Of a stretch of DNA of 64,000 nucleotides, positions 1-64,000 are shown piece after piece. The notes beneath the pieces are model-generated. The model was given only the letters and a program-made list of their open reading frames with translations, did no database searches and was not told where the DNA came from. This DNA is from Crocinitomicaceae bacterium. GTDB lineage: Bacteria > Bacteroidota > Bacteroidia > Flavobacteriales_D > Crocinitomicaceae. The stretch lies in the NCBI GenBank assembly GCA_021738405.1, contig JAIPCC010000002.1, forward strand, positions 1-64,000, in the 5' to 3' direction. Position 1 is the first letter of the stretch, and every line of letters starts with the position of its first letter. Made by a program: the position numbers and the translations under genes.

Positions 1-103
1 CCATTGCCCATTGGTCGAGGTAACGCAACTCAAAATGCCCGTCGTCCGCTTGCGTCAAAACAGCAGCTTGCATACTCTTGTATAATATCTTTGCACATCT
101 CAT
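1..103 (-). CDS. HipA N-terminal-domain protein (HipA or HipS), partial
   Basis: Only the first 34 codons are inside the window; the gene runs off the left edge. The reading starts at an ATG five bases after the stop of the upstream HTH gene and continues with a pattern typical of the short N-terminal domain of HipA-family proteins (MRCAKILYKS, then AAVLTQADDGHFEL). In that family the domain either begins a full-length HipA kinase toxin or stands alone as HipS in three-part HipBST modules. The sequence shown cannot decide between these. The close spacing behind an antitoxin-like HTH gene supports the assignment. Confidence 0.6.
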   Translation of the reverse strand, partial: MRCAKILYKSMQAAVLTQADDGHFELRYLDQWAM

Positions 104-108
104 GGCGC

Positions 109-318
109 CTATCTATTGGTTTTCAACTGTAAACTCAACTCCAAACCCAATGCTTCTGCCAGTTTGCTGAGCGTCTCAAGCGTAGGGTTGCCCTTTCCAC
201 TTTCGAGTTGTTTTAACGCACGCAAAGACACTCCGGATATTTCGGCAAGCGTGTCTTGGGTCACCTGTAGCGATTCCCGACGGTCTTTGAGTTGTTTAAT
301 TAGTGCTTGATAGTGCAT
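109..318 (-). CDS. HipB-type HTH antitoxin
   Basis: A 69-residue single-domain Cro/C1-type helix-turn-helix protein. The HTH covers roughly residues 12-66, with the recognition-helix region GVSLRALKQLESGKGNPTL. It is the upstream gene of a pair with a HipA N-terminal-domain protein that follows after five bases, the usual hipB-hipA order. By family knowledge such antitoxins neutralise the kinase toxin and repress their own promoter. The A+T-rich 113 bases upstream presumably carry that promoter, but I see no clean operator. It could also be a generic xre regulator, though the partner makes an antitoxin more likely. Confidence 0.75.
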   Translation of the reverse strand: MHYQALIKQLKDRRESLQVTQDTLAEISGVSLRALKQLESGKGNPTLETLSKLAEALGLELSLQLKTNR

Positions 319-431
319 TATACTGCTCTTTTTGTAGTAAATATAGGGATATTTCGTATAAAAACCATCAAAAGTGTATTTTATTGCACTATTTAGAAAT
401 CTAATTCTTTATCAACTGGATGTCCGTAATG

Positions 432-980
432 CTACTGATTGCGCTGACTCATAAAATCTGCCACCACATCAAACGCATCTTTACCCGTGTTGTGCATGTC
501 ATGCGCGCAGCGTGAAATATCGTTAGCGATAGAAAAATGTTGATACAAGCGGTGTTCGATGAGAGCTGGTTCCCAGAAAAATTCTCTGATGCTCACTATT
601 GCTTTGTAGCGCAAGACGTTTCTTTCGCTGAAATAATGCACATTGCCTTTGGTCAAAAGTGAGTTGAAAACATTAGAAAAACGGACAAAATCGATGGGCT
701 CGTCGGGTTCTTTTAAGTCATAGCAATAGGAATCGAGCACGAAATCTGAGCCTTCTTGGTAATAAAAGAGCAGACCTTTTCGGGTATCTTCAAAAGCGAT
801 TTGAAATTGGATCATGTTATCCGGGTGCCCTACCGTGTACTTGATTTCATTGTTGTTCAAATGCGCTTTGATGCGCTCAAAAACGATGCTGTCCATTTGC
901 TCGACATCTTGTTTCTGTTTTTTAAAAGCAACGAGTTCTTTATAGAGATTCCAGAGTTCTTTAGGTGTATTGTATTTCAT
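432..980 (-). CDS. hypothetical protein, 182 aa
   Basis: I do not recognise this protein with certainty. It is 182 residues, has no signal peptide or membrane segment, and mixes an N-terminal helix with an alternating alpha/beta middle (QFQIAFEDTRKGLLFYYQEG). This is reminiscent of YbjN or secretion-chaperone-like folds, but that is only an impression. It opens with an ATG at 980. It is transcribed away from the DUF3127 gene, sharing a 206-base divergent intergenic region that contains a phased T-tract array. Confidence 0.55.
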   Translation of the reverse strand: MKYNTPKELWNLYKELVAFKKQKQDVEQMDSIVFERIKAHLNNNEIKYTVGHPDNMIQFQIAFEDTRKGLLFYYQEGSDFVLDSYCYDLKEPDEPIDFVRFSNVFNSLLTKGNVHYFSERNVLRYKAIVSIREFFWEPALIEHRLYQHFSIANDISRCAHDMHNTGKDAFDVVADFMSQRNQ

Positions 981-1052
981 GACAGGCGGTTTTGGTCCGA
1001 AACTTTTGTCAAGGATTATGCCATTCTTTTATTCATTTATCTAAAAGGGGTG

Positions 1053-1143
1053 TTTTGACGATTTCCCTCCATATTTTGACATATTTTTCATTTTTTGACA
1101 CTTTTTGAGCATTTTTTGAACGTTTTTGCTCGATTTTGAATTT
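1053..1143. repeat. helically phased T-tract array (predicted bent DNA)
   Basis: Runs of four to six T, most followed by GA, begin at 1053, 1074, 1084, 1091, 1102, 1112, 1123 and 1134. Except for the 1091 tract, their centres from 1075 to 1135 fall close to every 10.5 bases, the DNA helical repeat. Phased A/T tracts of this kind bend DNA. The array lies in the divergent region between the 182-aa gene and the DUF3127 gene, so it may act as an upstream curved element or a nucleoid-protein site. Confidence 0.7.
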
Positions 1144-1186
1144 GGCACAAGTATTGAATAAGCGGTGTCGAACTAAAAAATACGTC

Positions 1187-1558
1187 ATGCAAGTCATCGC
1201 AAAACTGCTACAAAAACTACCGCTTCAGACCGGCCAAGGAAAAAACGGAACTTGGCAAAAACAGGACATCATTGTTGAAACCGATGGGCAATATCCGAAG
1301 AAAATTTGCCTGAGTTTGTGGGGAGATAAATTTTCGAATATCGCCCTGACCGAACAGCAAACCTACAAATTTGATATCGACCTGGAGAGCAGAGAATTTT
1401 CAGGGCGTTGGTTCACGGATGTCAAAGCATGGCGCATTGAGGCCTTTGATGCTTCGACTCAAGCGCAAACCACAAACAACACCAATAATTTGGGCAACCT
1501 GCCTCCTTTATCCGGATTTGATCAGGCGAATGACGATGACGGCGATTTACCTTTTTAA
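1187..1558 (+). CDS. DUF3127 OB-fold protein with SSB-like acidic tip
   Basis: A 123-residue protein of the DUF3127 family, which is common in Bacteroidota and related to OB-fold single-stranded-DNA-binding proteins. Family hallmarks visible are GQGKNGTWQKQDIIVET near residues 16-30, PKKICLSLWGDK, and ESREFSGRWFTDVKAWRIE around residues 69-87. A low-complexity linker rich in T, N and Q then leads to the last eight residues DDDGDLPF. This closely resembles the acidic C-terminal tip with which SSB recruits partner proteins. The start is placed at the ATG at 1187 because the family begins with this M-x-V/I-x-x-K-L pattern; the longer frame opens with TTG. Two hypothetical genes follow in the same direction with 8- and 18-base gaps. 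Confidence 0.85.
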   Translation: MQVIAKLLQKLPLQTGQGKNGTWQKQDIIVETDGQYPKKICLSLWGDKFSNIALTEQQTYKFDIDLESREFSGRWFTDVKAWRIEAFDASTQAQTTNNTNNLGNLPPLSGFDQANDDDGDLPF

Positions 1559-1566
1559 AAAATCTT

Positions 1567-2040
1567 ATGCTCGCTAAAACATTACAAACAGACGAACAAC
1601 AAATCCGCAAAAATGAAGACCTCCTCAACGACTTCCAGTTTGCTTTTTTGATCCAGAATATCAAGCGCATTACGGCCCTACTCGACCCTAAAGGGAAATT
1701 TTTTGGGAAGCAGAATATCCACTTTGGCAAATCAAAGCTCTACCAACTGATGCAGCACGATGGCAAGGAAGAAAGATGCTTTGCACAAATGTGTTCCAGG
1801 GGTTTTAGCCTCGATGAACAGCCGGGGCAAACCGTGCTTGAGTTTCGCTTTCCGATATTAGAGGAGGAGAACTTCTCTGCCTTTGAGCTTCACCGCGACC
1901 GCTTTGGAGAAGCGCCAGACCCAAAACTCGATGAAATTGTGCTGCGCTTTGCACTGGTACTCAAAGATGGTAAGATCAGTGAGATCAGGATACCGTCGAA
2001 AGTAGCGCAGTCTCTCGAACAATTCATCAACGAAAATTAA
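1567..2040 (+). CDS. hypothetical protein, 157 aa
   Basis: Unrecognised soluble protein of 157 residues. The N-terminal third is helical and charged (KTLQTDEQQIRKNEDLLNDF), the middle contains a basic stretch around KGKFFGKQNIHFGKSK, and the C-terminal part looks alpha/beta. No signal peptide, membrane helix or familiar catalytic motif is visible. It begins eight bases after the DUF3127 stop and is followed 18 bases later by the 161-aa gene, so the three are probably cotranscribed. Its job is therefore best guessed from its operon partner, a putative nucleic-acid-binding protein. Confidence 0.6.
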   Translation: MLAKTLQTDEQQIRKNEDLLNDFQFAFLIQNIKRITALLDPKGKFFGKQNIHFGKSKLYQLMQHDGKEERCFAQMCSRGFSLDEQPGQTVLEFRFPILEEENFSAFELHRDRFGEAPDPKLDEIVLRFALVLKDGKISEIRIPSKVAQSLEQFINEN

Positions 2041-2058
2041 ACAACAAAACCTCAAAAA

Positions 2059-2544
2059 ATGATAGAAGAAACTACCCTGGTAGCTCCAGAAACAACCGTG
2101 CACATTCAAATTACCAATGGCCAATTGGTGCGCAAGTGCATTCAAGACATGAACACCGCGGCACTTTATTACCTACTCGACGTAGAGCGCACCTACCAAG
2201 ATTGGCAGCGCAACGAATTTATCTTGAAACTCGAGTATATCATACGCCAATTCCAAGCCGACGGCGACACCTACCTCAATGCCGTTCAGGGCGCTTGCGG
2301 TGGGTCTTGCTCGAAAGGGCAGAACGGCTACCTCTTTATTGGCAACAACAGTAAAAATTACATGAATTTACTTTTTGTGGAAGACCAACTCGAGCTCCAA
2401 GATCTCTACGAATGCAGCACATTCCGGACAAATTTCAAGAACCTCGAACTCAAGAAACGCTATTACATCGATCCAAAAACACAAAGATTAATGCGCTTTT
2501 TTGCCGAGTTCAATGCGGCCATGGACTCCGATGATCCTTTTTAG
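2059..2544 (+). CDS. hypothetical protein with SSB-like C-terminal tip, 161 aa
   Basis: Unrecognised 161-residue protein. A helical N-terminal half (around DVERTYQDWQRNEFILKLEY) precedes a Cys/Gly element, GACGGSCSKGQNGYLFIGNN, near residues 78-97, and an alpha/beta remainder. The protein ends AAMDSDDPF, again like the acidic tip of SSB (ending DDDIPF in E. coli). Two genes of one short operon thus share this unusual ending. It starts at an ATG 18 bases after the preceding gene and is followed after 41 bases by a vWA gene. Binding of the tip to DNA-repair or replication partners is inference only. Confidence 0.6.
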   Translation: MIEETTLVAPETTVHIQITNGQLVRKCIQDMNTAALYYLLDVERTYQDWQRNEFILKLEYIIRQFQADGDTYLNAVQGACGGSCSKGQNGYLFIGNNSKNYMNLLFVEDQLELQDLYECSTFRTNFKNLELKKRYYIDPKTQRLMRFFAEFNAAMDSDDPF

Positions 2545-2585
2545 CAAAACCTTTTTTTAATTCAAAACCATCAAAAACAAACAAC

Positions 2586-3263
2586 ATGGAAACAACAGAC
2601 AACAACTTCACGAACAAAACCACATTGTATCATTTCATCATTGACCGCAGCGGCTCTATGCGCGGCATGGAAAACATGGTAGTGGGCGGCTACAACGAAC
2701 ACATCTCTGGTGTCAAGAACTTACAAGCAACGTACCCAGACCAAAAATTCTTGATGTCGCTAACGGTCTTTGACCACGAGATCACTACGCTGGTGCATCC
2801 GTCGCCAATAGAAGCGCTTCAAGAATTGCCCGCCGATGCATTTACGCCCCGCGGCTCCACGGCCCTACTCGACGCCATTGGCAAAAGCATTCACCTCATT
2901 GAATCTGAATTCACTAAGGCCATCCAAAACGACGAAATGAGTGTCGTAACGATCATCATTACCGACGGAGAAGAAAACTGCTCTCAATTTTTCAGCTACG
3001 AAGCCATTGCCAAACAAATCAAAGAAAGAGACGGAACCGGCAAATGGACCTTCAGCTTCATTGGCTGCGATTTTGACGCCCTGAACATCTCCGAAAGACT
3101 CAACATCAGACGTGAAAACGTACGCAATTTTGAAAAAAGAAATTATGACATCATGAGTGGCTTCATGGATGATTCCATGGCGCGTTACGCCGAGGCAAAG
3201 TCAAATGGAAGTTTTAAGAAGCGCGTCTTGAATTTCTTTTCTGATGAAGATTCAAAGTTTTAA
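2586..3263 (+). CDS. cytoplasmic vWA-domain protein (paralogue 1)
   Basis: A 225-residue protein consisting almost wholly of one von Willebrand factor A domain. The metal-ion-dependent adhesion site is intact: DRSGSM near residue 20, the Thr-containing loop PRGSTALLDAIGKS around residues 94-107, and the Asp motif ITDGEEN near residue 127. There is no signal peptide. The vWA fold mediates metal-dependent protein-protein contacts, and partners cannot be inferred from the sequence. The closest relative in the window is the paralogue at 4344-5006, similar along its whole length. The last 50 bases overlap the 3' end of the oppositely transcribed deacetylase gene. The C-terminal tail is basic, then acidic (KKRVLNFFSDEDSKF). 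Confidence 0.85.
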   Translation: METTDNNFTNKTTLYHFIIDRSGSMRGMENMVVGGYNEHISGVKNLQATYPDQKFLMSLTVFDHEITTLVHPSPIEALQELPADAFTPRGSTALLDAIGKSIHLIESEFTKAIQNDEMSVVTIIITDGEENCSQFFSYEAIAKQIKERDGTGKWTFSFIGCDFDALNISERLNIRRENVRNFEKRNYDIMSGFMDDSMARYAEAKSNGSFKKRVLNFFSDEDSKF

Positions 3264-4191
3264 GCTTTGTGACTGGTGTTTGACAGATCTTCTCGGAAAT
3301 GATCTGCAAGGACGAAAGATGTAAATCCAGCACCGCGTTGTAGTTATCGGCGCGGTAGCCGCCAAATAAGGCAAGCGTTACAGGTAGCGGCTTGCCTATT
3401 TTTTTGGAGACGGCGTTCACCCATTCGGAAAAGATTTCGGCGCAAAGCAGCCAGTGTTTGGTGTCGCAACCACCGCCGATGTCGTCGTCGGCATGTGAAT
3501 CTGCACCATGTGCAAACACTACATAATGGATCTTGCCTGCCAAAATGAGTTTTGCAACACGATCCAACCCATCTTGAAAAGATTGAATATAACTTTCATT
3601 ATAACCACTTGGGTTTACATTGCATCCTTTCGGAATGGCAAGGTTCAGTTTTGGTGCGAAAGCTCTGGTGTCTTCAATGCTGTTTCCGTAATGGCCATCT
3701 AGGTCAAAGTATGCGCCAGACACCCCAAATTCGTCGTAAAGTTTCAGCGCTGAAATAACCTGCCCAGAGAAAGTACAAAAACCCGAACCGCGATTCGGTT
3801 GTGCATGGTGCATGCCAGATACCGGAGCAAAACAAACTGTTTGTGGATGCAGTAGCGCATGTTTTTTGGCTTCATACAAAGCTGCGTTGGTGTAACCTAA
3901 GCTGTGCACTAAATTTTTGGACCACGGCAAGTTGTTTGAACGGTAGTTGCCCTCGCCATTGAAAACGTTATTGACGTACGACGGCGTGTGGGCCAACTCG
4001 AAATCGGCTTTTGTGTAGGGTTCGAATTGCGAAGTCCGCAAAAATAAATTATTCAAGCCCAAGTGCTCGATGCGCTGCATTAATAGATAAGGCTTGAGCG
4101 GTGATTTCGAAAAAGAGGCATTTTGAATGTTGTCAAAACACACTTGTTGATCGGTGTAAAACGTTCGGATTTTCTTGCTGCGTTGTTTCAT
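3214..4191 (-). CDS. histone deacetylase / acetylpolyamine deacetylase family protein
   Basis: A 325-residue zinc-dependent deacetylase of the arginase/HDAC fold. Motifs in order: the His-His dyad in SGMHHAQPN with GSGFCTF, the zinc-ligand block DLDGHYGN, the third ligand block GADSHADDDIGG, and the catalytic tyrosine in FGGY. All residues for catalysis appear present; the usual HH of the second block is HY here. Bacterial members deacetylate acetylpolyamines, acetoin-pathway proteins or small metabolites, and the substrate here is unknown. The start is taken at the ATG at 4191 because the longer frame begins with TTG. The gene is convergent with the upstream vWA gene (50-base overlap) and divergent from the second vWA gene. 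Confidence 0.85.
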   Translation of the reverse strand: MKQRSKKIRTFYTDQQVCFDNIQNASFSKSPLKPYLLMQRIEHLGLNNLFLRTSQFEPYTKADFELAHTPSYVNNVFNGEGNYRSNNLPWSKNLVHSLGYTNAALYEAKKHALLHPQTVCFAPVSGMHHAQPNRGSGFCTFSGQVISALKLYDEFGVSGAYFDLDGHYGNSIEDTRAFAPKLNLAIPKGCNVNPSGYNESYIQSFQDGLDRVAKLILAGKIHYVVFAHGADSHADDDIGGGCDTKHWLLCAEIFSEWVNAVSKKIGKPLPVTLALFGGYRADNYNAVLDLHLSSLQIISEKICQTPVTKLKTLNLHQKRNSRRAS

Positions 4192-4343
4192 GGCTTTGGG
4201 GTTTTTGAGATTGAACAATTGCGATTTCTCTGCAAAGTTCGGCAGACTTAGCCCCTCGAATGAAATAATTACAAGCTTGTAGAAAAGACGATTAGAGCAG
4301 AAATCGCCCGCAACTTTGCAGTGTAATTTTTAAAAACAACGCT

Positions 4344-5006
4344 ATGAAAAACAAAAAAACACTTTACCACTTTGTGATCGATCAAAGTGGCTCTATGGCA
4401 GGTATGGAAGCACTCGCTGTGGGAGGATTCAACACACAACTTCAAACCATAAAAACGCTGCAACAAGAAAAACCTGATGAAGAATTCTTGTGCTCACTCA
4501 CCCTGTTTAATGGCGAGGTGGTAGATGTACTCAGACAGGCCCCAGTAGAAAAACTAATTGCGCTAAGTGATGGATACTTCAGACCAATTGGCTCTACCTC
4601 CTTACTCGACGCTATCGGTAAAAGTATCTTTAACATCAAGCAGCAATTTGGCAATGACATTGCAGAAGACAAAATGTCAGTCGTGATGGTCATCATTACA
4701 GACGGACATGAAAACAGCTCTAGAATGTACACCTATCATGACATTGCGCAGTTAATCAAAACGTTAGAGGACACCGATAAATGGACTTTTAGTTTTCTTG
4801 GTGCAGATTTTGATGCGATCCACACGTCAAAAATGTTAAACATCCGTCGGGAGAATGCGATGAGCTACAGCAAAACCAGTTACTCCGAAATGATGTATGA
4901 CCTCAGCGACTCTATTAAGGCCTACTCCAATAGTAAGTCTGAAGGAAATTTGAAAAAAGACTTACTCGACATCTTTAAAAACAAAGACCGTCGCGAAGCC
5001 AAATAA
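4344..5006 (+). CDS. cytoplasmic vWA-domain protein (paralogue 2)
   Basis: A 220-residue single-domain vWA protein, a full-length paralogue of the gene at 2586-3263. They share DxSGSMxGME, the GGxN segment, GSTxLLDAIGKSI, the IITDGxEN motif, WTFSFxGxDFDA and LNIRREN. The metal site (DQSGSM near residue 14, ITDGHEN near residue 124) is complete. There is no export signal. The lysine-rich tail ends KKDLLDIFKNKDRREAK. The gene is followed after 19 bases by the 376-aa His/Cys-cluster gene, so the two are probably cotranscribed. vWA proteins often work with ATPases or kinases, but none is adjacent here. Confidence 0.85.
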   Translation: MKNKKTLYHFVIDQSGSMAGMEALAVGGFNTQLQTIKTLQQEKPDEEFLCSLTLFNGEVVDVLRQAPVEKLIALSDGYFRPIGSTSLLDAIGKSIFNIKQQFGNDIAEDKMSVVMVIITDGHENSSRMYTYHDIAQLIKTLEDTDKWTFSFLGADFDAIHTSKMLNIRRENAMSYSKTSYSEMMYDLSDSIKAYSNSKSEGNLKKDLLDIFKNKDRREAK

Positions 5007-5025
5007 TAAACTAAAACAAGCGCTT

Positions 5026-6156
5026 ATGAAGGTACATCTTATTCGATCTGAAGGATTTGATATTGAAGATTTCAATAATGTCTTCAATTTATTAAAAACC
5101 ACAAAAGGCCCAATAGAGTTTGTGCCTTCTGAGCCCATTGTTTTGCCAGAATCGGATAACTTTATCCATTATGAGGATTTAAAATCCTTTGAAAAAAAGC
5201 ATATGCCGGAATGGAGCATGGTGCACTCCTACATGCCGGAAGAACGTGTGTTTCCTATGACAAAGCCTGTTTTCACATGGGAACAACTCTTCCAGATTTG
5301 CCAAGATTTTCGTTCGGCAAACAACATTCCAGATACTGATTATGTGATGTTACTCACCGAACAAGCCAACGACCTGAACTGGTTTGGCGCGATTGATGAA
5401 AGTATGAAAAACTATTTTATTCATACGGCCGATTGGGATCACTATTTTCAGAATAATGTTGACGTGCGGTTCCCTATTGCCTATGAAATTGCCGTTTGGT
5501 TGCTGCGCAGTATGATGTTTAGAAATCGCATTGAAATTATCGACAACATTCACGAAAATGCCCAAGGCTGCATGATGGATTTTTGTCAAAATAAAAAAGA
5601 TATTACCATCAAAATGCGTACAGCTGATGTATGCCCGTCTTGTACTGAACTCATCACCAATCGTGACATCCGTAAAAACTACCTCAAACAACTTTTTGAC
5701 ACCATGGAAAGCATCCGAAAAAACTTGCTTTTCAGACAGCGCTCCGTATTATTGAACGAGCCAAGTAGCATGCAGATTCGTGGCTACAGAAAGGATATCT
5801 ACTTAAGAGATTTGGGAGACTTACAAATCAATCTCAACCCAAAAGAAAAGACCCTATATCTGCTGTATCTAAATCATCCGGAAGGAATCAATTTGAGCTG
5901 TTTGATTGACCACAAGGAAGAATTGACAGCTTATTATTCTATGCTTACTGTCTCAGGGTCAACTGAGCGAGTTGAATCAGTGATCAATAAAATGATCGAT
6001 TACAGGCAAGCGGTGGATGTGAGTATCCAATTTTCAAAAATTAAAAATAAGTTCACAACTGCACTTGGTGAATTTGGAAATCAATATGCCATAGAAAAAG
6101 TTGGCGATAAGCACAAAATTGTCCTCAATCGTGAACTTGTTCAAATTGTTGATTAA
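5026..6156 (+). CDS. unrecognised protein with His/Cys metal-type cluster, 376 aa
   Basis: No function can be named. The N-terminal about 240 residues end in a striking cluster: HENAQGCMMDFC (His176, Glu177, Cys182, Asp185, Cys187), then KMRTADVCPSC (Cys203, Cys206). This has the look of a structural or catalytic metal site. The segment before it (LLTEQANDLNWFGAIDE, then HTADWDHYF and FPIAYEIAVWLL) has the flavour of a degenerate metallopeptidase-like domain. Residues about 250-376 form a second, probably helical, domain (LNPKEKTLYLLYLNHPEGI). I recall similar segments in other Bacteroidota proteins. There is no signal peptide. It sits directly behind the second vWA gene and ahead of a Cys-rich small protein, which suggests a common module. 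Confidence 0.6.
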   Translation: MKVHLIRSEGFDIEDFNNVFNLLKTTKGPIEFVPSEPIVLPESDNFIHYEDLKSFEKKHMPEWSMVHSYMPEERVFPMTKPVFTWEQLFQICQDFRSANNIPDTDYVMLLTEQANDLNWFGAIDESMKNYFIHTADWDHYFQNNVDVRFPIAYEIAVWLLRSMMFRNRIEIIDNIHENAQGCMMDFCQNKKDITIKMRTADVCPSCTELITNRDIRKNYLKQLFDTMESIRKNLLFRQRSVLLNEPSSMQIRGYRKDIYLRDLGDLQINLNPKEKTLYLLYLNHPEGINLSCLIDHKEELTAYYSMLTVSGSTERVESVINKMIDYRQAVDVSIQFSKIKNKFTTALGEFGNQYAIEKVGDKHKIVLNRELVQIVD

Positions 6157-6176
6157 CGCTAAAATTATTTAAAATG
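6149..6176 (+). repeat. start-region direct repeat, copy 1
   Basis: TTGATTAACGC at 6149-6159, then an A/T-rich spacer and TTTAAAATG, where the ATG is the start of the 147-aa gene at 6174. The same arrangement occurs at 6734-6766 before the transglutaminase-like gene. The first copy overlaps the last codons of the preceding gene. Confidence 0.6.
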
Positions 6177-6617
6177 AATTGGAAAGTTGGAGATACGGCG
6201 GTGGCGATTTACGACATTTATAAGTCAGCTAAACATCAAAATGGAGCCAAACACTTCAAAGCAATTGCAAAAGGGACCAGACTTCAAGTTCAAGAAGTTG
6301 CCAAATTAGGCTGCAGTATTGTTATCGATGTAGGACTTAAAGAGGCACTCTCTATGAAAGAAGTTTATTGTATTTGTTGCAAATGCAAGCCTAGTCATGA
6401 AATTCCTGCGCAGCTGAATAAAGGCCAAAATCTTTTTCTAATTTCCAGATGGTTTGTGAAAGATAATGGCGATTCTGACGCGCTACAAAGAGCCTTAGAA
6501 GATGCCAAAAAAGATCCGCTTCAAAAGAGACAGCTATTTCTTAGAAACCCTCTTACAAGTCCAGAGATAAAAATAACTGCACCAAAACCTGTCAAGGAAG
6601 TATATTTGAAAACCTAG
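6174..6617 (+). CDS. hypothetical protein with CICCKC motif, 147 aa
   Basis: Unrecognised soluble protein. Residues 1-60 look like a small beta-barrel (MNWKVGDTAVAIYDI, GTRLQVQEVAKLGCSIVIDV), similar in flavour to SH3/KOW folds. A Cys-dense element, YCICCKCKPSH, follows near residues 64-74. The C-terminal half is basic and helical, then proline-containing. It begins 17 bases after the 376-aa gene and ends the apparent operon. The bases before its ATG (TTGATTAACGC, then TTTAAAATG) are closely repeated before the transglutaminase gene at 6764. Confidence 0.5.
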   Translation: MNWKVGDTAVAIYDIYKSAKHQNGAKHFKAIAKGTRLQVQEVAKLGCSIVIDVGLKEALSMKEVYCICCKCKPSHEIPAQLNKGQNLFLISRWFVKDNGDSDALQRALEDAKKDPLQKRQLFLRNPLTSPEIKITAPKPVKEVYLKT

Positions 6618-6733
6618 TCAACATTTAGCTACAGAAACGATAACTTCACCCGACAATCAAACCAACACACATGCGCCCCAACAAATCACTAGAATTTGGC
6701 CTTATGGTCGACTGGATTGAACTCGATCGCTTA

Positions 6734-6766
6734 TTGATTAACGCAAAAATTTTATAATTTAAAATG
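6734..6766 (+). repeat. start-region direct repeat, copy 2
   Basis: TTGATTAACGC at 6734-6744, an A/T-rich spacer, and TTTAAAATG leading into the start at 6764. It matches the region before the gene at 6174. The 146 bases between 6617 and 6764 hold a 28-codon open frame (from 6671) ending within this repeat, but nothing shows it is a gene; it could be debris from a small duplication. Confidence 0.55.
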
Positions 6767-7759
6767 CGCCTTTTCTTTACAACATTTGGTTTATTCTTCA
6801 TTACAAATCTGCACGCGCAATACGACCGCGTAGACTCACTGGCGCGCAGATGCCCGGTTGATAGCATGCAATCACTAACGCAAGTTGCGAATTACCTGAA
6901 GTCCATCAGTTCGACAGACAAAGAAATTGCTCGAAGTATCTACACCTGGATTTGTGAAAACATTCGCTACGACGACAAAGCATTTAATGCAGGTACCACT
7001 AGCGCAATGGAGCCAAACGAGATTTTGAAAGGCAAAAAGGCCGTTTGCATTGGATATGCCATTTTATACGCAGAACTCGGCTCTTTATGCGGAATCATTG
7101 CGAAGGTTGTAACAGGGTATTCAAAAGGATACGACTACATCGAAGGCTACCCCATTGAAGAACCAGATCATGCCTGGAATATCGTTTTGATAGACGGAGA
7201 ATTCCTTCCTTTAGATGCCACATGGGGTGCTGGAGCTGGAGAAACAAATAAAAAAGGCAAACTAGTATCCACAAAAGGATTTGATGACCAATGGTTTTTG
7301 ATGCAACCCGAGCATGCTATTTTTACGCATTATCCTGAAAACCCACTTGAACTATACAAATTCGAGCCCACCATTTCACTCCAAGATTTTGAACACTTAC
7401 CCAACTTAAGACCGGCTATATTTACCAAAAATCTACTCCAACCAGCAGTATTTTTCACACAATTAATTTCCAAAACTTACCTTTTTGCACCTGAGGTTTA
7501 TGCCCCCCCTTTTGAAATTACACATGCAGAAGTACCGCATCAATTAGTGCTTAAGAACAAAAAAACGATCAAAATCGAAATCACGACAAACGCAGTTCCA
7601 AGCATTTACGTCGTGGATCAAAATGATCAATTTACAGCATTAAAAAATGATGGTGGTATTTTCCACCTGAACTATAAACCAGAAGTAAGTGGTGAACTAA
7701 AAATTGTGGTTCAAAACGATCAATACTATTACACTTTGTATCAATATGAGGTAAGATGA
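6764..7759 (+). CDS. exported transglutaminase-like protein
   Basis: A 331-residue exported protein with an N-terminal signal peptide (MRLFFTTFGLFFITNLHAQ). The transglutaminase-like core spans roughly residues 55-160. The catalytic triad is readable: Cys in KAVCIGYA, His in PDHAWNIV, Asp in LDATWGAG. Members of this papain-like superfamily act as cysteine peptidases or amidases on proteins or peptidoglycan, or as scaffolds when inactive. This copy looks active. The C-terminal about 130 residues form a beta-rich region without recognisable motifs. It was probably arranged as a separate unit from the operon upstream. Confidence 0.8.
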   Translation: MRLFFTTFGLFFITNLHAQYDRVDSLARRCPVDSMQSLTQVANYLKSISSTDKEIARSIYTWICENIRYDDKAFNAGTTSAMEPNEILKGKKAVCIGYAILYAELGSLCGIIAKVVTGYSKGYDYIEGYPIEEPDHAWNIVLIDGEFLPLDATWGAGAGETNKKGKLVSTKGFDDQWFLMQPEHAIFTHYPENPLELYKFEPTISLQDFEHLPNLRPAIFTKNLLQPAVFFTQLISKTYLFAPEVYAPPFEITHAEVPHQLVLKNKKTIKIEITTNAVPSIYVVDQNDQFTALKNDGGIFHLNYKPEVSGELKIVVQNDQYYYTLYQYEVR

Positions 7760-7793
7760 GTTATCTTCACGTCAACAAATCGAGAACCGCCAA

Positions 7794-7801
7794 TACCTTT
7801 G
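7794..7801 (+). promoter_or_regulatory. -7 promoter element (TACCTTTG) for lipoprotein gene
   Basis: TACCTTTG matches the Bacteroidota -7 consensus TAnnTTTG and lies 11 bases before the ATG at 7813. No clear TTG is found at the -33 position. Confidence 0.4.
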
Positions 7802-7812
7802 AAATTTAAAAA

Positions 7813-8343
7813 ATGAAGCTCACAACATCCTTACTTATCGGTTTCTGTACACTCGCACTAACTGCCTGCAGCTCCCCTGCCAAAAAATGTCCGAAGCAAG
7901 AAAAAGTTGTCGCGAACAACACCGCTGAATTTGACCCCGGCCCTGAGGCGGACCAAGCGACCATCAATATGGATAGCTATGACGCTGTGCAATATTGGAA
8001 GCAAAAAATGAATGCGCGTTTAAAAAGCATCGAAAAGATTTACGAACGTGCCGACTGGACCACCCCAGCGCACAAAACCCGCTTTTTCAACAACCTCGAC
8101 GCCTCACAAAAAGCTTTTGAAGCCTACCTGAAAGCGCAAGTGGAATTGCAGTACCCGAAAGCTGAAGAAGACGAATGGTGGGGCTCGGGCATACCACCGT
8201 GTATCAATTTGATTTACCTCAAGCACTACAAAAACCGTTACAACGAATTAGGCCTTTGGGAAAAAGGCTCTCCGGACGGTGAAATGTGCGGTGGATCGGC
8301 TTTGACGCAGTGGGACTTGGAGGAGATGAGGAAATCAAAATAA
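7813..8343 (+). CDS. putative lipoprotein, 176 aa
   Basis: The signal sequence MKLTTSLLIGFCTLALTAC ends in a lipobox (LTAC), so the mature protein is probably lipid-anchored. The remainder is mostly helical and charged, with a conserved-looking WWGSGIPPCINLIYLKHY segment near residues 123-141 and several cysteines. I do not recognise the family. It is followed 33 bases later by the tandem-repeat protein gene, another exported product, so both may be surface or periplasmic components. Confidence 0.65.
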   Translation: MKLTTSLLIGFCTLALTACSSPAKKCPKQEKVVANNTAEFDPGPEADQATINMDSYDAVQYWKQKMNARLKSIEKIYERADWTTPAHKTRFFNNLDASQKAFEAYLKAQVELQYPKAEEDEWWGSGIPPCINLIYLKHYKNRYNELGLWEKGSPDGEMCGGSALTQWDLEEMRKSK

Positions 8344-8376
8344 AATTGTACATTGATGAACATTAAAAAAAAACAC

Positions 8377-8787
8377 ATGAAAAAATTAATGATTTTAGGA
8401 ACGCTGCTCCTTTCTTTCAGTTTTGCAAAAACGCAAACGATCCAATCTAGCAATTATGGCACAACCGGTTACATCAAGCCTGATGGAACAATTCAGAATA
8501 AAAGTTACTCAACGGTAGGTTATATCAAGCCGAATGGGACTATTCAGAATAGCAGTTACACTACAATTGGTTATATCAAACCTGATGGCACCATCCAAAA
8601 CAGCAGTTATTCTACGGTAGGTTATGTCAAAAAGGATGGAACCGTTCAAAATAGCAGCTACTCAACTATCGGCTATATCAAAGATGACGGCACCGTTCAA
8701 AACAGCAGTTATTCAACTATAGGTTACGCAAAAGGCGTCAAAAAAGAATGGGCGGCAGTGACCTTCTTCTTTTTTAGATTCAATTGA
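8377..8787 (+). CDS. exported 17-residue tandem-repeat protein
   Basis: A 136-residue protein. A signal peptide (MKKLMILGTLLLSFSFAKTQ) is followed by five full repeats and one partial repeat of 17 residues with consensus TIQNSSYSTIGYIKPDG, then a distinctive ending KKEWAAVTFFFFRFN. The strict period and alternating Tyr/Ile/Gly pattern suggest a beta-solenoid or beta-hairpin stack. The aromatic C-terminus appears, from memory, in similar Bacteroidota repeat proteins of unknown role. The start is taken at the third in-frame candidate (8377), which directly precedes the signal peptide; an ATG at 8356 would add seven residues. Confidence 0.75.
   Translation: MKKLMILGTLLLSFSFAKTQTIQSSNYGTTGYIKPDGTIQNKSYSTVGYIKPNGTIQNSSYTTIGYIKPDGTIQNSSYSTVGYVKKDGTVQNSSYSTIGYIKDDGTVQNSSYSTIGYAKGVKKEWAAVTFFFFRFN
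8437..8736 (+). repeat. 51-bp coding tandem repeats (5 full plus 1 partial)
   Basis: Repeat units start at 8437, 8488, 8539, 8590, 8641 and 8692, each 51 bases except the shorter last. They differ mainly at third codon positions, so selection seems to keep the peptide repeat rather than the DNA sequence. Confidence 0.85.
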
Positions 8788-8807
8788 TGGTCATATCGGA
8801 GTGAACT

Positions 8808-9053
8808 TTATTTGGAAAACTGCTCCACTACCCCATCAATCTCCTTCGCCAACGCCCAATCCTTTTCAGTTATCGTATGCCCAGCATCGTGTGTGCAGAG
8901 CCAGATTTCCACAACATTGTAAGTGTTGCTCCAGGTTGGGTGGTGCTTTGCCGATTCGGCAAGTTCGGCCACTCGGGTCATGAACGCAAAAGCCGTTTTG
9001 AAGTCTTGGAATTCAAATTTGCGGTAAAGTTGGTTGTTTTGCGTTTGCCACAT
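8808..9053 (-). CDS. 4a-hydroxytetrahydrobiopterin dehydratase (PCD/DCoH)
   Basis: An 81-residue pterin-4a-carbinolamine dehydratase. The signature is clear: [18 protein letters not shown], then [20 protein letters not shown], which includes the active-site histidines. The enzyme dehydrates 4a-hydroxytetrahydrobiopterin and recycles the pterin cofactor of aromatic amino acid hydroxylases. No hydroxylase gene is nearby. The start at 9053 ([13 protein letters not shown]) fits the family; the longer open frame upstream is hydrophobic and unlike it. The protein is at the short end of the family. It is divergent from the MazEF-type pair. Confidence 0.85.
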
Positions 9054-9084
9054 GGTTTGCTTGTTATTCAGTAAAATTACTGAT

Positions 9085-9114
9085 TTGAATAATAGAAAAA
9101 AGTATATACTTTTG
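9085..9114 (+). promoter_or_regulatory. promoter of the MazEF-type operon
   Basis: TTG at 9085-9087, 19 bases, then TACTTTTG at 9107-9114: a full Bacteroidota-type promoter located 23 bases before the antitoxin ATG. Confidence 0.7.
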
Positions 9115-9123
9115 ATGTATACT
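9101..9123. promoter_or_regulatory. inverted-repeat operator (AGTATA ... TATACT)
   Basis: AGTATA at 9101-9106 and TATACT at 9118-9123 form an inverted repeat that brackets the -7 promoter element. This is the expected position for autoregulation by the antitoxin that follows. Confidence 0.6.
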
Positions 9124-9136
9124 AAAGCCAACGAAA

Positions 9137-9376
9137 ATGAAAGTACTATCACTAAAACTAGACGAAGACATTTTTGACGAAACTGAAACGGTTTGCGAAC
9201 AAATAAAAAAAACGCGCAATCGTTACATCAACGAAGCACTTCATTTTTACAATCGCTTACAAAAAAGAAGAATCCTGGCGCAACAATTAGGATTTGAATC
9301 TCAATTAGTAAGCGATGAGTCTATGCTTGTGCTGCAAGAATTTGAAAGTTTCGAAGAAGATGCACAAAAAGAATGA
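9137..9376 (+). CDS. antitoxin of MazEF/PemIK-type pair
   Basis: A 79-residue protein with a ribbon-helix-helix-like N-terminus ([19 protein letters not shown], then [19 protein letters not shown]) and an acidic C-terminal tail ([16 protein letters not shown]) suited to wrapping a toxin. The downstream gene is a MazF-type toxin that begins inside this gene (17-base overlap), the typical coupling. By family knowledge it should repress the operon through the palindrome over its promoter. Confidence 0.8.
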
Positions 9377-9701
9377 AATTTGGTTAGCCAATTTAGATCC
9401 AAGGTTGGGAACAGAAGCTGGAAAAACTAGGCCTGTACTTATTGTTCAGACAGATTTACTCAACCGCATCCACCCCTCGACTTTGGTGTGTCCGCTTACT
9501 ACAAACATTCAACCTGAAAGTAAAATATTGCGTGTGCACCTTAAAAAAGGAGTCGGGAAAGTCGAAAAGGCAAGCGACATCATGATCGATCAACTCCGGG
9601 CTATTGACAATCATAGGTTGGTTAAAAAACTTGGAGAAGTTCCCGCGGAAATCGTTAAAAAAGTACAGCAAAATATCCTTTTGATCTTGGATGCGGATTA
9701 G
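9360..9701 (+). CDS. MazF/PemK-family endoribonuclease toxin
   Basis: A 113-residue MazF-family toxin. Visible motifs are the N-terminal [20 protein letters not shown], the VCPLTTNI strand and the ASDIMIDQLRAID segment that carries family active-site residues. Such enzymes cleave mRNA at short sequences and arrest growth until neutralised. The ATG at 9360 is chosen because MazF proteins start just ahead of the E-I/V-W motif; it overlaps the antitoxin gene by 17 bases. No truncation is evident. Confidence 0.9.
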   Translation: MHKKNEIWLANLDPRLGTEAGKTRPVLIVQTDLLNRIHPSTLVCPLTTNIQPESKILRVHLKKGVGKVEKASDIMIDQLRAIDNHRLVKKLGEVPAEIVKKVQQNILLILDAD

Positions 9702-9762
9702 TCCGAATACCTCCGCCGCTATACAAGCAAAAGTTAATATCAATTATTCTATCAGATTGCCG

Positions 9763-9770
9763 TATTTTTG
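9763..9770 (+). promoter_or_regulatory. -7 promoter element (TATTTTTG) for desaturase gene
   Basis: TATTTTTG matches TAnnTTTG and is followed by GCATCC, as at other strong promoters in this window. It lies 28 bases before the ATG at 9799. A -33 TTG is not obvious. Confidence 0.4.
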
Positions 9771-9798
9771 CATCCTTTTTACCGATACGACCAAATAA

Positions 9799-10776
9799 AT
9801 GGTTTTACCACACCAACTCGAAGTACTTAAAGCCATTGAACCCGAAGTCGGGGCTTTCATTGACGACAAAATGAACTTGCCTGCTGAGTCTTGGCAGCCA
9901 ACCGATTTTTTGCCCGATTTATCACAGCAGGATTTTCCGGATACCATTAAGGCCTTGCAGGAACGCATGGCTAATTTGCCGGATACCGTTTTGGTTTCTT
10001 TGATTGGCAACATGATTACCGAGGAGGCTTTGCCGAGCTATCAGACGTTTTTCAATTTGTTGGAGGGCATCAATGAGGAGCGCAATGTGGCGAGTTTGAG
10101 GCCTTGGGTGCGTTGGTCTAGACTTTGGACTGCCGAGGAAAACCGTCATGGCGATTTGCTGAATAAATACTTGTACTTGAGTGGCCGCGTAGACATGCGG
10201 GCGGTGGAGCAAAGTATTCAGCAGCTGATCCATAATGGCATTGACCTACAGACCGATGCCAATCCGTACTATGGTCTTATTTATACTTCTTTTCAGGAGC
10301 GCGCCACTAAAATTTCGCATGTCAATACGGGTAAACTTGCTACCAAAGCTGGCGACACCATCCTGACAAAAATTTGCAATACCATTGCCGGTGAAGAAGC
10401 CTTGCACGAGCGCGCCTACAAGTTTTTCATGAGTAAGGTCATGGAATTTGATCCGAACGGTGGCCTCAATGCGTTCATGACCATGATGAAAAAGAAAATT
10501 GTGATGCCAGCTAGCCTTATGGACGCTGGTACCCAAAACAATAATTACAACAGCTACGCGAGCATCACGCAGAAAATTGGCGTGTATACCAGCCTAGACT
10601 ACGCGCATATCATCGACCATTTGGTCAAGTTTTGGCACATCGACAAACTCCAAGAACTCAATGACCAAGGCAAGCGCGCGCAAGATTACCTTTCAGGCCT
10701 TGCCGAGCGCTATTATCGCCTCGCCGAACGACTTCAAGAACCCGAAGAAGTGCAGTTGGTTTGGCTGAAGCATTAA
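9799..10776 (+). CDS. acyl-ACP desaturase
   Basis: A 325-residue soluble diiron fatty-acid desaturase of the stearoyl-ACP desaturase family, which inserts a cis double bond into acyl-ACP and so sets membrane fluidity. Diiron ligands are recognisable: Glu in TEEALPSY (about 74-81), EENRHG at residues 113-118, and AGEEALHERAYKF further on, supplying the second E and E-x-x-H. There is no membrane segment, as expected. Length is normal. It is followed by the J-domain/KTSC gene, whose promoter lies within this gene's 3' end. Confidence 0.92.
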   Translation: MVLPHQLEVLKAIEPEVGAFIDDKMNLPAESWQPTDFLPDLSQQDFPDTIKALQERMANLPDTVLVSLIGNMITEEALPSYQTFFNLLEGINEERNVASLRPWVRWSRLWTAEENRHGDLLNKYLYLSGRVDMRAVEQSIQQLIHNGIDLQTDANPYYGLIYTSFQERATKISHVNTGKLATKAGDTILTKICNTIAGEEALHERAYKFFMSKVMEFDPNGGLNAFMTMMKKKIVMPASLMDAGTQNNNYNSYASITQKIGVYTSLDYAHIIDHLVKFWHIDKLQELNDQGKRAQDYLSGLAERYYRLAERLQEPEEVQLVWLKH

Positions 10777-10790
10777 TATCACTACCTTTG
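10761..10790 (+). promoter_or_regulatory. promoter of the J-domain/KTSC gene
   Basis: TTG at 10761-10763, 19 bases, then TACCTTTG at 10783-10790. The -33 box lies inside the last codons of the desaturase gene; the start codon is 17 bases downstream of the -7 box. Confidence 0.7.
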
Positions 10791-10807
10791 CGGGCTTAAT
10801 TCTCTCC

Positions 10808-11260
10808 ATGAAACGCATCAACGAATACAAAAAATTATTTGGCATCGACAAACCTATTGTTTTGGCCGAACTCAAACAGTCTTACCGCATTTTGGTCAAG
10901 CAATGGCACCCCGATAAGTTTCAGGATGGCGACCCACTCAAAGCAGAAGCCGAAGAAATGGGCCGACGCGTGGTAGATGGCTACCATTTTTTAGTGAGCA
11001 TTGCTCCCGAAACCAAAGCTGCGAACCTCGAAGATTACAACCGTACCATCAACGAATGCGGCATTGCCGATTTCCGTCACAAAGGCCTTCTTTTGGAAAT
11101 TACCTTTACCGATGGCTCTTGCTATGAGTACTTTGGCGTCAATGCCAATGTCTACAAAAAACTGATCAACGCCGACAAACAAGTGCGTTTCGCCAAGCGC
11201 TTCATCTACGAAAGCTTTTTGTACCGCCAGTCTAAGAAGGCGAGCACGGTGGAGGCTTAA
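10808..11260 (+). CDS. J-domain/KTSC-domain fusion protein
   Basis: A 150-residue two-domain protein. Residues 1-65 form a DnaJ-type J-domain with the diagnostic HPD in KQWHPDKF, so it should stimulate an Hsp70 ATPase. Residues about 85-145 match the KTSC domain (GLLLEITFTDGSCYEYFGV, then VYKKLINADKQVRFAKRFI), a small fold often linked with lysyl-tRNA synthetase or nucleic-acid-related proteins. The linker is short. It has its own promoter. The combination suggests delivery of an Hsp70 to a KTSC-bound client; that is inference. Confidence 0.85.
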   Translation: MKRINEYKKLFGIDKPIVLAELKQSYRILVKQWHPDKFQDGDPLKAEAEEMGRRVVDGYHFLVSIAPETKAANLEDYNRTINECGIADFRHKGLLLEITFTDGSCYEYFGVNANVYKKLINADKQVRFAKRFIYESFLYRQSKKASTVEA

Positions 11261-11366
11261 GTTTCATTTTCATCATTTTTAGCGTTATACTATTTTTTGA
11301 AATAAGGAGTTTATACATCAAACTTTTTATGGATGAAAACTTCGATTCAGGATACAGGAAAATATT

Positions 11367-11401
11367 TTTTACGTGATAATTTATTAAATTTGTACGTAAA
11401 A
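11367..11401. promoter_or_regulatory. palindromic operator and -7 box of the VapBC-type operon
   Basis: TTTTACGT (11367-11374) and ACGTAAAA (11394-11401) are perfect inverted 8-mers. Between them lies the -7 promoter element TAAATTTG (11385-11392). The ATG of the antitoxin follows at 11411. The position suggests antitoxin autorepression. Confidence 0.65.
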
Positions 11402-11410
11402 CAAATTGCG

Positions 11411-11650
11411 ATGTATACCAAACTCACGCTCAATATTGAAAAAGATACAGTTGCTAAGGCAAAGGTGTACGCCAAACAGCAAAACCAAAGTTTATCGAAA
11501 TTAATTGAAGCTTATTTGAAATCTTTGGCTCAAGAGCATGCTTCTTTAGGTGAGGTAAGCCCATTGGTCTCTCAATTAACAGGCCTTATACCCGCCCATT
11601 TCGACGAGAAAGAAGCGTATCAAAACTACCAAGCGCAAAAACACGCCTGA
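11411..11650 (+). CDS. VapB-type antitoxin (DUF6364-like)
   Basis: A 79-residue antitoxin-like protein. The N-terminal ribbon-helix-helix (KLTLNIEKDTVAKAKVYAKQ, then SLSKLIEAYLKSLA) is followed by a tail containing the GLIPAHFDEKEAYQNYQ type of segment common in antitoxins next to PIN toxins in Bacteroidota. The start is at the ATG at 11411, just behind a palindromic operator. The stop overlaps the start of the PIN-domain gene by one base (TGATG). Confidence 0.8.
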   Translation: MYTKLTLNIEKDTVAKAKVYAKQQNQSLSKLIEAYLKSLAQEHASLGEVSPLVSQLTGLIPAHFDEKEAYQNYQAQKHA

Positions 11651-12057
11651 TGCTCCCTATTTTCTTAGATACCAATGTAGTCATTGACTTATTGGCCAAA
11701 CGGGAGCCGTTTTACAAGGAAGCTCAAGTACTTTTTACACTTGCCGACAGCGGTCAGATTCAACTTCAAATTTCGGCACTTAGCTTTGCCAATGCAAGTT
11801 ATGCCCTCGCCAAACATTACCCGGTTGCTGATGCGAAAAAATACTTACAACAATTCAAAGTTTTGGTAACTATTTTACCGCTCGATGACAAAGCTATTGA
11901 ATTGGCTCTTGCCTCTGAATTTCAGGATATCGAAGACGGATTTCAGTATTTTATAGCGCAAGCTGGTGGTGCTGGTGTAATTGTAACGCGCAACAAAAAA
12001 GACTTCAAGAAGTCGGAGATACCAGTCATGACGCCTACAGAATTTCTGAAGCGTTGA
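11650..12057 (+). CDS. PIN-domain toxin (VapC-like)
   Basis: A 135-residue PIN-domain ribonuclease. The acidic active-site residues are visible: Asp in FLDTNVVIDLL at the N-terminus, Glu in FKVLVTILPLDDKAIELAL further on, and Asp in FQDIEDGFQYF near residue 98, followed by the VTRNKKDF motif. VapC toxins cleave tRNA or rRNA and are held inactive by the cotranscribed antitoxin. Its stop lies ten bases from the convergent collar-protein gene. Confidence 0.88.
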   Translation: MLPIFLDTNVVIDLLAKREPFYKEAQVLFTLADSGQIQLQISALSFANASYALAKHYPVADAKKYLQQFKVLVTILPLDDKAIELALASEFQDIEDGFQYFIAQAGGAGVIVTRNKKDFKKSEIPVMTPTEFLKR

Positions 12058-12066
12058 CCCATAATA

Positions 12067-13014
12067 CTACAAGCCTAAATAGACAAACATATTGACCGAC
12101 ATGCTCTTTGGCGCAATGCTAACGGGCGTTGCCGAACCACCAGAAGCGACACTGACGGTATGGCTGTGATCTGAGGCTGTGGATGACGTTGTGGAAGGAA
12201 TATCTACAGAATGTGTATGCGCACCGTTATCGGCCGTTGTGAATGAATGGGTGTGGTCTCCTGACCAAGATGTAGCTCCTGTAATACCATACGGAGCGTT
12301 GTCCCAGTCTACACCATGATTTGACCCTGCATATCCCCAGCTATAGCCTTGGTGTTCTGCATAGTAATAATCGGTATGTGAATGTTGGTGATTGCCATTT
12401 GCGGATGTACTTCCGGTATGGTTGTGCGTGCCGTTAGAAGTGGTGCTCGCGGCAGCAGGATCAACGGTGTGTGCATGAGAACCTGCGCTGTTGGTTGTAC
12501 CCGTAAAAGACACATTTGGCAAGTTGGCTTGTGTCAAGGCAACCGTGTTGGCACCTGAAACACTTCCGATACTAGCGCCATTTTGCACCAAATAGGCAGT
12601 ATTTGCGTTTGGGAGCGAAACTGTAAATCCAAGCGCAGCAGCAGCAGCTTGTTGAGCAGTACTCAATGTAGTAAGCGCGCGGCCATCGAGCTTGATCCAG
12701 CCAGAATGATCAGCACTTTGAAAACCTGACTTGACATCGCCAAGCGTTGCTTCGGCTGTTGTATTTATCCAAACACCTGATTTATAAACCCATAAGGAAT
12801 TGGTATTCGTATCAAAAACATAAAGGCCATCGGCTGGTGATGAAATAGCAGCTCTTTGAACTGAAGTGAGCCTTGGGAACAGTACGCCTTTATCAGAAGA
12901 CGACAATTCTAATACAGCAGTGTTGCTTGGCGTTTGGGTACCAATTCCTACTTGGGCATGAACTAAACCTGCCGCAAAAATAGAGGCTAAAGTGAGAACG
13001 AAACTGAATTTCAT
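12067..13014 (-). CDS. secreted His-rich tail-collar-like protein
   Basis: A 315-residue protein with a signal peptide (MKFSFVLTLASIFAAGLVHAQ). Residues 22-85 carry the segment often seen at the start of Bacteroidota surface proteins (VGIGTQTPSNTAVLEL, then KGVLFPRLTSVQRAAI). Residues about 95-150 resemble a phage tail collar (GDVKSGFQSADHSGWIKLDG). The second half holds six HxH elements: HAH, HNH, HQHSH, HTH, HTH and HSH, spaced by Ser/Thr/Gly runs. In phage T4 tail fibres such HxH motifs bind iron inside a trimeric fibre. This protein has an export signal and no phage neighbours, so it is probably a cell-surface fibre. Confidence 0.75.
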   Translation of the reverse strand: MKFSFVLTLASIFAAGLVHAQVGIGTQTPSNTAVLELSSSDKGVLFPRLTSVQRAAISSPADGLYVFDTNTNSLWVYKSGVWINTTAEATLGDVKSGFQSADHSGWIKLDGRALTTLSTAQQAAAAALGFTVSLPNANTAYLVQNGASIGSVSGANTVALTQANLPNVSFTGTTNSAGSHAHTVDPAAASTTSNGTHNHTGSTSANGNHQHSHTDYYYAEHQGYSWGYAGSNHGVDWDNAPYGITGATSWSGDHTHSFTTADNGAHTHSVDIPSTTSSTASDHSHTVSVASGGSATPVSIAPKSMSVNMFVYLGL

Positions 13015-13066
13015 ATTTTTAATTTTGTTACAAAAATAAGGAATCCAATCCTACTTGTCATTTTAT

Positions 13067-14293
13067 TTAACCCTCTTCTCCATCTTCTTCCGTCAAGTCT
13101 GAGGATTCTACCGACCCACCCAACAACTGCTGGCTCTCCGCCGAAGGCAACTCCTCCACTTTGCGCAATTTGGTAAGCATGACGTTTGTGCGTGTGGTGA
13201 CGAGTTTTTCGAGCTCGTCGTCGGCTTCTGAGATTTTCTTGCGCGCTTTTTCCAAGACCCCTCCAAATTTGGTGAATTCGGTTTTGACGGCGCCTAGAAT
13301 TTGCCATACTTCGCTGCTGCGTTTTTGAATGGCTAAGGTTTTGAAGCCCATTTGCAGGCTGTTGAGCATGGCGGCCAATGTAGTGGGGCCCGTTACGATG
13401 ATTTTGTATTCGCGCTGCAGAATGGCTACGAGTTCTGGTTGGCGCACCACTTCTGCAAACAACCCTTCGAGGGGCAAGAACATAATGCCGAAATCGGTTG
13501 TATTGGGCGGGTCGATGTATTTGTCTCGGATGTCTTTGGCGAATTTCTTGATGCTTGCCGAAAGCGCTTTGCTTGCGCTGTCTATGCCTGCTAAATCTGC
13601 GCTGTCGTAGGCGGTTTGGAGGCGCACGTAGTCTTCTTGCGGAAATTTGGCGTCTATTGGCAGGTACACTTCTTGGCCGAGGTCGTCTTTGCCCGGGAGC
13701 TTGATGGCAAACTCGACGTGGTCATTGGAACCTTTTTTGGTCTTGACATTCGCCTCGTATTGCTCTGGCGCCATAATTTGTTCTAGGATATTGCCCAACT
13801 GGATTTCACCCAAGACCCCGCGGGTTTTGACGTTGCTCAGTACTTTTTTGAGGTCGCCTACTCCACTGGCTAAGGTCTGCATTTCGCCTAGGCCTTTTTG
13901 TACCGCCTCCAAGCGCTCTGATACCAATTTGAAAGACTGCCCCAAGCGCTCCTCGAGTGTTTTGTGGAGTTTTTCGTCGACGGTTTCGCGCATTTTTTCG
14001 AGCTTGGCCTCCGTGCTTTTGATGAGTTCTCCTTGGCGCAGGGCCATGGTATCTGTTAAATTTTTAAGTGAGCCGGAAAGTTCTTCGCGGTTGTCTTTGA
14101 CCTGCCTTGTGAGTTCTTCGCGGTTTTGGCGCAGCGCTTCGGATAATTCTTGGCGGTTTTCTTTGAATTGGGCGCTGAGCATTTCCTTGATGAGTGCTTC
14201 GGAGCGACCTTCTTTTTGACGGCGTAAATGCGCGTAAATCAGTAGCGCGAGCAGTAAATTGAAAGCCAATAATGCGGGAACAAGTAGGGTCAT
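13067..14293 (-). CDS. rmuC: RmuC-family DNA recombination protein
   Basis: A 408-residue RmuC protein. An N-terminal membrane helix (VPALLAFNLLLALLIYAHL) is followed by a long coiled coil with repeated NRxELSxxL elements (about residues 40-150). The nuclease-like RmuC core comes next: VKTRGVLGEIQLGNILEQI, then LPIDAKFPQEDY with the PD-(D/E)xK-type site, and IMFLPLEGLFAEV. RmuC limits DNA rearrangements such as inversions between repeats and has been linked with phage defence in some bacteria. Length and architecture are normal. The tail is acidic. Confidence 0.93.
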   Translation of the reverse strand: MTLLVPALLAFNLLLALLIYAHLRRQKEGRSEALIKEMLSAQFKENRQELSEALRQNREELTRQVKDNREELSGSLKNLTDTMALRQGELIKSTEAKLEKMRETVDEKLHKTLEERLGQSFKLVSERLEAVQKGLGEMQTLASGVGDLKKVLSNVKTRGVLGEIQLGNILEQIMAPEQYEANVKTKKGSNDHVEFAIKLPGKDDLGQEVYLPIDAKFPQEDYVRLQTAYDSADLAGIDSASKALSASIKKFAKDIRDKYIDPPNTTDFGIMFLPLEGLFAEVVRQPELVAILQREYKIIVTGPTTLAAMLNSLQMGFKTLAIQKRSSEVWQILGAVKTEFTKFGGVLEKARKKISEADDELEKLVTTRTNVMLTKLRKVEELPSAESQQLLGGSVESSDLTEEDGEEG

Positions 14294-14348
14294 AAAATGA
14301 AGTTTGCAGTAAAATTACGGCCCTAGATCGTAAGTTTTTTACGTTGCA

Positions 14349-14380
14349 AGAAAAAAGCAGCACGGTTGCCCGTACTGCTT
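14349..14380 (-). terminator. intrinsic terminator (minus strand)
   Basis: Stem AAGCAG-ACGG / CCGT-CTGCTT with one mismatch and a four-base loop (14355-14380), followed on the minus strand by a T run (14354-14349). It stands just downstream of the BON remnant and upstream of rmuC. Confidence 0.75.
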
Positions 14381-14402
14381 CTCTTTATAGTATGATTTTC
14401 CT

Positions 14403-14642
14403 TCAAAAATCATACACGACAGCGCCATCTAAAGTGATCCAGCCGTCTTCTACCTTGACTTGAATTTTATCGTTGGGCACAGACCAATTCCACTTCATGC
14501 CACTGAGTACTTCTGTGGCTAAATCTAGGTCGGTTTTGGTGGTGTCGTTGGCAAATTTGACATGGATATCTTCCACGACTGCCTTTACACCCAATACGCC
14601 TTTTGCTGCACTTCAAGGCGCTTTGCTTAACTTTACGTCACC
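14403..14642 (-). pseudogene. decayed BON-domain gene remnant
   Basis: The minus strand encodes GVKAVVEDIHVKF, then TDLDLATEVLSGMKWNWSVP and KIQVKVEDGWITLDGAVV. This is the linker and first half of the second BON domain of the osmotically inducible (OsmY-like) BON family. The reading continues upstream in the same frame as SAAKGVL, is broken by a TGA (14613-14615), and before it reads GDVKLSKAP, a BON-like strand. Downstream it stops after YDF, well before a BON domain would be complete. Both ends are thus missing and an internal stop is present. A good terminator still follows. BON proteins bind phospholipids in the periplasm. Confidence 0.7.
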
Positions 14643-14685
14643 TCAAACTATTCTCAGGAGCAGTTGTTATGTTTAAAAAATCATC

Positions 14686-15309
14686 ATGTCATTGATCCGT
14701 ATAGACCGTCCCGAAATCGAAAAAATGGGCCGCATTGAGCGCCTGAACCTCGTCAATAGCTGCACGGGTTACAAATCGGCCAACCTCATTGCCACCATCT
14801 CCAACGAAGGAAAAACAAATGTTGCTGTATTTTCGAGCATCACGCACTTAGGCAGCGACCCTGCGCTCATCGGCTTTATTTTGCGGCCGACCACCGTTCC
14901 GCGTCACACCTACAAAAACATCAAGGAATACGGCTATTTCTCGGTCAATCATATTTCAGCCGACCAAATTGCAGACGCCCACCACACCTCGGCCAATTAC
15001 CCAGAAGAAATTAGCGAATTCGACATGACCAACTTAGAACCGGTGTATCATGGCGGCTGCCCTGTTCCATTTGTCAAGGGAAGCCCGGTCAAGTTGTTGT
15101 GTAAATATGTCAATGAATACCTCATCGAAGAAAACGGCTGCATCCATGTCATCGCTTCTATTGAGGCCATTTTTTACGAAGAAGAACTCCTGAGCCCAGA
15201 CAACTGGCTGCAACTAGACAAAGGCAAGGTCGTGGCTATCAACGGCCTAGATGGCTACGCGCAACCGCAACTTTTGGAACGATTTTCGTATGCAAGAGCA
15301 AAAAAATAA
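14686..15309 (+). CDS. flavin reductase-like FMN-binding protein
   Basis: A 207-residue protein of the flavin-reductase-like (FMN-binding split barrel) family. Typical segments are the start-proximal NLVNSCTGYKSANLIATIS, VAVFSSITHLGSDPALIGF, and the nucleotide-contacting PRHTYKNIKEYGYFSVNHI. Members use FMN to reduce flavins or small substrates in the cytosol; the substrate here cannot be told. Length is normal. It is followed four bases later by a lipoprotein gene that may share its transcript. Confidence 0.85.
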   Translation: MSLIRIDRPEIEKMGRIERLNLVNSCTGYKSANLIATISNEGKTNVAVFSSITHLGSDPALIGFILRPTTVPRHTYKNIKEYGYFSVNHISADQIADAHHTSANYPEEISEFDMTNLEPVYHGGCPVPFVKGSPVKLLCKYVNEYLIEENGCIHVIASIEAIFYEEELLSPDNWLQLDKGKVVAINGLDGYAQPQLLERFSYARAKK

Positions 15310-15313
15310 TTTC

Positions 15314-15973
15314 ATGAAACAACTTTTCTTCCTACTCAGCCTTACCACCCTACTCGCCTCTTGCGTCTCCGTACAAGAAGTACCGAATGTGGTGGGTATT
15401 TCTCAAGCCCATAACCGCATTGCCGTATTGCCCATCCAAGCACGTGTCGAGCGCAAAATCTGGATGTCAGAAGAAAAATACCTCGAGCTCAACCGCCTCA
15501 AAAGCGAAGAAACCCAACAACGCGTTTACCGCTACCTCCAATTTTACAGCAGAAACGGCAGCCTGCATGCAGAAGTCATGAGCCCCGAAGAAGTCAATTC
15601 TATGCTGCACGGCGCCGGATACCCCAACACCAACCTCAACAATAATGCACTTTGTAGCTTGCTCCATGTAGACGCCATCATCTACGGGCAAATCGAAATT
15701 CTCGAACCCATCAGCGAAGCCGCCGCAATGGCCTTTTCATCGATGAACAGCAACACGACCCTCATTACCAACATCGTAGAACTCGACCTCATGCTCTACG
15801 ACGCCAATAGCGCCACGCAAATCTGGGATTCAGAACAAATCAACCGTGGCCAAATGGGTTCGATCAAAGAAAACATGCAAAAACAAGTCTGCAGAAGAGC
15901 AGTCCGCAACATGCCCTACAACCTCAAGAAAAACCGTTATAAAAAAGCGTATCGAGAAATGAATGGGTTTTAA
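15314..15973 (+). CDS. lipoprotein, possibly DUF799/GNA1162-like
   Basis: A 219-residue lipoprotein. The signal peptide MKQLFFLLSLTTLLASC ends in a lipobox. The rest resembles lipoproteins of the DUF799/GNA1162 type: RIAVLPIQARVERKIW, an early strand, then LLHVDAIIYGQIEILEP and VELDLMLYDANSATQIWDSE, a pattern of alternating strands and helices like TolB-N or CsgG-type domains. The start at 15314 precedes the signal peptide; a longer frame overlaps the flavin reductase gene. The 3' end overlaps the convergent DsbA-like gene by four bases. Confidence 0.7.
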   Translation: MKQLFFLLSLTTLLASCVSVQEVPNVVGISQAHNRIAVLPIQARVERKIWMSEEKYLELNRLKSEETQQRVYRYLQFYSRNGSLHAEVMSPEEVNSMLHGAGYPNTNLNNNALCSLLHVDAIIYGQIEILEPISEAAAMAFSSMNSNTTLITNIVELDLMLYDANSATQIWDSEQINRGQMGSIKENMQKQVCRRAVRNMPYNLKKNRYKKAYREMNGF

Positions 15974-16590
15974 GCCATCAACGCTTGCTCAAAAGCCTCC
16001 ACCTCTCTTGCGCCATGAATGGCTACCTTGCGATCAAAGATGAAATACGGAACGCCGCGCAGGCCGAGTTCTTGGGCTTCTTGCAAATCTTGGGTAAAGG
16101 CGCGGCTGTGCTTACCACCTAGGATCGCAAGGTCGAGGTGCTCGGTTTTCAGGCCAACTTCTTGCGCCAGTTCTTTCAACACCTGGATATCGTCGATGTT
16201 TTTGCCTTCCGTGAAATAAGCTTTCAAGAGGCGCATTTTACAAGCCCATTGCATGCCTTGTTCGTGGGCTTCGTGCAATAAGAGATGTGCTTTGATGGTG
16301 TTGGCTACCTTGATTTGCTGCATCTGAAAATCCAGCCCCAACTCCTGACCCTGGCCAACAATTCTGTGATTCATGGCCTCAATCTGCTCTAACGGAATCT
16401 GCTTGTGTTCGTGCAAGTATTGCGAAATGGACTTAGATAAATCTGTTTTGAGACCCGGATTGAGTAAAAAAGTGCGCAATTCAATTTGCACCTCGTTGTC
16501 AAGGCCTTTATTTTGAATGGCTTGTTGGAGTTTTGTGAGCCCCAAATAACAAAACGGACAAGCGATGTCCGACCAAATTTCTATCAACAT
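15970..16590 (-). CDS. DsbA-family (FrnE-like) thiol oxidoreductase
   Basis: A 206-residue cytoplasmic thioredoxin-fold protein of the FrnE/DsbA family. The active-site CPFC lies at the start of the fold (SDIACPFCYLGLTKL), the helical insertion covers about residues 60-150, and the cis-proline motif is GLRGVPYFIFDRK. Relatives reduce or isomerise disulfides, or transfer thiols under oxidative stress. There is no signal peptide, consistent with FrnE. Ten bases separate it from the upstream WYL-regulator gene, so they are probably cotranscribed. Confidence 0.9.
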   Translation of the reverse strand: MLIEIWSDIACPFCYLGLTKLQQAIQNKGLDNEVQIELRTFLLNPGLKTDLSKSISQYLHEHKQIPLEQIEAMNHRIVGQGQELGLDFQMQQIKVANTIKAHLLLHEAHEQGMQWACKMRLLKAYFTEGKNIDDIQVLKELAQEVGLKTEHLDLAILGGKHSRAFTQDLQEAQELGLRGVPYFIFDRKVAIHGAREVEAFEQALMA

Positions 16591-16600
16591 AAGTTTCTAT

Positions 16601-17557
16601 TTAACGAACTTCTGAGCCAAAGTCACGAAAGCGAGACAGGAGCATGGAGAGTTCGTAGGTGCGGTAAATATATAATTCGACAACGATATAATTCGGGTTG
16701 TCCACGACAATGCGTTGAGAGCTGTGCAAGCGACGCGATTTTACGTAGGAGATGGCCCAATCTGTGAATTTCAAGCGGATCAGTTCTGGTATGCTTTCTT
16801 TGAAGCGCGCAATGCCCAGGCAATGCTTAAAGTGCGTTTTGAGCTCGACCTCTTGGGCCATTTGCTGCCAAGAGAAATACTGTAGTTCGCCCTCGGCGCC
16901 GTCTTCTCGCTCAGCTAAGGCAGGCACCGCCACATAGTTTTCAATCAGATCGAAGGCGAATACTTTGATTTGCTGCTTAGGCGCTTTCTGCCGTTCAGAC
17001 CATTCACAAGCTACTAAGTAAAAGCGACCCTCGTAAAAGCGCACCTGCAGCGGTGCCACCACTTGCAAACGCGATTTGTAGGTCCCGAATGCCGATTGAT
17101 ATAAAAACTGTAGCAAATATTGCTGCTCGATGGCTTGCAAACAAGTGGCCGCCATTTGCAGCGACTGCCCGTCGTCATTGAGCGCCGAAAAACTGAAAAC
17201 GAGTTTGTCTTGTAACTTTAAATTCGGCTCTTGAAATTTGGCGCCCAACTGCTGGGCAATTTGCTGGAGCATACTCCCTTGTAAAGCCTCTGAAACTGCG
17301 CTTTGCGGCTCGGCAATCAGTTGATAGTAGTGTTTTTTCGAAACCCGTACGTGCAGCAGTTTTTCCGTAGCATTCGTCTTGAGTAATTGGAGGTCTGCCT
17401 CTAGAGATCTTCTTGAAATGGCTTTGAGGCCAAGTGTGGGCAGCAACTGATTGAGGTGCTCTTGAATTTGGGCAAAAGAAGCGCGCATGAAGGCCTGCTC
17501 CTTTAAAAAATCGAGGATAATTTGCAAGCGTTGGCTTTGTACTTTGAGTTGCAGCAT
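16601..17557 (-). CDS. WYL-domain transcriptional regulator
   Basis: A 318-residue regulator. The N-terminal part (about residues 5-60) forms a helix-turn-helix with the pattern SRRSLEADLQLLK common to DeoR/WYL proteins. The middle has the WYL-type ligand-binding segment (SRLQVVAPLQVRFYEGRFYL, then VACEW). The C-terminal part is the usual WYL extension. WYL domains sense nucleic acids or nucleotides and often control stress or defence genes. Start: the longer frame begins with TTG two codons earlier, and the ATG at 17557 is preferred. It is cotranscribed with the DsbA-like gene downstream, a possible target. Confidence 0.87.
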   Translation of the reverse strand: MLQLKVQSQRLQIILDFLKEQAFMRASFAQIQEHLNQLLPTLGLKAISRRSLEADLQLLKTNATEKLLHVRVSKKHYYQLIAEPQSAVSEALQGSMLQQIAQQLGAKFQEPNLKLQDKLVFSFSALNDDGQSLQMAATCLQAIEQQYLLQFLYQSAFGTYKSRLQVVAPLQVRFYEGRFYLVACEWSERQKAPKQQIKVFAFDLIENYVAVPALAEREDGAEGELQYFSWQQMAQEVELKTHFKHCLGIARFKESIPELIRLKFTDWAISYVKSRRLHSSQRIVVDNPNYIVVELYIYRTYELSMLLSRFRDFGSEVR

Positions 17558-17625
17558 GGTCAAATATACTTATTACGCAGAAATATTGCGGAGTTAAATC
17601 AGATAAAATAAATTAAAGAGCTGCA

Positions 17626-17652
17626 TTGACTCGATTTTTGGTGTTATTTTTG
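17626..17652 (+). promoter_or_regulatory. promoter of the lipoprotein gene at 17684
   Basis: TTG at 17626-17628 and TATTTTTG at 17645-17652, separated by 16 bases (one short of the usual range). Confidence 0.45.
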
Positions 17653-17683
17653 CTAGTCGTAAGACTTCAAATAAACAAGCGTT

Positions 17684-18124
17684 ATGAAAACAATCCTTCT
17701 ATCAATTGGCTTACTTACCATGGCAACGGCCTGCAGTAAATGGCAAAGCAACCAACAACAAATCACTAAAATTTCGACCGACGGCACCTGGAGCATCAGT
17801 AGCTACATCGACGACGGCGACGACGAAACGAGTGATTTTTCCACTTTTAGACTGAACTTTTTAGAAGATGGCGTACTTCATGGTACCGATTTATTGAGTA
17901 GCAATTCAAATCCGTATGCTGGCAGTTGGTCACTTACCGACTCCAATAGCAACGACGACAGCATAGACGACCTCGACTTCAATATGAATTTCAATGTCGG
18001 CAACAAACTAGACGACCTCTCTGATGACTGGGACATCATTTCTTATACCGATACAGAAATCAAGCTCATCGATGTTTCTGGCGGTGGTGGCGGTACAGAT
18101 TACCTCACCCTCACCAAGCAATAA
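17684..18124 (+). CDS. acidic lipoprotein, lipocalin-like, 146 aa
   Basis: The signal peptide MKTILLSIGLLTMATAC with a lipobox is followed by a small beta-rich domain. The pattern TDGTWSISSYIDDGDDET, FRLNFLEDGVLHGT, GSWSLTDSNSNDDS resembles the single-domain lipocalin-like lipoproteins frequent in Bacteroidota. The region between strands is very rich in Asp and Ser. Binding of a small hydrophobic ligand is possible but not shown. It has its own promoter and a terminator that lies inside the neighbouring hemF gene. Confidence 0.7.
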   Translation: MKTILLSIGLLTMATACSKWQSNQQQITKISTDGTWSISSYIDDGDDETSDFSTFRLNFLEDGVLHGTDLLSSNSNPYAGSWSLTDSNSNDDSIDDLDFNMNFNVGNKLDDLSDDWDIISYTDTEIKLIDVSGGGGGTDYLTLTKQ

Positions 18125-18142
18125 AATCTTGCGCGCTTGCGC

Positions 18143-19036
18143 TTAACAAAATTCATGAAAAGCCCTAAGGAAACTCAGGGTTTTTTGTTCCTCAGAACCC
18201 TCGGTTGGCTCTTGATTGTAGACCCAATTGGCCATCGGAGGCATGCTCATCAAAATTGATTCGGTGCGCCCACCTGAATAGATGCCAAACTTGGTGCCGC
18301 GGTCGTGTAGCAAATTGAACTCCACGTAACGCCCTCTTCTGAGTGCCTGCCAAGAAAGCTCCGCTGCTGTGGGTTCTTGCAACACTACACCTTCCACTTG
18401 TTGGCTGTAAACAACCGGGAACAAACGACCTAAATCTTCACAATACTTAAAAAGTTGGTCTTTACAGAGATTTGACTTTTGTTCGGTGAGTTGGTCAAAA
18501 AAGATGCCGCCTACCCCTCTAGACTCACCACGATGTGGCAAAAAGAAGTAACGATCTGCCCATTCTTTGAATTGCGGATAAAATTCAGGATTGTAGCGGT
18601 CAGAAACTTCCTTTAAAGACCCATGGAACATTTTGGCGCGGTCGAGGTCTACAAAGTGTGGCGTGAGGTCTATGCCGCCGCCAAACCAATAGGTATGGTC
18701 TTCGAGTTCAAAATAACGCACGTTCATGTGCATAATAGGATGGCGCGGATGACGCGGATGTAAAACGATGGAAACGCCAGTGGCAAAAAACGCATCGCCT
18801 TCGTGACCGAGTTGTTGTTTCATGGCTGCTGTAACTGGGCCATGAACCGCACTGAATGCCACGCCTGCTTTTTCTAAGATGCGTCCCCCTTGCAGCGTGC
18901 GCGTATGACCACCTCCACCCTCTTCTCTTTGCCAGGTGTCTTCTTGAAAAGTTGCTGCGCCATCGAGTGCTTCGAGTGCTTGACAAATATGCAATTGTAG
19001 CGCTCTGTAACGCTCGGCAATTTCTGTTTTATTCAT
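18143..19036 (-). CDS. hemF: oxygen-dependent coproporphyrinogen III oxidase
   Basis: A 297-residue HemF. The enzyme oxidatively decarboxylates two propionates of coproporphyrinogen III to yield protoporphyrinogen IX in haem synthesis. Very conserved blocks are visible: WQREEGGGGHTRTLQGG, PIMHMNVRYFE, WFGGGIDLTPHF, HRGESRGVGGIFFDQL and GRYVEFNLLHDRGTKFG. Full length. It is the last gene of a guaA-LysM/PBP1-hemF operon, its start overlapping the preceding gene by eight bases. It implies oxygen-dependent haem synthesis. Confidence 0.97.
   Translation of the reverse strand: MNKTEIAERYRALQLHICQALEALDGAATFQEDTWQREEGGGGHTRTLQGGRILEKAGVAFSAVHGPVTAAMKQQLGHEGDAFFATGVSIVLHPRHPRHPIMHMNVRYFELEDHTYWFGGGIDLTPHFVDLDRAKMFHGSLKEVSDRYNPEFYPQFKEWADRYFFLPHRGESRGVGGIFFDQLTEQKSNLCKDQLFKYCEDLGRLFPVVYSQQVEGVVLQEPTAAELSWQALRRGRYVEFNLLHDRGTKFGIYSGGRTESILMSMPPMANWVYNQEPTEGSEEQKTLSFLRAFHEFC
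18163..18186 (+). terminator. intrinsic terminator nested in the hemF 3' coding end
   Basis: CCCT-AG / CT-AGGG hairpin with a short GAAA-type loop and one mismatch, followed by six T. It lies 39 bases after the stop of the lipoprotein gene, while its bases also encode the last residues of HemF on the other strand. Confidence 0.6.
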
Positions 19037-20753
19037 GATGGGGTACTAACAGTTGGGCATTTCTGTAAGGAACAACAACAGCGGCGTTGTTTTCGATAAA
19101 CAAACCGTTTGCGCTGTTCCGTAAATTCATGTTGCTGATGAGCCCCTGCTGCGGCTTGGTGTTGCCTAGCAATTGTTTGCCAACGTGTAGGGTGAGGTCA
19201 TAGCCCAAGCAAGCCATTTTGGTGAGGTCGGCATTGTAGCGCTTGCGGTATGCTTTGTGAAAAGGAATGATTTGAGGATCGTGGTAGTTGAAATAACTCG
19301 GGAGCGCCACTAAAAAAGCTTGATCGCGGACCTGCGGTACGTCGAGCTCTTTGAAATCGAGCCAGTCTTTTTGACCTACCACCAATAAATTGCTATCCAA
19401 GGCGGCCGCTTTGAGCAAGCCTACAACTTTTGCGCGCTCCGAACTGAAACTCACCAAAAGCTGCGGCCCTCCGACCGACTTGTATTTTTGATAGGTGGTC
19501 CAGGAGGCCTCTTGCAATTTGAGTTTGGATTGCGTGGTGGGCACAGCGGCAAAAGCGGTCTTGAATTTTTGCTCTAAAAGCTGATCTGCAGCCAAAGGAC
19601 TATTGATGAGCACCACCGTATATCCTTGGTATTTTTGATGCAACTGCAGCGCAAGGTTTTCTACCAAGGCCGCGTCGGAAGGCGTGTAGGCAATGAAATT
19701 GCTCGCCATTTGCGCAAGCGGTACCGACATTTGAACGGGAAATACAACCGGAATACCTTTTTCCTTGGCGTAAGTAGCGACAATTTTGGCTTGCTTTTCT
19801 TGCAAAGGCGAAAAAATCAGATCGATGCCGTTCATATCGGAACTGCGCAGTACTTCTTCTAATGAAGGACTCAAGGCGTTGTCGTCAAAAACGTGGATAT
19901 CAGCCGAAAAGCCAAGGTTTTTGAGGCTATCGAGGGCCATTTTCATGCCCATGTAGTAATCGAGGGCTGCAGCTGCCACAAAACGGTTTTGACCCGCAGC
20001 GGAGTCGAGGGCAAATGGTAAAAATACAGCGATGTTGTAGTGTGCTTTTGGCGCAACCGGGAAGCGAAAGGCGCTGTTCGTAGCTTTGGGCGCAGGAGCA
20101 GGTACGGCTTGCACCGGAACAGGCGTGGTTTTAACTTTTTGGATGGGCACCAAGATTTGCTGACCAGGGCTCACGCGCGAGGATGTCAGTTTGTTGAGCA
20201 CCATTAAGGAATCTACTGGTACCATGTAGCGCTTGGAAATGGCGTAAAGGTTTTCTTTTTCCAAAACGGTGTGCTTGATGATGGAATCGGTGAGCTTGTG
20301 CGCAAATGTATCCGAACTGGTGACGACTGGCGCTGGGTTGGCGCCGTTGACCTGGAAGGGCAATACCATATTTTTGAGCACCAATTGTTGCCCGACTTTC
20401 AAACCTGAACGCGCACTCGGGTTCCAGCTATACAATGAGTCTACAGGTACTTCATAAAGTCGCGAAACCGCAAAGAGTGTTTGCTGGGGCGCAACTTTGT
20501 GAACAATTTGACCGCGCAGCACCGGCACCACAATGGTTTGGCCAGCCACTAAGCCGCGTTCCAAACCCGGATTCAGCGCCAATAATTGGTCGGCGTCGCA
20601 TTTGAACAGCGTTTGCAACTGGGCCAGGCTCTGGCCCTCGGGCAGCGCGTACTGATAAAATTTTTGACCATCCTTCTCTACGATTGGCAAAGCCTGAGCC
20701 CTCACCAAAAATGTAAGCAAGAAGAAACAGCTGAAGGATAGCAAAATTCTCAT
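19029..20753 (-). CDS. exported LysM / type 1 periplasmic-binding-protein fusion
   Basis: A 574-residue exported protein. After the signal peptide (MRILLSFSCFFLLTFLVRAQ) come three LysM peptidoglycan-binding modules at roughly residues 30-80, 83-130 and 158-205, recognisable by VHKVAPQQTLFAVSRLYEVP and HTVLEKENLYAISKRYMVP. A Pro/Ala linker then leads to a PBP1-type domain (HYNIAVFLPFALDSAAGQNR, DYYMGMKMALDSLKNLGF). This architecture recurs in Bacteroidota and has no associated ABC permease; it probably senses or binds a wall-linked ligand. The start at 20753 lies one base after the guaA stop. Confidence 0.85.
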   Translation of the reverse strand: MRILLSFSCFFLLTFLVRAQALPIVEKDGQKFYQYALPEGQSLAQLQTLFKCDADQLLALNPGLERGLVAGQTIVVPVLRGQIVHKVAPQQTLFAVSRLYEVPVDSLYSWNPSARSGLKVGQQLVLKNMVLPFQVNGANPAPVVTSSDTFAHKLTDSIIKHTVLEKENLYAISKRYMVPVDSLMVLNKLTSSRVSPGQQILVPIQKVKTTPVPVQAVPAPAPKATNSAFRFPVAPKAHYNIAVFLPFALDSAAGQNRFVAAAALDYYMGMKMALDSLKNLGFSADIHVFDDNALSPSLEEVLRSSDMNGIDLIFSPLQEKQAKIVATYAKEKGIPVVFPVQMSVPLAQMASNFIAYTPSDAALVENLALQLHQKYQGYTVVLINSPLAADQLLEQKFKTAFAAVPTTQSKLKLQEASWTTYQKYKSVGGPQLLVSFSSERAKVVGLLKAAALDSNLLVVGQKDWLDFKELDVPQVRDQAFLVALPSYFNYHDPQIIPFHKAYRKRYNADLTKMACLGYDLTLHVGKQLLGNTKPQQGLISNMNLRNSANGLFIENNAAVVVPYRNAQLLVPHHE

Positions 20754-20754
20754 T

Positions 20755-22287
20755 TTATTCCCATTCAATGGTGGCAGGTGGCTTGGAGCTGATGTCATAA
20801 GTAACGCGATTGATGCCGCGCACTTGATTGATGATGCGATTGGATATTTTGGCTAAAAACTCGTAGGGCAAATGACACCAATCGGCGGTCATGCCATCGG
20901 TAGAGCTAACGGCCCTAAGTGCAACTGCGTTTTCGTAGGTGCGTTCGTCGCCCATGACGCCTACGGATTGGATCGGTAAGAAAATAGCGCCAGCTTGCCA
21001 GACATCGTTGTAAAGGTTGTCTTCTTTGAGGCCATTAATGAAAATAGCGTCAACTTCTTGCAAAATACGGACTTTATCGGCAGTAACTTCACCTAAAATA
21101 CGGATGCCAAGACCCGGACCTGGGAAAGGATGACGCCCAAGAATGCGCTCGTCTATTTGTAGAGAACGGCCAATGCGACGCACTTCGTCTTTGAAGAGCA
21201 AACGCAAAGGCTCAACCACCTGAAGCTTCATGTAGTCTGGTAAACCCCCTACATTGTGGTGAGATTTGATGGTTTGAGACGGGCCACCAGTAGCAGAAAC
21301 CGACTCGATGACGTCTGGATAGATAGTGCCTTGGCCCAGCCATTTGGCGTTTTCGACCAATTTGGATTCTTCGTCAAATACATCGACAAATACTTTTCCG
21401 ATGGCTTTTCTTTTGAGTTCTGGATCGGTGAGGCCACTCAGTGCGCTATAAAAACGCTCCGAAGCATTGACGCCCTTTACGTTGAGCCCCATGCCTTGGT
21501 AGGAGGCCAAAACTTCTTCGAATTCGTTTTTGCGCAATAAACCGTTGTCTACAAAAATGCAGTGGAGGTTCGGGCCAATGGCTTTGTGCAAGAGCACGGC
21601 TGCCACAGAAGAGTCTACGCCGCCAGAAAGACCGAGAATGACTTTGTCGTCGCCGAGTTGTGCTTGCAAGCGGGCAGTTGTTTCTTCGATGAAGGAGTCG
21701 GGGGTCCAGTCGCAGGCGCAATGGCAAACATCGACGATGAAGTTTTGCAAAAGCGTTTTGCCTTCTGTGGAGTGATACACTTCTGGGTGAAACTGAATGC
21801 CAAAAGTTTGCTCGCCTTCAATGGCGTAGCCAGCTACTTCTACGTCGTGGGTAGAGCAAATGATTTGGTAATTGGCAGGGATTTTCTTGATGGTGTCGCC
21901 ATGAGACATCCAGACTTGTGAGCCTTCGGTCATGCCTTTGGTGAGCACGTTGTTGGTGTCGAGGTAAGTGAGGTGCGCACGACCGTATTCTCTGGTATTG
22001 GAAGGAAGTACTTCGCCACCAAAATGATGCGAGAGGTACTGTGCGCCAAAACAAACGCCTAGCAGTGGCATTTTGCCTTTGATTGCTGAAAGATCTGGCT
22101 GTGGAGCCTGCGGATCGCGAACTGAAAACGGACTACCCGAAAGGATGACACCTTTGACATTGCTGCCGAGCGTTGGAATTTTGTTCCAGGGGTGGATTTC
22201 ACAATAAACGTTGAGTTCGCGGATTCTTCTGGCAATCAGTTGGGTATATTGAGAACCAAAATCGAGGATTACTATTAATTCATGCAT
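20755..22287 (-). CDS. guaA: GMP synthase (glutamine-hydrolysing)
   Basis: A 510-residue GuaA that converts XMP to GMP using glutamine and ATP. The N-terminal class I amidotransferase has Cys in [11 protein letters not shown] and His in [11 protein letters not shown]. The ATP pyrophosphatase domain has the PP-loop [13 protein letters not shown], and the C-terminal dimerisation domain ends [16 protein letters not shown], the standard ending. Full length with no anomaly. It heads a three-gene operon and is divergent from secA. The -7 box lies only four bases before its ATG. Confidence 0.98.
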
Positions 22288-22291
22288 GCCA

Positions 22292-22299
22292 CAAAGATA
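22292..22299 (-). promoter_or_regulatory. -7 promoter element of guaA (near-leaderless)
   Basis: On the minus strand TATCTTTG, then TGGC, then the guaA ATG. With the usual initiation distance of a few bases, the transcript would begin at or next to the start codon. No good TTG is seen at -33. Confidence 0.55.
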
Positions 22300-22342
22300 G
22301 CTGAAATCGGATTTATTTAAGGCTAAAATCCATAGAATTCAT

Positions 22343-22350
22343 TAATTTTG
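22343..22350 (+). promoter_or_regulatory. -7 promoter element (TAATTTTG) of secA
   Basis: TAATTTTG matches TAnnTTTG and lies 24 bases before the secA ATG at 22375. A -33 TTG is lacking. Confidence 0.45.
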
Positions 22351-22374
22351 AGCTTCGCTAAATTGAACACAGAC

Positions 22375-25300
22375 ATGATCGGAGATTTACTCAAATCTAT
22401 TTTCGGAGACAAGACCGCAAAAGACCGCAAAGAATACTGGCCTTTCGTAGATAAAGCCAACACCGCTTGGGAAAGCGTCAAAAACCTTTCCGACGACCAA
22501 CTCCGCGACAAAACCCGCGGTTTTCAAGAACAAGTACGCAACGCCATTGCCGAGTTAGAAGCTACCCTTGATGACCTCCAGGCCAAAGCCGCAGACCTCC
22601 AAACTTCTTTCGAAGAAAAGGAAAAACTCTACGAGCAAATTGACCAAATGGTCAAGTCTATCGACGAGCGCATCGAAGAAGAATTACTCGTGATTTTACC
22701 AGAAGCCTTTGCTGTGGTCAAAGAAACTGCGCGTCGCTGGGCCCAAAACGGCCAACTCAACGTGAGCGCCACAGACCTTGACCGCCAACTTGCCTCAGCC
22801 CGTGACGGCATCAGCCTCGACGGAGACCGCGCCATTTGGCACAACGAATGGACCGCCGCCGGCAACAAAATCAAGTGGGCTATGGTTCACTACGACGTGC
22901 AGCTCATGGGTGGCGCCGTTTTACACCGCGGCAACATCGCCGAAATGCAAACCGGTGAAGGAAAAACATTAGTTGCTACCCTACCCGTCTACCTCAATGC
23001 CCTTTCTGGCAAAGGTGTTCACGTGGTTACCGTCAACGACTACCTCGCCAAGCGCGATGCCGAATGGATGGGCCCGCTTTACGAATTCCATGGTTTGCGC
23101 GTAGACTGCATCGACAAACACCAACCCAACTCTCAACGCCGTCGCCAGGCCTACATGGCCGACATCACCTTCGGCACCAACAACGAATTCGGCTTCGACT
23201 ACCTCCGCGACAACATGGCGGGCCACGTAGACGACATCGTGCAGCGCAAGCACCATTTTGCCATTGTCGATGAGGTCGATTCCGTCTTAATTGACGACGC
23301 CCGAACACCGCTCATCATCGCTGGGCCAACGCCTAAAGGCGACGAGCACGAATTCCACGAACTCAAGCCGCGCATCGAACGCGTGGTAGAAGCACAGCGC
23401 GCTTTTGTTCAGCAGTGCCTTAACGAGGCTAAAAAAATGCTGAGCGTTATCAACGAGCCCAACCCAGACAAAAACGAACAAAAACGCCTCCTCGAAGAAG
23501 GCGGTATTGCCTTGTTGCGCGCGCACCGTGGCTTGCCCAAAAACAGATCACTCATCAAATTTTTATCTGAGCCAGGCATCAAAGTTCATCTCCAAAAGAC
23601 CGAAAATTTCTACATGGCCGAACAAGGCAAAAACATGAAGAAAATCGACCTCGATTTGTTCTTTGTCATCGACGAAAAAAACAACTCCATCGAACTCACC
23701 GACAAGGGCATTGACCTCGTATCGGGCAAAGACGACCGCGATTTCTTCATCATGCCAGACATCGGCGCAGAAATTGCCAAACTACAAAAAGAAGCTTTAG
23801 AAAAAGAAGCCTACCTCGAGCGCAAAGATGTTCTGATCCGAGAATATTCCATCAAATCGGAGCGCATTCACTCCGTGAGCCAACTCTTGCGCGCCTACAC
23901 CCTCTTCGAAAAAGAAGTGGAGTACGTGATCATGGACGGCAAAGTCAAAATTGTAGACGAATCTACAGGTCGTATCATGGAGGGCCGACGCTATTCCGAC
24001 GGTTTGCACCAGGCCATTGAAGCCAAAGAAAACGTCACCGTAGAGGCGGCTACCCAAACCTATGCGTCTATTACCTTGCAGAACTACTTCCGCATGTACC
24101 ACAAACTTGCGGGCATGACCGGAACTGCAGAAACCGAAGCGCGCGAGTTCTGGGACATCTACAAACTAGATGTGGTGGTGGTCCCGACCAACCAAGCTAT
24201 TTCGCGCAAAGACCAAGACGACTTCGTCTACAAAACAGCCCGAGAAAAATACAACGCTATCATCCTCGAAATCGAAGACCTCGTTTCAAAAGGAAGACCA
24301 GTACTTGTGGGTACCACGACCGTAGAAATTTCTGAGTTGCTTTCGCGCATGCTCCAAATGAAAAAAATACAACACCAAGTACTCAACGCCAAATACCACC
24401 AAAAAGAGGCTGAAATTGTAGCCAATGCTGGTTTTGCCGGAACAGTCACCATTGCCACCAACATGGCGGGCCGCGGTACCGACATCAAACTCGGTGAAGG
24501 CGTTAAAGAAGCGGGTGGTTTGGCCATTATTGGCACCGAGCGCCACGACTCCCGACGCGTAGACCGCCAGTTGCGCGGACGCGCTGGTCGCCAAGGCGAC
24601 CCGGGATCTTCACGTTTCTTTGTCTCTTTAGAAGACGACCTCATGCGCAAGTTTGGTTCGGAGCGCATTGCGTCTATCATGGACCGCATGGGCCTCAAAG
24701 AAGGTGAAGTCATTACTGCCGGAATGGTTTCTAAATCCATCGAGCGCGCTCAGAAAAAAGTAGAAGAGAATAACTTTGGGATGCGCAAGAACCTCTTGGA
24801 ATACGACGACGTCATGAGCGCTCAGCGCAAGGCCATTTACCGCAAGCGCAGAAACGCGCTCTACGGAGACCGCCTCGACATCGACATCGACAACATGTTC
24901 TACGATCATTGCGAAAACACCGTAGCGACTTGCTCCAAATTACCTTTCCAAGAATTCGAACTCGAGCTCTTGCGCCTCATCGGTATCGAAACACCCGTAG
25001 ACGAGGCCACTTTCCAGCAACTCAGCACGCCCGAACTCACGGAACGCGTTTACGCTGCACTCCGCGAGGCCTACGAACGCAAGTGCGAGAAAATCGCGCG
25101 CATGGCCTACCCACAGGTCAAGCACGTCTTTGAAACCATGTCTCAACAATATAAGAACATCGTTTTCCCGCTCACCGATGGCCGCAGCCAAATGCAACTC
25201 ATCGTCAACCTCGAAGAAGCTTACCAAAGCGAAGGTCGTGTCATCAGTAAATACTTTGAGCGCAACGTATTACTGAGCAAAATCGACGACGAATGGAAAG

Positions 25301-25680
25301 AACACCTCAGAGAAATGGACGACCTCCGCTCTGCAGTGCGCAATGCCCAATACGAGCAAAAAGACCCACTTGTCATCTACAAATTGGAATCCTATGAGCT
25401 CTTCCGCAGCATGCTCAATCGCCTCAACGAAGAAGCGCTAGACTTGCTCATGCGCATGGACGTTCCCTTAGAGCAACAAATCCAAAGCACCAACCAAGAA
25501 GATCACCAAAACAACTACGACAAAGCCCAAACGAACAATCAAGAGGCCATCGCCAATTCGGCGCCAGCAGCAAGAGAAGTCGAGAAAAAGCAACCCGTAG
25601 TAGCGGAGGTGAAAATCAACCGCAACGACCCTTGCCCATGCGGTAGCGGTAAGAAATTCAAACAGTGTCACGGACAATAA
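22375..25680 (+). CDS. secA: preprotein translocase ATPase SecA
   Basis: A 1101-residue SecA, the motor that drives unfolded preproteins through SecYEG. Walker A is MQTGEGKTLVATLP (residues 191-204), VTVNDYLAKRDAEWMG follows, Walker B is AIVDEVDSVLIDDARTPLI, and the second motor domain has TNMAGRGTDIKLG and RQLRGRAGRQGDPG. The C-terminal zinc motif is NDPCPCGSGKKFKQCHG. The protein is longer than E. coli SecA because of a helical N-terminal insertion (about residues 55-115) and a central one, usual in Bacteroidota. The ATG at 22375 is preferred over an upstream TTG. Confidence 0.98.
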   Translation: MIGDLLKSIFGDKTAKDRKEYWPFVDKANTAWESVKNLSDDQLRDKTRGFQEQVRNAIAELEATLDDLQAKAADLQTSFEEKEKLYEQIDQMVKSIDERIEEELLVILPEAFAVVKETARRWAQNGQLNVSATDLDRQLASARDGISLDGDRAIWHNEWTAAGNKIKWAMVHYDVQLMGGAVLHRGNIAEMQTGEGKTLVATLPVYLNALSGKGVHVVTVNDYLAKRDAEWMGPLYEFHGLRVDCIDKHQPNSQRRRQAYMADITFGTNNEFGFDYLRDNMAGHVDDIVQRKHHFAIVDEVDSVLIDDARTPLIIAGPTPKGDEHEFHELKPRIERVVEAQRAFVQQCLNEAKKMLSVINEPNPDKNEQKRLLEEGGIALLRAHRGLPKNRSLIKFLSEPGIKVHLQKTENFYMAEQGKNMKKIDLDLFFVIDEKNNSIELTDKGIDLVSGKDDRDFFIMPDIGAEIAKLQKEALEKEAYLERKDVLIREYSIKSERIHSVSQLLRAYTLFEKEVEYVIMDGKVKIVDESTGRIMEGRRYSDGLHQAIEAKENVTVEAATQTYASITLQNYFRMYHKLAGMTGTAETEAREFWDIYKLDVVVVPTNQAISRKDQDDFVYKTAREKYNAIILEIEDLVSKGRPVLVGTTTVEISELLSRMLQMKKIQHQVLNAKYHQKEAEIVANAGFAGTVTIATNMAGRGTDIKLGEGVKEAGGLAIIGTERHDSRRVDRQLRGRAGRQGDPGSSRFFVSLEDDLMRKFGSERIASIMDRMGLKEGEVITAGMVSKSIERAQKKVEENNFGMRKNLLEYDDVMSAQRKAIYRKRRNALYGDRLDIDIDNMFYDHCENTVATCSKLPFQEFELELLRLIGIETPVDEATFQQLSTPELTERVYAALREAYERKCEKIARMAYPQVKHVFETMSQQYKNIVFPLTDGRSQMQLIVNLEEAYQSEGRVISKYFERNVLLSKIDDEWKEHLREMDDLRSAVRNAQYEQKDPLVIYKLESYELFRSMLNRLNEEALDLLMRMDVPLEQQIQSTNQEDHQNNYDKAQTNNQEAIANSAPAAREVEKKQPVVAEVKINRNDPCPCGSGKKFKQCHGQ

Positions 25681-26439
25681 ATGCAGGCAATACAAATTGG
25701 CATTGTCGGTTCTGGTAAAGTTGCACAAACCTTGTTGCGCTTGGCAAATGCAGCCGGCATTCCAATTGCAGGTATCTATGCGCGCAACCAAGCGCTAACC
25801 GAGCAACTTGCAACAAAATACAATACCCAGTGCGTAGCGGAGCTTTCGGAACTCCACGCTGAGCTCATCTTGCTCTGTGTTTCTGACGACGCCCTACCCG
25901 AAATTATTGCGCAGTTGAAACCGCAGCAAATGGCAGCCTACACTGCGGGTAGCCCGAGCATCAAGCTTTTTGCGCACCAACAACTCGGCGTGTGTTACCC
26001 GTATCAAAGTATTTCCAAAGGTCGAGACCTCCTCGTTTCGGATATTCCCTTCATGATCGAAGGTAAAAACGACCTCGTACTGCAACGCATCAGCACCTTT
26101 TTACAACAACTAGGCGCCCAATTCCAAGTTTGCGGCTCAGCCCAGCGCGCTCAGTATCATTTGGCGGGTGTATTTGTCAATAATTTTGGAAACCTCTTAT
26201 TGCTAGAAGCCAGCAAAATTCTCGGTGCAGCCAACCTAGACATGACACCCATTTATCCGTTGCTCAACGAAACCATCGCCAAAGCTATTTTGCTTGGCCC
26301 TGAGCAAGCACAAACCGGCCCAGCCCTGCGCCACGATCAAAATACCCTTGATCGCCACCGCGCAGCACTCAATCCAGAACAATTAGCGGTCTACGATTGT
26401 CTGACCAAAAGAATTCAAGATCTCTTTTCACATGCTTAG
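25681..26439 (+). CDS. DUF2520 Rossmann-fold protein
   Basis: A 252-residue protein with an N-terminal NAD(P)-binding Rossmann fold (QIGIVGSGKVAQTLLRLANA) and a C-terminal helical DUF2520 domain (QYHLAGVFVNNFGNLLLLEA, then LGPEQAQTGPALRHD). The fold resembles ketopantoate reductase or pyrroline-carboxylate reductase, but the substrate is unknown. The ATG touches the secA stop directly, and its 3' end overlaps the KdsC-like gene by eight bases. It is thus read from the secA transcript or a promoter inside secA. Confidence 0.85.
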   Translation: MQAIQIGIVGSGKVAQTLLRLANAAGIPIAGIYARNQALTEQLATKYNTQCVAELSELHAELILLCVSDDALPEIIAQLKPQQMAAYTAGSPSIKLFAHQQLGVCYPYQSISKGRDLLVSDIPFMIEGKNDLVLQRISTFLQQLGAQFQVCGSAQRAQYHLAGVFVNNFGNLLLLEASKILGAANLDMTPIYPLLNETIAKAILLGPEQAQTGPALRHDQNTLDRHRAALNPEQLAVYDCLTKRIQDLFSHA

Positions 26440-26950
26440 CTACAAACAAAGACTAAACGACATCACCACCTTTATTTTTGATGTCGACGGCGTATTTACA
26501 GACGGCAAGGTCTACCTCATCAATGACGAAATCGTACGGGCGGTCAATTCCAAAGATGGTTACGCCGTGCAATATGCCGTTAAGATGGGCTACAAAATAT
26601 TTTGCATCACCGGAGGGTCATCGCCAGAAGTGAAAAAAAGATTAATGGGTTTGGGTGTGCACGACGTCTATTTGGGTGCCCACAACAAACTCGAACGCTA
26701 CGAGCAAATCAAGGCGCAATACAACATCCAAGACCACGAAATCGCGTACATGGGTGACGACATCCCAGATATTCCTGTTTTGCGCAAAGCAGGCGTTGCT
26801 GCGTGTCCGCAAGATGCCGTGAGCGATGTCAAGGCCAGTGTTCACTACCAAAGTCCATTTTTAGGGGGTAAAACCTGCGTGCGCGACCTCATCGAGCAAA
26901 CACTCCGCTGCCAAGACAAATGGCTCAGTGAGTTGGCCTACGAGTGGTAA
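26432..26950 (+). CDS. KdsC-like HAD phosphatase (KDO 8-P phosphatase family)
   Basis: A 172-residue HAD-superfamily phosphatase of the KdsC group. Motif I is FDVDGVFTDGKVYL, motif II is the Thr in CITGGSS, and motif III/IV is the Lys in HNKLERYEQI with YMGDDIPDIPVL. KdsC removes phosphate from 3-deoxy-D-manno-octulosonate 8-phosphate in lipopolysaccharide core synthesis. Other sugar-acid phosphates are possible. It is coupled to the DUF2520 gene and overlaps the convergent kinase gene by 26 bases at the 3' end. Confidence 0.88.
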   Translation: MLSYKQRLNDITTFIFDVDGVFTDGKVYLINDEIVRAVNSKDGYAVQYAVKMGYKIFCITGGSSPEVKKRLMGLGVHDVYLGAHNKLERYEQIKAQYNIQDHEIAYMGDDIPDIPVLRKAGVAACPQDAVSDVKASVHYQSPFLGGKTCVRDLIEQTLRCQDKWLSELAYEW

Positions 26951-27913
26951 GCCAATAGTTTTTCAATTCTGAGGCCAAGCGCAACTGATTGGCTGTGCGC
27001 CTGAGGTTATGCTCCTCGTCCTTGACTTTATAATAGCGGTCGTCTTCTAAGAAATCTGTCAAAAAGCGCAGTGCTTGTACTAAAATCACGCCCCTAGCAG
27101 CCGTGTAGAGCTTGGCTTCATCTACCGCAAAAGCCGCCACCAAAACTTCAAAAATTTCTTCCTTGAACAACTGCGCATGCTCAGCTGCGTCTTCTCCATG
27201 ACTGCAAAAAGAACGGATCATGTCGCCATAATCGTAATAGGGGCTTCCGAGCTGAATGGTGTCCCAATCGATGAGTGCCCTCACTTGCTTGCCATTTGGA
27301 TGGAACAAAAAGTTGCCCAATTTTGGGTCAGCATGGATCAAGACCTGCTCTGCTTCATCAGATAGCTGTTTCCAAGCCAAGAGTGCTGCCCAATCTGCTT
27401 CTAATTTTGAAATGAGCGCTGCGGCCTTTTCCTTTCTCGGTTCACGCGCCAGTGATTTGGCATTTTCAAAAGCTTGCAGCCGAAAATCAACGTCCAAAAA
27501 ATGTGCGATTGGCGCCTGCCAATCTGCTGCCGAAACGGACTGAAGTGCCTTGTGAAATGAGCGTAGCCCAGCTGCTGCAAGCTCCGCGTTTTGAGCCGTA
27601 ACTGTTGCTAACGTCTTGCTGGGCGAAATGGCTTTCAGTAAGCGATACGCTTTGTCTTCTAACTGCAGCAAAGCGGAACCTTCTTTGGTGCTGATGTATT
27701 GAAGCGGAACTAAATCGGGGAGTTGTATGGATAAAGAAAGCGTCACTAGTTGCGCTTGCAGCACAAATGGCGCTTGAAAAACAGCTGTATTGATTTCTTG
27801 CAGAATGAAGTCAGCGGTAGTGCTTCTTACCAACCAGGTCTGATTGATCAAACCTTCGGTAATCAGCACAACTTGAGAAGGAGAAAGTTCCCAATGCGTC
27901 TGCAACAAACTTC

Positions 27914-27923
<10 letters not shown>
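26925..27923 (-). CDS. NahK/APH-type sugar 1-kinase
   Basis: A 332-residue aminoglycoside-phosphotransferase-fold kinase. The catalytic loop is VLIHADPKLGNFLFHP (about residues 193-208), the metal-binding segment is ALIDWDTIQLGSPYYDYGD, and the N-terminal lobe carries EGLINQTWLV and FILQEINTAVF. This pattern is close to N-acetylhexosamine 1-kinases (NahK), which make GlcNAc-1-P or GalNAc-1-P, rather than to antibiotic kinases. It overlaps the nucleotidyltransferase gene by ten bases and forms the last step of a putative amino-sugar salvage operon begun by GH109. An AmgK-like MurNAc kinase is an alternative. Confidence 0.78.
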
Positions 27924-30182
<2,259 letters not shown>

Positions 30183-30206
30183 TTAGGCATAAAATGTACC
30201 TAAAAA

Positions 30207-30917
30207 CTACTTGGTAAAGTCAAGATTGTACACAACGGATGTCCAAATGGTATGATTTCGCTCCATTTGAACCCCATTCGCTTTAATGACAAATTGATTC
30301 AAGTAACCCAACTGGATATTCAAATTTGAGTTAAACTTATAGCCAACAGCGGCAATGAAGCGATTTTGGTCCAAGATGTTTTTAGCTATTCCCTTGCCAA
30401 AACCGAGAAAAACCTCATCATTGACGTTCATAAAGAGCCCTTTTCCTTGTGCGAGGTAGGTTTTTTGCAAAGGAATAATGCATTGCGCGCGGTAACGAAT
30501 GCGCTGGCGAAATAAGGTATCGATCCAGCGCTGCTCCAAGCGGTAACGGTGCTGTATTTGAATGGAGCCATACTGCGCCTTGAGGTTCACTTGTTGCCAC
30601 AACCTTTGCTCCTGCGTTTTGGCAGCAAGCGGTTGTGAACCGTAAGGATAGGTAATGAGCCAACCATAACCTCCAGAAAAAGTACAGTTGGGGTTCAAGC
30701 GGTAATCAAGACCTACTCGGGCCAAAGACTGCTGCCAATTGGCAAAACCGTCCGCTCTGCGCCATTGATATTCCGTATGTAAGTCCAATTTGCTATTGAG
30801 CTTGTGATTGCCTTGATACACCGCCCAACCATGGATTTGGTCGTCGATAGTGTTTTGAGCCTGACTGGCAAAACGCATAACAAGGCAGCATATGACTAAA
30901 ATCTTTCTATTGATCAT
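30207..30917 (-). CDS. DUF2490 outer-membrane-type protein
   Basis: A 236-residue exported protein of the DUF2490 family. The signal peptide MINRKILVICCLVMRFASQAQ is followed by amphipathic strands typical of a small outer-membrane beta-barrel (HTEYQWRRADGFANWQQSLA, then ARVGLDYRLNPNCTFSGGYG, and a final strand HTIWTSVVYNLDF). Function is unknown; the family is common in Bacteroidota. The start at 30917 is chosen because the signal peptide begins there. A strong terminator follows. Confidence 0.82.
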   Translation of the reverse strand: MINRKILVICCLVMRFASQAQNTIDDQIHGWAVYQGNHKLNSKLDLHTEYQWRRADGFANWQQSLARVGLDYRLNPNCTFSGGYGWLITYPYGSQPLAAKTQEQRLWQQVNLKAQYGSIQIQHRYRLEQRWIDTLFRQRIRYRAQCIIPLQKTYLAQGKGLFMNVNDEVFLGFGKGIAKNILDQNRFIAAVGYKFNSNLNIQLGYLNQFVIKANGVQMERNHTIWTSVVYNLDFTK

Positions 30918-30996
30918 GCATTTTATCTGAGTTTTCAAAATTAGAAGAAGTAAAGAGTTATTCGCCAATGTGCGCGTGAGAATTTCACAGATTATC

Positions 30997-31004
30997 TATC
31001 TTTG
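30997..31004 (+). promoter_or_regulatory. -7 promoter element of rocD (near-leaderless)
   Basis: TATCTTTG, then six bases (CTTCTT), then the ATG at 31011. A GTG stands at the -33 position with an 18-base spacing. The transcript is predicted to start next to the start codon. Confidence 0.55.
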
Positions 31005-31010
31005 CTTCTT

Positions 31011-32297
31011 ATGCAATCAACAACAACTCTATCTAGCAAATCGCAAGCCTACATCGATTTAGAAGATCAGCATGGCGCCCACAACTACCATCCGCTTCCG
31101 GTTGTCCTGGAAAAAGGTGAAGGGGTCTATGTTTGGGATGTAGAAGGTAAGCGTTATTTTGATTTTCTTTCGGCCTATTCTGCCGTCAATCAAGGGCATG
31201 CGCACCCAAAAATTACCCAAGCGCTGATCGATCAAGCTCAAACACTAGCACTTACTTCGCGTGCTTTTTACAATAACTGCCTTGGCGACTACGAAAAATT
31301 CGTGACCAACTATTTCGGCTTTGACAAAGTACTTCCGATGAATACCGGAGCAGAGGCAGTCGAAACCGCCATCAAATTGTGTCGCAAATGGGCCTATGAA
31401 AAGAAAGGCATTGCCGAAAATCAAGCTCAAATTGTAGTTTGTGAGGGCAATTTCCATGGCCGCACCACCACTATTGTTTCCTTCTCCTCCGACCCAGACT
31501 CCAACAAAAATTTTGGTCCGTATCCGGCTGGGTTCATCTCCATCCCCTACAACGACATTACTGCCTTGGCAGCAGCTTTGGCACAACCCAATGTGGCGGG
31601 TTTCTTGGTAGAGCCCATTCAAGGAGAAGCAGGTGTCTACACCCCCGACGACGACTACATGCGACAAGCAAGAGCGCTTTGCACCGCGCACAACGCTTTG
31701 TTTATCGCAGACGAAGTACAAACGGGTATTGCGCGCACCGGCAGCCTTTTAGCGGTATGCGGCAACTGTAGCTGCGAAGCCAAATGCGAACAGCAAAGCG
31801 CCACCTATGCAAGACCTGACATCTTGATTTTGGGCAAAGCCCTTTCTGGAGGTGTTTATCCGGTCTCTGCGGTGCTCTCCGATAACCACATCATGATGGT
31901 GATCAAACCAGGCCAACACGGTTCCACTTTCGGTGGCAACCCCATTGCTGCTAAAGTAGCTATTGCGGCACTTACGGCTGTCGACGAAGAAAACCTCATC
32001 CAAAATGCCCGTCAGTTAGGCTCACTTTTCCGCAAAGAAATGCAGCGCGTCATCGATCAAATCCCTTTATTGGTAAAAGTGCGCGGCAAAGGCTTGCTCA
32101 ATGCGGTGGTGGTCAACGACACCGAAGATTCAGACACCGCTTGGCGTTTGTGCGTGGCCCTCAAAGAAAACGGTCTTTTGGCTAAGCCTACCCACGGCAA
32201 TATCATCCGCTTTGCGCCACCGCTGGTCATTACAGAAGCGCAACTTCTAGAGTGCGTCGCTATCATCGAAAAAACAGTTCAACATTTCACTAAATAA
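31011..32297 (+). CDS. rocD: ornithine aminotransferase with a Cys-rich insertion
   Basis: A 428-residue class III PLP aminotransferase. Ornithine aminotransferase moves the delta-amino group of ornithine to 2-oxoglutarate. Motifs are [46 protein letters not shown], and the PLP lysine in [11 protein letters not shown] (Lys276). Between the metal-distal DEVQTG block and the PLP lysine lies an insertion [10 protein letters not shown] (Cys250, 253, 255, 259) that most ornithine aminotransferases lack as far as I recall. It could bind a metal. The start is the ATG at 31011. Confidence 0.93.
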
Positions 32298-32304
32298 ATA
32301 TACT

Positions 32305-33714
32305 TTGGCACAACCTATCAAATTTGGAACCGATGGCTGGAGAGCTATCATTGCTGCAGACTTCACGGTAGCAAACGTAGCGCGCGTTACCGAAGCAACC
32401 GGTATTTGGCTCAAGGCAGGCTTTGAAAACCCTACGGTTGTTATTGGCCACGACTGCCGTTTTGCCGGCGAACTCTTCATGGAAACAGCTGCTAAAGTTT
32501 TGCTGGCGCAAGGCATTCAGATCAAAATGGCCCGCGGGTTTGTCTCTACACCCATGATTTCCTTAGCCGCCAACCAATTGGGCTGTGAAATCGGCATTAT
32601 CCTGACTGCCAGCCATAACCCACCGTCTTACAACGGATTCAAACTTAAAGCCAAATTTGGCGGCCCATTAGAGCCCGAAAAAGTTAATGAAGTCGAAGCC
32701 CTGATACCAGACACTTGCAGCATCGATTTTGACGCAATTGACCTCGAAGCAGCGCTGCAAACGGGCCAACTAGAGCTCATCGACATCGAAACTCGCTATA
32801 TCGACCACGTCAAAGCCAACTTTGACCTCGCTTCCATACGCAACTCTGGCCTCAAACTCATGTACGACGCCATGTACGGTGCTGGTCAGCGCGCTTTGCC
32901 TTTGGTTTTACCTGAAGTCGAATTGCTGCATTGCGACCCCAACCCTTCCTTTATGGGTACGGCGCCTGAGCCGATTGCCAAAAACCTACAAGAATTAGCG
33001 CAAACCATCCAATCCCGCGGCGACATCGCTTGCGCATTGGCAACCGACGGCGATGCCGACAGAATTGGTCTGTACAACAGCCACGGCGAGTTCGTCGACT
33101 CTCACCACATCATTTTGCTTTTGATCCATTACATGGTCAAATACAAGCAAATGACGGGCAAGGTAGTCATTGCATTCTCCGTTACCCCACGCGTCGAAAA
33201 ACTCTGCCAACACTACGGCCTTGAACTTGAAGTCACCAAAATTGGCTTCAAAGAAATTGCCAGCATCATGATCAAAGAAGATGTATTGTTGGGCGGAGAA
33301 GAATCTGGAGGCATTGCCGTCAAAGGGCACATCCCAGAGCGCGACGGTATCTGGATGGGCCTCATCATTTGGGAATTCATGGCCAAATCAGGCAAAACCC
33401 TCGACGAACTCATCGACGAAGTCTACGCCATTGTTGGTCCCTTCCAATTCGAGCGCAACGACCTCCACATCACCGAACCCCTCAAGCAAAAAATCATTGC
33501 CAACTGCAAAGCCAATGCCTACAGCGCTTTTGGCAACTACAAGGTACGCGAAGTACAAACGCTCGACGGCTTCAAGTACTTCTTTGACGACCAACGTTGG
33601 GTCATGATCCGCCCATCAGGAACAGAACCTGTTCTCAGAACCTACGCAGAAGCACCAACTTTGGAAGAAGTCAGGGCAATTTTGAAAGTAACTGCTGATA
33701 CCATTTGTAACTAA
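32305..33714 (+). CDS. phosphoglucomutase/phosphomannomutase family protein
   Basis: A 469-residue alpha-D-phosphohexomutase. It starts FGTDGWRAIIA, carries the phosphoserine loop TASHNPPSYNGFK, the metal loop TDGDADRIGL, the sugar-binding loop GGEESGG and the phosphate-binding RPSGTEPVLRTYAEA. All four functional loops are complete. It interconverts hexose 1- and 6-phosphates; glucose, mannose or glucosamine is not decidable by eye. The start codon is TTG, seven bases after the rocD stop; no nearby ATG fits the family N-terminus. A strong terminator follows. Confidence 0.92.
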   Translation: MAQPIKFGTDGWRAIIAADFTVANVARVTEATGIWLKAGFENPTVVIGHDCRFAGELFMETAAKVLLAQGIQIKMARGFVSTPMISLAANQLGCEIGIILTASHNPPSYNGFKLKAKFGGPLEPEKVNEVEALIPDTCSIDFDAIDLEAALQTGQLELIDIETRYIDHVKANFDLASIRNSGLKLMYDAMYGAGQRALPLVLPEVELLHCDPNPSFMGTAPEPIAKNLQELAQTIQSRGDIACALATDGDADRIGLYNSHGEFVDSHHIILLLIHYMVKYKQMTGKVVIAFSVTPRVEKLCQHYGLELEVTKIGFKEIASIMIKEDVLLGGEESGGIAVKGHIPERDGIWMGLIIWEFMAKSGKTLDELIDEVYAIVGPFQFERNDLHITEPLKQKIIANCKANAYSAFGNYKVREVQTLDGFKYFFDDQRWVMIRPSGTEPVLRTYAEAPTLEEVRAILKVTADTICN

Positions 33715-33733
33715 AAGACTGCAAGATATACGG

Positions 33734-33764
33734 ATAAGCCCTTCAAATTGGAGGGCTTATTTTT
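33734..33764 (+). terminator. intrinsic terminator after phosphohexomutase gene
   Basis: Stem ATAAGCCCT-T-CAA / TTG-G-AGGGCTTAT with a one-base loop closure, followed by a T run. Long and nearly perfect. Confidence 0.88.
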
Positions 33765-33811
33765 GTACCTTCAAATCAAAAGCGCTAACTTTATATTTAC
33801 AAATCATACAT

Positions 33812-34042
33812 ATGCAAGTCTTTACTAACTCACTTCCTGATACTTTGTTCGAAGCCCTCTCTAGCAAAGCGGCAGAACTCAAGGTTCCTAAAAACAAAAT
33901 CATTGAGAAGGCACTCGCACTTTATTTAGAGCAACTTAGCAAGGCGGCATATATCAAATCGTATCGCCAAATGTCGGAAGATACCGATGTTTTACAATTA
34001 GCTGAGGAAGGGATGCAGGTTTACTACAATCAAATCAATTAA
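33812..34042 (+). CDS. orphan ribbon-helix-helix (CopG-like) protein
   Basis: A 76-residue protein with an N-terminal ribbon-helix-helix (VFTNSLPDTLFEALSSKAAE, then KNKIIEKALALYLEQL) and a helical tail like those of antitoxins. No toxin gene follows: the next gene is a convergent ZIP transporter 20 bases on. It may be an antitoxin that lost its toxin, or a small transcription repressor. A near-consensus -7 box (TAACTTTA at 33786) stands upstream. Confidence 0.7.
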   Translation: MQVFTNSLPDTLFEALSSKAAELKVPKNKIIEKALALYLEQLSKAAYIKSYRQMSEDTDVLQLAEEGMQVYYNQIN

Positions 34043-34062
34043 TTAAAAGAAATCCTAACTTA

Positions 34063-34887
34063 TTAACCCAACGCTACGTCCAAGATCATCATCACCAAAA
34101 AGCCACCAATGAAACCCAAGACCGCTACGTCGGTATATTTATCTCGTTGGGTTTCTGGTATGACTTCCTCTACCACCACAAAAATCATGGCGCCTGCGGC
34201 AAAGGAGAGCGCAAAGGGTAAGATAGGTTCCATGTAAATGACCGCCATCGCGCCTATGACACCCGCAATTGGCTCTACAATAGCCGAAAGTTGGCCGTAC
34301 ATAAAACTTTTCATGCGACTCGCTCCGGCGCGCCTGAGGGGCATGGCTACTGCGAATCCTTCTGGGAAGTTCTGGATTCCGATACCGATGGCCAAAGCAA
34401 TGGCACCGGCAATTGTAGCGCCTTCCATGCCGTTGGCTGCAGCACCAAACAACACGCCCACCGCCAAACCTTCTGGAATGTTGTGGAGCGTAATGGCCAA
34501 TACCAACAGGGTGGTTTTGTGTAATTGGGTTTTGACACCTTCGGTTTCGTGTTCATTGAAATTGATGTGGAGATGCGGCAGTTTTTTATCCAAGAAGAAC
34601 AAAAACATGGCGCCGGTCAAAAAACCGACGGCAGCTGGCATCCAAGATGCGTTTGGGTATATCCGTTCAGAAAGCTCGATGGAAGGCAACAACAAAGACC
34701 AAAAACTGGCTGCCACCATGACGCCACCCGTAAAGCCGAGCATGCCATCGAGTAGGCCCCGATGCATGTTTTTGAAAAAGAAAACAAGACTAGCACCCGC
34801 TGCCGTCACCAACCAGGTGAAGGTGGTGGCTAAAAATGCGGCAAAAACAGGATCAATATGGGTAAAAAAATGTTCGAGTTGTTGCAT
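34063..34887 (-). CDS. ZIP-family divalent metal transporter
   Basis: A 274-residue inner-membrane protein with about eight hydrophobic segments. The metal-site motifs of the ZIP family are present: HNIPEG in LAITLHNIPEGLAVGV and QNFPEG in GIQNFPEGFAVAMPL, plus a His-containing loop (LPHLHINFNEHET) between membrane segments. It resembles ZupT/GufA-type transporters that import zinc, iron or manganese. Length is normal and the N-terminus lacks a cleaved signal. It is convergent with the orphan RHH gene. Confidence 0.92.
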   Translation of the reverse strand: MQQLEHFFTHIDPVFAAFLATTFTWLVTAAGASLVFFFKNMHRGLLDGMLGFTGGVMVAASFWSLLLPSIELSERIYPNASWMPAAVGFLTGAMFLFFLDKKLPHLHINFNEHETEGVKTQLHKTTLLVLAITLHNIPEGLAVGVLFGAAANGMEGATIAGAIALAIGIGIQNFPEGFAVAMPLRRAGASRMKSFMYGQLSAIVEPIAGVIGAMAVIYMEPILPFALSFAAGAMIFVVVEEVIPETQRDKYTDVAVLGFIGGFLVMMILDVALG

Positions 34888-34935
34888 GGTCTTACAAAGT
34901 TAAAAGAATCTCGATACCAACTCATCAACTACTGA

Positions 34936-36030
34936 TCAATCAAAGCCGAGCGTTTTGGCGTTATTGCGCAGCGAGGTGGCCACGGCTGTACCGAAATCGT
35001 CGGGTTTGGCTTGGGTTGTTTTGGCGTTTTCAGCTTCGATGTACTTACTGCGCGCTGTCTCCAAACGCGCCATTTCTTTTTGAATTGCGCTGCGCTCCTC
35101 AGTTTTTTGCTTGACAAATGCCTGGCGCTGATCCACGCTCATGCCTTTCATTTCAGCCGGCAACTCCTCCTCTTTGAGCAAAGCAATTTTCGTTGAATCG
35201 GCTAAATTGGCATCCACAATATCCCATTTTTCATTTTTATAACTCGACTTAGACTTCACTAAATAACGCTCAGTTTCGACGGATTTTGAAATACCCCATG
35301 CATTGGCATCCTGAGATAGTTGCTTGGACTTCGATTCAATTGCCACGGATCCATAACCGATGTAGGTGTTGTTCAGTAGGCGATTTTGCTCGATAATTTG
35401 GTCGTCAAATGGAGTTTCAATTTGTTTAATGGCAGCATCTGAATTAATGTTGAAAAAATCTCCTTTAGCGCATTCGGCACCTTCTTTCCAACCTAAATTG
35501 ATGCCTTGCATTCGGTCTCCACAAAAAATAGTGCTTACCAAAACGTGTTTCTCGGCAGCTAGTTCGCAAGCAACAGCTGTTGAAACAGATCCTTGCTTAA
35601 AAGATTCATTGCCAGCAATATAAATCAATTTAAGATCTTGTGGGCTATTGGACCAATTGAGTTGTTTGAGCGAAGCAACAATGACTGCAGGACAATATTC
35701 TTCGCCACCACTGGTGCGCAGGCCAAAGAGTTTTTCAGAGACCAAATCGAGGTCTGTTGAAAAATCGAGTTGCTTTCGGATGTAGTTTTGAGTAGCTGAA
35801 ATAGTGGAATTGCCGTAGTCGTACATGGCAATTTCTAAGGTAACCGGAGCGCCTTGATAGGTCAGTGTGGAAGCTTCATTGACGATGGCCCAAATGCGGG
35901 CTTTCGCCTGATTGAGCAAACCATCCATGCTATTTGAAGTATCGAAAAGAATGACGAGTTGTACCTTTCTTTGTGCGAAAGTCTGCAGCGAAAAAGAAAG
36001 AAGTAAGCAGAGTAAAAAGCGTTTTTTCAT
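34936..36030 (-). CDS. exported vWA-domain protein
   Basis: A 364-residue exported protein. The signal peptide MKKRFLLCLLLSFSLQTFAQ is followed by a vWA domain with the metal motif DTSNSM (D-x-S-x-S present; the usual G is N). The C-terminal about 130 residues are charged and helical, probably a coiled coil (around KQKTEERSAIQKEMARLETA). It is not close to the two cytoplasmic vWA proteins near 2.6-5 kb. It may mediate metal-dependent adhesion in the periplasm or at the surface. The start is placed at the signal-peptide ATG. Confidence 0.8.
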   Translation of the reverse strand: MKKRFLLCLLLSFSLQTFAQRKVQLVILFDTSNSMDGLLNQAKARIWAIVNEASTLTYQGAPVTLEIAMYDYGNSTISATQNYIRKQLDFSTDLDLVSEKLFGLRTSGGEEYCPAVIVASLKQLNWSNSPQDLKLIYIAGNESFKQGSVSTAVACELAAEKHVLVSTIFCGDRMQGINLGWKEGAECAKGDFFNINSDAAIKQIETPFDDQIIEQNRLLNNTYIGYGSVAIESKSKQLSQDANAWGISKSVETERYLVKSKSSYKNEKWDIVDANLADSTKIALLKEEELPAEMKGMSVDQRQAFVKQKTEERSAIQKEMARLETARSKYIEAENAKTTQAKPDDFGTAVATSLRNNAKTLGFD

Positions 36031-36072
36031 GGATAAATTTTGGCTCACACAGCCAAAATGATGCCAAAAATC

Positions 36073-36480
36073 CTATAAATCAAAGTATTGCAAGGCCAGC
36101 TTGTAGCTATCCAAGCCGAAACCAAAAATACAACCTCTGCAAACAGGTGTCAGTAAGGATTCATGCCGAAAAGATTCGCGCGCAGCGATATTTGAAATAT
36201 GGACTTCAACCACTGGCGTTGAAATAGACGCAATGCAATCGCGCAAGGCAACGCTCGTATGGGTATAGCCACCTGCATTCAAAATGATACCGTCGGCAGT
36301 GGAATTTTGAAGTTGGTCAATGAGTTCCCCTTCTATGTTTGACTGAAAATAAGTCAATTCGTGTGAAAAGCCTTTTTTAAGTTCGTCGAAAAACGCTTCA
36401 AAGGTGACATTGCCATATATTTGTGTTTCACGGGTGCCGAGTAAATTCAAATTAGGACCATTGACAATAAGCAACTTCAT
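36073..36480 (-). CDS. aroQ: type II 3-dehydroquinate dehydratase
   Basis: A 135-residue AroQ that dehydrates 3-dehydroquinate to 3-dehydroshikimate in aromatic amino acid synthesis. Visible are the start LLIVNGPNLNLLGTRE, the active-site tyrosine loop, the conserved NAGGYTHTSVALRDCI and VEVHISNIAARESFRH with the catalytic His, and GLDSYKLAL at the end. Typical length. Its start codon lies only five bases from the divergent xerD start codon. Confidence 0.95.
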   Translation of the reverse strand: MKLLIVNGPNLNLLGTRETQIYGNVTFEAFFDELKKGFSHELTYFQSNIEGELIDQLQNSTADGIILNAGGYTHTSVALRDCIASISTPVVEVHISNIAARESFRHESLLTPVCRGCIFGFGLDSYKLALQYFDL

Positions 36481-36485
36481 AAGAC

Positions 36486-37388
36486 ATGCATTGGGAGCGC
36501 TATATTAAGGATTTTGTTTCATACCTGAAAATTGAAAAGGGTTTGGCCAACAATTCTATTTTGGCATATCAGCGCGACGTTGCGCTTTTAGCCGCCTTTT
36601 TTGAAGAGGAAAAATGCAAGCCCGAACAAGTTGCCTACGAACAACTCAAAACCTTTGTGGCGCATCTCTACGACCTCGGTTTGGCAGCGCGCAGTCAGGC
36701 GCGAATCATTTCCGGGATCAAGCATTTTTTCAAGTTCCTCATTTTGGAGCGCTATATCCAAGCAGACCCCTCTGAGTTACTCGAGCAGCCCAAACTAGGG
36801 CGCAAACTTCCAGAGGTGCTCGAAATTGAAGAAATTGACGCCCTTTTAGCGGCCATAGACCTCAGCAGTGCAGAAGGCCAACGCAATCATGCCATGTTAG
36901 AAACGCTCTATAGTTGCGGCTTGCGGGTATCGGAACTCATTGGTTTGCGTTTTTCAGATTTGTATTTCGACGAAGGGTTTGTCCGCGTCATTGGCAAAGG
37001 CAATAAAGAACGTTTGGTGCCGGTATCTGAACAAGTCATTTTTGAAATCACGAACTACACCCGACAAAGTCGTTTGGAAGTGCCCATTAAGGCCGGACAA
37101 GAACACTTTATTTTTTTAAATCGGCGCGGACATCAGCTCACACGCGTCATGATTTTCACCATCATTAAGCAACTTGCCCAAAAAATGGGGCTCAACAAAC
37201 AAATTTCTCCGCATACTTTTCGACATAGTTTTGCAACACATTTAGTGGAAGGCGGGGCCAATTTAAGGGCAGTTCAGGAGATGCTCGGACACGAATCTAT
37301 CACCACCACAGAGATTTACACGCATCTCGACCAACGCTTTTTGCGCAAGGCCATCCTGAATCATCACCCTAGAAATCAGGTGAAATGA
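36486..37388 (+). CDS. xerD: XerD/XerC-type tyrosine recombinase
   Basis: A 300-residue tyrosine recombinase. The N-terminal SAM-like core-binding domain covers residues 1-85 (SYLKIEKGLANNSILAYQRD). The catalytic domain has Arg in SCGLRVSELIGL, Lys in GKGNKERLVPV, HxxR in SPHTFRHSFATHL, the second His in LGHESITTTEIYTH and Tyr just after it. Size and lack of mobile-element neighbours fit the chromosomal dimer-resolution recombinase rather than an integrase; XerC versus XerD is not certain. Confidence 0.92.
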   Translation: MHWERYIKDFVSYLKIEKGLANNSILAYQRDVALLAAFFEEEKCKPEQVAYEQLKTFVAHLYDLGLAARSQARIISGIKHFFKFLILERYIQADPSELLEQPKLGRKLPEVLEIEEIDALLAAIDLSSAEGQRNHAMLETLYSCGLRVSELIGLRFSDLYFDEGFVRVIGKGNKERLVPVSEQVIFEITNYTRQSRLEVPIKAGQEHFIFLNRRGHQLTRVMIFTIIKQLAQKMGLNKQISPHTFRHSFATHLVEGGANLRAVQEMLGHESITTTEIYTHLDQRFLRKAILNHHPRNQVK

Positions 37389-37430
37389 GTGCGATTGTTG
37401 AAAAAGGCTGCTATTTTGTGAATAATGGAT

Positions 37431-37460
37431 TTGTAGTATTGTAAAAAGTTGTTATCTTTG
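37431..37460 (+). promoter_or_regulatory. promoter of the rpmB-rpmG-DUF4295 operon
   Basis: TTG at 37431-37433, 19 bases, TATCTTTG at 37453-37460, followed by CATCC. A textbook Bacteroidota promoter. The start codon of rpmB is 35 bases downstream, with room for a leader. Confidence 0.8.
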
Positions 37461-37495
37461 CATCCGCTTTTGTAATTACACGTAATAATTTAGAC

Positions 37496-37732
37496 ATGTC
37501 ACGAGTTTGTCAGTTAACAGGAAAGTCAGTGATGGTTGGAAACAACGTATCTCACTCTAATCGCAAGACCAAGCGTCGGTTTTATCCGAACTTGCTCACG
37601 AAGAAGTTTTTCATTCCTGAAGAAGATAATTATATCACTTTAAAGATTTCTGCTGCTGCATTGCGCACCATCAATAAGAAAGGAATCTCTGCTTGCTTGA
37701 AAGAAGCACGCCAAAAAGGATTTTTGAAATAA
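37496..37732 (+). CDS. rpmB: 50S ribosomal protein L28
   Basis: A 78-residue L28. It opens [21 protein letters not shown], with the family signature of a Cys/Gly start, and [17 protein letters not shown] follows. It has the expected length and lies first in the rpmB-rpmG-DUF4295 operon that is conserved in Bacteroidota. Confidence 0.97.
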
Positions 37733-37763
37733 CCTGTTGGGAAACAGAATAAACATTTAGAAA

Positions 37764-37952
37764 ATGGCTAAGAAGAGTAAAGGCAACCGCATCCAAGTAA
37801 TTCTAGAGTGCACTGAGCATAAAGAATCTGGTATGCCCGGTACATCACGATACATCACCACCAAGAACCGTAAAAATACGCCAGACCGTATGGAGATTAA
37901 GAAATTTAATCCCATCCTCAAGCGTATGACTGTCCATAAAGAAATTAAATAA
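37764..37952 (+). CDS. rpmG: 50S ribosomal protein L33
   Basis: A 62-residue L33 with the pattern [29 protein letters not shown] and ending [16 protein letters not shown]. The paired CxxC zinc motifs of other L33 forms are absent (only one Cys), so this is the zinc-independent type. It lies 31 bases after rpmB. Confidence 0.96.
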
Positions 37953-37959
37953 GTAAGTC

Positions 37960-38115
37960 ATGGCAAAGAAAGTAGTTGCATCACTCCAGAAAGGTGGAGG
38001 TAAAGAACATACAAAGGTGATCAAAATGGTCAAGTCTGAAAAGTCTGGCTCATACACCTTCAAAGAAGAAATCGTACACAACGACAAAGTTAAAGAGTGG
38101 TTTACCAAAGGCTAA
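37960..38115 (+). CDS. DUF4295 small basic protein, 51 aa
   Basis: A 51-residue open frame (MAKKVVASLQKGGGKEHT, ending KVKEWFTKG) begins seven bases after the rpmG stop. It matches the DUF4295 family, a small lysine-rich protein found in Bacteroidota between rpmG and ftsY. Its place in a ribosomal-protein operon and its basic composition suggest a ribosome-associated role. No experimental function is known to me. The frame is closed by TAA at 38113-38115, followed by a terminator. Confidence 0.9.
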   Translation: MAKKVVASLQKGGGKEHTKVIKMVKSEKSGSYTFKEEIVHNDKVKEWFTKG

Positions 38116-38135
38116 ACCGTTGTGCATTCCCTTTT

Positions 38136-38164
38136 AAAGCTTCCAAGTTGGGAGCTTTTTTTTT
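38136..38164 (+). terminator. intrinsic terminator after the rpmB operon
   Basis: Stem AAAGCTTCC / GGGAGCTTT (one G-U pair) with a five-base loop and nine T. It ends the ribosomal-protein operon; the ftsY ATG follows ten bases later, so ftsY needs its own start or read-through. Confidence 0.88.
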
Positions 38165-38174
38165 ATCTTAGCAA

Positions 38175-39155
38175 ATGGGCATATTTGATTTTTTTTCAAA
38201 ATCTAAAAAAGAAACCCTCGATCCGGTTCAAAAAGAAACCCTCGATCAAGGCCTAGAGAAAACCAAACAAACTTTTTTCTCTAAAATCACGCGTTTGCTC
38301 GTGGGCAAAAGCCGCGTAGACCAAGACGTCCTAGACGAACTTGAAGAAATCCTCATTACGGCAGATGTCGGGGTAGAAACCACCCTCAAAATCATCGAGC
38401 GCATCGAAACGCGCGTTTCCAAAGACCGCGTCATCAATTCAGAAGAACTCAACCAAATTCTACGCGACGAAATCATCGCACTATTAGAAGAGAATGCCGC
38501 TAATTTTGAAGGCAAGCTCAAAATAGACAAACCTTCAGACGGCAACCCTTACGTACTCATGGTGGTTGGCGTAAACGGCGTGGGTAAAACCACTACCATC
38601 GGAAAGCTCGCCTATCAAATGAAACAAGCTGGCTTAAAGGTCGTTTTGGGTGCTTCTGATACGTTTAGAGCTGCTGCTGTAGACCAACTGATCATCTGGG
38701 CAGACCGCGTGGGCGTACCCATCGTACAACAAGGCATGGGCGCAGACCCCGCAAGTGTAGCTTTTGACGCCTTGCAATCTGCCAAAGCACAAGGAGCAGA
38801 TGTCGTGATCATCGATACCGCTGGGCGCTTACACAACAAAGTCAACCTCATGCAAGAACTTTCCAAGATCAAGCGTGTAATGGATAAAGTGGTGCCAAAT
38901 GCCCCTCATGAAATCCTATTGGTTCTAGACGGCTCAACGGGCCAAAATGCCTACGAACAGGCCAAGCAGTTTGCCCAAGCCACAGACATCAATGCACTTG
39001 CTGTTACCAAACTAGACGGCACAGCGAAAGGCGGTGTGGTCATTGGCATCTCAGATCAGATGAAAATTCCGGTCAAATACATTGGCGTGGGTGAAAAAAT
39101 GGAAGATCTCCAGCTTTTTGACCGCAAGGCTTTTGTAGAAACCCTTTTCAAGTAG
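38175..39155 (+). CDS. ftsY: signal recognition particle receptor FtsY
   Basis: A 326-residue SRP-receptor GTPase. Motifs are VVGVNGVGKTTTIGKLAYQM (G1), ASDTFRAAAVDQL (G2), IIDTAGRLHNKVNLM (G3), TKLDGTAKGGVVIG (G4) and the closing insertion-box residues. The N-terminal about 90 residues are the helical NG domain; the acidic A domain of E. coli FtsY is short. It docks ribosome-SRP complexes to SecYEG. A near-consensus -7 box (TATCTTAG at 38164-38171) lies three bases before the ATG. Confidence 0.96.
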   Translation: MGIFDFFSKSKKETLDPVQKETLDQGLEKTKQTFFSKITRLLVGKSRVDQDVLDELEEILITADVGVETTLKIIERIETRVSKDRVINSEELNQILRDEIIALLEENAANFEGKLKIDKPSDGNPYVLMVVGVNGVGKTTTIGKLAYQMKQAGLKVVLGASDTFRAAAVDQLIIWADRVGVPIVQQGMGADPASVAFDALQSAKAQGADVVIIDTAGRLHNKVNLMQELSKIKRVMDKVVPNAPHEILLVLDGSTGQNAYEQAKQFAQATDINALAVTKLDGTAKGGVVIGISDQMKIPVKYIGVGEKMEDLQLFDRKAFVETLFK

Positions 39156-39158
39156 CCA

Positions 39159-40967
39159 TTATATCAACTGCTGCGCTACGTAAGTTGCGTACTGGCCATT
39201 GAGCGCCATGAGCTCGTCGTGCTTGCCTTGTTCCGTGATTTGACCATCTTGCAAGACCAAAATTTGATCGGCCTGACGGATTGTAGACAAACGGTGGGCA
39301 ATTACAATAGAGGTACGACCCTTCATCAGCTCTTCTAAGGCCTCTTGAACGAGTCTTTCTGAAGTGGAGTCTAGTGCAGAGGTTGCTTCGTCTAGAATCA
39401 AAATGCTCGGATTTTTGAGAATTGCCCTTGCAATAGCGATGCGCTGTTTTTGACCTCCTGACAGCTGAATACCGCGATCACCTACTTCTGTATTTAATTG
39501 TTCGGGGAAGCCAACAATGAATTCCCAGGCATTGGCTTTTTTCGCGGCCTCGATGACTTCTTGTTCGGTAGCGTCCGGACGACCAAAACGGATGTTTTCT
39601 AAAATGCTGCCCGAAAACAAGAGCACCTCTTGGGGCACAATAGCCATTTGTTGGCGCAATTGATGTAAATCAAAAGAACTGGCCAATTCCGATCCAAAAT
39701 AGATGGCACCCTGCGTGGGTTGATAAAATTGCAAAAGCAAATTAGCGATTGTAGACTTACCCGAACCGCTTTTACCTACGAGCGCCAAAGTTTGATTAGG
39801 AGCTAAAGCAAAGTTGATGCCCTTGAGCACTTCGATGTCGGCGCGCTGCGGATAACTGAATTGTAGGTTTTCAAAGCGCACAGAACCGTCGATATGAAGG
39901 GGCTCTTTCGCGGTATTGCTCAGCTTTTCGGTTTCTTCTTGGAGCAGGTCGAGTAAATTTTCGGTGGCACCCACTGCTTTTTGAACGCTGGCGTATAGAT
40001 CGGGTAAAGATCCGATAGAGGCACCCATCATGATGGTGAACAAGACAAACTGATAAAAACCTTCCGCTGCCAACTCCGGATTAGGGCCTTGGGTCATGAG
40101 TAAGCCTTTCCAGACAATAAAGACAATGGCACCAAAAAGACAGAAGATAATGAAAGACACAAACAAGCCGCGCCAAATGCCGCTGCGCACATTGAGATCG
40201 CGCGTTTGCTGGGTGCTTTTATTATATTTAGAGAGCAAGAACCATTCGTTGGTGAAGGCTTTTACATTGGCAATTCCCGTAAGCGCTTCTTCTAAGATGG
40301 AATTGGAGGTGGCGATATAATCTTGTGCTTCTTTGCTGAGCTTGCGGATATAACGGCCAAAAAACACAGCTACAATGGCCATGACAGGCACAGTGGCGAG
40401 CATGATCAAGGAAAGCTTCCAGGAAATGAAAAACAAGAAAGCGATGCCGCCAAAAACAATGATGATCTGTCTGAAGAATTCGGCAATTGTGGTGCGGAGT
40501 ACTTCTTGAATTTGCGCAATGTCTGAGGCTACCCGCGAAGTGAGCTCCCCTACCTTTTGGCGATTGAAAAAATCCATGGGCATATAGACCAAGCGCTCAA
40601 AAGCATCGTTGCGCATGTCGCGTAGGGCATTTTCGGTAACGTTGTTGAACAACACTACGCGAACAAAAGAAAATACACTCTGAAAAAAGAACAAAATAAA
40701 GAGCGCAAACGCGATTTGATCGACGTTGGAGAGGTCGATGAGGCGAATGGCTTGCTCTGGGTTAGAAGTTGCTCCTGAACTGCCCAAAAGCTTGCCCATT
40801 AGATAAGGAAAGACCAAACCAGCAGATGTACTGAGGACCAAGAAAATCCAGCCTATAAAGTACATGCCTGCGTAGGGCTTGAGGTACTTTAAAAAACGTG
40901 CAGCCTTGCGCCAGCTGTCTTTGGTTAATTTTACTTTGGGTTCTTTATTTTTCTTGGGTCTCATCAT
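39159..40967 (-). CDS. ABC exporter (fused membrane and ATPase domains)
   Basis: A 602-residue half-transporter of the MsbA/multidrug type. Six membrane helices occupy about residues 40-330, the ATPase the rest. Motifs are the Walker A GKSGSGKSTIANLLL, LSGGQKQRIAIARAIL, Walker B PSILILDEATSALD and the switch-region His in VIAHRLSTI. It probably exports lipids, peptides or drugs as a homodimer; the substrate cannot be read. The start is taken at the first ATG at 40967, since the longer frame opens with GTG. It is divergent from rpmH. Confidence 0.93.
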   Translation of the reverse strand: MMRPKKNKEPKVKLTKDSWRKAARFLKYLKPYAGMYFIGWIFLVLSTSAGLVFPYLMGKLLGSSGATSNPEQAIRLIDLSNVDQIAFALFILFFFQSVFSFVRVVLFNNVTENALRDMRNDAFERLVYMPMDFFNRQKVGELTSRVASDIAQIQEVLRTTIAEFFRQIIIVFGGIAFLFFISWKLSLIMLATVPVMAIVAVFFGRYIRKLSKEAQDYIATSNSILEEALTGIANVKAFTNEWFLLSKYNKSTQQTRDLNVRSGIWRGLFVSFIIFCLFGAIVFIVWKGLLMTQGPNPELAAEGFYQFVLFTIMMGASIGSLPDLYASVQKAVGATENLLDLLQEETEKLSNTAKEPLHIDGSVRFENLQFSYPQRADIEVLKGINFALAPNQTLALVGKSGSGKSTIANLLLQFYQPTQGAIYFGSELASSFDLHQLRQQMAIVPQEVLLFSGSILENIRFGRPDATEQEVIEAAKKANAWEFIVGFPEQLNTEVGDRGIQLSGGQKQRIAIARAILKNPSILILDEATSALDSTSERLVQEALEELMKGRTSIVIAHRLSTIRQADQILVLQDGQITEQGKHDELMALNGQYATYVAQQLI

Positions 40968-41047
40968 GGCTATGGCGCTTTGCACTACAAAAATAACTTG
41001 CTTTCTTGGGGCAATGGCTTTTTTTAACGATTTTTGTCGAAAGAATT

Positions 41048-41076
41048 TGAAATTCTAAAAAATATAGTATCTTTGC
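41048..41076 (+). promoter_or_regulatory. promoter of rpmH
   Basis: TTG at 41048-41050, 18 bases, TATCTTTG at 41069-41076 and CATCC after it. The rpmH ATG is at 41108. Confidence 0.8.
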
Positions 41077-41107
41077 ATCCCTAAAACATTACAAATAACG
41101 ACACGAT

Positions 41108-41266
41108 ATGAAAAGAACGTTTCAACCATCGGTAAGAAAAAGAAGAAACAAACATGGCTTCCGTAGCCGTATGGCCACAAAAAACGGTCGTCGTGTATTG
41201 GCTGCGCGTCGTCGCAAAGGCCGTAAAGTCTTAACTGTATCTGACGAACCAATGCACAAGCGTTAA
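41108..41266 (+). CDS. rpmH: 50S ribosomal protein L34
   Basis: A 52-residue L34 with the diagnostic sequence [20 protein letters not shown], then [20 protein letters not shown]. The length and very basic content are normal. It stands alone with its own promoter and terminator; the usual rnpA partner is not next to it in this window. Confidence 0.97.
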
Positions 41267-41288
41267 TCTGTTCAGCAACTATAAACTT

Positions 41289-41318
41289 GCCCTGTCCTAT
41301 TGGTCAGGGCTTTTTTTT
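41289..41318 (+). terminator. intrinsic terminator of rpmH
   Basis: Stem GCCCTG-CC / GG-CAGGGC with a T-T mismatch and a four-base loop, followed by eight T. Confidence 0.88.
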
Positions 41319-41393
41319 GTCCTATTTTTCGGGCCCACCTTTTCCAAAGGTTATATCCCTTGACAAATCCTTAAGCCGAAAAACGAAAGCCAT

Positions 41394-41418
41394 AAAAAAG
41401 GGCCGCTATGCGGCCCTT
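41394..41418 (-). terminator. intrinsic terminator of pckA
   Basis: On the minus strand a perfect nine-base stem AAGGGCCGC / GCGGCCCTT (41398-41418) with a three-base loop and a T run (41399-41394). Confidence 0.9.
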
Positions 41419-41456
41419 ATGTCTTTCCAAAATTGTTGACTGATGGAAAGGAGGAA

Positions 41457-43067
41457 TTATGCAGGAACTTTGGGAGCAGCAGCAAGAATGCTGGCATCGG
41501 TTTGTGCGGCAAACTTCTCGAAGTTCGCGACAAACTTAGCCGCTAAGCTCGCAGCAGTTTGATCGTAAAGGGTTTTGTCTGCCCAAGTGTTGCGCGGGTT
41601 GAGCAACTCTGCTGGAACGCCGTCGCAAACCGTTGGAAAGGAAAGTTCAAAGAAAGGCATTTGCTCATAAGCTACATTATTGAGCTTTCCGGTGAGCGCT
41701 GCGGTGATCATGGCACGTGTGTAAGAGAGCTTCATGCGCGAACCCACACCGTAAGAACCACCAGACCAACCTGTATTGATGAGCCAAACATTGATATCAG
41801 TACCCTCTAATTTTTCGCCGAGTAGTTTGGCGTATTGCGCGGGGTGCAAAGGCAAGAAAGCAGCTCCAAAACCAGCAGAGAAAGTTGTAGTTGGTTCGGT
41901 AATACCTACTTCGGTGCCGGCAACTTTTGCAGTGTAGCCAGACATAAAGTGATACATCGCTTGCGCTTTGGTCAGTTTAGAGATCGGAGGCAAGACACCA
42001 AAAGCGTCAGCGGTCAAGAAGAAGATATTCTTTGGTGCTGCACCAATTGAAGGTGTGGCAATGTTGTCGATATGATGAATAGGGTATGAAACGCGGGTGT
42101 TTTCGGTAATGCTGCCGTCGGTGTAATCTGGGGCAGAAGACTCTTGTGGGAACCCAACGTTTTCTAGCAAGGCGCCAAAGCGGATCGCATCGTAAATTTG
42201 CGGTTCTTTTTCGCGAGATAAATCGATGGTTTTGGCATAGCAGCCACCTTCGAAATTAAAGACGGTATTGGCGCTCCAGCCATGCTCGTCGTCGCCGATG
42301 AGGCGGCGATTTGGATCTGAAGATAGGGTCGTTTTACCCGTTCCGGACAAACCAAAGAAAATGGCGGTATCGCCGTCTTGGCCAATATTAGCTGAACAGT
42401 GCATCGAAAGCACGTTCTTTTCGTGAGGCAAAATGAAGTTGAGGGCAGAGAAAATCCCTTTTTTGATTTCACCGGTGTAGCCAGTACCTCCGATGAGGAT
42501 CATTTTTTTGGTGAAATTGAGAATAGCAAAGTTGTGCTGACGCGTGCCGTCTATGGCAGGATCTGCTAAAAAGCTTGGCGCGCAAACGATGTGCCACTCG
42601 GGCGTGAAGTCTTCGATTTCGTTGGCCTCTAAACGCAAAAACATGTTGTGCGCAAATAAACTAGACCAAGGCAACTCAGCCACGACACGGATATTGGTGC
42701 GATAAGCAGTGTCAGCGCACGCATATACATCGCGCACATAAATATCTTGTTCTGCCAAATGTGCTTTCATGCGCTCGTAAAGTGCATCAAATTTTGCAGG
42801 TTCAAAACCAATGTTGACATCGCCCCACCACACAGCATTCTCTGTAACGGCATCGCGTACAATGAAGCGGTCTTTAGGGGAACGACCTGTAAATTCACCA
42901 GTTTCAATAGCGAGGGCTCCGGTATCGGTCAGCATGCCTTCACCCAAAATGATGCAGTCTTCGACGAGTTCTGCTGGGGTGAGATTCCAGAATTGGTCGC
43001 CTGTTTGAGACAAACCAATGCTTTCGGCGAGGTCGGCATTTTTTCCGAATTTTCCGTGTAATTCCAT
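41457..43067 (-). CDS. pckA: phosphoenolpyruvate carboxykinase (ATP)
   Basis: A 536-residue ATP-dependent PEP carboxykinase, which converts oxaloacetate to PEP in gluconeogenesis or the reverse in fermentation. Motifs are the N-terminal TGEFTGRSPKDRFIV, the Walker-type loop FFGLSGTGKTTLSSD, the metal site RRLIGDDEHGW, and NTGWSGGSYGVGSRMKLSYT. Full length with no anomaly. It is followed by a very strong terminator. A likely -7 box TAATTTTG (minus strand, 43101-43094) lies upstream. Confidence 0.97.
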   Translation of the reverse strand: MELHGKFGKNADLAESIGLSQTGDQFWNLTPAELVEDCIILGEGMLTDTGALAIETGEFTGRSPKDRFIVRDAVTENAVWWGDVNIGFEPAKFDALYERMKAHLAEQDIYVRDVYACADTAYRTNIRVVAELPWSSLFAHNMFLRLEANEIEDFTPEWHIVCAPSFLADPAIDGTRQHNFAILNFTKKMILIGGTGYTGEIKKGIFSALNFILPHEKNVLSMHCSANIGQDGDTAIFFGLSGTGKTTLSSDPNRRLIGDDEHGWSANTVFNFEGGCYAKTIDLSREKEPQIYDAIRFGALLENVGFPQESSAPDYTDGSITENTRVSYPIHHIDNIATPSIGAAPKNIFFLTADAFGVLPPISKLTKAQAMYHFMSGYTAKVAGTEVGITEPTTTFSAGFGAAFLPLHPAQYAKLLGEKLEGTDINVWLINTGWSGGSYGVGSRMKLSYTRAMITAALTGKLNNVAYEQMPFFELSFPTVCDGVPAELLNPRNTWADKTLYDQTAASLAAKFVANFEKFAAQTDASILAAAPKVPA

Positions 43068-43275
43068 TTTACTTTTTTAAGAGTTTGACTCGGCAAAATT
43101 ACGACGCTTTGTGAACCCAAATCATGATATATATTAGGTTTTTGTACACAGCACATGTTATTAAATGTGAAGAACTTAATTTGATTTTTTAAAGAAAAAT
43201 GCGTATATTAAGGTAAGTGTCAGAACTACACTTTGTGTTTTGAAAAGCGCATAATTATAGCTAGTTTTGAAACAA

Positions 43276-45141
43276 ATGACACGCATGCGCCTCTTCTCCT
43301 CCCTTATTGTAATATCGCTCCTCGGCTTTGCCTTGACGCGCTTTTATTCCGATCAAAAGACAACGGAAAATAAATCTAAATTCAAACATGAGCTCCCCAC
43401 CAAATGGATAGGTGCCGCTTTTTCGGATTTGAACACCCAACAACAAACCCAACAAATTCAAGGATTTAGAAAACATATTGAAATTCTTAAAAACAACCAA
43501 CAGGTGCTGCCCTTGGGACGTTTGGATCAAAAATTGGCTTGCATGGCGCTGGGTGGTAATTCTTCTGTATTCACGGAAACCCTCAACCTCTATGCCGACC
43601 GCATGGCCTTTTTTGCCGCTGACTCACTACAAATTCCGGCAGCAGTCTCTAAATTTTATGGCCTGACCGATCCAGAAATTTGCATATTTAGTTTACATGC
43701 AGCGGCTCCTCATAGTAACCATATCGAAAAATGGGCGGCTGAAAAAATTGAGCTCCTAGACAGCACCGATCAAAACATACTTGTCGTTTTTGGCGAGCAT
43801 AAAATACTCAAGGATGTAGACACCTCCTTATTTGATGCCATCATTGTAGCGCACGAAAACCACCCGATTGCACAAGAACAAATTGCACAACTACTCATGG
43901 GTGGCAACAGCGCTGCTGGTATTCAAGCCAATGGCAGACTAGGCATTGCGCTGCCAGAAGAACTTGGGCTCGCCAGTAAAGACCTCCAACAACTTGATGT
44001 CATTGCACAAAAAGGAATCACCGCGGGCGCTTACCCTGGATGCCAGGTTTTGGTTGCGATAGAAGATAAAATCATTTGGCACAAGGCCTATGGAAAGCAA
44101 GGTTACGAAAGCAACGCAGCAGCAATTGATTTGCAGTCCATGTACGACATCGCGTCGGTCACTAAAATTGCCGCTTCTACCCTACTCGCCATGCAACAGC
44201 ATGCCAAGGGTAAATTTGATTTAGACCGCAGCATTGGCTCCTATATTCCTGAAGTCACTGGCCAAACAGCATTTGGCGCACTCAAAATCAGAGAAATCAT
44301 GGCGCATCAAGCCGGTCTCACCCCCTGGATTCCCTTTTACAAGAGAACACTCACAGACGGCCAATGGAAACCAACAATCTACCAAACAACTAAATCCGAT
44401 GACTTTTCACTTGAAGTTGCCAAAGGAATATACATGCGCAAAGACTACAAAGACTCCATGTATGCGCAAATCATGCGCTCCGAACTTGGGCCCAAGAAAT
44501 ATGTGTATTCTGATCTCTGCTATTACTTCACACAACCCATTTTAGAGCGCCTTATCGGCGAAAGCCAAGCCAGTTATTTGCGCCGCAATATCTATTTGCC
44601 CCTCGGCCTCAACCGCATGCTTTACCAACCGCTGAAAAGTTTTGCAGACGCTCAAGTGGTGCCCACCGAAGACGATCAAGCCTATCGCAAACAATTGCTA
44701 CGCGGTTACGTCCACGACCCCGGTGCCGCCATGCTAGGGGGCGTCGCAGGTCATGCAGGCGTCTTTTCAAACGCCTGGAGCCTCGCTCACATCATGCAAC
44801 TTTTCCTCAACAAGGGTCAAATGGCCGGCATGAACTTCTTCTCTGAAGCCACTTATCAAGAATTCACCAAACAACAATACCCAGGCAACCGCAGGGCAGC
44901 AGGTTTTGATCGGCCCACAGCAAGCGGAGGCGGCACGTGTGATGTACTTGCCTCACAGCAATCATTTGGGCACTCGGGCTTCACGGGCACGCTGGCCTGG
45001 GCCGATCCCAAAAACAAAGTCATTTTTATCTTTTTGTCCAACCGCGTTCACCCTAGCCAAGACAACTGGAAACTTCGCGATCTCAATATTCGAACTGACA
45101 TGCACCATGTGGTGTATGAGGCGTTGGCGAAGAGGAAGTAA
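43276..45141 (+). CDS. serine hydrolase (class C beta-lactamase fold) with GH3 C-terminal domain only
   Basis: A 621-residue exported or membrane-anchored protein. After an N-terminal hydrophobic segment come about 170 residues that resemble the GH3 C-terminal domain (IEILKNNQQVLPLGRLDQK, then DAIIVAHENHPIAQEQIAQL). Next is a beta-lactamase-type domain with SxxK in ASVTKIAAS, a YxD tyrosine in YVYSDLCYY, and HSGFTG. In Bacteroidota these domains usually follow a full GH3 beta-N-acetylglucosaminidase barrel, which is missing here. The 3' end is repeated as a gene remnant at 48631-48686. The ATG at 43276 is preferred over an upstream TTG. Confidence 0.82.
   Translation: MTRMRLFSSLIVISLLGFALTRFYSDQKTTENKSKFKHELPTKWIGAAFSDLNTQQQTQQIQGFRKHIEILKNNQQVLPLGRLDQKLACMALGGNSSVFTETLNLYADRMAFFAADSLQIPAAVSKFYGLTDPEICIFSLHAAAPHSNHIEKWAAEKIELLDSTDQNILVVFGEHKILKDVDTSLFDAIIVAHENHPIAQEQIAQLLMGGNSAAGIQANGRLGIALPEELGLASKDLQQLDVIAQKGITAGAYPGCQVLVAIEDKIIWHKAYGKQGYESNAAAIDLQSMYDIASVTKIAASTLLAMQQHAKGKFDLDRSIGSYIPEVTGQTAFGALKIREIMAHQAGLTPWIPFYKRTLTDGQWKPTIYQTTKSDDFSLEVAKGIYMRKDYKDSMYAQIMRSELGPKKYVYSDLCYYFTQPILERLIGESQASYLRRNIYLPLGLNRMLYQPLKSFADAQVVPTEDDQAYRKQLLRGYVHDPGAAMLGGVAGHAGVFSNAWSLAHIMQLFLNKGQMAGMNFFSEATYQEFTKQQYPGNRRAAGFDRPTASGGGTCDVLASQQSFGHSGFTGTLAWADPKNKVIFIFLSNRVHPSQDNWKLRDLNIRTDMHHVVYEALAKRK
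45068..45123 (+). repeat. 56-bp direct repeat, copy 1 (in hydrolase gene)
   Basis: The bases encoding WKLRDLNIRTDMHHVVYEA at the end of the serine hydrolase gene recur at 48631-48686 with 55 of 56 identical positions. Confidence 0.9.
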
Positions 45142-45218
45142 AATTTTTACTAAGCGTTTTTTTTTGGGAATATTATCATTAATTTTCATGTTCCTACCAA
45201 CATACTAATTCATTGCCA

Positions 45219-45605
45219 ATGAAACGTTTAACACTACTGCTACCTTTTATACTCTTTGGTTGCGTTATCTCGACATATGAAAAACCAACAATTCGAAAAT
45301 TCTCTGTTACTTATTGGAATTCACAATTAGGTGAATCATATGCGCAAAGAGCTTTTCAGGTCTATACTCTTATTGAACGCGATAAGGAAAAATTAATTTT
45401 TCTGGTAAATAGCAAATGGACCGATACCCTTTTTATCGATGGGGTGCAAGTAAGCGGCAAACTACATTCCCTTAACGCCCAACAATCGCATTTATATCAG
45501 TTCAATGGTGAAATCACTGAACCAAAATATAAGGTTCTTAAAATTGAAGGGATTGCCAAATTGACAAATGGCCAAGGCATTGAAGTAAATTATGTAATTC
45601 AATAA
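45219..45605 (+). CDS. small lipoprotein, 128 aa
   Basis: The signal peptide MKRLTLLLPFILFGC ends in a lipobox-like FGC. The remainder is beta-rich (SVTYWNSQLGESYAQRAFQV, KEKLIFLVNSKWTDTLFIDG) and ends in Tyr/Val-rich strands. I do not recognise a family. The ATG at 45219 follows a TTG that would extend the frame by two codons. It is followed 12 bases later by a beta-barrel-type gene, so the two may form an outer-membrane pair. Confidence 0.6.
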   Translation: MKRLTLLLPFILFGCVISTYEKPTIRKFSVTYWNSQLGESYAQRAFQVYTLIERDKEKLIFLVNSKWTDTLFIDGVQVSGKLHSLNAQQSHLYQFNGEITEPKYKVLKIEGIAKLTNGQGIEVNYVIQ

Positions 45606-45617
45606 CAACAAAGACAC

Positions 45618-46310
45618 ATGAAAAATAGTTTCCTTTCCCTTTTTGTTTTGCTCTTTTTAACAAGCCATGCTCAATTTGAGTTACGACCACAAATTGGCAT
45701 CAAAGTGAGTACAGGCCCTGCCACTTATTACAATCCAAAAATCAGCAATATCGGTTTTGCCCATGACTATAAATATGGCCAGTCTTCTCAGATAAGCTTA
45801 CTAGCAAGACAGCAACATAACAAATGGATCATTTCAGCGGGCCTGAATTACCAATATATGTTTTTTGCCTACCGTGGTGTAGGATTACCTCCTACATCGT
45901 CACTTTACTACCAGATTTATAATTCCAAAAGCACACAACACCTCGCACAATTACAAATTGGTTTTTCGCGTCGCTTTACACACGGATTTGAATTTGGATT
46001 AAACATCTTGCCTTCTTATCTCGTTGCAAGTACGGATACTTACACAATCGATAACTATTGGGAAGGAGATCGTGTAGATGCAGTTGAAAGAAATGCACCT
46101 GAATGGCGCAAAACTCAACTCATTGGCGGGCTGTCTTTTTCAAAGTATTTTATTTCCAAAAAAGAAAAGACTTCGCAGTTGTCTCTGGATCCGCAAATAG
46201 CTATTTACAATAATGGCGGATCCAATGTGTATAACCAAGCATTCTCCGACCTCACTGATCAAAAAACCCGATTCGTTTCTTGTCAGTTGTCTTATACGGT
46301 ATTTTTTTAG
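45618..46310 (+). CDS. putative outer-membrane beta-barrel protein, 230 aa
   Basis: A signal peptide (MKNSFLSLFVLLFLTSHAQ) is followed by about eight to ten amphipathic strands ending in a C-terminal aromatic residue (SCQLSYTVFF), the pattern of small outer-membrane barrels. Examples of strands: KWIISAGLNYQYMFFAY and HLAQLQIGFSRRFTHGFEFG. No named family. It follows the small lipoprotein gene closely. Confidence 0.65.
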   Translation: MKNSFLSLFVLLFLTSHAQFELRPQIGIKVSTGPATYYNPKISNIGFAHDYKYGQSSQISLLARQQHNKWIISAGLNYQYMFFAYRGVGLPPTSSLYYQIYNSKSTQHLAQLQIGFSRRFTHGFEFGLNILPSYLVASTDTYTIDNYWEGDRVDAVERNAPEWRKTQLIGGLSFSKYFISKKEKTSQLSLDPQIAIYNNGGSNVYNQAFSDLTDQKTRFVSCQLSYTVFF

Positions 46311-46313
46311 TGC

Positions 46314-46395
46314 TTATCTCAGCACCAACTTCTTCACCCATTTTCTATTCTTATTCCGAAAATCTACTGAATATTCTTTGCTAGGTCTCGTTTAA
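46314..46395 (-). pseudogene. T9SS sorting-domain 3'-end remnant
   Basis: The minus strand encodes SKEYSVDFRNKNRKWVKKLVLR then a stop within the stated range, of which the last eight residues match the end of the T9SS cargo protein at 46960. The 23 bases 46318-46340 are identical to 46964-46986. There is no upstream gene body, so this is a left-over of a second sorting-domain gene. Confidence 0.65.
46318..46340. repeat. 23-bp direct repeat, copy 1
   Basis: Identical to 46964-46986. Both copies encode WVKKLVL on the minus strand at the end of a T9SS sorting domain. The YefM-YoeB pair lies between them. Confidence 0.85.
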
Positions 46396-46425
46396 TTTTG
46401 GAGAAAAATAACTCCTATGCTAAAA

Positions 46426-46453
46426 GTACGTAATTTTGTACCTAAATCGGTAC
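46426..46453. promoter_or_regulatory. operator-like GTAC array of the YefM-YoeB operon
   Basis: The palindrome GTAC occurs at 46426, 46438 and 46450, exactly every 12 bases. A -7 type box TAATTTTG (46431-46438) lies within, and the last GTAC is two bases before the antitoxin ATG. Spaced short palindromes suit cooperative antitoxin binding. Confidence 0.55.
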
Positions 46454-46455
46454 TC

Positions 46456-46701
46456 ATGTTAAGCGCAACTTATTCAGAATTCAGAAAAGACCTCAAACAG
46501 TTCTTAGACCAAGTCATTACCAATGTGGATACCCTCATCATTCATAGAGGTAGCGGAAAAGCTGTTGTGGTCATGTCTTTGGAAGAGTACAACGCATTGT
46601 GCGCCACAAGTCATGAGCTCTCATCCATCAAAAATAAAGCACGTCTCGACGCATCAATTCAACAAATTGGTATGGGTATGATTGATTTTATCCCAGAATG
46701 A
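46456..46701 (+). CDS. YefM/Phd-family antitoxin
   Basis: An 81-residue antitoxin. The N-terminal Phd/YefM DNA-binding domain is recognisable: SATYSEFRKDLKQFLDQV, then TLIIHRGSGKAVVVMSLEEY. The C-terminal tail (about residues 55-81) would block the toxin. The ATG at 46456 fits the family start. The gene overlaps the YoeB toxin by four bases (ATGA). It is preceded by a three-fold GTAC array. Confidence 0.9.
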   Translation: MLSATYSEFRKDLKQFLDQVITNVDTLIIHRGSGKAVVVMSLEEYNALCATSHELSSIKNKARLDASIQQIGMGMIDFIPE

Positions 46702-46958
46702 ATATCAGTTTTACCCCAATTGCTTGGGATGACTACCAATATTGGTTGAGCCAAGACAAAAAGAAAATTGTCAAAATAAACCAACTTCTTAAGGACATTC
46801 TCAGAAATCCATTTGAAGGGATTGGCATGCCAGAACCTTTAAAATTTCAATATACTGGTTTTTGGTCGCGCCGAATCGATCAAAAAAACCGATTGATTTA
46901 TCAAGTGCTGGATCAACAAATTATTGTTGTGAAGTGCCGGTATCACTATGACGATTGA
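46698..46958 (+). CDS. yoeB: YoeB/Txe-family mRNA endonuclease toxin
   Basis: An 86-residue RelE-superfamily toxin of the YoeB type. It has the family start FTPIAWDDYQYWLSQDKKK, the middle KINQLLKDILRNPFEGIG and the catalytic end GFWSRRIDQKNRLIYQV, with the closing VVKCRYHYDD. YoeB binds ribosomes and cleaves mRNA in the A site. All key residues (Glu in the PFEG block, Arg in SRRID, C-terminal His-Tyr) are present, so it should be active. Confidence 0.93.
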   Translation: MNISFTPIAWDDYQYWLSQDKKKIVKINQLLKDILRNPFEGIGMPEPLKFQYTGFWSRRIDQKNRLIYQVLDQQIIVVKCRYHYDD

Positions 46959-46959
46959 C

Positions 46960-48477
46960 CTACCTCAGCACCAACTTCTTCACCCAGTGCTGCGCACCTT
47001 GCGAAACATGCGCAAAGTAAACCCCCGGCGCTTGATCACTCAGATCAAATGAATGATCAGAAGAAAGCTCATCGAGTTCAAACACAGCAACTTGCTTGCC
47101 TTGTTGGTCAAGAATAAAGATTTGCACGGGCTCTGCACTGATGCTTGAAACCTGAAAAATTCCGTTTGAAGGATTAGGAAAAATGCCAATTTCGGTGGCT
47201 GAAACCAAAACTTCTTGAATTCCAACATACTGCCCATCTGAATGATACCCTTCAGGGTTGGTGCGGTAGGTGAAGAAATAACGGGTGCCATCTGTTTGGA
47301 TGCCTTTACCGGCGAAGAGCAGGTCTCCATCTTCCATTAATTCCATTGCATAAATATTATTTTCAACATTCGCATCAATTGTAAAGAACTTGAAATCAAT
47401 CAGGGTGCCATCAGATTGATACCTTGCTAAAAACTGCCTTTGCTCTGCTGGGTTAAATCGGTATTGATAACCCACCAAATAGATGATTCCTGAATTTTCA
47501 TCAACGCGCAACTTCGCTACTTTATAGGTCCAGACATCAGACAAGGTGGTCATTGCAACATCCCAGACGATATTCAAATTTGCATCGAGGTAAGTGAGAT
47601 GCGGCACATAATTGACTTCTGTCGAAGACGATCTTTGCTTCACGGCGAGTATAAAGTCATTGTTGAATTTTTGCACATCGATTAACTTGATGTCTGAATA
47701 ACCTGTGTTTGGATTGATGAGCTCCGAATAAATTTCTTTTGATGTAAAAATGGTTTGTCCTGCCCAATGCCAAAGTACTGGAGCAAATCCAGCTGGGGTT
47801 GTTCCTGCAGTTGAAAGTTGTCTTGATATGGTGCCAAAAGTGAGCATCTCATTATTGAATGCAAAGGTCTTGTGACTTGTGCAGGTGCTAATTGGGAGAT
47901 TTAGAGTTGGACTGGGATTTGGGAAAGTTACCGTATTTTGAAGTTGGCCATTGTCGTTAAAAAACAAGGTAGCTGCCAGGATCGTATCTATACCCTTGAT
48001 GCCGTTTGCTGCATTTAAATTAGTTGCTACACGGTTGAATTTTTCAATACGCACATAGGGGAACGGAAGAAATGCAACACTATTGGCGCTTCCGTCTGGA
48101 TTGATGCGCGTAAATTTGATGGAATCATCTTGGTAATTATCAAAGGCCATGAGCACTTTATCATCAGCTGTTAAACTGATGCCTCGGGTTTGTGATTTTT
48201 TATCCTCGAAGTAATCCCAAGTGAGTGTGCTGCTTTGCTTATTGATTTTGATGACTGTTGTTCTCAACATCAGTCCGTCTTTATTATTTCCAGAAAGGAG
48301 ATATGAATCATTGGTTTCGGCAATATGTAAAGGTTCAAAGCCATTATTGGCAGTTCCAAAAACACCGAATGTAGGCGTTTCGTAATAATACCTCACCCCT
48401 CTCAAGTCTACAGGATTTTGAGCAAAAGAATGGATCGCAAGGAGTACAAAGAAGAAAAGTAGTTTATTTTTTTTCAT
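46960..48477 (-). CDS. secreted protein with T9SS type A sorting domain
   Basis: A 505-residue secreted protein. The signal peptide MKKNKLLFFFVLLAIHSFAQ is followed by a beta-rich body, probably a beta-propeller-like repeat (segments such as IKINKQSSTLTWDYFED and RFLARYQSDG-like strands). The C-terminal about 80 residues are a T9SS sorting domain: IGIFPNPSNGIFQVSS, then QIFILDQQGKQVAVFELDEL, ending HWVKKLVLR. Such cargo is exported across the outer membrane and often anchored there. Molecular role unknown. The start at 48477 is chosen from the signal peptide. Confidence 0.87.
   Translation of the reverse strand: MKKNKLLFFFVLLAIHSFAQNPVDLRGVRYYYETPTFGVFGTANNGFEPLHIAETNDSYLLSGNNKDGLMLRTTVIKINKQSSTLTWDYFEDKKSQTRGISLTADDKVLMAFDNYQDDSIKFTRINPDGSANSVAFLPFPYVRIEKFNRVATNLNAANGIKGIDTILAATLFFNDNGQLQNTVTFPNPSPTLNLPISTCTSHKTFAFNNEMLTFGTISRQLSTAGTTPAGFAPVLWHWAGQTIFTSKEIYSELINPNTGYSDIKLIDVQKFNNDFILAVKQRSSSTEVNYVPHLTYLDANLNIVWDVAMTTLSDVWTYKVAKLRVDENSGIIYLVGYQYRFNPAEQRQFLARYQSDGTLIDFKFFTIDANVENNIYAMELMEDGDLLFAGKGIQTDGTRYFFTYRTNPEGYHSDGQYVGIQEVLVSATEIGIFPNPSNGIFQVSSISAEPVQIFILDQQGKQVAVFELDELSSDHSFDLSDQAPGVYFAHVSQGAQHWVKKLVLR
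46964..46986. repeat. 23-bp direct repeat, copy 2
   Basis: Lies in the 3' coding end of the T9SS cargo gene; identical to 46318-46340. Confidence 0.85.
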
Positions 48478-48619
48478 GGGATGGTATTGAAAGTTGGTTT
48501 CACTAACAATACGAGAAATGCGCACTTTTAGAGGGGGCTTCGAATTCTACTCGCCAAAGAGCATGAAAAAGCCCTGCTTGAGTAAGAGTGGTTTTTGCAG
48601 CAGATTTTAATAGACCCAC

Positions 48620-48707
48620 AGCAATCGTTCGGAAACTCCGCGATCTCAATATTCGAACTGACATGCACCATGTGGTGTATGAGGCGATTCAAAAACGTAA
48701 AAATTAG
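48620..48707 (+). pseudogene. remnant of a second serine-hydrolase gene (3' end)
   Basis: The plus strand reads KLRDLNIRTDMHHVVYEA, then IQKRKN and TAG at 48705-48707. This is the ending of the serine hydrolase at 43276-45141, 55 of 56 bases identical. Upstream only a possible trace (SNR in another frame) remains. Its stop codon overlaps that of the convergent SRPBCC gene. It is evidently the tail of a lost paralogue or a duplicated fragment. Confidence 0.8.
48631..48686 (+). repeat. 56-bp direct repeat, copy 2 (in remnant)
   Basis: Matches 45068-45123 with a single difference (C at 48638 for T at 45075). Confidence 0.9.
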
Positions 48708-49207
48708 TTGTACTTGTAAGTCTCCTCTTGTGCAATCAGCTGCTCTATATTTTTGAGCACATGATTCATGTAGCGCTTCCAAAAAATCTTTGCAAATAAC
48801 CATTGAAATGGAGCCAAGAAAATACCGTTCGCTTTAAGGGTATAGGTATATTCAATTTGAATGAGCTCTTGTTGAATTGGAATTGTTTTCCAGATTCCTT
48901 CAAATTCATAAAATCCTAACATCCATGTTTGAAAGTCATTTACTTTAATTCGCCAGTATTGATTTTCTTCCCGTTCAAGCACATGATCTTTTGAAACATA
49001 GCCCCCTTTTTGAGTCCATGAAGGAGCAGCAAATACTTTTTTAGTGGAGCCAATTTGTCCCCAATGCTTATCTTCAGTGCAATGTGTTATTTTGGGCATC
49101 AACCCATATCCAGTATGCACCTTTGCTACATCGACTAACATTGGTATTTTAAAAGCGCGCTCTATAGCACAATTATACAGCGCGGTAACTTTTACTTTGT
49201 ACTCCAT
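48704..49207 (-). CDS. SRPBCC (START/Bet v 1-like) family protein
   Basis: A 167-residue soluble protein whose pattern fits the SRPBCC ligand-binding or ATPase-activator-like fold: an N-terminal strand with YNCAIERAFKIP, a middle containing REENQYWRIKVNDFQTWML and a long C-terminal helix (FWKRYMNHVLKNIEQLI). Ligand unknown. Its ATG overlaps the stop of the M14 peptidase gene (TAATG), so it is translationally coupled as the fifth gene of the RimB/RimK operon. Confidence 0.75.
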   Translation of the reverse strand: MEYKVKVTALYNCAIERAFKIPMLVDVAKVHTGYGLMPKITHCTEDKHWGQIGSTKKVFAAPSWTQKGGYVSKDHVLEREENQYWRIKVNDFQTWMLGFYEFEGIWKTIPIQQELIQIEYTYTLKANGIFLAPFQWLFAKIFWKRYMNHVLKNIEQLIAQEETYKYN

Positions 49208-51648
49208 TACTGATTCACAAAATAAATCGAATTGGCTACCATGAGTTTGCCGCTTTCCCAGAAACCGCGAAAGAGTGGGTTGTCGATGAAATAGACAATT
49301 GTGCCGCGGCCGTAAGGTACAGATCCGGCGATGTGGGCTTCGGATTGCTGTGCTTTGACGCGTGCGCCTACAAAACCATTGACCGCAGTTGCGTTTTTGG
49401 CTAAGGCAAAGGCGGGCTTGCCATCGATTTGATAAGCTGTGGCGCCCTGGCGCAAGGTGTAGTAAAAGTCATAGCCGAATACCATTGGGTTGCTTTGATC
49501 AATGATACAAGGGTAGATTGCGCCGGTAATGGCATCAGAAATTTCATCGCGCTCTTGGTTGGCGTAATTGACAGGGGTTGGGGCGCCGGCTGTGCTTTCC
49601 TTGTGCTTGATACCAAAGCCTTGGTCGGCAGCAAGCGCATCGATGGCGCCACCAATTACGACTAAAGTGCCTCCCTTACGCACCCAAGAGTTGAGCGCAT
49701 CATTGCCCGCAATGTCATAGCCGCCTTCTGGTACAAAAAGTACATCTAGGTCGGCCAGGGCACTGCCGAGGTCATCCTCAAAAATAAGGTGGGCAGGTTT
49801 TGTGAGCTGCTGTTCGAAGAAATGCCAAATTTCACCAACATTGAGCGAGGAAAAGCTGTCGCCGGCTAAGATACCCACGCGCGGATTCGGCACCATTTTA
49901 ACCGACGAAGAACCAAAGTCAGTGCCGCTATCTACCATTCCTGTCAGCAGGCCTTTGATATCGACATCATAGCGCGCCGCAAAATCATTCACGATTGCAT
50001 GAAAATCGGGGCGTTTGTTTTCGCCGGTTAGCAACAAGAGCGTTCCGGGCGCATAGGTTTGGCCGGCCAATTTGAAGCCTTTCTCGTGAAAATAAACTTT
50101 CAAGCCCGCCTGTTGCACCGCATTCAAGAACTGCGCTGTCCGCAGAGATTCCCAACGAACGGCATAGGCCATAAAGCCTTCTGTGGCAAGAAAATCAGAT
50201 TTGGGTGCGGGCACCGGAATGAATGGTGTGGCCTTGAGGATTGTTTCGACTGCAAAGCCATCAATTCCGTAGGCATGTGGGAGGGTCCAAGCGGTGATGT
50301 CGTAGGTCATGCTATCAGACAACTTGGTGCGCGGTTCAAACAAGACCGATACCAACGTACCTTTTTCTTGTTTGGTGGATACCACAACATCGCCAATTTC
50401 CAGTTTGAATCCTTCCACCAAGCCCGAACTGTAATGATAGCCCTTGGTGCTGATCGCCTGCGTGCTTGTGGTAATGACTTGCCATTCAATATTGTTTTTG
50501 CCGAGTAAATCGAGGATCGGATTCACCTTTGCTTTTGTTCCACGCAACACATAAGAATTGTATTTGTAAGTCTTCTCTTTGCGGAATTTTTGATACTCAG
50601 CAACTAATTTTTGTGCATTTCGCGCACTCGTTTCAACTGTAGAAAGCCCTGTAGTGACATGATGCGCCACCCGATCGGCTAAACTTAAGGTATCGCCAAC
50701 TTGGGTGATGACAGCAAGCCCAGCACGGCCGCTACCGCCTTGCTCGTAGGTCATGCCAATACTCCCGCTGTAGGTTGGGTAGGTGTCGCCGTAGCTTGGG
50801 TAGAGCAAGTCGAAGATCTCTTTGGAGAAGTACAACCAGCCTGCTTTGTCGAAATAACCTGCGTGGTTTTTGCCAATTTCTATTTGGAAATCGCGCTGCC
50901 AATCGGTGATGACCTCATGATAAGGCTCTGCAGCTGGTGGAAAATAATATGGTTCATTGATGCCCTGCTCGTGAAAATCTACGTGAACATGGGGCAACCA
51001 TTGGTTGTATTGCTGACCGCGCGTGGCAGATTCAATTTGGGTCATCCAGGCCCAGTCGCGGTTGAGGTCAAAAAGATAGTGGTTGGGGCGCCCACCAGGC
51101 CAGGTTTCGTTGTGGCTGGCACTAAAGCGCTCGATATCTATCGGATTTGCACCGTATTGGTAATAAAAATTGACGTAGCGATCGCGTCCATCGGGGTTCA
51201 GACACGGATCCATAATGACCACGGTGTTTTCTAAATAGCCAATTTTATCGGTCAGTAAGCGATAAGCAGTTTCCATGGCGGCCTCCGTGCCAGAACTTTC
51301 ATTTCCATGGACGTTATAAGATAGCCAGACGATGGCTAATTTTTCGTCGGGCGCTTGCGTAAGGTGTTTTTGACGGATTTCTTCTAGTTTTTTCAGGTTT
51401 TCTGGCGTACCGATATAAGCCAAAAGAAGGTCTCTTTTTTCGTAGGTCTGACCGATTTTGGTCACTTTGATATGACTCGGGAACGCTTTTTCTAAGGCGT
51501 AGAAATAATCCACAACGCGATGGTGACGCGTAAATTGCTCGCCAATGTTGTAGCCTAAAAATTGTTTGGGTGTAAAAGGTGCTTGTGCAAATAAGAGGAG
51601 CGCAAGGCTGTTGAAGAACAATGTGAGCAAAATCTTTTTCATGGTCAT
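49207..51648 (-). CDS. exported M14-family zinc carboxypeptidase
   Basis: An 813-residue exported metallopeptidase. The signal peptide is KKILLTLFFNSLALLLFAQ. The M14 catalytic domain (about residues 40-350) has the zinc ligands in NVHGNESSGTEAAM (HxxE) and HVHVDFHEQG (His). The C-terminal 400 residues contain a class I glutamine-amidotransferase-like fold region (DVLFVPEGGYDIAGNDALNS), as in other large Bacteroidota M14 enzymes. It should remove C-terminal residues from peptides or peptidoglycan in the periplasm. An ATG at 51642 is an equally good start. It is 14 bases downstream of the AstE-like gene. Confidence 0.88.
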   Translation of the reverse strand: MTMKKILLTLFFNSLALLLFAQAPFTPKQFLGYNIGEQFTRHHRVVDYFYALEKAFPSHIKVTKIGQTYEKRDLLLAYIGTPENLKKLEEIRQKHLTQAPDEKLAIVWLSYNVHGNESSGTEAAMETAYRLLTDKIGYLENTVVIMDPCLNPDGRDRYVNFYYQYGANPIDIERFSASHNETWPGGRPNHYLFDLNRDWAWMTQIESATRGQQYNQWLPHVHVDFHEQGINEPYYFPPAAEPYHEVITDWQRDFQIEIGKNHAGYFDKAGWLYFSKEIFDLLYPSYGDTYPTYSGSIGMTYEQGGSGRAGLAVITQVGDTLSLADRVAHHVTTGLSTVETSARNAQKLVAEYQKFRKEKTYKYNSYVLRGTKAKVNPILDLLGKNNIEWQVITTSTQAISTKGYHYSSGLVEGFKLEIGDVVVSTKQEKGTLVSVLFEPRTKLSDSMTYDITAWTLPHAYGIDGFAVETILKATPFIPVPAPKSDFLATEGFMAYAVRWESLRTAQFLNAVQQAGLKVYFHEKGFKLAGQTYAPGTLLLLTGENKRPDFHAIVNDFAARYDVDIKGLLTGMVDSGTDFGSSSVKMVPNPRVGILAGDSFSSLNVGEIWHFFEQQLTKPAHLIFEDDLGSALADLDVLFVPEGGYDIAGNDALNSWVRKGGTLVVIGGAIDALAADQGFGIKHKESTAGAPTPVNYANQERDEISDAITGAIYPCIIDQSNPMVFGYDFYYTLRQGATAYQIDGKPAFALAKNATAVNGFVGARVKAQQSEAHIAGSVPYGRGTIVYFIDNPLFRGFWESGKLMVANSIYFVNQ

Positions 51649-51662
51649 GCTTTAAATTAAGG

Positions 51663-52646
51663 TCAAAGATGTGGTTTTTCTTTGGCTAAATGAATAATTG
51701 CATCGCCTTTATAAACAACGGGGGCTTCGTTGATGCAAATGACGTAACCGGTTTGACTCGCTTTGATTTGCTTTTCGTATTTACCATAAGGGTCGGTAAC
51801 GAGGGCGAGTACTTCCCCTTTTTGAACGTTGGTTCCGTTGGGTACAAAACATTGGAACATGCCACTCGAAGGAGCGCGCATCCATTTGTTTTCACCGATA
51901 AAAATGGGCTGACGGTCTTTGGAAATATCAATTTTGTAATTGCGCATGCCTAAATGGCTGATCACGCGCTTGAGGCCATTCAAGCCCTCCTCTACTACAT
52001 TTTCTTCGATGTTTTTAGACTTCCCACCTTCAAAGAGCAAGAGCTTTTTTTGGCGCTTGACCATGCTCTCTCTAAGCGTTTTGGAAATCAGGCTGGAATG
52101 TAAAATAAAGGGCGGATTGAACACCTTAGCGAGTTCAACGCTTTCTTGATCTGAGAACACGCAGCGGATTTGCGGAAAATTATTGCGCTGCGCAGCACCT
52201 GTATGAAAGTCGATGATGTAGTCGCAGTGTGGTGCAATTTCTTTGATGAAATGATACGCAAACTGTGCAGCCAGTGAACCGTTGTGCGCGCCGGGGAAAC
52301 TCCGATTGAGGTCGCGGCCATCTGGCAACTCGCGCTTGAGGTTGAGAAAGCCAAAAATATTGAAAATGGGCAGGCAAATAATGGTGCCCTTCGTGGGTTT
52401 GTTGAGTTTTTTGCGCAAGAAGCGGCGCACAATTTCAATGCCATTGAGTTCGTCGCCATGTAGGCCCGCCATGACCAAAACCGTGGGGCCGTCTTCTCTG
52501 GCGCGCTCTACCAGCACGGGAACTTGTATTGGGGTACGGGTGTGCAAGTGCGCCACCTCTAAATTGAGCTGAACGGCCTTACCTGGCAAAATTTCTTGCC
52601 CAAGTATGACCATTTTGCGGTGTTGGATCTTTCTAGCGCTTGACAT
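51663..52646 (-). CDS. succinylglutamate desuccinylase/aspartoacylase-family protein
   Basis: A 327-residue protein of the AstE/AspA family, related to M14 carboxypeptidases. The zinc motif is [16 protein letters not shown] (HxxE), substrate contacts are in [10 protein letters not shown], and the second zinc His is in [15 protein letters not shown]. The C-terminal about 90 residues form a barrel-sandwich-like region ([20 protein letters not shown]). It hydrolyses N-acyl amino acids or isopeptide-type bonds. It overlaps rimK by 14 bases, which suggests it acts on the product of RimK. The start at 52646 is an ATG. Confidence 0.87.
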
Positions 52647-53511
52647 TTTTCTCGATGTAGGCAATAATTTTGCCTGCGATATCTGTTTGGGTTGTTTTTT
52701 CGATGCCTTCTAGCCCCGGAGATGAGTTGACCTCCAAAACCAGCGGGCCGCGCTCAGATTGCAGTAAATCGACGCCCGCAACGCCTAAGCCCAAGGCTTT
52801 GGCAGCTAAAATGGCTGTGTATTTTTCTTCGGTAGTGAGTTCAATGACTTCAGAGCTGCCACCACGGTGCAAATTCGAACGGAATTCTCCAGGAAGACCC
52901 TGGCGCTTCATGGCTCCTACTACCTCGCCATCTACAACAAAAGCGCGGATGTCTGCACCCTTTGCCTCGCGGATGAACTCCTGAACAATTACCCTTGCTT
53001 TGAGGCCGTTGAAGGCCTCCAGTACGGATTGCGCCGCATTGAGGTTTTCTGCCAACACAACGCCCAAACCTTGGGTTCCTTCTAGTAACTTGAGCACTAC
53101 CGGTGCACCACCTGCACTTTTTACGACATGCTTGACATCTTTAGAGTAATTGGTAAAAACAGTTTTTGGCAAGCCGATTCCTTCTTTAGACAGCACTTGC
53201 AAGCAACGGAGTTTGTCTCGGGAGTGAATGATTCCTCTAGAACCCACCGCCGTAAACACGTTCATCATTTCAAACTGACGCACCACTGCCGTACCATAAA
53301 ATGTAACCGATGCGCCAATGCGTGGAATGACGGCATCAAAACCTTTGAGGTACTGGTTGTGGTAAAAAAGCGCTGGGCCTGTTTGTTCGATTTCGATGTT
53401 GCACTTGAGGTGGTCAATGACATGGGCGTCATGGCCTGCAGCTTCTGCAGCTTCTACAAGCCTGCGGGTGGAATACAAATGAGAGTTGCGGGAGAGAATG
53501 GCGATTTTCAT
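52633..53511 (-). CDS. rimK: RimK-family ATP-grasp amino acid ligase
   Basis: A 292-residue ATP-grasp ligase of the RimK family. Visible motifs: the N-terminal domain with [21 protein letters not shown] binding around [36 protein letters not shown], and the metal site [17 protein letters not shown]. RimK adds glutamate residues to the C-terminus of ribosomal protein S6 or makes poly-alpha-glutamate in known cases. The target here is unknown. It overlaps the retropepsin-like gene by four bases and the AstE-like gene by 14, a tightly coupled set. Confidence 0.95.
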
Positions 53512-53945
53512 GAAAGATGTGGGATGGATGCGTGTATATATTTTTTGCTGGTGTCTACGACAAAGCGTTTGTTGAGTACTTTTCTGCCCAATAAGATGGG
53601 ATAGCGCATCCCTTGGCGCATCGTGAGGGAAAATTCGGTTTTAAATTTTTCTCCGGCAATTTCTATGGTACCGAAAACAAAAAATCGTTCCTGAACCTGC
53701 CCCGTGCTGCTCTTTACTTTTTTGGTTCTGAATTTTGTAAAGGTCATCTTTTTACCTGTAAAAGCAGCGTGTTTGTCGTCTAGAAAAACAACCTTCAGCA
53801 ACTTACCTTCTTGCTGGCAATAACTTACGTGTATACTAGAAGTATAGGCGCCTGAATCTACCTTAGCCTTGACTTCTGCCAAGCCAAAATCAGGGAGCCA
53901 AGCCAGTTCGCGACGGCCAATTAAAATTTTATCGGGAGGCAACAT
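53508..53945 (-). CDS. rimB: RimB-like retropepsin-fold protease (COG4067)
   Basis: A 145-residue protein of the COG4067/RimB family, often annotated as ATP-dependent zinc protease but with a retropepsin-like fold. The aspartic-protease-type motif is [15 protein letters not shown], followed by [20 protein letters not shown] and [19 protein letters not shown]. RimB in Pseudomonas is encoded with RimK and trims or regulates glutamylation. Here it is the first gene of the rimB-rimK-AstE-M14-SRPBCC operon. Confidence 0.88.
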
Positions 53946-54025
53946 AAAACAAATGTAAGCGAAACTTCTAAGACATGAAAATGCGTGAAATGCAAATAAA
54001 CCGCAAGATTGGTCGTTAAGGATTG

Positions 54026-54033
54026 TAACTTTG
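54026..54033 (+). promoter_or_regulatory. -7 promoter element of the TonB-dependent receptor gene (near-leaderless)
   Basis: TAACTTTG, then five bases, then the ATG at 54039. A TTG stands at 54009-54011, but the spacing is only 14 bases. Confidence 0.5.
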
Positions 54034-54038
54034 TAACA

Positions 54039-56690
54039 ATGAAGCAGCTATTACTTCTTTTTCTCGTGACCACGCCGTTGCTGTTTTGGGCGCAGGAAAT
54101 CACGGTATTCGGGCATTGTTACCTCAAAGGGAAGAAACCAGCGGCAGGAGCAACAATCCAACTGAAGGTCATAGACAACCGCTCAGTTCAAGTACCATCC
54201 ACCACCACAAGCGATAAAAATGGCTATTACGCGTTCGGTAATTTAAGTGCCGGAAACCTCATCGAAATTCAATATGAATTGAACGGCGTGCTGCTCTCTT
54301 TGAATATGCTCCTGACCAACACCAATGCAAAACAAGAGCTCCCCGATCAGAACTTTAGCATCCAAGATAATAGAGGCGTAGTGGTGCGCCAAGAAGGGCA
54401 AAACCCTTTTGAAATTGAGAAGTTGCCCCAATTGAACCTGAAGGGTATTGTCGGACTCGAAAAAACCCTCACCCTCACCACCGCTGCTACTTCAAATAAC
54501 GAACTCACCTCCAACTACAACGTGAGGGGCGGAAATTACGACGAAAACCTCGTTTATGTCAATGGTTTTCAAGTGTACAGACCTTTTCTGACCCGCAGCG
54601 GGCAGCAAGAAGGCATGAGTTTTATTCATTCCTCTTTGGTAGAGGACGTTCGTTTCAGTGCGGGCGGTTTTGCTGCAAATTATGGCGACCGGCTCAGTTC
54701 GGTCTTAGACATCACTTACAAAACCCCTGACGCGTTTCATGCATCGGCAATGGCTTCCTTACTCGGCATCGAGGCACATGTGGAAGAAGCCGTGAGCCAA
54801 CGCTTTAACTTTCTAGTGGGCGCGCGCTACCGTTCCAATGGCTATTTGCTCAATACGCTCCCAACCAAAGGTGCCTACAATCCTGTATTTGCCGATGCGC
54901 AAATCCTGACCAACTACCAACTCAACGAATTCTGGACCTGGAGTTTCCTAGGGCATTTCTCTACCAACGCCTACCGCTTTGCGCCGCAAACGGCACAATC
55001 CGACTTCGGTACAGCCAATGAGGCCTACCGGCTCATGATCTATTTCGAAGGGCAAGAAAACTCGAATTTCCAGACCCTCATGGGAGGCACCTCGCTCAAA
55101 TATGCCAAAGACAAGACCAAATTAGATTTTTATCTCTCCGCCTTTCAATCCGATGAACGCGAGTATTTTGACATCCTTGGACAGTATTACATCAATGAAC
55201 TCGAGACTGATCCGTCCAAAGAAGAATTTGGCGACTCCATTGCTACACTAGGCGTAGGTGGTTTTCTCAATCACGGCCGCAACCGCCTACAAGCTCAAAT
55301 TTTCAATGCTTACCACAACGGTAGTTATTTACTTTTTGACAATTACACAGATCAAAACAAAACCAAAAAGCGCTACTCCGAACTATCTTGGGGCCTTAAC
55401 GTGCAGGCCGATCATTTTGTGGATCAACTTAGCGAATGGCGCCTCATCGACTCCTCGGGCTACAGCTTACCGCAAACCCAACCCGATTCTATTGTACTAT
55501 TTGAAACCATCAAAGGCAATTTAAGCCTCAATGGCTACCGCGGAACGGGGTATTTCCAGTGGTCTAATTCTTGGGTAAAAGTGAGTCACAACAAGATTGT
55601 AGCGGTTAAAATGCCCTATAAAAACCAAAATGGCGAAAAAACGAGCGTCTTAGATACCCTAGACATCTCTACCAAGAAGTTTAACTTCCAGTTTGGTTTG
55701 CGAGGCGGCTACACGAGCATCAATAAAGAACCTTACTTCACTCCTCGCTTCAGCTTCTCCTATGCCCCTGCCGCCTACATGTGGCAAAATGGCCAAGCGG
55801 TCCGACGCGGTTTGGTTTTCAAATTCTCTTCTGGCTTGTACTACCAACCGCCATTTTACCGTGAATTCCGGACTTTTGATGGCCAATTGGCACTCGGTGT
55901 GCAGGCACAAAAATCGTTACATGTAGTGGCGGGCTCCGAATTTTTATTTCAGATGTGGGGCCGGCAGACCCCTTTCAAGCTCAATACCGAAATTTATTAC
56001 AAATACCTCTGGGACCTCAACCCTTATGAAATCGAAAACGTGCGCACGCGCTATTATGCCAACAACAACGCGGTCGGCTATGCCTATGGCCTCGATATCA
56101 ATGTGCACGGTGAGTTTGTAGAAGGGATTCAATCTTTTTTCAAGCTAGGGCTGCTCTCCACCAAAGAAGATATCATTGGTGATCAATACACCAATTATTT
56201 CAATGCCGCTGGCGAGCGCATCATTTTTGGTTACAGCGAAGACCAAGTGGTGGTAGATTCTGCCGTAATTTTGCCGGGCTATATTCCACGCCCCACAGAC
56301 CAATGGCTCACTTTTGGCGCTTTGGTTCAAGATCAAATGCCAGGTTACGAAGCCTTCAAGGTGCAGATGGGCTTGCAATACGGCTCCCGATTACCTTACG
56401 GCCCACCCGATTTGACGCGCTACAAAGATACCTTGCGCATGCGCTCTTACTTTAGGGTAGACCTCGGGTTGTCTTACGATTTATTGCACGGCAAAACAGA
56501 AGCCCAGCCGGGTAAAAAAGGATGGCAGCAACTTGACCAAGCCTTGATATCCTTAGAGATTTTCAATATTTTGGGCGTCAATAACGTGCTTTCAAAGCAA
56601 TGGATACAAGACGTACAAGGGAAATTCTTTTCCGTGCCAAACTACCTTACACAGCGTTTATTCAATCTGAAATTTAGCGTGGCCTTTTAG
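54039..56690 (+). CDS. TonB-dependent receptor with carboxypeptidase-regulatory-like domain
   Basis: An 883-residue outer-membrane receptor. Signal peptide MKQLLLLFLVTTPLLFWAQ, then a CarboxypepD_reg-like domain (about residues 20-100: ITVFGHCYLKGKKPAAGATI, then DKNGYYAFGNLSAGN). The plug domain (about 140-230) has SNYNVRGGNYDENLVYVNGF and VRFSAGGFAANYGDRLSSVL. A 22-strand-type barrel ends with FNLKFSVAF. It takes up a large substrate, often siderophores or oligosaccharides, using TonB energy. No SusD partner is present, so it is not a standard SusCD pair. Confidence 0.9.
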   Translation: MKQLLLLFLVTTPLLFWAQEITVFGHCYLKGKKPAAGATIQLKVIDNRSVQVPSTTTSDKNGYYAFGNLSAGNLIEIQYELNGVLLSLNMLLTNTNAKQELPDQNFSIQDNRGVVVRQEGQNPFEIEKLPQLNLKGIVGLEKTLTLTTAATSNNELTSNYNVRGGNYDENLVYVNGFQVYRPFLTRSGQQEGMSFIHSSLVEDVRFSAGGFAANYGDRLSSVLDITYKTPDAFHASAMASLLGIEAHVEEAVSQRFNFLVGARYRSNGYLLNTLPTKGAYNPVFADAQILTNYQLNEFWTWSFLGHFSTNAYRFAPQTAQSDFGTANEAYRLMIYFEGQENSNFQTLMGGTSLKYAKDKTKLDFYLSAFQSDEREYFDILGQYYINELETDPSKEEFGDSIATLGVGGFLNHGRNRLQAQIFNAYHNGSYLLFDNYTDQNKTKKRYSELSWGLNVQADHFVDQLSEWRLIDSSGYSLPQTQPDSIVLFETIKGNLSLNGYRGTGYFQWSNSWVKVSHNKIVAVKMPYKNQNGEKTSVLDTLDISTKKFNFQFGLRGGYTSINKEPYFTPRFSFSYAPAAYMWQNGQAVRRGLVFKFSSGLYYQPPFYREFRTFDGQLALGVQAQKSLHVVAGSEFLFQMWGRQTPFKLNTEIYYKYLWDLNPYEIENVRTRYYANNNAVGYAYGLDINVHGEFVEGIQSFFKLGLLSTKEDIIGDQYTNYFNAAGERIIFGYSEDQVVVDSAVILPGYIPRPTDQWLTFGALVQDQMPGYEAFKVQMGLQYGSRLPYGPPDLTRYKDTLRMRSYFRVDLGLSYDLLHGKTEAQPGKKGWQQLDQALISLEIFNILGVNNVLSKQWIQDVQGKFFSVPNYLTQRLFNLKFSVAF

Positions 56691-56711
56691 AGAGGCAGAA
56701 GGAGCAGTTGC

Positions 56712-57389
56712 TTAGTTGAGACTCGGCGCAAACAAGAAACGATTCGGAGAAACCAAACCTGTTTTCACGGCATACATGACGATTCCGGCCGTATTTTTCA
56801 CACCAAGTTTGGCCATGATGTTTTTGCGGTGCGTATTGACGGTATGCTTGCTCAAAAACAATAATTCGGCAATTTGTTCGTTGGTTTGGCCCTCTGCTAT
56901 AAGCGTGATGATCTCGTTTTCTCGTTCCGAAAGCACCACAGGACCACAATTGAATTCATCGGTATTGAGTCCAGAGAGGTCGATGTTTGCCTTTTGAATG
57001 GTTTCGAGGATTTGACCACAGAAAAACTGTTTGCCCTGCGCGGTTTCTTTGACTGCATCGATGATTTCAGCGAGTTCGCAGTCTTTTTTGACGTAACTCG
57101 TGACCCCTGATTTGAGGGCGTCAATCAAAATGGGGGCGTGCTGGGCTTCGGTAATCGCTACAAAACGGAGGTCTTTGTATTTGGCTAGCGCCTTTGGAAC
57201 GATGTCGATGCTGAAGCCGTGTGAAGTGAAGTCGATGAGTACGACGTCGGCGCCAAAGGTTTTGAGCTGAGCCATGAGCTCGTCTTGGTTTTTGGCTTCG
57301 CCTGCAATACGGATACCCGTTTGGGCAGTTAAGATGGTTCTTAAACCCAAAAGAATCAGCTCATTGCTATCGGCGAGAATGACTTGCAT
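56712..57389 (-). CDS. LuxR/NarL-family response regulator
   Basis: A 225-residue response regulator. The receiver domain (residues 1-120) has a phosphoacceptor Asp in VVLIDFTSHG (about residue 53), a Thr in FVAITEAQ and Lys in SYVKKDCEL. Only one acidic residue (ADSNEL) stands where two are usual. The C-terminal helix-turn-helix is VLSERENEIITLIAEGQTNE, then KHTVNTHRKNIMAKLGV. No histidine kinase is adjacent, so it is an orphan in this window. The start at 57389 matches receiver N-termini. Confidence 0.92.
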   Translation of the reverse strand: MQVILADSNELILLGLRTILTAQTGIRIAGEAKNQDELMAQLKTFGADVVLIDFTSHGFSIDIVPKALAKYKDLRFVAITEAQHAPILIDALKSGVTSYVKKDCELAEIIDAVKETAQGKQFFCGQILETIQKANIDLSGLNTDEFNCGPVVLSERENEIITLIAEGQTNEQIAELLFLSKHTVNTHRKNIMAKLGVKNTAGIVMYAVKTGLVSPNRFLFAPSLN

Positions 57390-57472
57390 CTTATTTAGAA
57401 TTGTTCTAGACAAATTTACGCGCAAAATTTATTTTATCGGCCATGCAAACCATTTTTTTTCGAATAAGCCCC

Positions 57473-57480
57473 TAACTTTG
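57473..57480 (+). promoter_or_regulatory. -7 promoter element of the Sua5 gene (near-leaderless)
   Basis: TAACTTTG, four bases (CTGC), then the ATG at 57485. No -33 TTG is visible. Confidence 0.5.
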
Positions 57481-57484
57481 CTGC

Positions 57485-58435
57485 ATGCATACAGCGCTCG
57501 GTACAGATCTTTTCAAAGCACTCACTTTAATTGAAAGTGGCCAGACTGTGGCGGTGCCAACTGAAACTGTCTATGGTTTAGCTGCCGACGCCAACAACGA
57601 AGACGCCGTGCTCTCCATTTTTGCAGCCAAAGGGCGCCCGACGTCCAACCCACTGATCTTGCACTTTGCTGCGCTCGAAACCGCCCTCCCCTACACCACT
57701 TCTTTTCCAAGCATTTTTGCAGCACTCTACACTGCATTTTGCCCTGGGCCACTCACTTTTATTGTGCCCAAAAGCAGTTTGGTCAGCGGCCTGATTACCG
57801 GCGGGCAAGAAACCGTAGCCCTGCGCTTTCCGAAGCATCCGCTGCTCGGGCAATTGCTCCAAACCTTAGGGCGTCCGCTTGCGGCACCTAGCGCAAACTT
57901 ATATGGACAGCTCAGTCCTACCTCGGCAGAACACGTCTATTCGCAATTGAACGGCCGCATTCCGTATATCTTAGATGGTGGTACGTGCAACGAAGGTCTC
58001 GAATCTACAATCATTGGCCTAGAGAACGAGCAAGTGGTTGTGTACCGCTACGGCAGCATTACGCCAGAAGCGCTCGCTACTGTTTTGGGCTACCTCCCGG
58101 AGGCCAAAGTGCACGCGGAAGGCGCTGTGCTCACCAGCGGAATGGTCAAGCACCATTATGCGACCCAAACGCCGCTCTATCTCGGCACAAAACCTGCGCA
58201 AGAAGAAGCGCTGGCCCTTCAGATCTCCATTCAAGCAGATCCAAAGATTGGCGGCCCACAACTTTCGCTGAGCACAGATGGCTCCATGATTGAAGCAGCG
58301 CGCAACCTTTATGCGACACTACACCAAGCCGATGCACTTGGTCTTGAGAAAATTTATGTAGCGGCGTTCCCCAATGAAGGCTTGGGCCGTGCCATGAACG
58401 ACCGCTTGGCAAGAGCCGCCGCGAAGTTTGCTTAG
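57485..58435 (+). CDS. L-threonylcarbamoyladenylate synthase (Sua5/YrdC)
   Basis: A 316-residue Sua5-type enzyme that makes threonylcarbamoyl-AMP for the t6A37 modification of ANN-decoding tRNAs. The YrdC domain (1-190) carries TVAVPTETVYGLAADANNED, AAKGRPTSNPLILH, and ALRFPKHPLLGQLLQ with the nucleotide pocket PSANLYGQLSPTSAEHV. The C-terminal Sua5 domain begins after SGMVKHHYATQTPLYL (about 218) and is the linked regulatory part. Full length. A -7 box lies four bases before the ATG. Confidence 0.95.
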   Translation: MHTALGTDLFKALTLIESGQTVAVPTETVYGLAADANNEDAVLSIFAAKGRPTSNPLILHFAALETALPYTTSFPSIFAALYTAFCPGPLTFIVPKSSLVSGLITGGQETVALRFPKHPLLGQLLQTLGRPLAAPSANLYGQLSPTSAEHVYSQLNGRIPYILDGGTCNEGLESTIIGLENEQVVVYRYGSITPEALATVLGYLPEAKVHAEGAVLTSGMVKHHYATQTPLYLGTKPAQEEALALQISIQADPKIGGPQLSLSTDGSMIEAARNLYATLHQADALGLEKIYVAAFPNEGLGRAMNDRLARAAAKFA

Positions 58436-58441
58436 GTGCAC

Positions 58442-58470
58442 AAAAAAAAGGCCCCAAATTGGAGCCTTTT
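58442..58470. terminator. bidirectional intrinsic terminator (Sua5 and L31)
   Basis: Stem AAAAGGC-CC / GG-GCCTTTT with a five-base loop between the convergent Sua5 and L31 genes; T runs occur on both strands. Confidence 0.85.
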
Positions 58471-58496
58471 AAATATGTTTAGTTGAGCGAACTCAA

Positions 58497-58751
58497 TTAT
58501 TTCATGTGACGACCGTAACGGTTTTTGAATTTGTCGATACGACCTGCGGTATCTACGAACTGTGCAATACCAGTAAAGAAAGGGTGAGACTTGTGAGAGA
58601 TATCTAACTTTACGAGTGGGTATTCGTTGCCGTCTTCCCAAGAGATGGTTTCTTTGGTTTCTGCGCAAGAAGGACAAATAAACGCGTACTCGTTAGACAT
58701 GTCTTTAAATACGACTAAACGGTAATCTGATGGGTGGATATCTTTTTTCAT
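58497..58751 (-). CDS. rpmE2: 50S ribosomal protein L31 type B
   Basis: An 84-residue L31 with the type B pattern: MKKDIHPSDYRLVVFKDMSN, then TKETISWEDGNEYPLVKLDI, SHPFFTG and a C-terminus GRIDKFKNRYGRHMK. It has one CPSC pair; the second zinc pair of type A L31 is absent. A textbook promoter precedes it. Confidence 0.96.
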   Translation of the reverse strand: MKKDIHPSDYRLVVFKDMSNEYAFICPSCAETKETISWEDGNEYPLVKLDISHKSHPFFTGIAQFVDTAGRIDKFKNRYGRHMK

Positions 58752-58777
58752 GAGTTGTACTTTTCGAAAATGGAATG

Positions 58778-58807
58778 CAAAGATAGCTATTTCTTCTTGA
58801 AAAACAA
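58778..58807 (-). promoter_or_regulatory. promoter of the L31 gene
   Basis: On the minus strand TTG (58807-58805), 19 bases, TATCTTTG (58785-58778). The start codon is 26 bases downstream. Confidence 0.8.
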
Positions 58808-58863
58808 GAAAATCAGCCCCGAAACGAAAAAAATGTAATTTCGTAACGAATTTACTGCTTTTT

Positions 58864-60084
58864 ATGCGCCCTGCGTCAGATCCTGCTATGTCTTACCTTG
58901 AACTCAAGGACAACCGTTTGCACTCTATTTTAGAGCTCACAAACGCTATCAACGCAAATATGGCCGTAGAGCAACTCTACCGCATCTTCACTTTCATCCT
59001 CAAAGAACAACTGCATTTTAGCCGCTTTGCCCTCCTGCACCAACAAGAAGACTGGACACTCGCGGCCAAAAGTGGCTACAAGCGCAAAATTGGCGCAGCA
59101 GAACTGGCCCTAGAGCTGGCGAGATTTAAGGAAATTACGCTCGTGGAGTCGTCCAATAGCGCTTTGCTGGAAGATTTTCAGGCGGTGATCCCCATTTACC
59201 ACCAAGAACGCCCGCTGGCTTATTTGCTTTTGGCCACGCCAACTAAAACAGAAGTGCTCGAACCCGCACACTTTTCTTTTGCCCAAACGCTGACGAACAT
59301 CTTAACGGTGGCCCTCGAAAACCGCAAGTTGAGCGCGCAAAATGAAATCAAAGAACAGATTTCTAAAGAACTTGAATTGGCCTCCGAGATGCAAAAATTG
59401 CTCTTCCCGCAAGAGTTGCCCTCCAACAAAAAGATGGATATCTCGGGTCGTTATATTCCGCGCCATGCCGTCGGTGGCGACTTCTATGACTTTATTCCGC
59501 TCGGCGACGAAGAATACATCATTTGTATTGGCGATGTAAGTGGCAAAGGCATTACCGCTGCACTGCTCATGGCCAATTTTCAAGCGACCATCCGAACGCT
59601 CTTCAAATACCAACGTTTCGAATTGACCTTTTTAATGGAGGAACTCAATAAACTCGTCATGAAAAATGCCAAAGGCGAGAAATTCATTACGTTTTTTATC
59701 GCGCATTACAACGCCTATACGCGGCAACTCCAATATGTGAATGCGGGCCACAACCAACCGTTCATTTTGAGTGGCAAAAACACAACCCTCCTGACCGAAG
59801 GATGCATTGGTTTGGGCATGCTAGACGAGCTGCCGTTTGTGCACGTTGGCAAAATGCAAATGCAAGCGAAGTCAACAATGGTGCTGTTTACGGATGGTGT
59901 AGTCGAACTCGAGAATGAAAAAGGAACGCAGTTTGGTGTAGAGCAGCTCATCAAGCAAGTCAGGTCTTTCTCTGCGCTCAAAATGGAAGACATGAACGAC
60001 ATCATTTTCTCCAAATTAGAAGACTGGAAAGGCAGCCTGCCCTACGTAGACGACACCGCGATTTTCAGTTGTAAATTCTTTTAA
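58864..60084 (+). CDS. GAF / PP2C (SpoIIE-type) serine phosphatase
   Basis: A 406-residue signalling protein. Residues about 15-170 form a GAF-like sensory domain (NMAVEQLYRIFTFILKEQLH, then VIPIYHQERPLAYLLLA). A short helix (around ELELASEMQKLLFPQELP) leads to a PP2C/SpoIIE-type phosphatase domain (about 200-405). Metal-site motifs are VGGDFYDFI, CIGDVSGKGITAALLMA, TDGVVELEN and the final DDTAIFSCKF. Such RsbU-like phosphatases dephosphorylate anti-anti-sigma factors, none of which is near. It overlaps the convergent PorV-like gene by four bases. Confidence 0.92.
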   Translation: MRPASDPAMSYLELKDNRLHSILELTNAINANMAVEQLYRIFTFILKEQLHFSRFALLHQQEDWTLAAKSGYKRKIGAAELALELARFKEITLVESSNSALLEDFQAVIPIYHQERPLAYLLLATPTKTEVLEPAHFSFAQTLTNILTVALENRKLSAQNEIKEQISKELELASEMQKLLFPQELPSNKKMDISGRYIPRHAVGGDFYDFIPLGDEEYIICIGDVSGKGITAALLMANFQATIRTLFKYQRFELTFLMEELNKLVMKNAKGEKFITFFIAHYNAYTRQLQYVNAGHNQPFILSGKNTTLLTEGCIGLGMLDELPFVHVGKMQMQAKSTMVLFTDGVVELENEKGTQFGVEQLIKQVRSFSALKMEDMNDIIFSKLEDWKGSLPYVDDTAIFSCKFF

Positions 60085-61181
60085 TTTGCGCCCAATGACT
60101 GCTGCCCACCAAAGGCCCATTTGAGCGAGAACAAATGTGTGAAATAACCTTCTCCTCCGAGACCTAAGCGCGTAAAAGCATAATCTATGGTCCAATTTTG
60201 AAGCACTACCCCGGCACCTAAGTGTGGCTGTAAGCCAAGTTTTTTGTTTTGATCGAAATCTAAGAAATATTGAAACTGAGACACGCCTGTTCGCAGGATG
60301 AGTTTGCGATCGTAATTGAGGTAGAGACCCGCTTTGGGATCTAGCGAAAACACATTACCGGCTAAGAGCGTGTTGCGCGGACCATCTGTGGTGATTTCCG
60401 CATTCAATTGCCCACCGAGTTCATATTTTTCATTTTTGAGTGGCAACTTACCGGCGACACCCAAAACAATGCGAGGAAGCATTTGCTCGATGCCATTCTG
60501 CGGAAGCGCGTTGTTGGTTTCTAAAAGCGTAGCCTGCATTTCGGGGCTAAGGTTGTAGGTCCAGGCGCTGAAGGTACTCGTGGCATCGCGCAAGCTCAAG
60601 CCCGCCGACCAATATTTACTAGGCCTATATTGCAGACCTGCATCAAAACCAAAACCATAAGCTTTTGCAAAATTCCCAATGTGGCGATACAGCACTTTTG
60701 CACTGACACCTACACTCAGGTGTTCTATTCGGGTGCGCTTACCAATAGAGCCAATAAGCGCATAATCGGCGCTGTTAAAAGTCTGTAATTGGCTGTAGTC
60801 GATGTTGCCCTGATTGTCTATTAATTGGGTGGTGTTGTAGATGTTGTCTACGCCAAGTCTGACCACATTCAACGCCAAAACGGTTTCGGGATTGTAGCGA
60901 TGAGCAACTCCTAAATGATCAAAAGCCGCGAGCCCACCAAAATAGGAGGCGTGCATGAGTCCGATTTCGGTGGCTTGTTCTTGGTATACCAGACCTGCAG
61001 GATTCCAGTAACCTGCCTGCATACCTGCAACGTCAGCAACTACAGCTGAACCCATGCCCAGCGCGGCGGCACCAACGCCCATGTTGAGGAATTCATTGGC
61101 GTATTTCGGATTGAAATCTTGGGCGAAGACCTGAGAGAGGCCACACAACCCGATAAACAAAGTGCTTTTGATTGAAAACAT
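60081..61181 (-). CDS. PorV/PorQ-family outer-membrane protein
   Basis: A 366-residue outer-membrane beta-barrel of the FadL-like PorV/PorQ family. The signal peptide is MFSIKSTLFIGLCGLSQVFAQ. The family block is NEFLNMGVGAAALGMGSAVV, then ADVAGMQAGYWNPAGLVY, followed by many amphipathic strands ending HLFSLKWAFGG. PorV and PorQ shuttle or anchor type IX secretion cargo. I cannot say which member this is, and it may be a PorV-like paralogue. It is divergent from pssA with 65 bases between starts. Confidence 0.85.
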   Translation of the reverse strand: MFSIKSTLFIGLCGLSQVFAQDFNPKYANEFLNMGVGAAALGMGSAVVADVAGMQAGYWNPAGLVYQEQATEIGLMHASYFGGLAAFDHLGVAHRYNPETVLALNVVRLGVDNIYNTTQLIDNQGNIDYSQLQTFNSADYALIGSIGKRTRIEHLSVGVSAKVLYRHIGNFAKAYGFGFDAGLQYRPSKYWSAGLSLRDATSTFSAWTYNLSPEMQATLLETNNALPQNGIEQMLPRIVLGVAGKLPLKNEKYELGGQLNAEITTDGPRNTLLAGNVFSLDPKAGLYLNYDRKLILRTGVSQFQYFLDFDQNKKLGLQPHLGAGVVLQNWTIDYAFTRLGLGGEGYFTHLFSLKWAFGGQQSLGAN

Positions 61182-61246
61182 GGTACAAAAACTCAAAATT
61201 GCACAAAAAATTGTGTTTAATCGGTACTTTTACAAAAAACACGCTC

Positions 61247-62098
61247 ATGTTTGGTCTGGCTAATCTCATTACCTCCTTTAACCTGCTCGGTGGCATCTGC
61301 TCCATTATTTTTAGTTTGAGCGGACGGCTCGATTGGGCTGTTTACGCTTTGGCTATTGCTGCCCTGCTCGATTTTCTCGATGGCTTTGTAGCGCGTTTCA
61401 CAAACACCAACGGCTTACTTGGCAAGCAACTCGATTCCTTGGCAGACCTCGTGAGTTTTGGTGTAGCTCCGGGTATTTTGATGTTTGTCATGATCATTGT
61501 GGGCATAGACCCCAGTGGTCTTTTTAAAAATGCCGATGGCGTCCAAGCATACGGCGGAGTGGCTCAAGAATATGTTGTCGCGCAGCTCATCGACTGGAAA
61601 GCCGCCTTCTTTTATGGCCGCAACAACATCTATAACGCGTCCATTCAATTTTTACCTTTTGTAGCCCTCATTATTCCCTTCTTTGCGCTGTTTCGCTTGG
61701 CTAAGTTCAATATAGACGAGCGCCAAACTGACAAATTCATTGGCGTACCCACCCCTACCGCCACCATTTTCTTCGCCTTTTTTCCGCTTTATTTTTGGTT
61801 TGAATTGCCCAATTGGAGCCATCAATCAGCGTTTATTCAAAGCCTATTTGATTGCTACACCCTCAGCATCATTGCCGTATTATTCTCGGTGCTCATGGTT
61901 GTTGAATTGCCATTATTGGCGCTCAAGTTCAAAACATTTTCTTGGAAAGACAACCAATACCGCTATACTTTACTGCTGATTTCGTTGATAAGTATTCCAC
62001 TTTTTTTGGTTTGGGCCATTCCAATAATTGTAATTTTGTACCTGATTTTATCCATCATTGAACATTTTCAATTTAAAAAACATGAAATTCAAAGCTGA
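61247..62098 (+). CDS. pssA: CDP-diacylglycerol-serine O-phosphatidyltransferase
   Basis: A 283-residue integral membrane enzyme that makes phosphatidylserine, the precursor of phosphatidylethanolamine. The CDP-alcohol phosphatidyltransferase motif D-G-x2-A-R-x8-G-x3-D-x3-D is complete in DFLDGFVARF, then NGLLGKQLDSLADL. About seven to eight hydrophobic segments follow. The ATG at 61247 is chosen because the family starts M-x-x-x-A/P-N-x-I-T-S-x-N. The 3' end overlaps purS by 17 bases. Confidence 0.92.
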   Translation: MFGLANLITSFNLLGGICSIIFSLSGRLDWAVYALAIAALLDFLDGFVARFTNTNGLLGKQLDSLADLVSFGVAPGILMFVMIIVGIDPSGLFKNADGVQAYGGVAQEYVVAQLIDWKAAFFYGRNNIYNASIQFLPFVALIIPFFALFRLAKFNIDERQTDKFIGVPTPTATIFFAFFPLYFWFELPNWSHQSAFIQSLFDCYTLSIIAVLFSVLMVVELPLLALKFKTFSWKDNQYRYTLLLISLISIPLFLVWAIPIIVILYLILSIIEHFQFKKHEIQS

Positions 62099-62333
62099 AA
62101 TCGACGTCATGCCACTAGACGCGCTTCTTGACCCACAAGGTAAAGCCGTAACCAATTCCATGAAAAACATCGGCCTAGCCGAAATCGACGGCGTCCGCAT
62201 CGGTAAACACATCCGTCTTTTTGTAGAAGCCGCCAACATGGCAGAAGCCGAACAAAAAGTAGAGACTGCCTGCAAAAAAATGTTAGCCAACCAAATTATG
62301 GAAAGCTACCATTTTGAGCTCACCGAAGCCTAA
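62082..62333 (+). CDS. purS: phosphoribosylformylglycinamidine synthase subunit PurS
   Basis: An 83-residue PurS. The pattern is KFKAEIDVMPLDALLDPQGK, then AVTNSMKNIGLAEIDGVRIG and the end MLANQIMESYHFEL. It bridges PurL and PurQ in the third to fourth step of purine synthesis. Neither purL nor purQ is adjacent, so purS stands apart from them here. It overlaps pssA by 17 bases and is followed four bases later by the aldehyde dehydrogenase gene. Confidence 0.93.
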   Translation: MKFKAEIDVMPLDALLDPQGKAVTNSMKNIGLAEIDGVRIGKHIRLFVEAANMAEAEQKVETACKKMLANQIMESYHFELTEA

Positions 62334-62337
62334 CAGC

Positions 62338-63759
62338 ATGTCCAAAGGTTTCAGGACCTTCCAAGCTGCCCAAAACTCCTGGGATAACCAACTGTATTTT
62401 CCGACGCCACCTTCTTTTTTAAAAGACTGGGAGTCGCGCATCATGCCTGCACAGGCTCAATTTGGCAGCATGCCTCCGGCCCAAAGAGCCGAACTCCTTT
62501 TACTGATCAATACGTTTATCCAGACAGATAAACCTAATATTCAAGCACTCTATACTAAAGAAAGTGGCTTGAGTGCCGCGCGCTTTGAAACCGAATTCAA
62601 AAGACTCAGCCAAACCATCTTACTTTTTGCCGAGCACATCCAAAAGATGCCGTGGGAAAAGCATGCTGAGCTCACCCAAGAAGCCAAGACCCTAATCAAA
62701 AAACGCTTGCCTATTGGCCCCGTGCTCGTTTTAGGTTCCTCCAACTTTCCTTTAGCCTACTCCACTATGGGCGGCGATAGCGTGGCTGCGCTTGCTGCAG
62801 GTTGTTGTGTAGTCTTGAAAGCGCACCCCATGCATGTAGGCACCAGCATAGCTGTGGCCAATTGTGTGACGCGCGCCCTAGACACACTCGGGCTACCGAG
62901 CGCTATTTTCAGTCATGTGATCGACAACACCTACCATTGGGCCAGCACCTTTGCCCAGCACGCCCACATAGAAGCGATCGGTTTTACCGGGAGCATCAAA
63001 GGTGGTCGCGCGCTCATGGATCTAGCCGCGCAACGGCCCGCTCCTATTCCTGTTTTTGCAGAGATGGGTAGCCTCAATCCGGTCTTGATTCTTGCAGATT
63101 ACCCCGCAGATCTATTGGCCGTTGCCGCTGAAAAATTGGCCAGCTCCATCTGCACAGATGCCGGGCAATTTTGCACCAAACCCGGGCTTTTACTCGTGCA
63201 CGAAAGCCATTTCGAGGACTTTAAAAAAGCCCTTTTGAGCGCGCTTGGACAACAAGCGGCGGTCCCGATGCTGCACCCCGATATCTATCAAAAATTTGAA
63301 GCGCGCAAGCGCCAAGTTTTTCAGGTGAAGGGCGTGGTGCAGCACCAAACAACCCAACATGCGCAGGGCCTTTTGGGGCGTTGGACGCTCGTGCAAGCCA
63401 ATCCGACGCAATTGCTCCAAGAACCCACCCTCCGCGAAGAAGTCTTTGGCCCTTTTGCGGTACTCAGCACATTTAGCACTGAAGCGCAGCTCGGCGAACT
63501 CTTTGCGGCATTGGGAGGACAACTTACTTGCAGTGTTTTCTGTGCAGCACCCGAACAAATATCGCCTGCGCTGCAAAACACCATCAACCAAAAAGCTGGA
63601 CGCGTGATCCTAAATGGAGTGCCAACTGGCGTCAGTGTAGACCTGGCCATGCACCACGGAGGCCCCTACCCAGCTAGCAGCGATGCGCGTTTTAGTGCAG
63701 TCGGGCCCGACAGCATTTTGCGGTTCACCAAAGAAGTATGCTGGCAATTCCACCACTAG
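62338..63759 (+). CDS. aldehyde dehydrogenase (NADP-type, ketoglutarate-semialdehyde-like)
   Basis: A 473-residue aldehyde dehydrogenase. Motifs are the NAD(P) contact LGSSNFPLAYSTMGGD, GFTGSIKGGRALMDLA, the general base Glu in PVFAEMGSLNPVLIL, and the catalytic Cys in CTDAGQFCTKPGLLLV. The pattern resembles 2,5-dioxovalerate (alpha-ketoglutaric semialdehyde) dehydrogenases. A sugar-acid or hydroxyproline pathway is possible, but no such genes lie near. The ATG at 62338 follows purS by four bases. Confidence 0.9.
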   Translation: MSKGFRTFQAAQNSWDNQLYFPTPPSFLKDWESRIMPAQAQFGSMPPAQRAELLLLINTFIQTDKPNIQALYTKESGLSAARFETEFKRLSQTILLFAEHIQKMPWEKHAELTQEAKTLIKKRLPIGPVLVLGSSNFPLAYSTMGGDSVAALAAGCCVVLKAHPMHVGTSIAVANCVTRALDTLGLPSAIFSHVIDNTYHWASTFAQHAHIEAIGFTGSIKGGRALMDLAAQRPAPIPVFAEMGSLNPVLILADYPADLLAVAAEKLASSICTDAGQFCTKPGLLLVHESHFEDFKKALLSALGQQAAVPMLHPDIYQKFEARKRQVFQVKGVVQHQTTQHAQGLLGRWTLVQANPTQLLQEPTLREEVFGPFAVLSTFSTEAQLGELFAALGGQLTCSVFCAAPEQISPALQNTINQKAGRVILNGVPTGVSVDLAMHHGGPYPASSDARFSAVGPDSILRFTKEVCWQFHH

Positions 63760-63792
63760 TTTAAAAAAGCGCGCAAACCTAGATTTTCTTTG

Positions 63793-63800
63793 TATTTTTG
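63793..63800 (+). promoter_or_regulatory. -7 promoter element (TATTTTTG) of the last gene
   Basis: TATTTTTG matches TAnnTTTG and lies 18 bases before the ATG at 63819. No clear -33 TTG. Confidence 0.4.
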
Positions 63801-63818
63801 ATTATCAAACTGAACCAA

Positions 63819-64000
63819 ATGGAAACACAACCTCAAGCACCTCAAAAATCGAATAGCTTTTATTTCGTCTTCATTTTCATCCTCTTAGCTGGTCTTGCGG
63901 GCCTCACCCTAGCCTGGTCTAGACAACGTGCGGCGCTCAATACCTGCAACAACAAAAACACCACCCTGCTCGCCGATATGGCCGACATGGAAGCGGCGCT
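63819..64000 (+). CDS. single-pass membrane protein, partial
   Basis: Only the first 60 codons are within the window. The N-terminus (METQPQAPQKSNS) is short and polar. It is followed by one membrane helix (FYFVFIFILLAGLAGLTLAW), then basic residues and the beginning of a probable coiled coil (NKNTTLLADMADMEAAL). The topology suggests an anchored periplasmic coiled-coil protein. The right end is cut by the window edge. Confidence 0.65.
   Translation, partial: METQPQAPQKSNSFYFVFIFILLAGLAGLTLAWSRQRAALNTCNNKNTTLLADMADMEAA

Follow-up and report, generated by a model that had tools for sequence, protein, structure and literature searches.

Do the eight adjacent genes at positions 1187–6617 of the window (the whole 64,000-nucleotide stretch of Crocinitomicaceae DNA that was analysed) act as one unit, and in which process? 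A sequence-only reading had proposed an undescribed module, a cytoplasmic stress or DNA-related complex with vWA proteins as scaffolds and an HDAC-family deacetylase as modifier. Part of this proposal stood: a vWA protein, the 376-aa His/Cys protein and the HDAC-family enzyme belong together. The first four genes proved separate, and broad conservation was confined to the vWA at 4344 and the 376-aa gene.

The eight open reading frames and the gap sizes given by that reading were re-found (Table 1). The intergenic gaps were 8, 18 and 41 bp among the genes at 1187–3263 and 19 and 17 bp among those at 4344–6617. The HDAC-like gene and vWA 2586 are convergent, and their 3' ends overlap by 50 bp. 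The two vWA proteins showed the paralogy claimed for them (48% identity), and Pfam and related profile searches agreed that the eight proteins include no MoxR-like ATPase, kinase or phosphatase. No Pfam, NCBIfam or PADLOC match named the module. PADLOC gave no system match for the window proteins apart from two: a CARF5 C-terminal-domain match (376-aa protein) and a weak Cas11e match (157-aa protein, 0.02).

Table 1. Features of the locus, in window coordinates
Feature	Position	Strand	Remark
DUF3127 protein	1187..1558	+	Pfam DUF3127 E 4e-27; phage-SSB-like (phrog_4932); separate unit, operator absent
157-aa protein	1567..2040	+	Separate unit
161-aa protein	2059..2544	+	SSB-tip-like end; separate unit
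vWA, second paralogue	2586..3263	+	Operator absent; no 376-aa family gene directly adjoining
HDAC-family deacetylase-like protein	3214..4191	-	PF00850 Hist_deacetyl E 2.5e-20; divergent from vWA 4344
Palindrome TACAAGCTTGTA, candidate operator	4270..4281	.	Between HDAC and vWA genes
vWA, 220 aa, MIDAS-type motif intact	4344..5006	+	First gene of conserved pair
376-aa protein	5026..6156	+	Modelled archaemetzincin-fold pseudo-protease domain + OmpR/PhoB-type winged helix
Zinc-knuckle-like motif, 376-aa protein	5551..5643	+	H176...C182...C187...C203xxC206; invariant alignment columns
C-terminal winged-helix domain, 376-aa protein, residues 216-376	5671..6153	+	AF2 model, Foldseek
147-aa CICCKC protein	6174..6617	+	17 bp downstream of 376-aa gene

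A conserved gene pair and its neighbours

Two genes make up the conserved core: vWA 4344 and, behind it, the 376-aa gene. The gene-neighbourhood search suggested by the sequence-only reading found a vWA directly 5' of the 376-aa family gene in 66 of 74 testable related loci, with gaps mostly of -8 to 26 bp; the first four genes rarely accompanied this cassette. Within a 150-genome sample, the vWA was present in 20/25 carriers of the 376-aa gene versus 1/125 non-carriers; because these genomes are related, a Fisher value overstates their independence. Both window vWAs matched Pfam VWA weakly (0.009 and 5e-4) and phrog_7371 strongly (2e-29 and 8e-34), and the DxSxS...T...D motif was invariant in 17 relatives. 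The cassette is patchily distributed (86/399 genomes) at changing genomic locations, and a decayed copy occurs in G653 (L161). The genes 3' of the cassette vary; a HAD-like gene recurs in a few loci, and no common downstream effector gene was found.

The genes at 1187–3263 stand apart as a unit of their own, less firmly linked to the cassette: no palindrome of the kind described below was found before them and they rarely travel with it. They are missing from most cassette loci, and most cassettes lack an equivalent of vWA 2586. In several close relatives, genes for the 157-aa and 161-aa proteins are located close to the cassette, and the 161-aa family was found in 7/25 genomes with the cassette versus 1/125 without. 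The 157-aa family also lies near a vWA in one cassette-less genome. The SSB-tip-like ends noticed earlier are present in the DUF3127 protein (DDDGDLPF) and the 161-aa protein (DSDDPF), and two distant 161-aa relatives end in EDDVPF and MDDPPF.

Predicted folds of the 376-aa protein

Structure prediction, also suggested earlier for the 376-aa protein, gave an archaemetzincin-type fold plus a winged helix (AF2, pLDDT 87). This model points to regulation rather than to the scaffolded DNA-related complex first envisaged. Archaemetzincins headed the Foldseek comparison with the PDB (3lmc, E 2.3e-4, probability 1.0; 3zvs, E 2e-3, TM 0.69 of target), followed by other metzincins, and a comparison with viral structures gave no significant match. 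The His/Cys cluster recognised from the letters appeared in the family alignment as the invariant motif H-x4-GC-x4-C-x15-C-x2-C, together with D185 and D201. The catalytic zinc motif HEXXHXXGXXH was absent from all 25 aligned family members. In a single pairwise hhalign comparison with authentic M54 proteins, marginal at E 0.013 and short in extent, H176 matched the third catalytic His and C182/C203/C206 matched three of the four Cys4 zinc ligands. The first Cys of the M54 Cys4 site (C-x4-C ... C-x2-C) is missing and C187 is extra. None of the 25 members passed the Pfam PF07998 (M54) cut-off; a fusion protein (L079) reached 6.7e-4, below the cut-off. The N-terminal half is therefore modelled as an archaemetzincin-fold domain without the HExxH catalytic centre. 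With HExxH lost and the putative Cys/His metal-binding motif kept, this half probably works as a signal sensor or as a docking site for a partner, and not as a cutting enzyme.

The C-terminal domain (residues 216–376) was modelled with pLDDT 88, and its top seven PDB matches in Foldseek were all OmpR/PhoB/ToxR-type DNA-binding domains or regulators. The best match had a probability of 0.97 but an E of 0.056, so the modelled OmpR/PhoB-type winged helix has weaker scores than the metzincin fold. It shares homology with the C-terminal part of CARF5 proteins (hhalign E 1.1e-5). The PADLOC profile PDLC01904 (CARF5) covers only the C-terminal half of the 376-aa protein (residues 216–366) and matched 12 of 25 family members (best 7e-9). 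A DNA-binding fold was predicted in no other cassette protein.

Each half has known counterparts. CarG of Myxococcus xanthus is a proteolytically inactive archaemetzincin in transcription regulation (PMC3427221), and the 376-aa protein likewise has a predicted archaemetzincin fold of inactive type and a proposed regulatory role. In CarG, however, Gln replaces the Glu of HEXXH and the protein acts with CarD, whereas the 376-aa protein has lost HExxH, carries a fused winged helix and is paired with a vWA. Its predicted fold and a portion of the His/Met-turn/Cys motif are those of archaemetzincins (M54, PF07998), but it lacks the catalytic HExxH, the first Cys of Cys4 and an above-cut-off Pfam match. 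CARF5 (PDLC01904) has the homologous C-terminal domain, and the sensor-plus-winged-helix layout resembles CARF5 and CARF-winged-helix regulators such as Csa3; the predicted sensor here is of archaemetzincin fold instead of CARF, no CRISPR link was seen and a vWA partner is present. Compared with the OmpR/PhoB family, whose predicted winged-helix fold it shares, the protein has no receiver domain (its N-terminal half is metzincin-like) and has an extra inserted helix. No description of the vWA/376-aa pair was found in the open literature, a scope outside which most subscription papers and bioRxiv fall. Within that scope the two-gene cassette is undescribed; as modelled, it combines a vWA with an archaemetzincin-type protease that is catalytically dead and carries a DNA-binding domain.

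A cassette-linked palindrome and its candidate regulon

A 12-bp palindrome, TRCAAGSTTGYA, lies at 4270–4281, 62 bp from the vWA start and 78 bp from the HDAC start. A zero-mismatch site was found upstream of the vWA in 53 of 73 cassettes, nearly always 50–81 bp from the start; this count excludes a duplicate locus and the vWAs of the second type. About 10 further cassettes carry related, mostly symmetric variants; in the divergent cassettes L051, L146, L147, L149 and L029 no recognisable site was found. Each site was the best of about 290 positions, and the CAA/TTG invariance is thus partly built in. Site positions 3/12 were complementary in 59/63 sites versus 35.7 expected, with 18 double changes. 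An inverted repeat, CTGCAAAGTT/AACTTTGCAG, flanks the operator in the window and the nearest relative only.

The site followed the cassette closely. An independent zero-mismatch site preceded only four of 867 other genes in cassette loci: an HDAC-like gene and a divergent 147-aa relative (L127), a DUFx accessory gene (L161) and the gene that immediately follows a 376-aa gene (L133). In 17 genomes the pattern was rare, at 1–6 places (counted per strand), and elsewhere it was near control frequency; five other genomic copies inspected were all inside unrelated ORFs. The site was absent before vWAs that do not adjoin a 376-aa gene (L192, L201, L189 and window 2586). The 376-aa protein would be the reader of this operator; this assignment relies on how specific the site is to the cassette, because winged-helix residues and operator bases did not clearly covary.

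The HDAC-like protein matched PF00850 with 73 bits against a cut-off of 28. Its motifs GMHHA, DLDGH, HGADSH and GGY, identified by reading, comprise the expected His-His, Asp-x-His, Asp ligands and Tyr, in agreement with the complete deacetylase active site described earlier. The gene was present in 6/25 genomes with the 376-aa gene versus 1/125 without. In the window the palindrome is common to the divergent vWA/HDAC pair, and in two genomes where the HDAC-like gene lies away from the cassette it has its own palindrome copy. It was predicted beforehand that the relocated HDAC of G142 would carry a site and that of cassette-negative G046 would not, and both predictions held. The HDAC-like gene is therefore a predicted member of the cassette's regulon. 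The 147-aa gene is probably cotranscribed with the 376-aa gene. Its likely membership of the regulon is drawn from one case, L127, where a relative has the palindrome 92 bp upstream, common to the HDAC-like gene.

Proposed switch, alternatives and context

We consider it likely that the cassette is an autoregulated sensor-regulator pair controlling its own operon and the deacetylase gene. The 376-aa protein, as a dimer, would bind TRCAAGSTTGYA through its C-terminal winged helix and control the vWA gene, itself and, here, probably the 147-aa gene; the same binding would also control the divergent HDAC-like gene. The N-terminal domain may serve as a non-cleaving sensor or partner dock, and the vWA, with its intact metal-ion-dependent site, would be the likely partner gating DNA binding. 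The computed support consists of the gene pairing, the two folds, motif conservation and covariation, the cassette-linked site and the HDAC operator linkage; the identity of the binder, its dimerisation, its contact with the vWA through the metzincin-like half, which way regulation runs and what triggers it are our inferences. In place of several hypothetical proteins there would be a specific testable circuit of one protein, one 12-bp operator and two divergent targets. It would assign a predicted function to a vWA/hypothetical-protein pair carried by about a fifth of the sampled genomes of this order, and tie a bacterial HDAC-like enzyme to a dedicated predicted switch. The vWA-MoxR ternary conflict systems (PMC7159879, PMC8195603) also pair a vWA with a possible sensor protein. 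In contrast to them, the window encodes no MoxR-type ATPase among its eight proteins, the vWA is small and stand-alone, and the regulator has its own predicted operator; no MoxR-type ATPase was seen among the commonest cassette neighbours in the top neighbour tallies.

An accessory role is a possible though doubtful reading: a one-component autoregulated switch would turn on the deacetylase in response to, for example, metal, oxidative or polyamine stress and would take no part in defence. Small acetylated metabolites are common substrates of HDAC-family enzymes, many housekeeping genes lie in cassette neighbourhoods and phage or viral-contig copies were not found, all of which fit this role. 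The patchy spread, changing locations and decayed G653 copy speak against it, and so does the occurrence of related halves in fusions with TIR, Mrr, two-TM and CARF modules. It is unlikely that another host transcription factor reads the operator, with the 376-aa gene downstream by chance. The missing covariation and the loci with a 376-aa gene and no recognisable site would be explained, but the site goes with the cassette, was not found before vWAs without a 376-aa partner and is about as frequent as expected by chance in the rest of each genome. The only cassette protein with a predicted DNA-binding fold is the 376-aa protein.

The single eight-gene complex, now very improbable, draws on the SSB-like tips, the proximity of the 157-aa and 161-aa genes and 161-aa co-occurrence in relatives, and on G562 (L160), where a protein with the 376-aa-type winged-helix domain has DUF3127 and a 161-aa-like gene in its vicinity. 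As one unit it was rejected on the operator and conservation results, since genes 1–4 lack the operator and are missing from most cassette loci and the second vWA has no usual counterpart. Least credible is a metzincin-like domain that is still enzymatic, an effector protease with a rearranged metal site. The invariant His, Cys and Asp residues and the narrow, poorly understood specificity of archaemetzincins (PMC3427221) count for it; HExxH, including the catalytic Glu, is absent throughout the aligned family.

For the autoregulated pair, a defence-type role is plausible because the same halves recur in related proteins in combination with TIR, Mrr, two-TM or CARF modules. The context that we tentatively favour, at somewhat under even chances, is one in which the cassette answers phage or mobile elements. 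A phage origin of the cassette was rejected: tblastn found no 376-aa relatives in phages, and no copy in viral contigs was confirmed. Plasmids gave just two matches to the 376-aa protein, both C-terminal. The window vWA resembles vWAs in 211 phage records. Cassette neighbours, tallied by PADLOC and Pfam without a background set, were mixed, with many housekeeping genes. It is conceivable, if speculative, that degenerate archaemetzincin-fold domains form an unrecognised modular sensor class in bacterial conflict systems, variously wired, in this cassette to a winged helix with a vWA partner; a protein or metabolite deacetylase would then be the effector that the cassette controls in this lineage. 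If confirmed, an ancient protease fold would have been reused as a new class of sensing domain joined to effectors known from immunity. On this reading such domains are joined to TIR in G320, to an Mrr-type nuclease in G234 and to two-TM modules in G289, G456 and G316, and in G279 one lies near SLATT/ThsB-like genes.

Conservation of the vWA and 376-aa gene pair

The genome holding the window is 2.16 Mb in size and belongs to Bacteroidota. The sequence-only reading had described eight adjacent genes with their gaps and motifs, and all of these were borne out when the window was re-examined. A closely related region (L028) was found in a MAG labelled Cryomorphaceae, where the 376-aa protein shared 82% identity. 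All evidence for the cassette, namely the vWA gene and the 376-aa gene that follows it, and for its circuit is computational.

The 376-aa protein was used as bait for the module search. It was patchily distributed, occurring in 86 of the 399 genomes that represent the order. Loci in this sample of about 400 genomes are fragmentary, and the counts take in related genomes. The copy in genome G653 is decayed and has ten in-frame stops. Homology was used to refine start codons. Testable loci, which needed a gene of at least 300 aa and sufficient upstream sequence, numbered 74. The vWA gene lay immediately 5' of the 376-aa gene on the same strand in 66 of them, mostly with a gap below 30 bp. Among the other eight, it was downstream in two (L069, L070) and divergent in one (L144).

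Co-occurrence was measured on a fixed set of 150 genomes, 25 with and 125 without the 376-aa gene. The vWA family was found in 20/25 versus 1/125, the 161-aa family in 7/25 versus 1/125, and HDAC in 6/25 versus 1/125; the p-values indicate strong association but not independent trials, because the sampled genomes are related. The other window genes were missing from most loci found with the 376-aa bait.

Features in the window and at related loci (L, locus in another genome; G, genome)
Feature	Location	Remark
DUF3127 gene	1187-1558	
157-aa gene	1567-2040	
161-aa gene	2059-2544	
Second vWA gene	2586-3263	paralogue
HDAC-like gene	3214-4191 (-)	
Inverted repeat CTGCAAAGTT / AACTTTGCAG	4230-4239, 4312-4321	either side of operator; also in L028
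Operator	4270-4281	12-bp palindrome
Cassette vWA gene	4344-5006	
376-aa gene	5026-6156	
147-aa gene	6174-6617	
MazF/PemK-like toxin gene, small gene upstream	9137-9701	by reading
DnaJ-like + KTSC domain protein	10808-11260	
PIN-domain pair	11333-12057	by reading
Bigger vWA-like protein	34936-36048	apparently secreted; context unrelated
157-aa family gene near a vWA	L192:1498-3096	G109, no 376-aa gene
Small accessory family (WYIDFP...GAD..LD...VWLC.VT..FG)	L068:9481-9828, L053:11018-11506, L150:107-673, L159:2087-2464	recurs beside cassette
Winged helix on a different N-terminal domain	L159:2497-4628	divergent from vWA, with operator variants
Metzincin-like N-terminal domain joined to TIR	L080:6929-8029	Bacteroidota; PF13676, 4e-28
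Mrr-type nuclease, M54-matching region and HTH in one protein	L079:7152-8360	Bacteroidota
Metzincin-like domain, then two TM helices	L075:7249-7983, L077:6806-7531, L078:7388-8107	by reading; stand-alone genes
Metzincin-like gene in row with SLATT_1/DUF4231 and ThsB_TIR-like genes	L073:7566-10762	
332-aa protein with same winged-helix C-terminus	L227:592-1590	just upstream of HsdR-like gene

Predicted operator upstream of the vWA gene

The palindrome was first spotted 5' of the vWA gene, and every vWA start was scored against TRCAAGSTTGYA. A zero-mismatch site was detected in 53 of 73 cassette vWA genes (omitting a duplicate locus and second-type vWAs), nearly all 50-81 bp upstream. Variant sites such as GACAAGCTTGTC and AACAAGGTTGTC occurred in other families at a similar distance. 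Positions 3/12 were complementary in 59 of 63 sites versus 35.7 expected, with 18 two-sided changes.

In an early comparison, only about 2% of random 220-bp windows from the same loci matched TGCAAGCTTGCA with no more than two mismatches, and some of these hits were probably the operators. The pattern was rare in the 17 genomes scanned, and its frequency was otherwise close to that of the reversed control; the five extra copies inspected each fell within an unrelated ORF. The vWA genes checked that lack a 376-aa partner had no operator site.

Domains and proposed role of the 376-aa protein

An alignment of 25 relatives showed H176, G181, C182, D185, C187, D201, C203 and C206 to be invariant. 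The AlphaFold2 model was confident (pLDDT 87), and Foldseek ranked archaemetzincins first and other metzincins next. The published archaemetzincin motif is HEXXHXXGXXHCX4CXMX17CXXC (PMC3427221). In a short, weak profile match to bona fide M54 (E 0.013), H176 fell on the third His of the catalytic site, and C182, C203 and C206 on three of the four zinc-finger cysteines; the HExxH part is gone. The C-terminal half, modelled on its own, resembled OmpR/PhoB/ToxR-type winged helices; CARF5 proteins (PADLOC PDLC01904) have a homologous C-terminus.

The 376-aa protein is most likely an autoregulator that would read the operator by its winged helix, sense something via its dead metzincin domain and be gated by the vWA protein. 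The operator lies 5' of the likely core promoter, which would suit an activator.

Some other Bacteroidota proteins carry the N-terminal domain of the 376-aa protein fused to TIR, to an Mrr-type nuclease or, by reading, to two TM helices, and the winged-helix domain accompanies CARF5 sensors. Together with the SLATT/ThsB and HsdR neighbours, these links suggest conflict-system ancestry, from which phage defence by the cassette does not follow.

HDAC-like gene and other candidate regulon members

In same-family relatives having HDAC, the gene was mostly divergent from vWA with the operator in between; the window operator is separated from vWA by 62 bp and from HDAC by 78 bp. Only 4 of 867 other genes of cassette loci bore an independent zero-mismatch site. 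Two were in L127, namely a divergent 147-aa relative and the HDAC-like gene itself, which has moved there to the opposite end of the cassette. The other two were an accessory gene in L161 and a gene immediately 3' of the L133 cassette. The DUF3127, 157-aa, 161-aa and second vWA genes lacked such a site.

Furthermore, the HDAC of G142, on a different contig from the cassette, carried the site as predicted beforehand, and that of G046, where no cassette was found, was without it, also as predicted. From these observations, we conclude that HDAC belongs to the proposed regulon. The 147-aa gene may also belong to it, as suggested by one relative and the 17-bp distance in the window.
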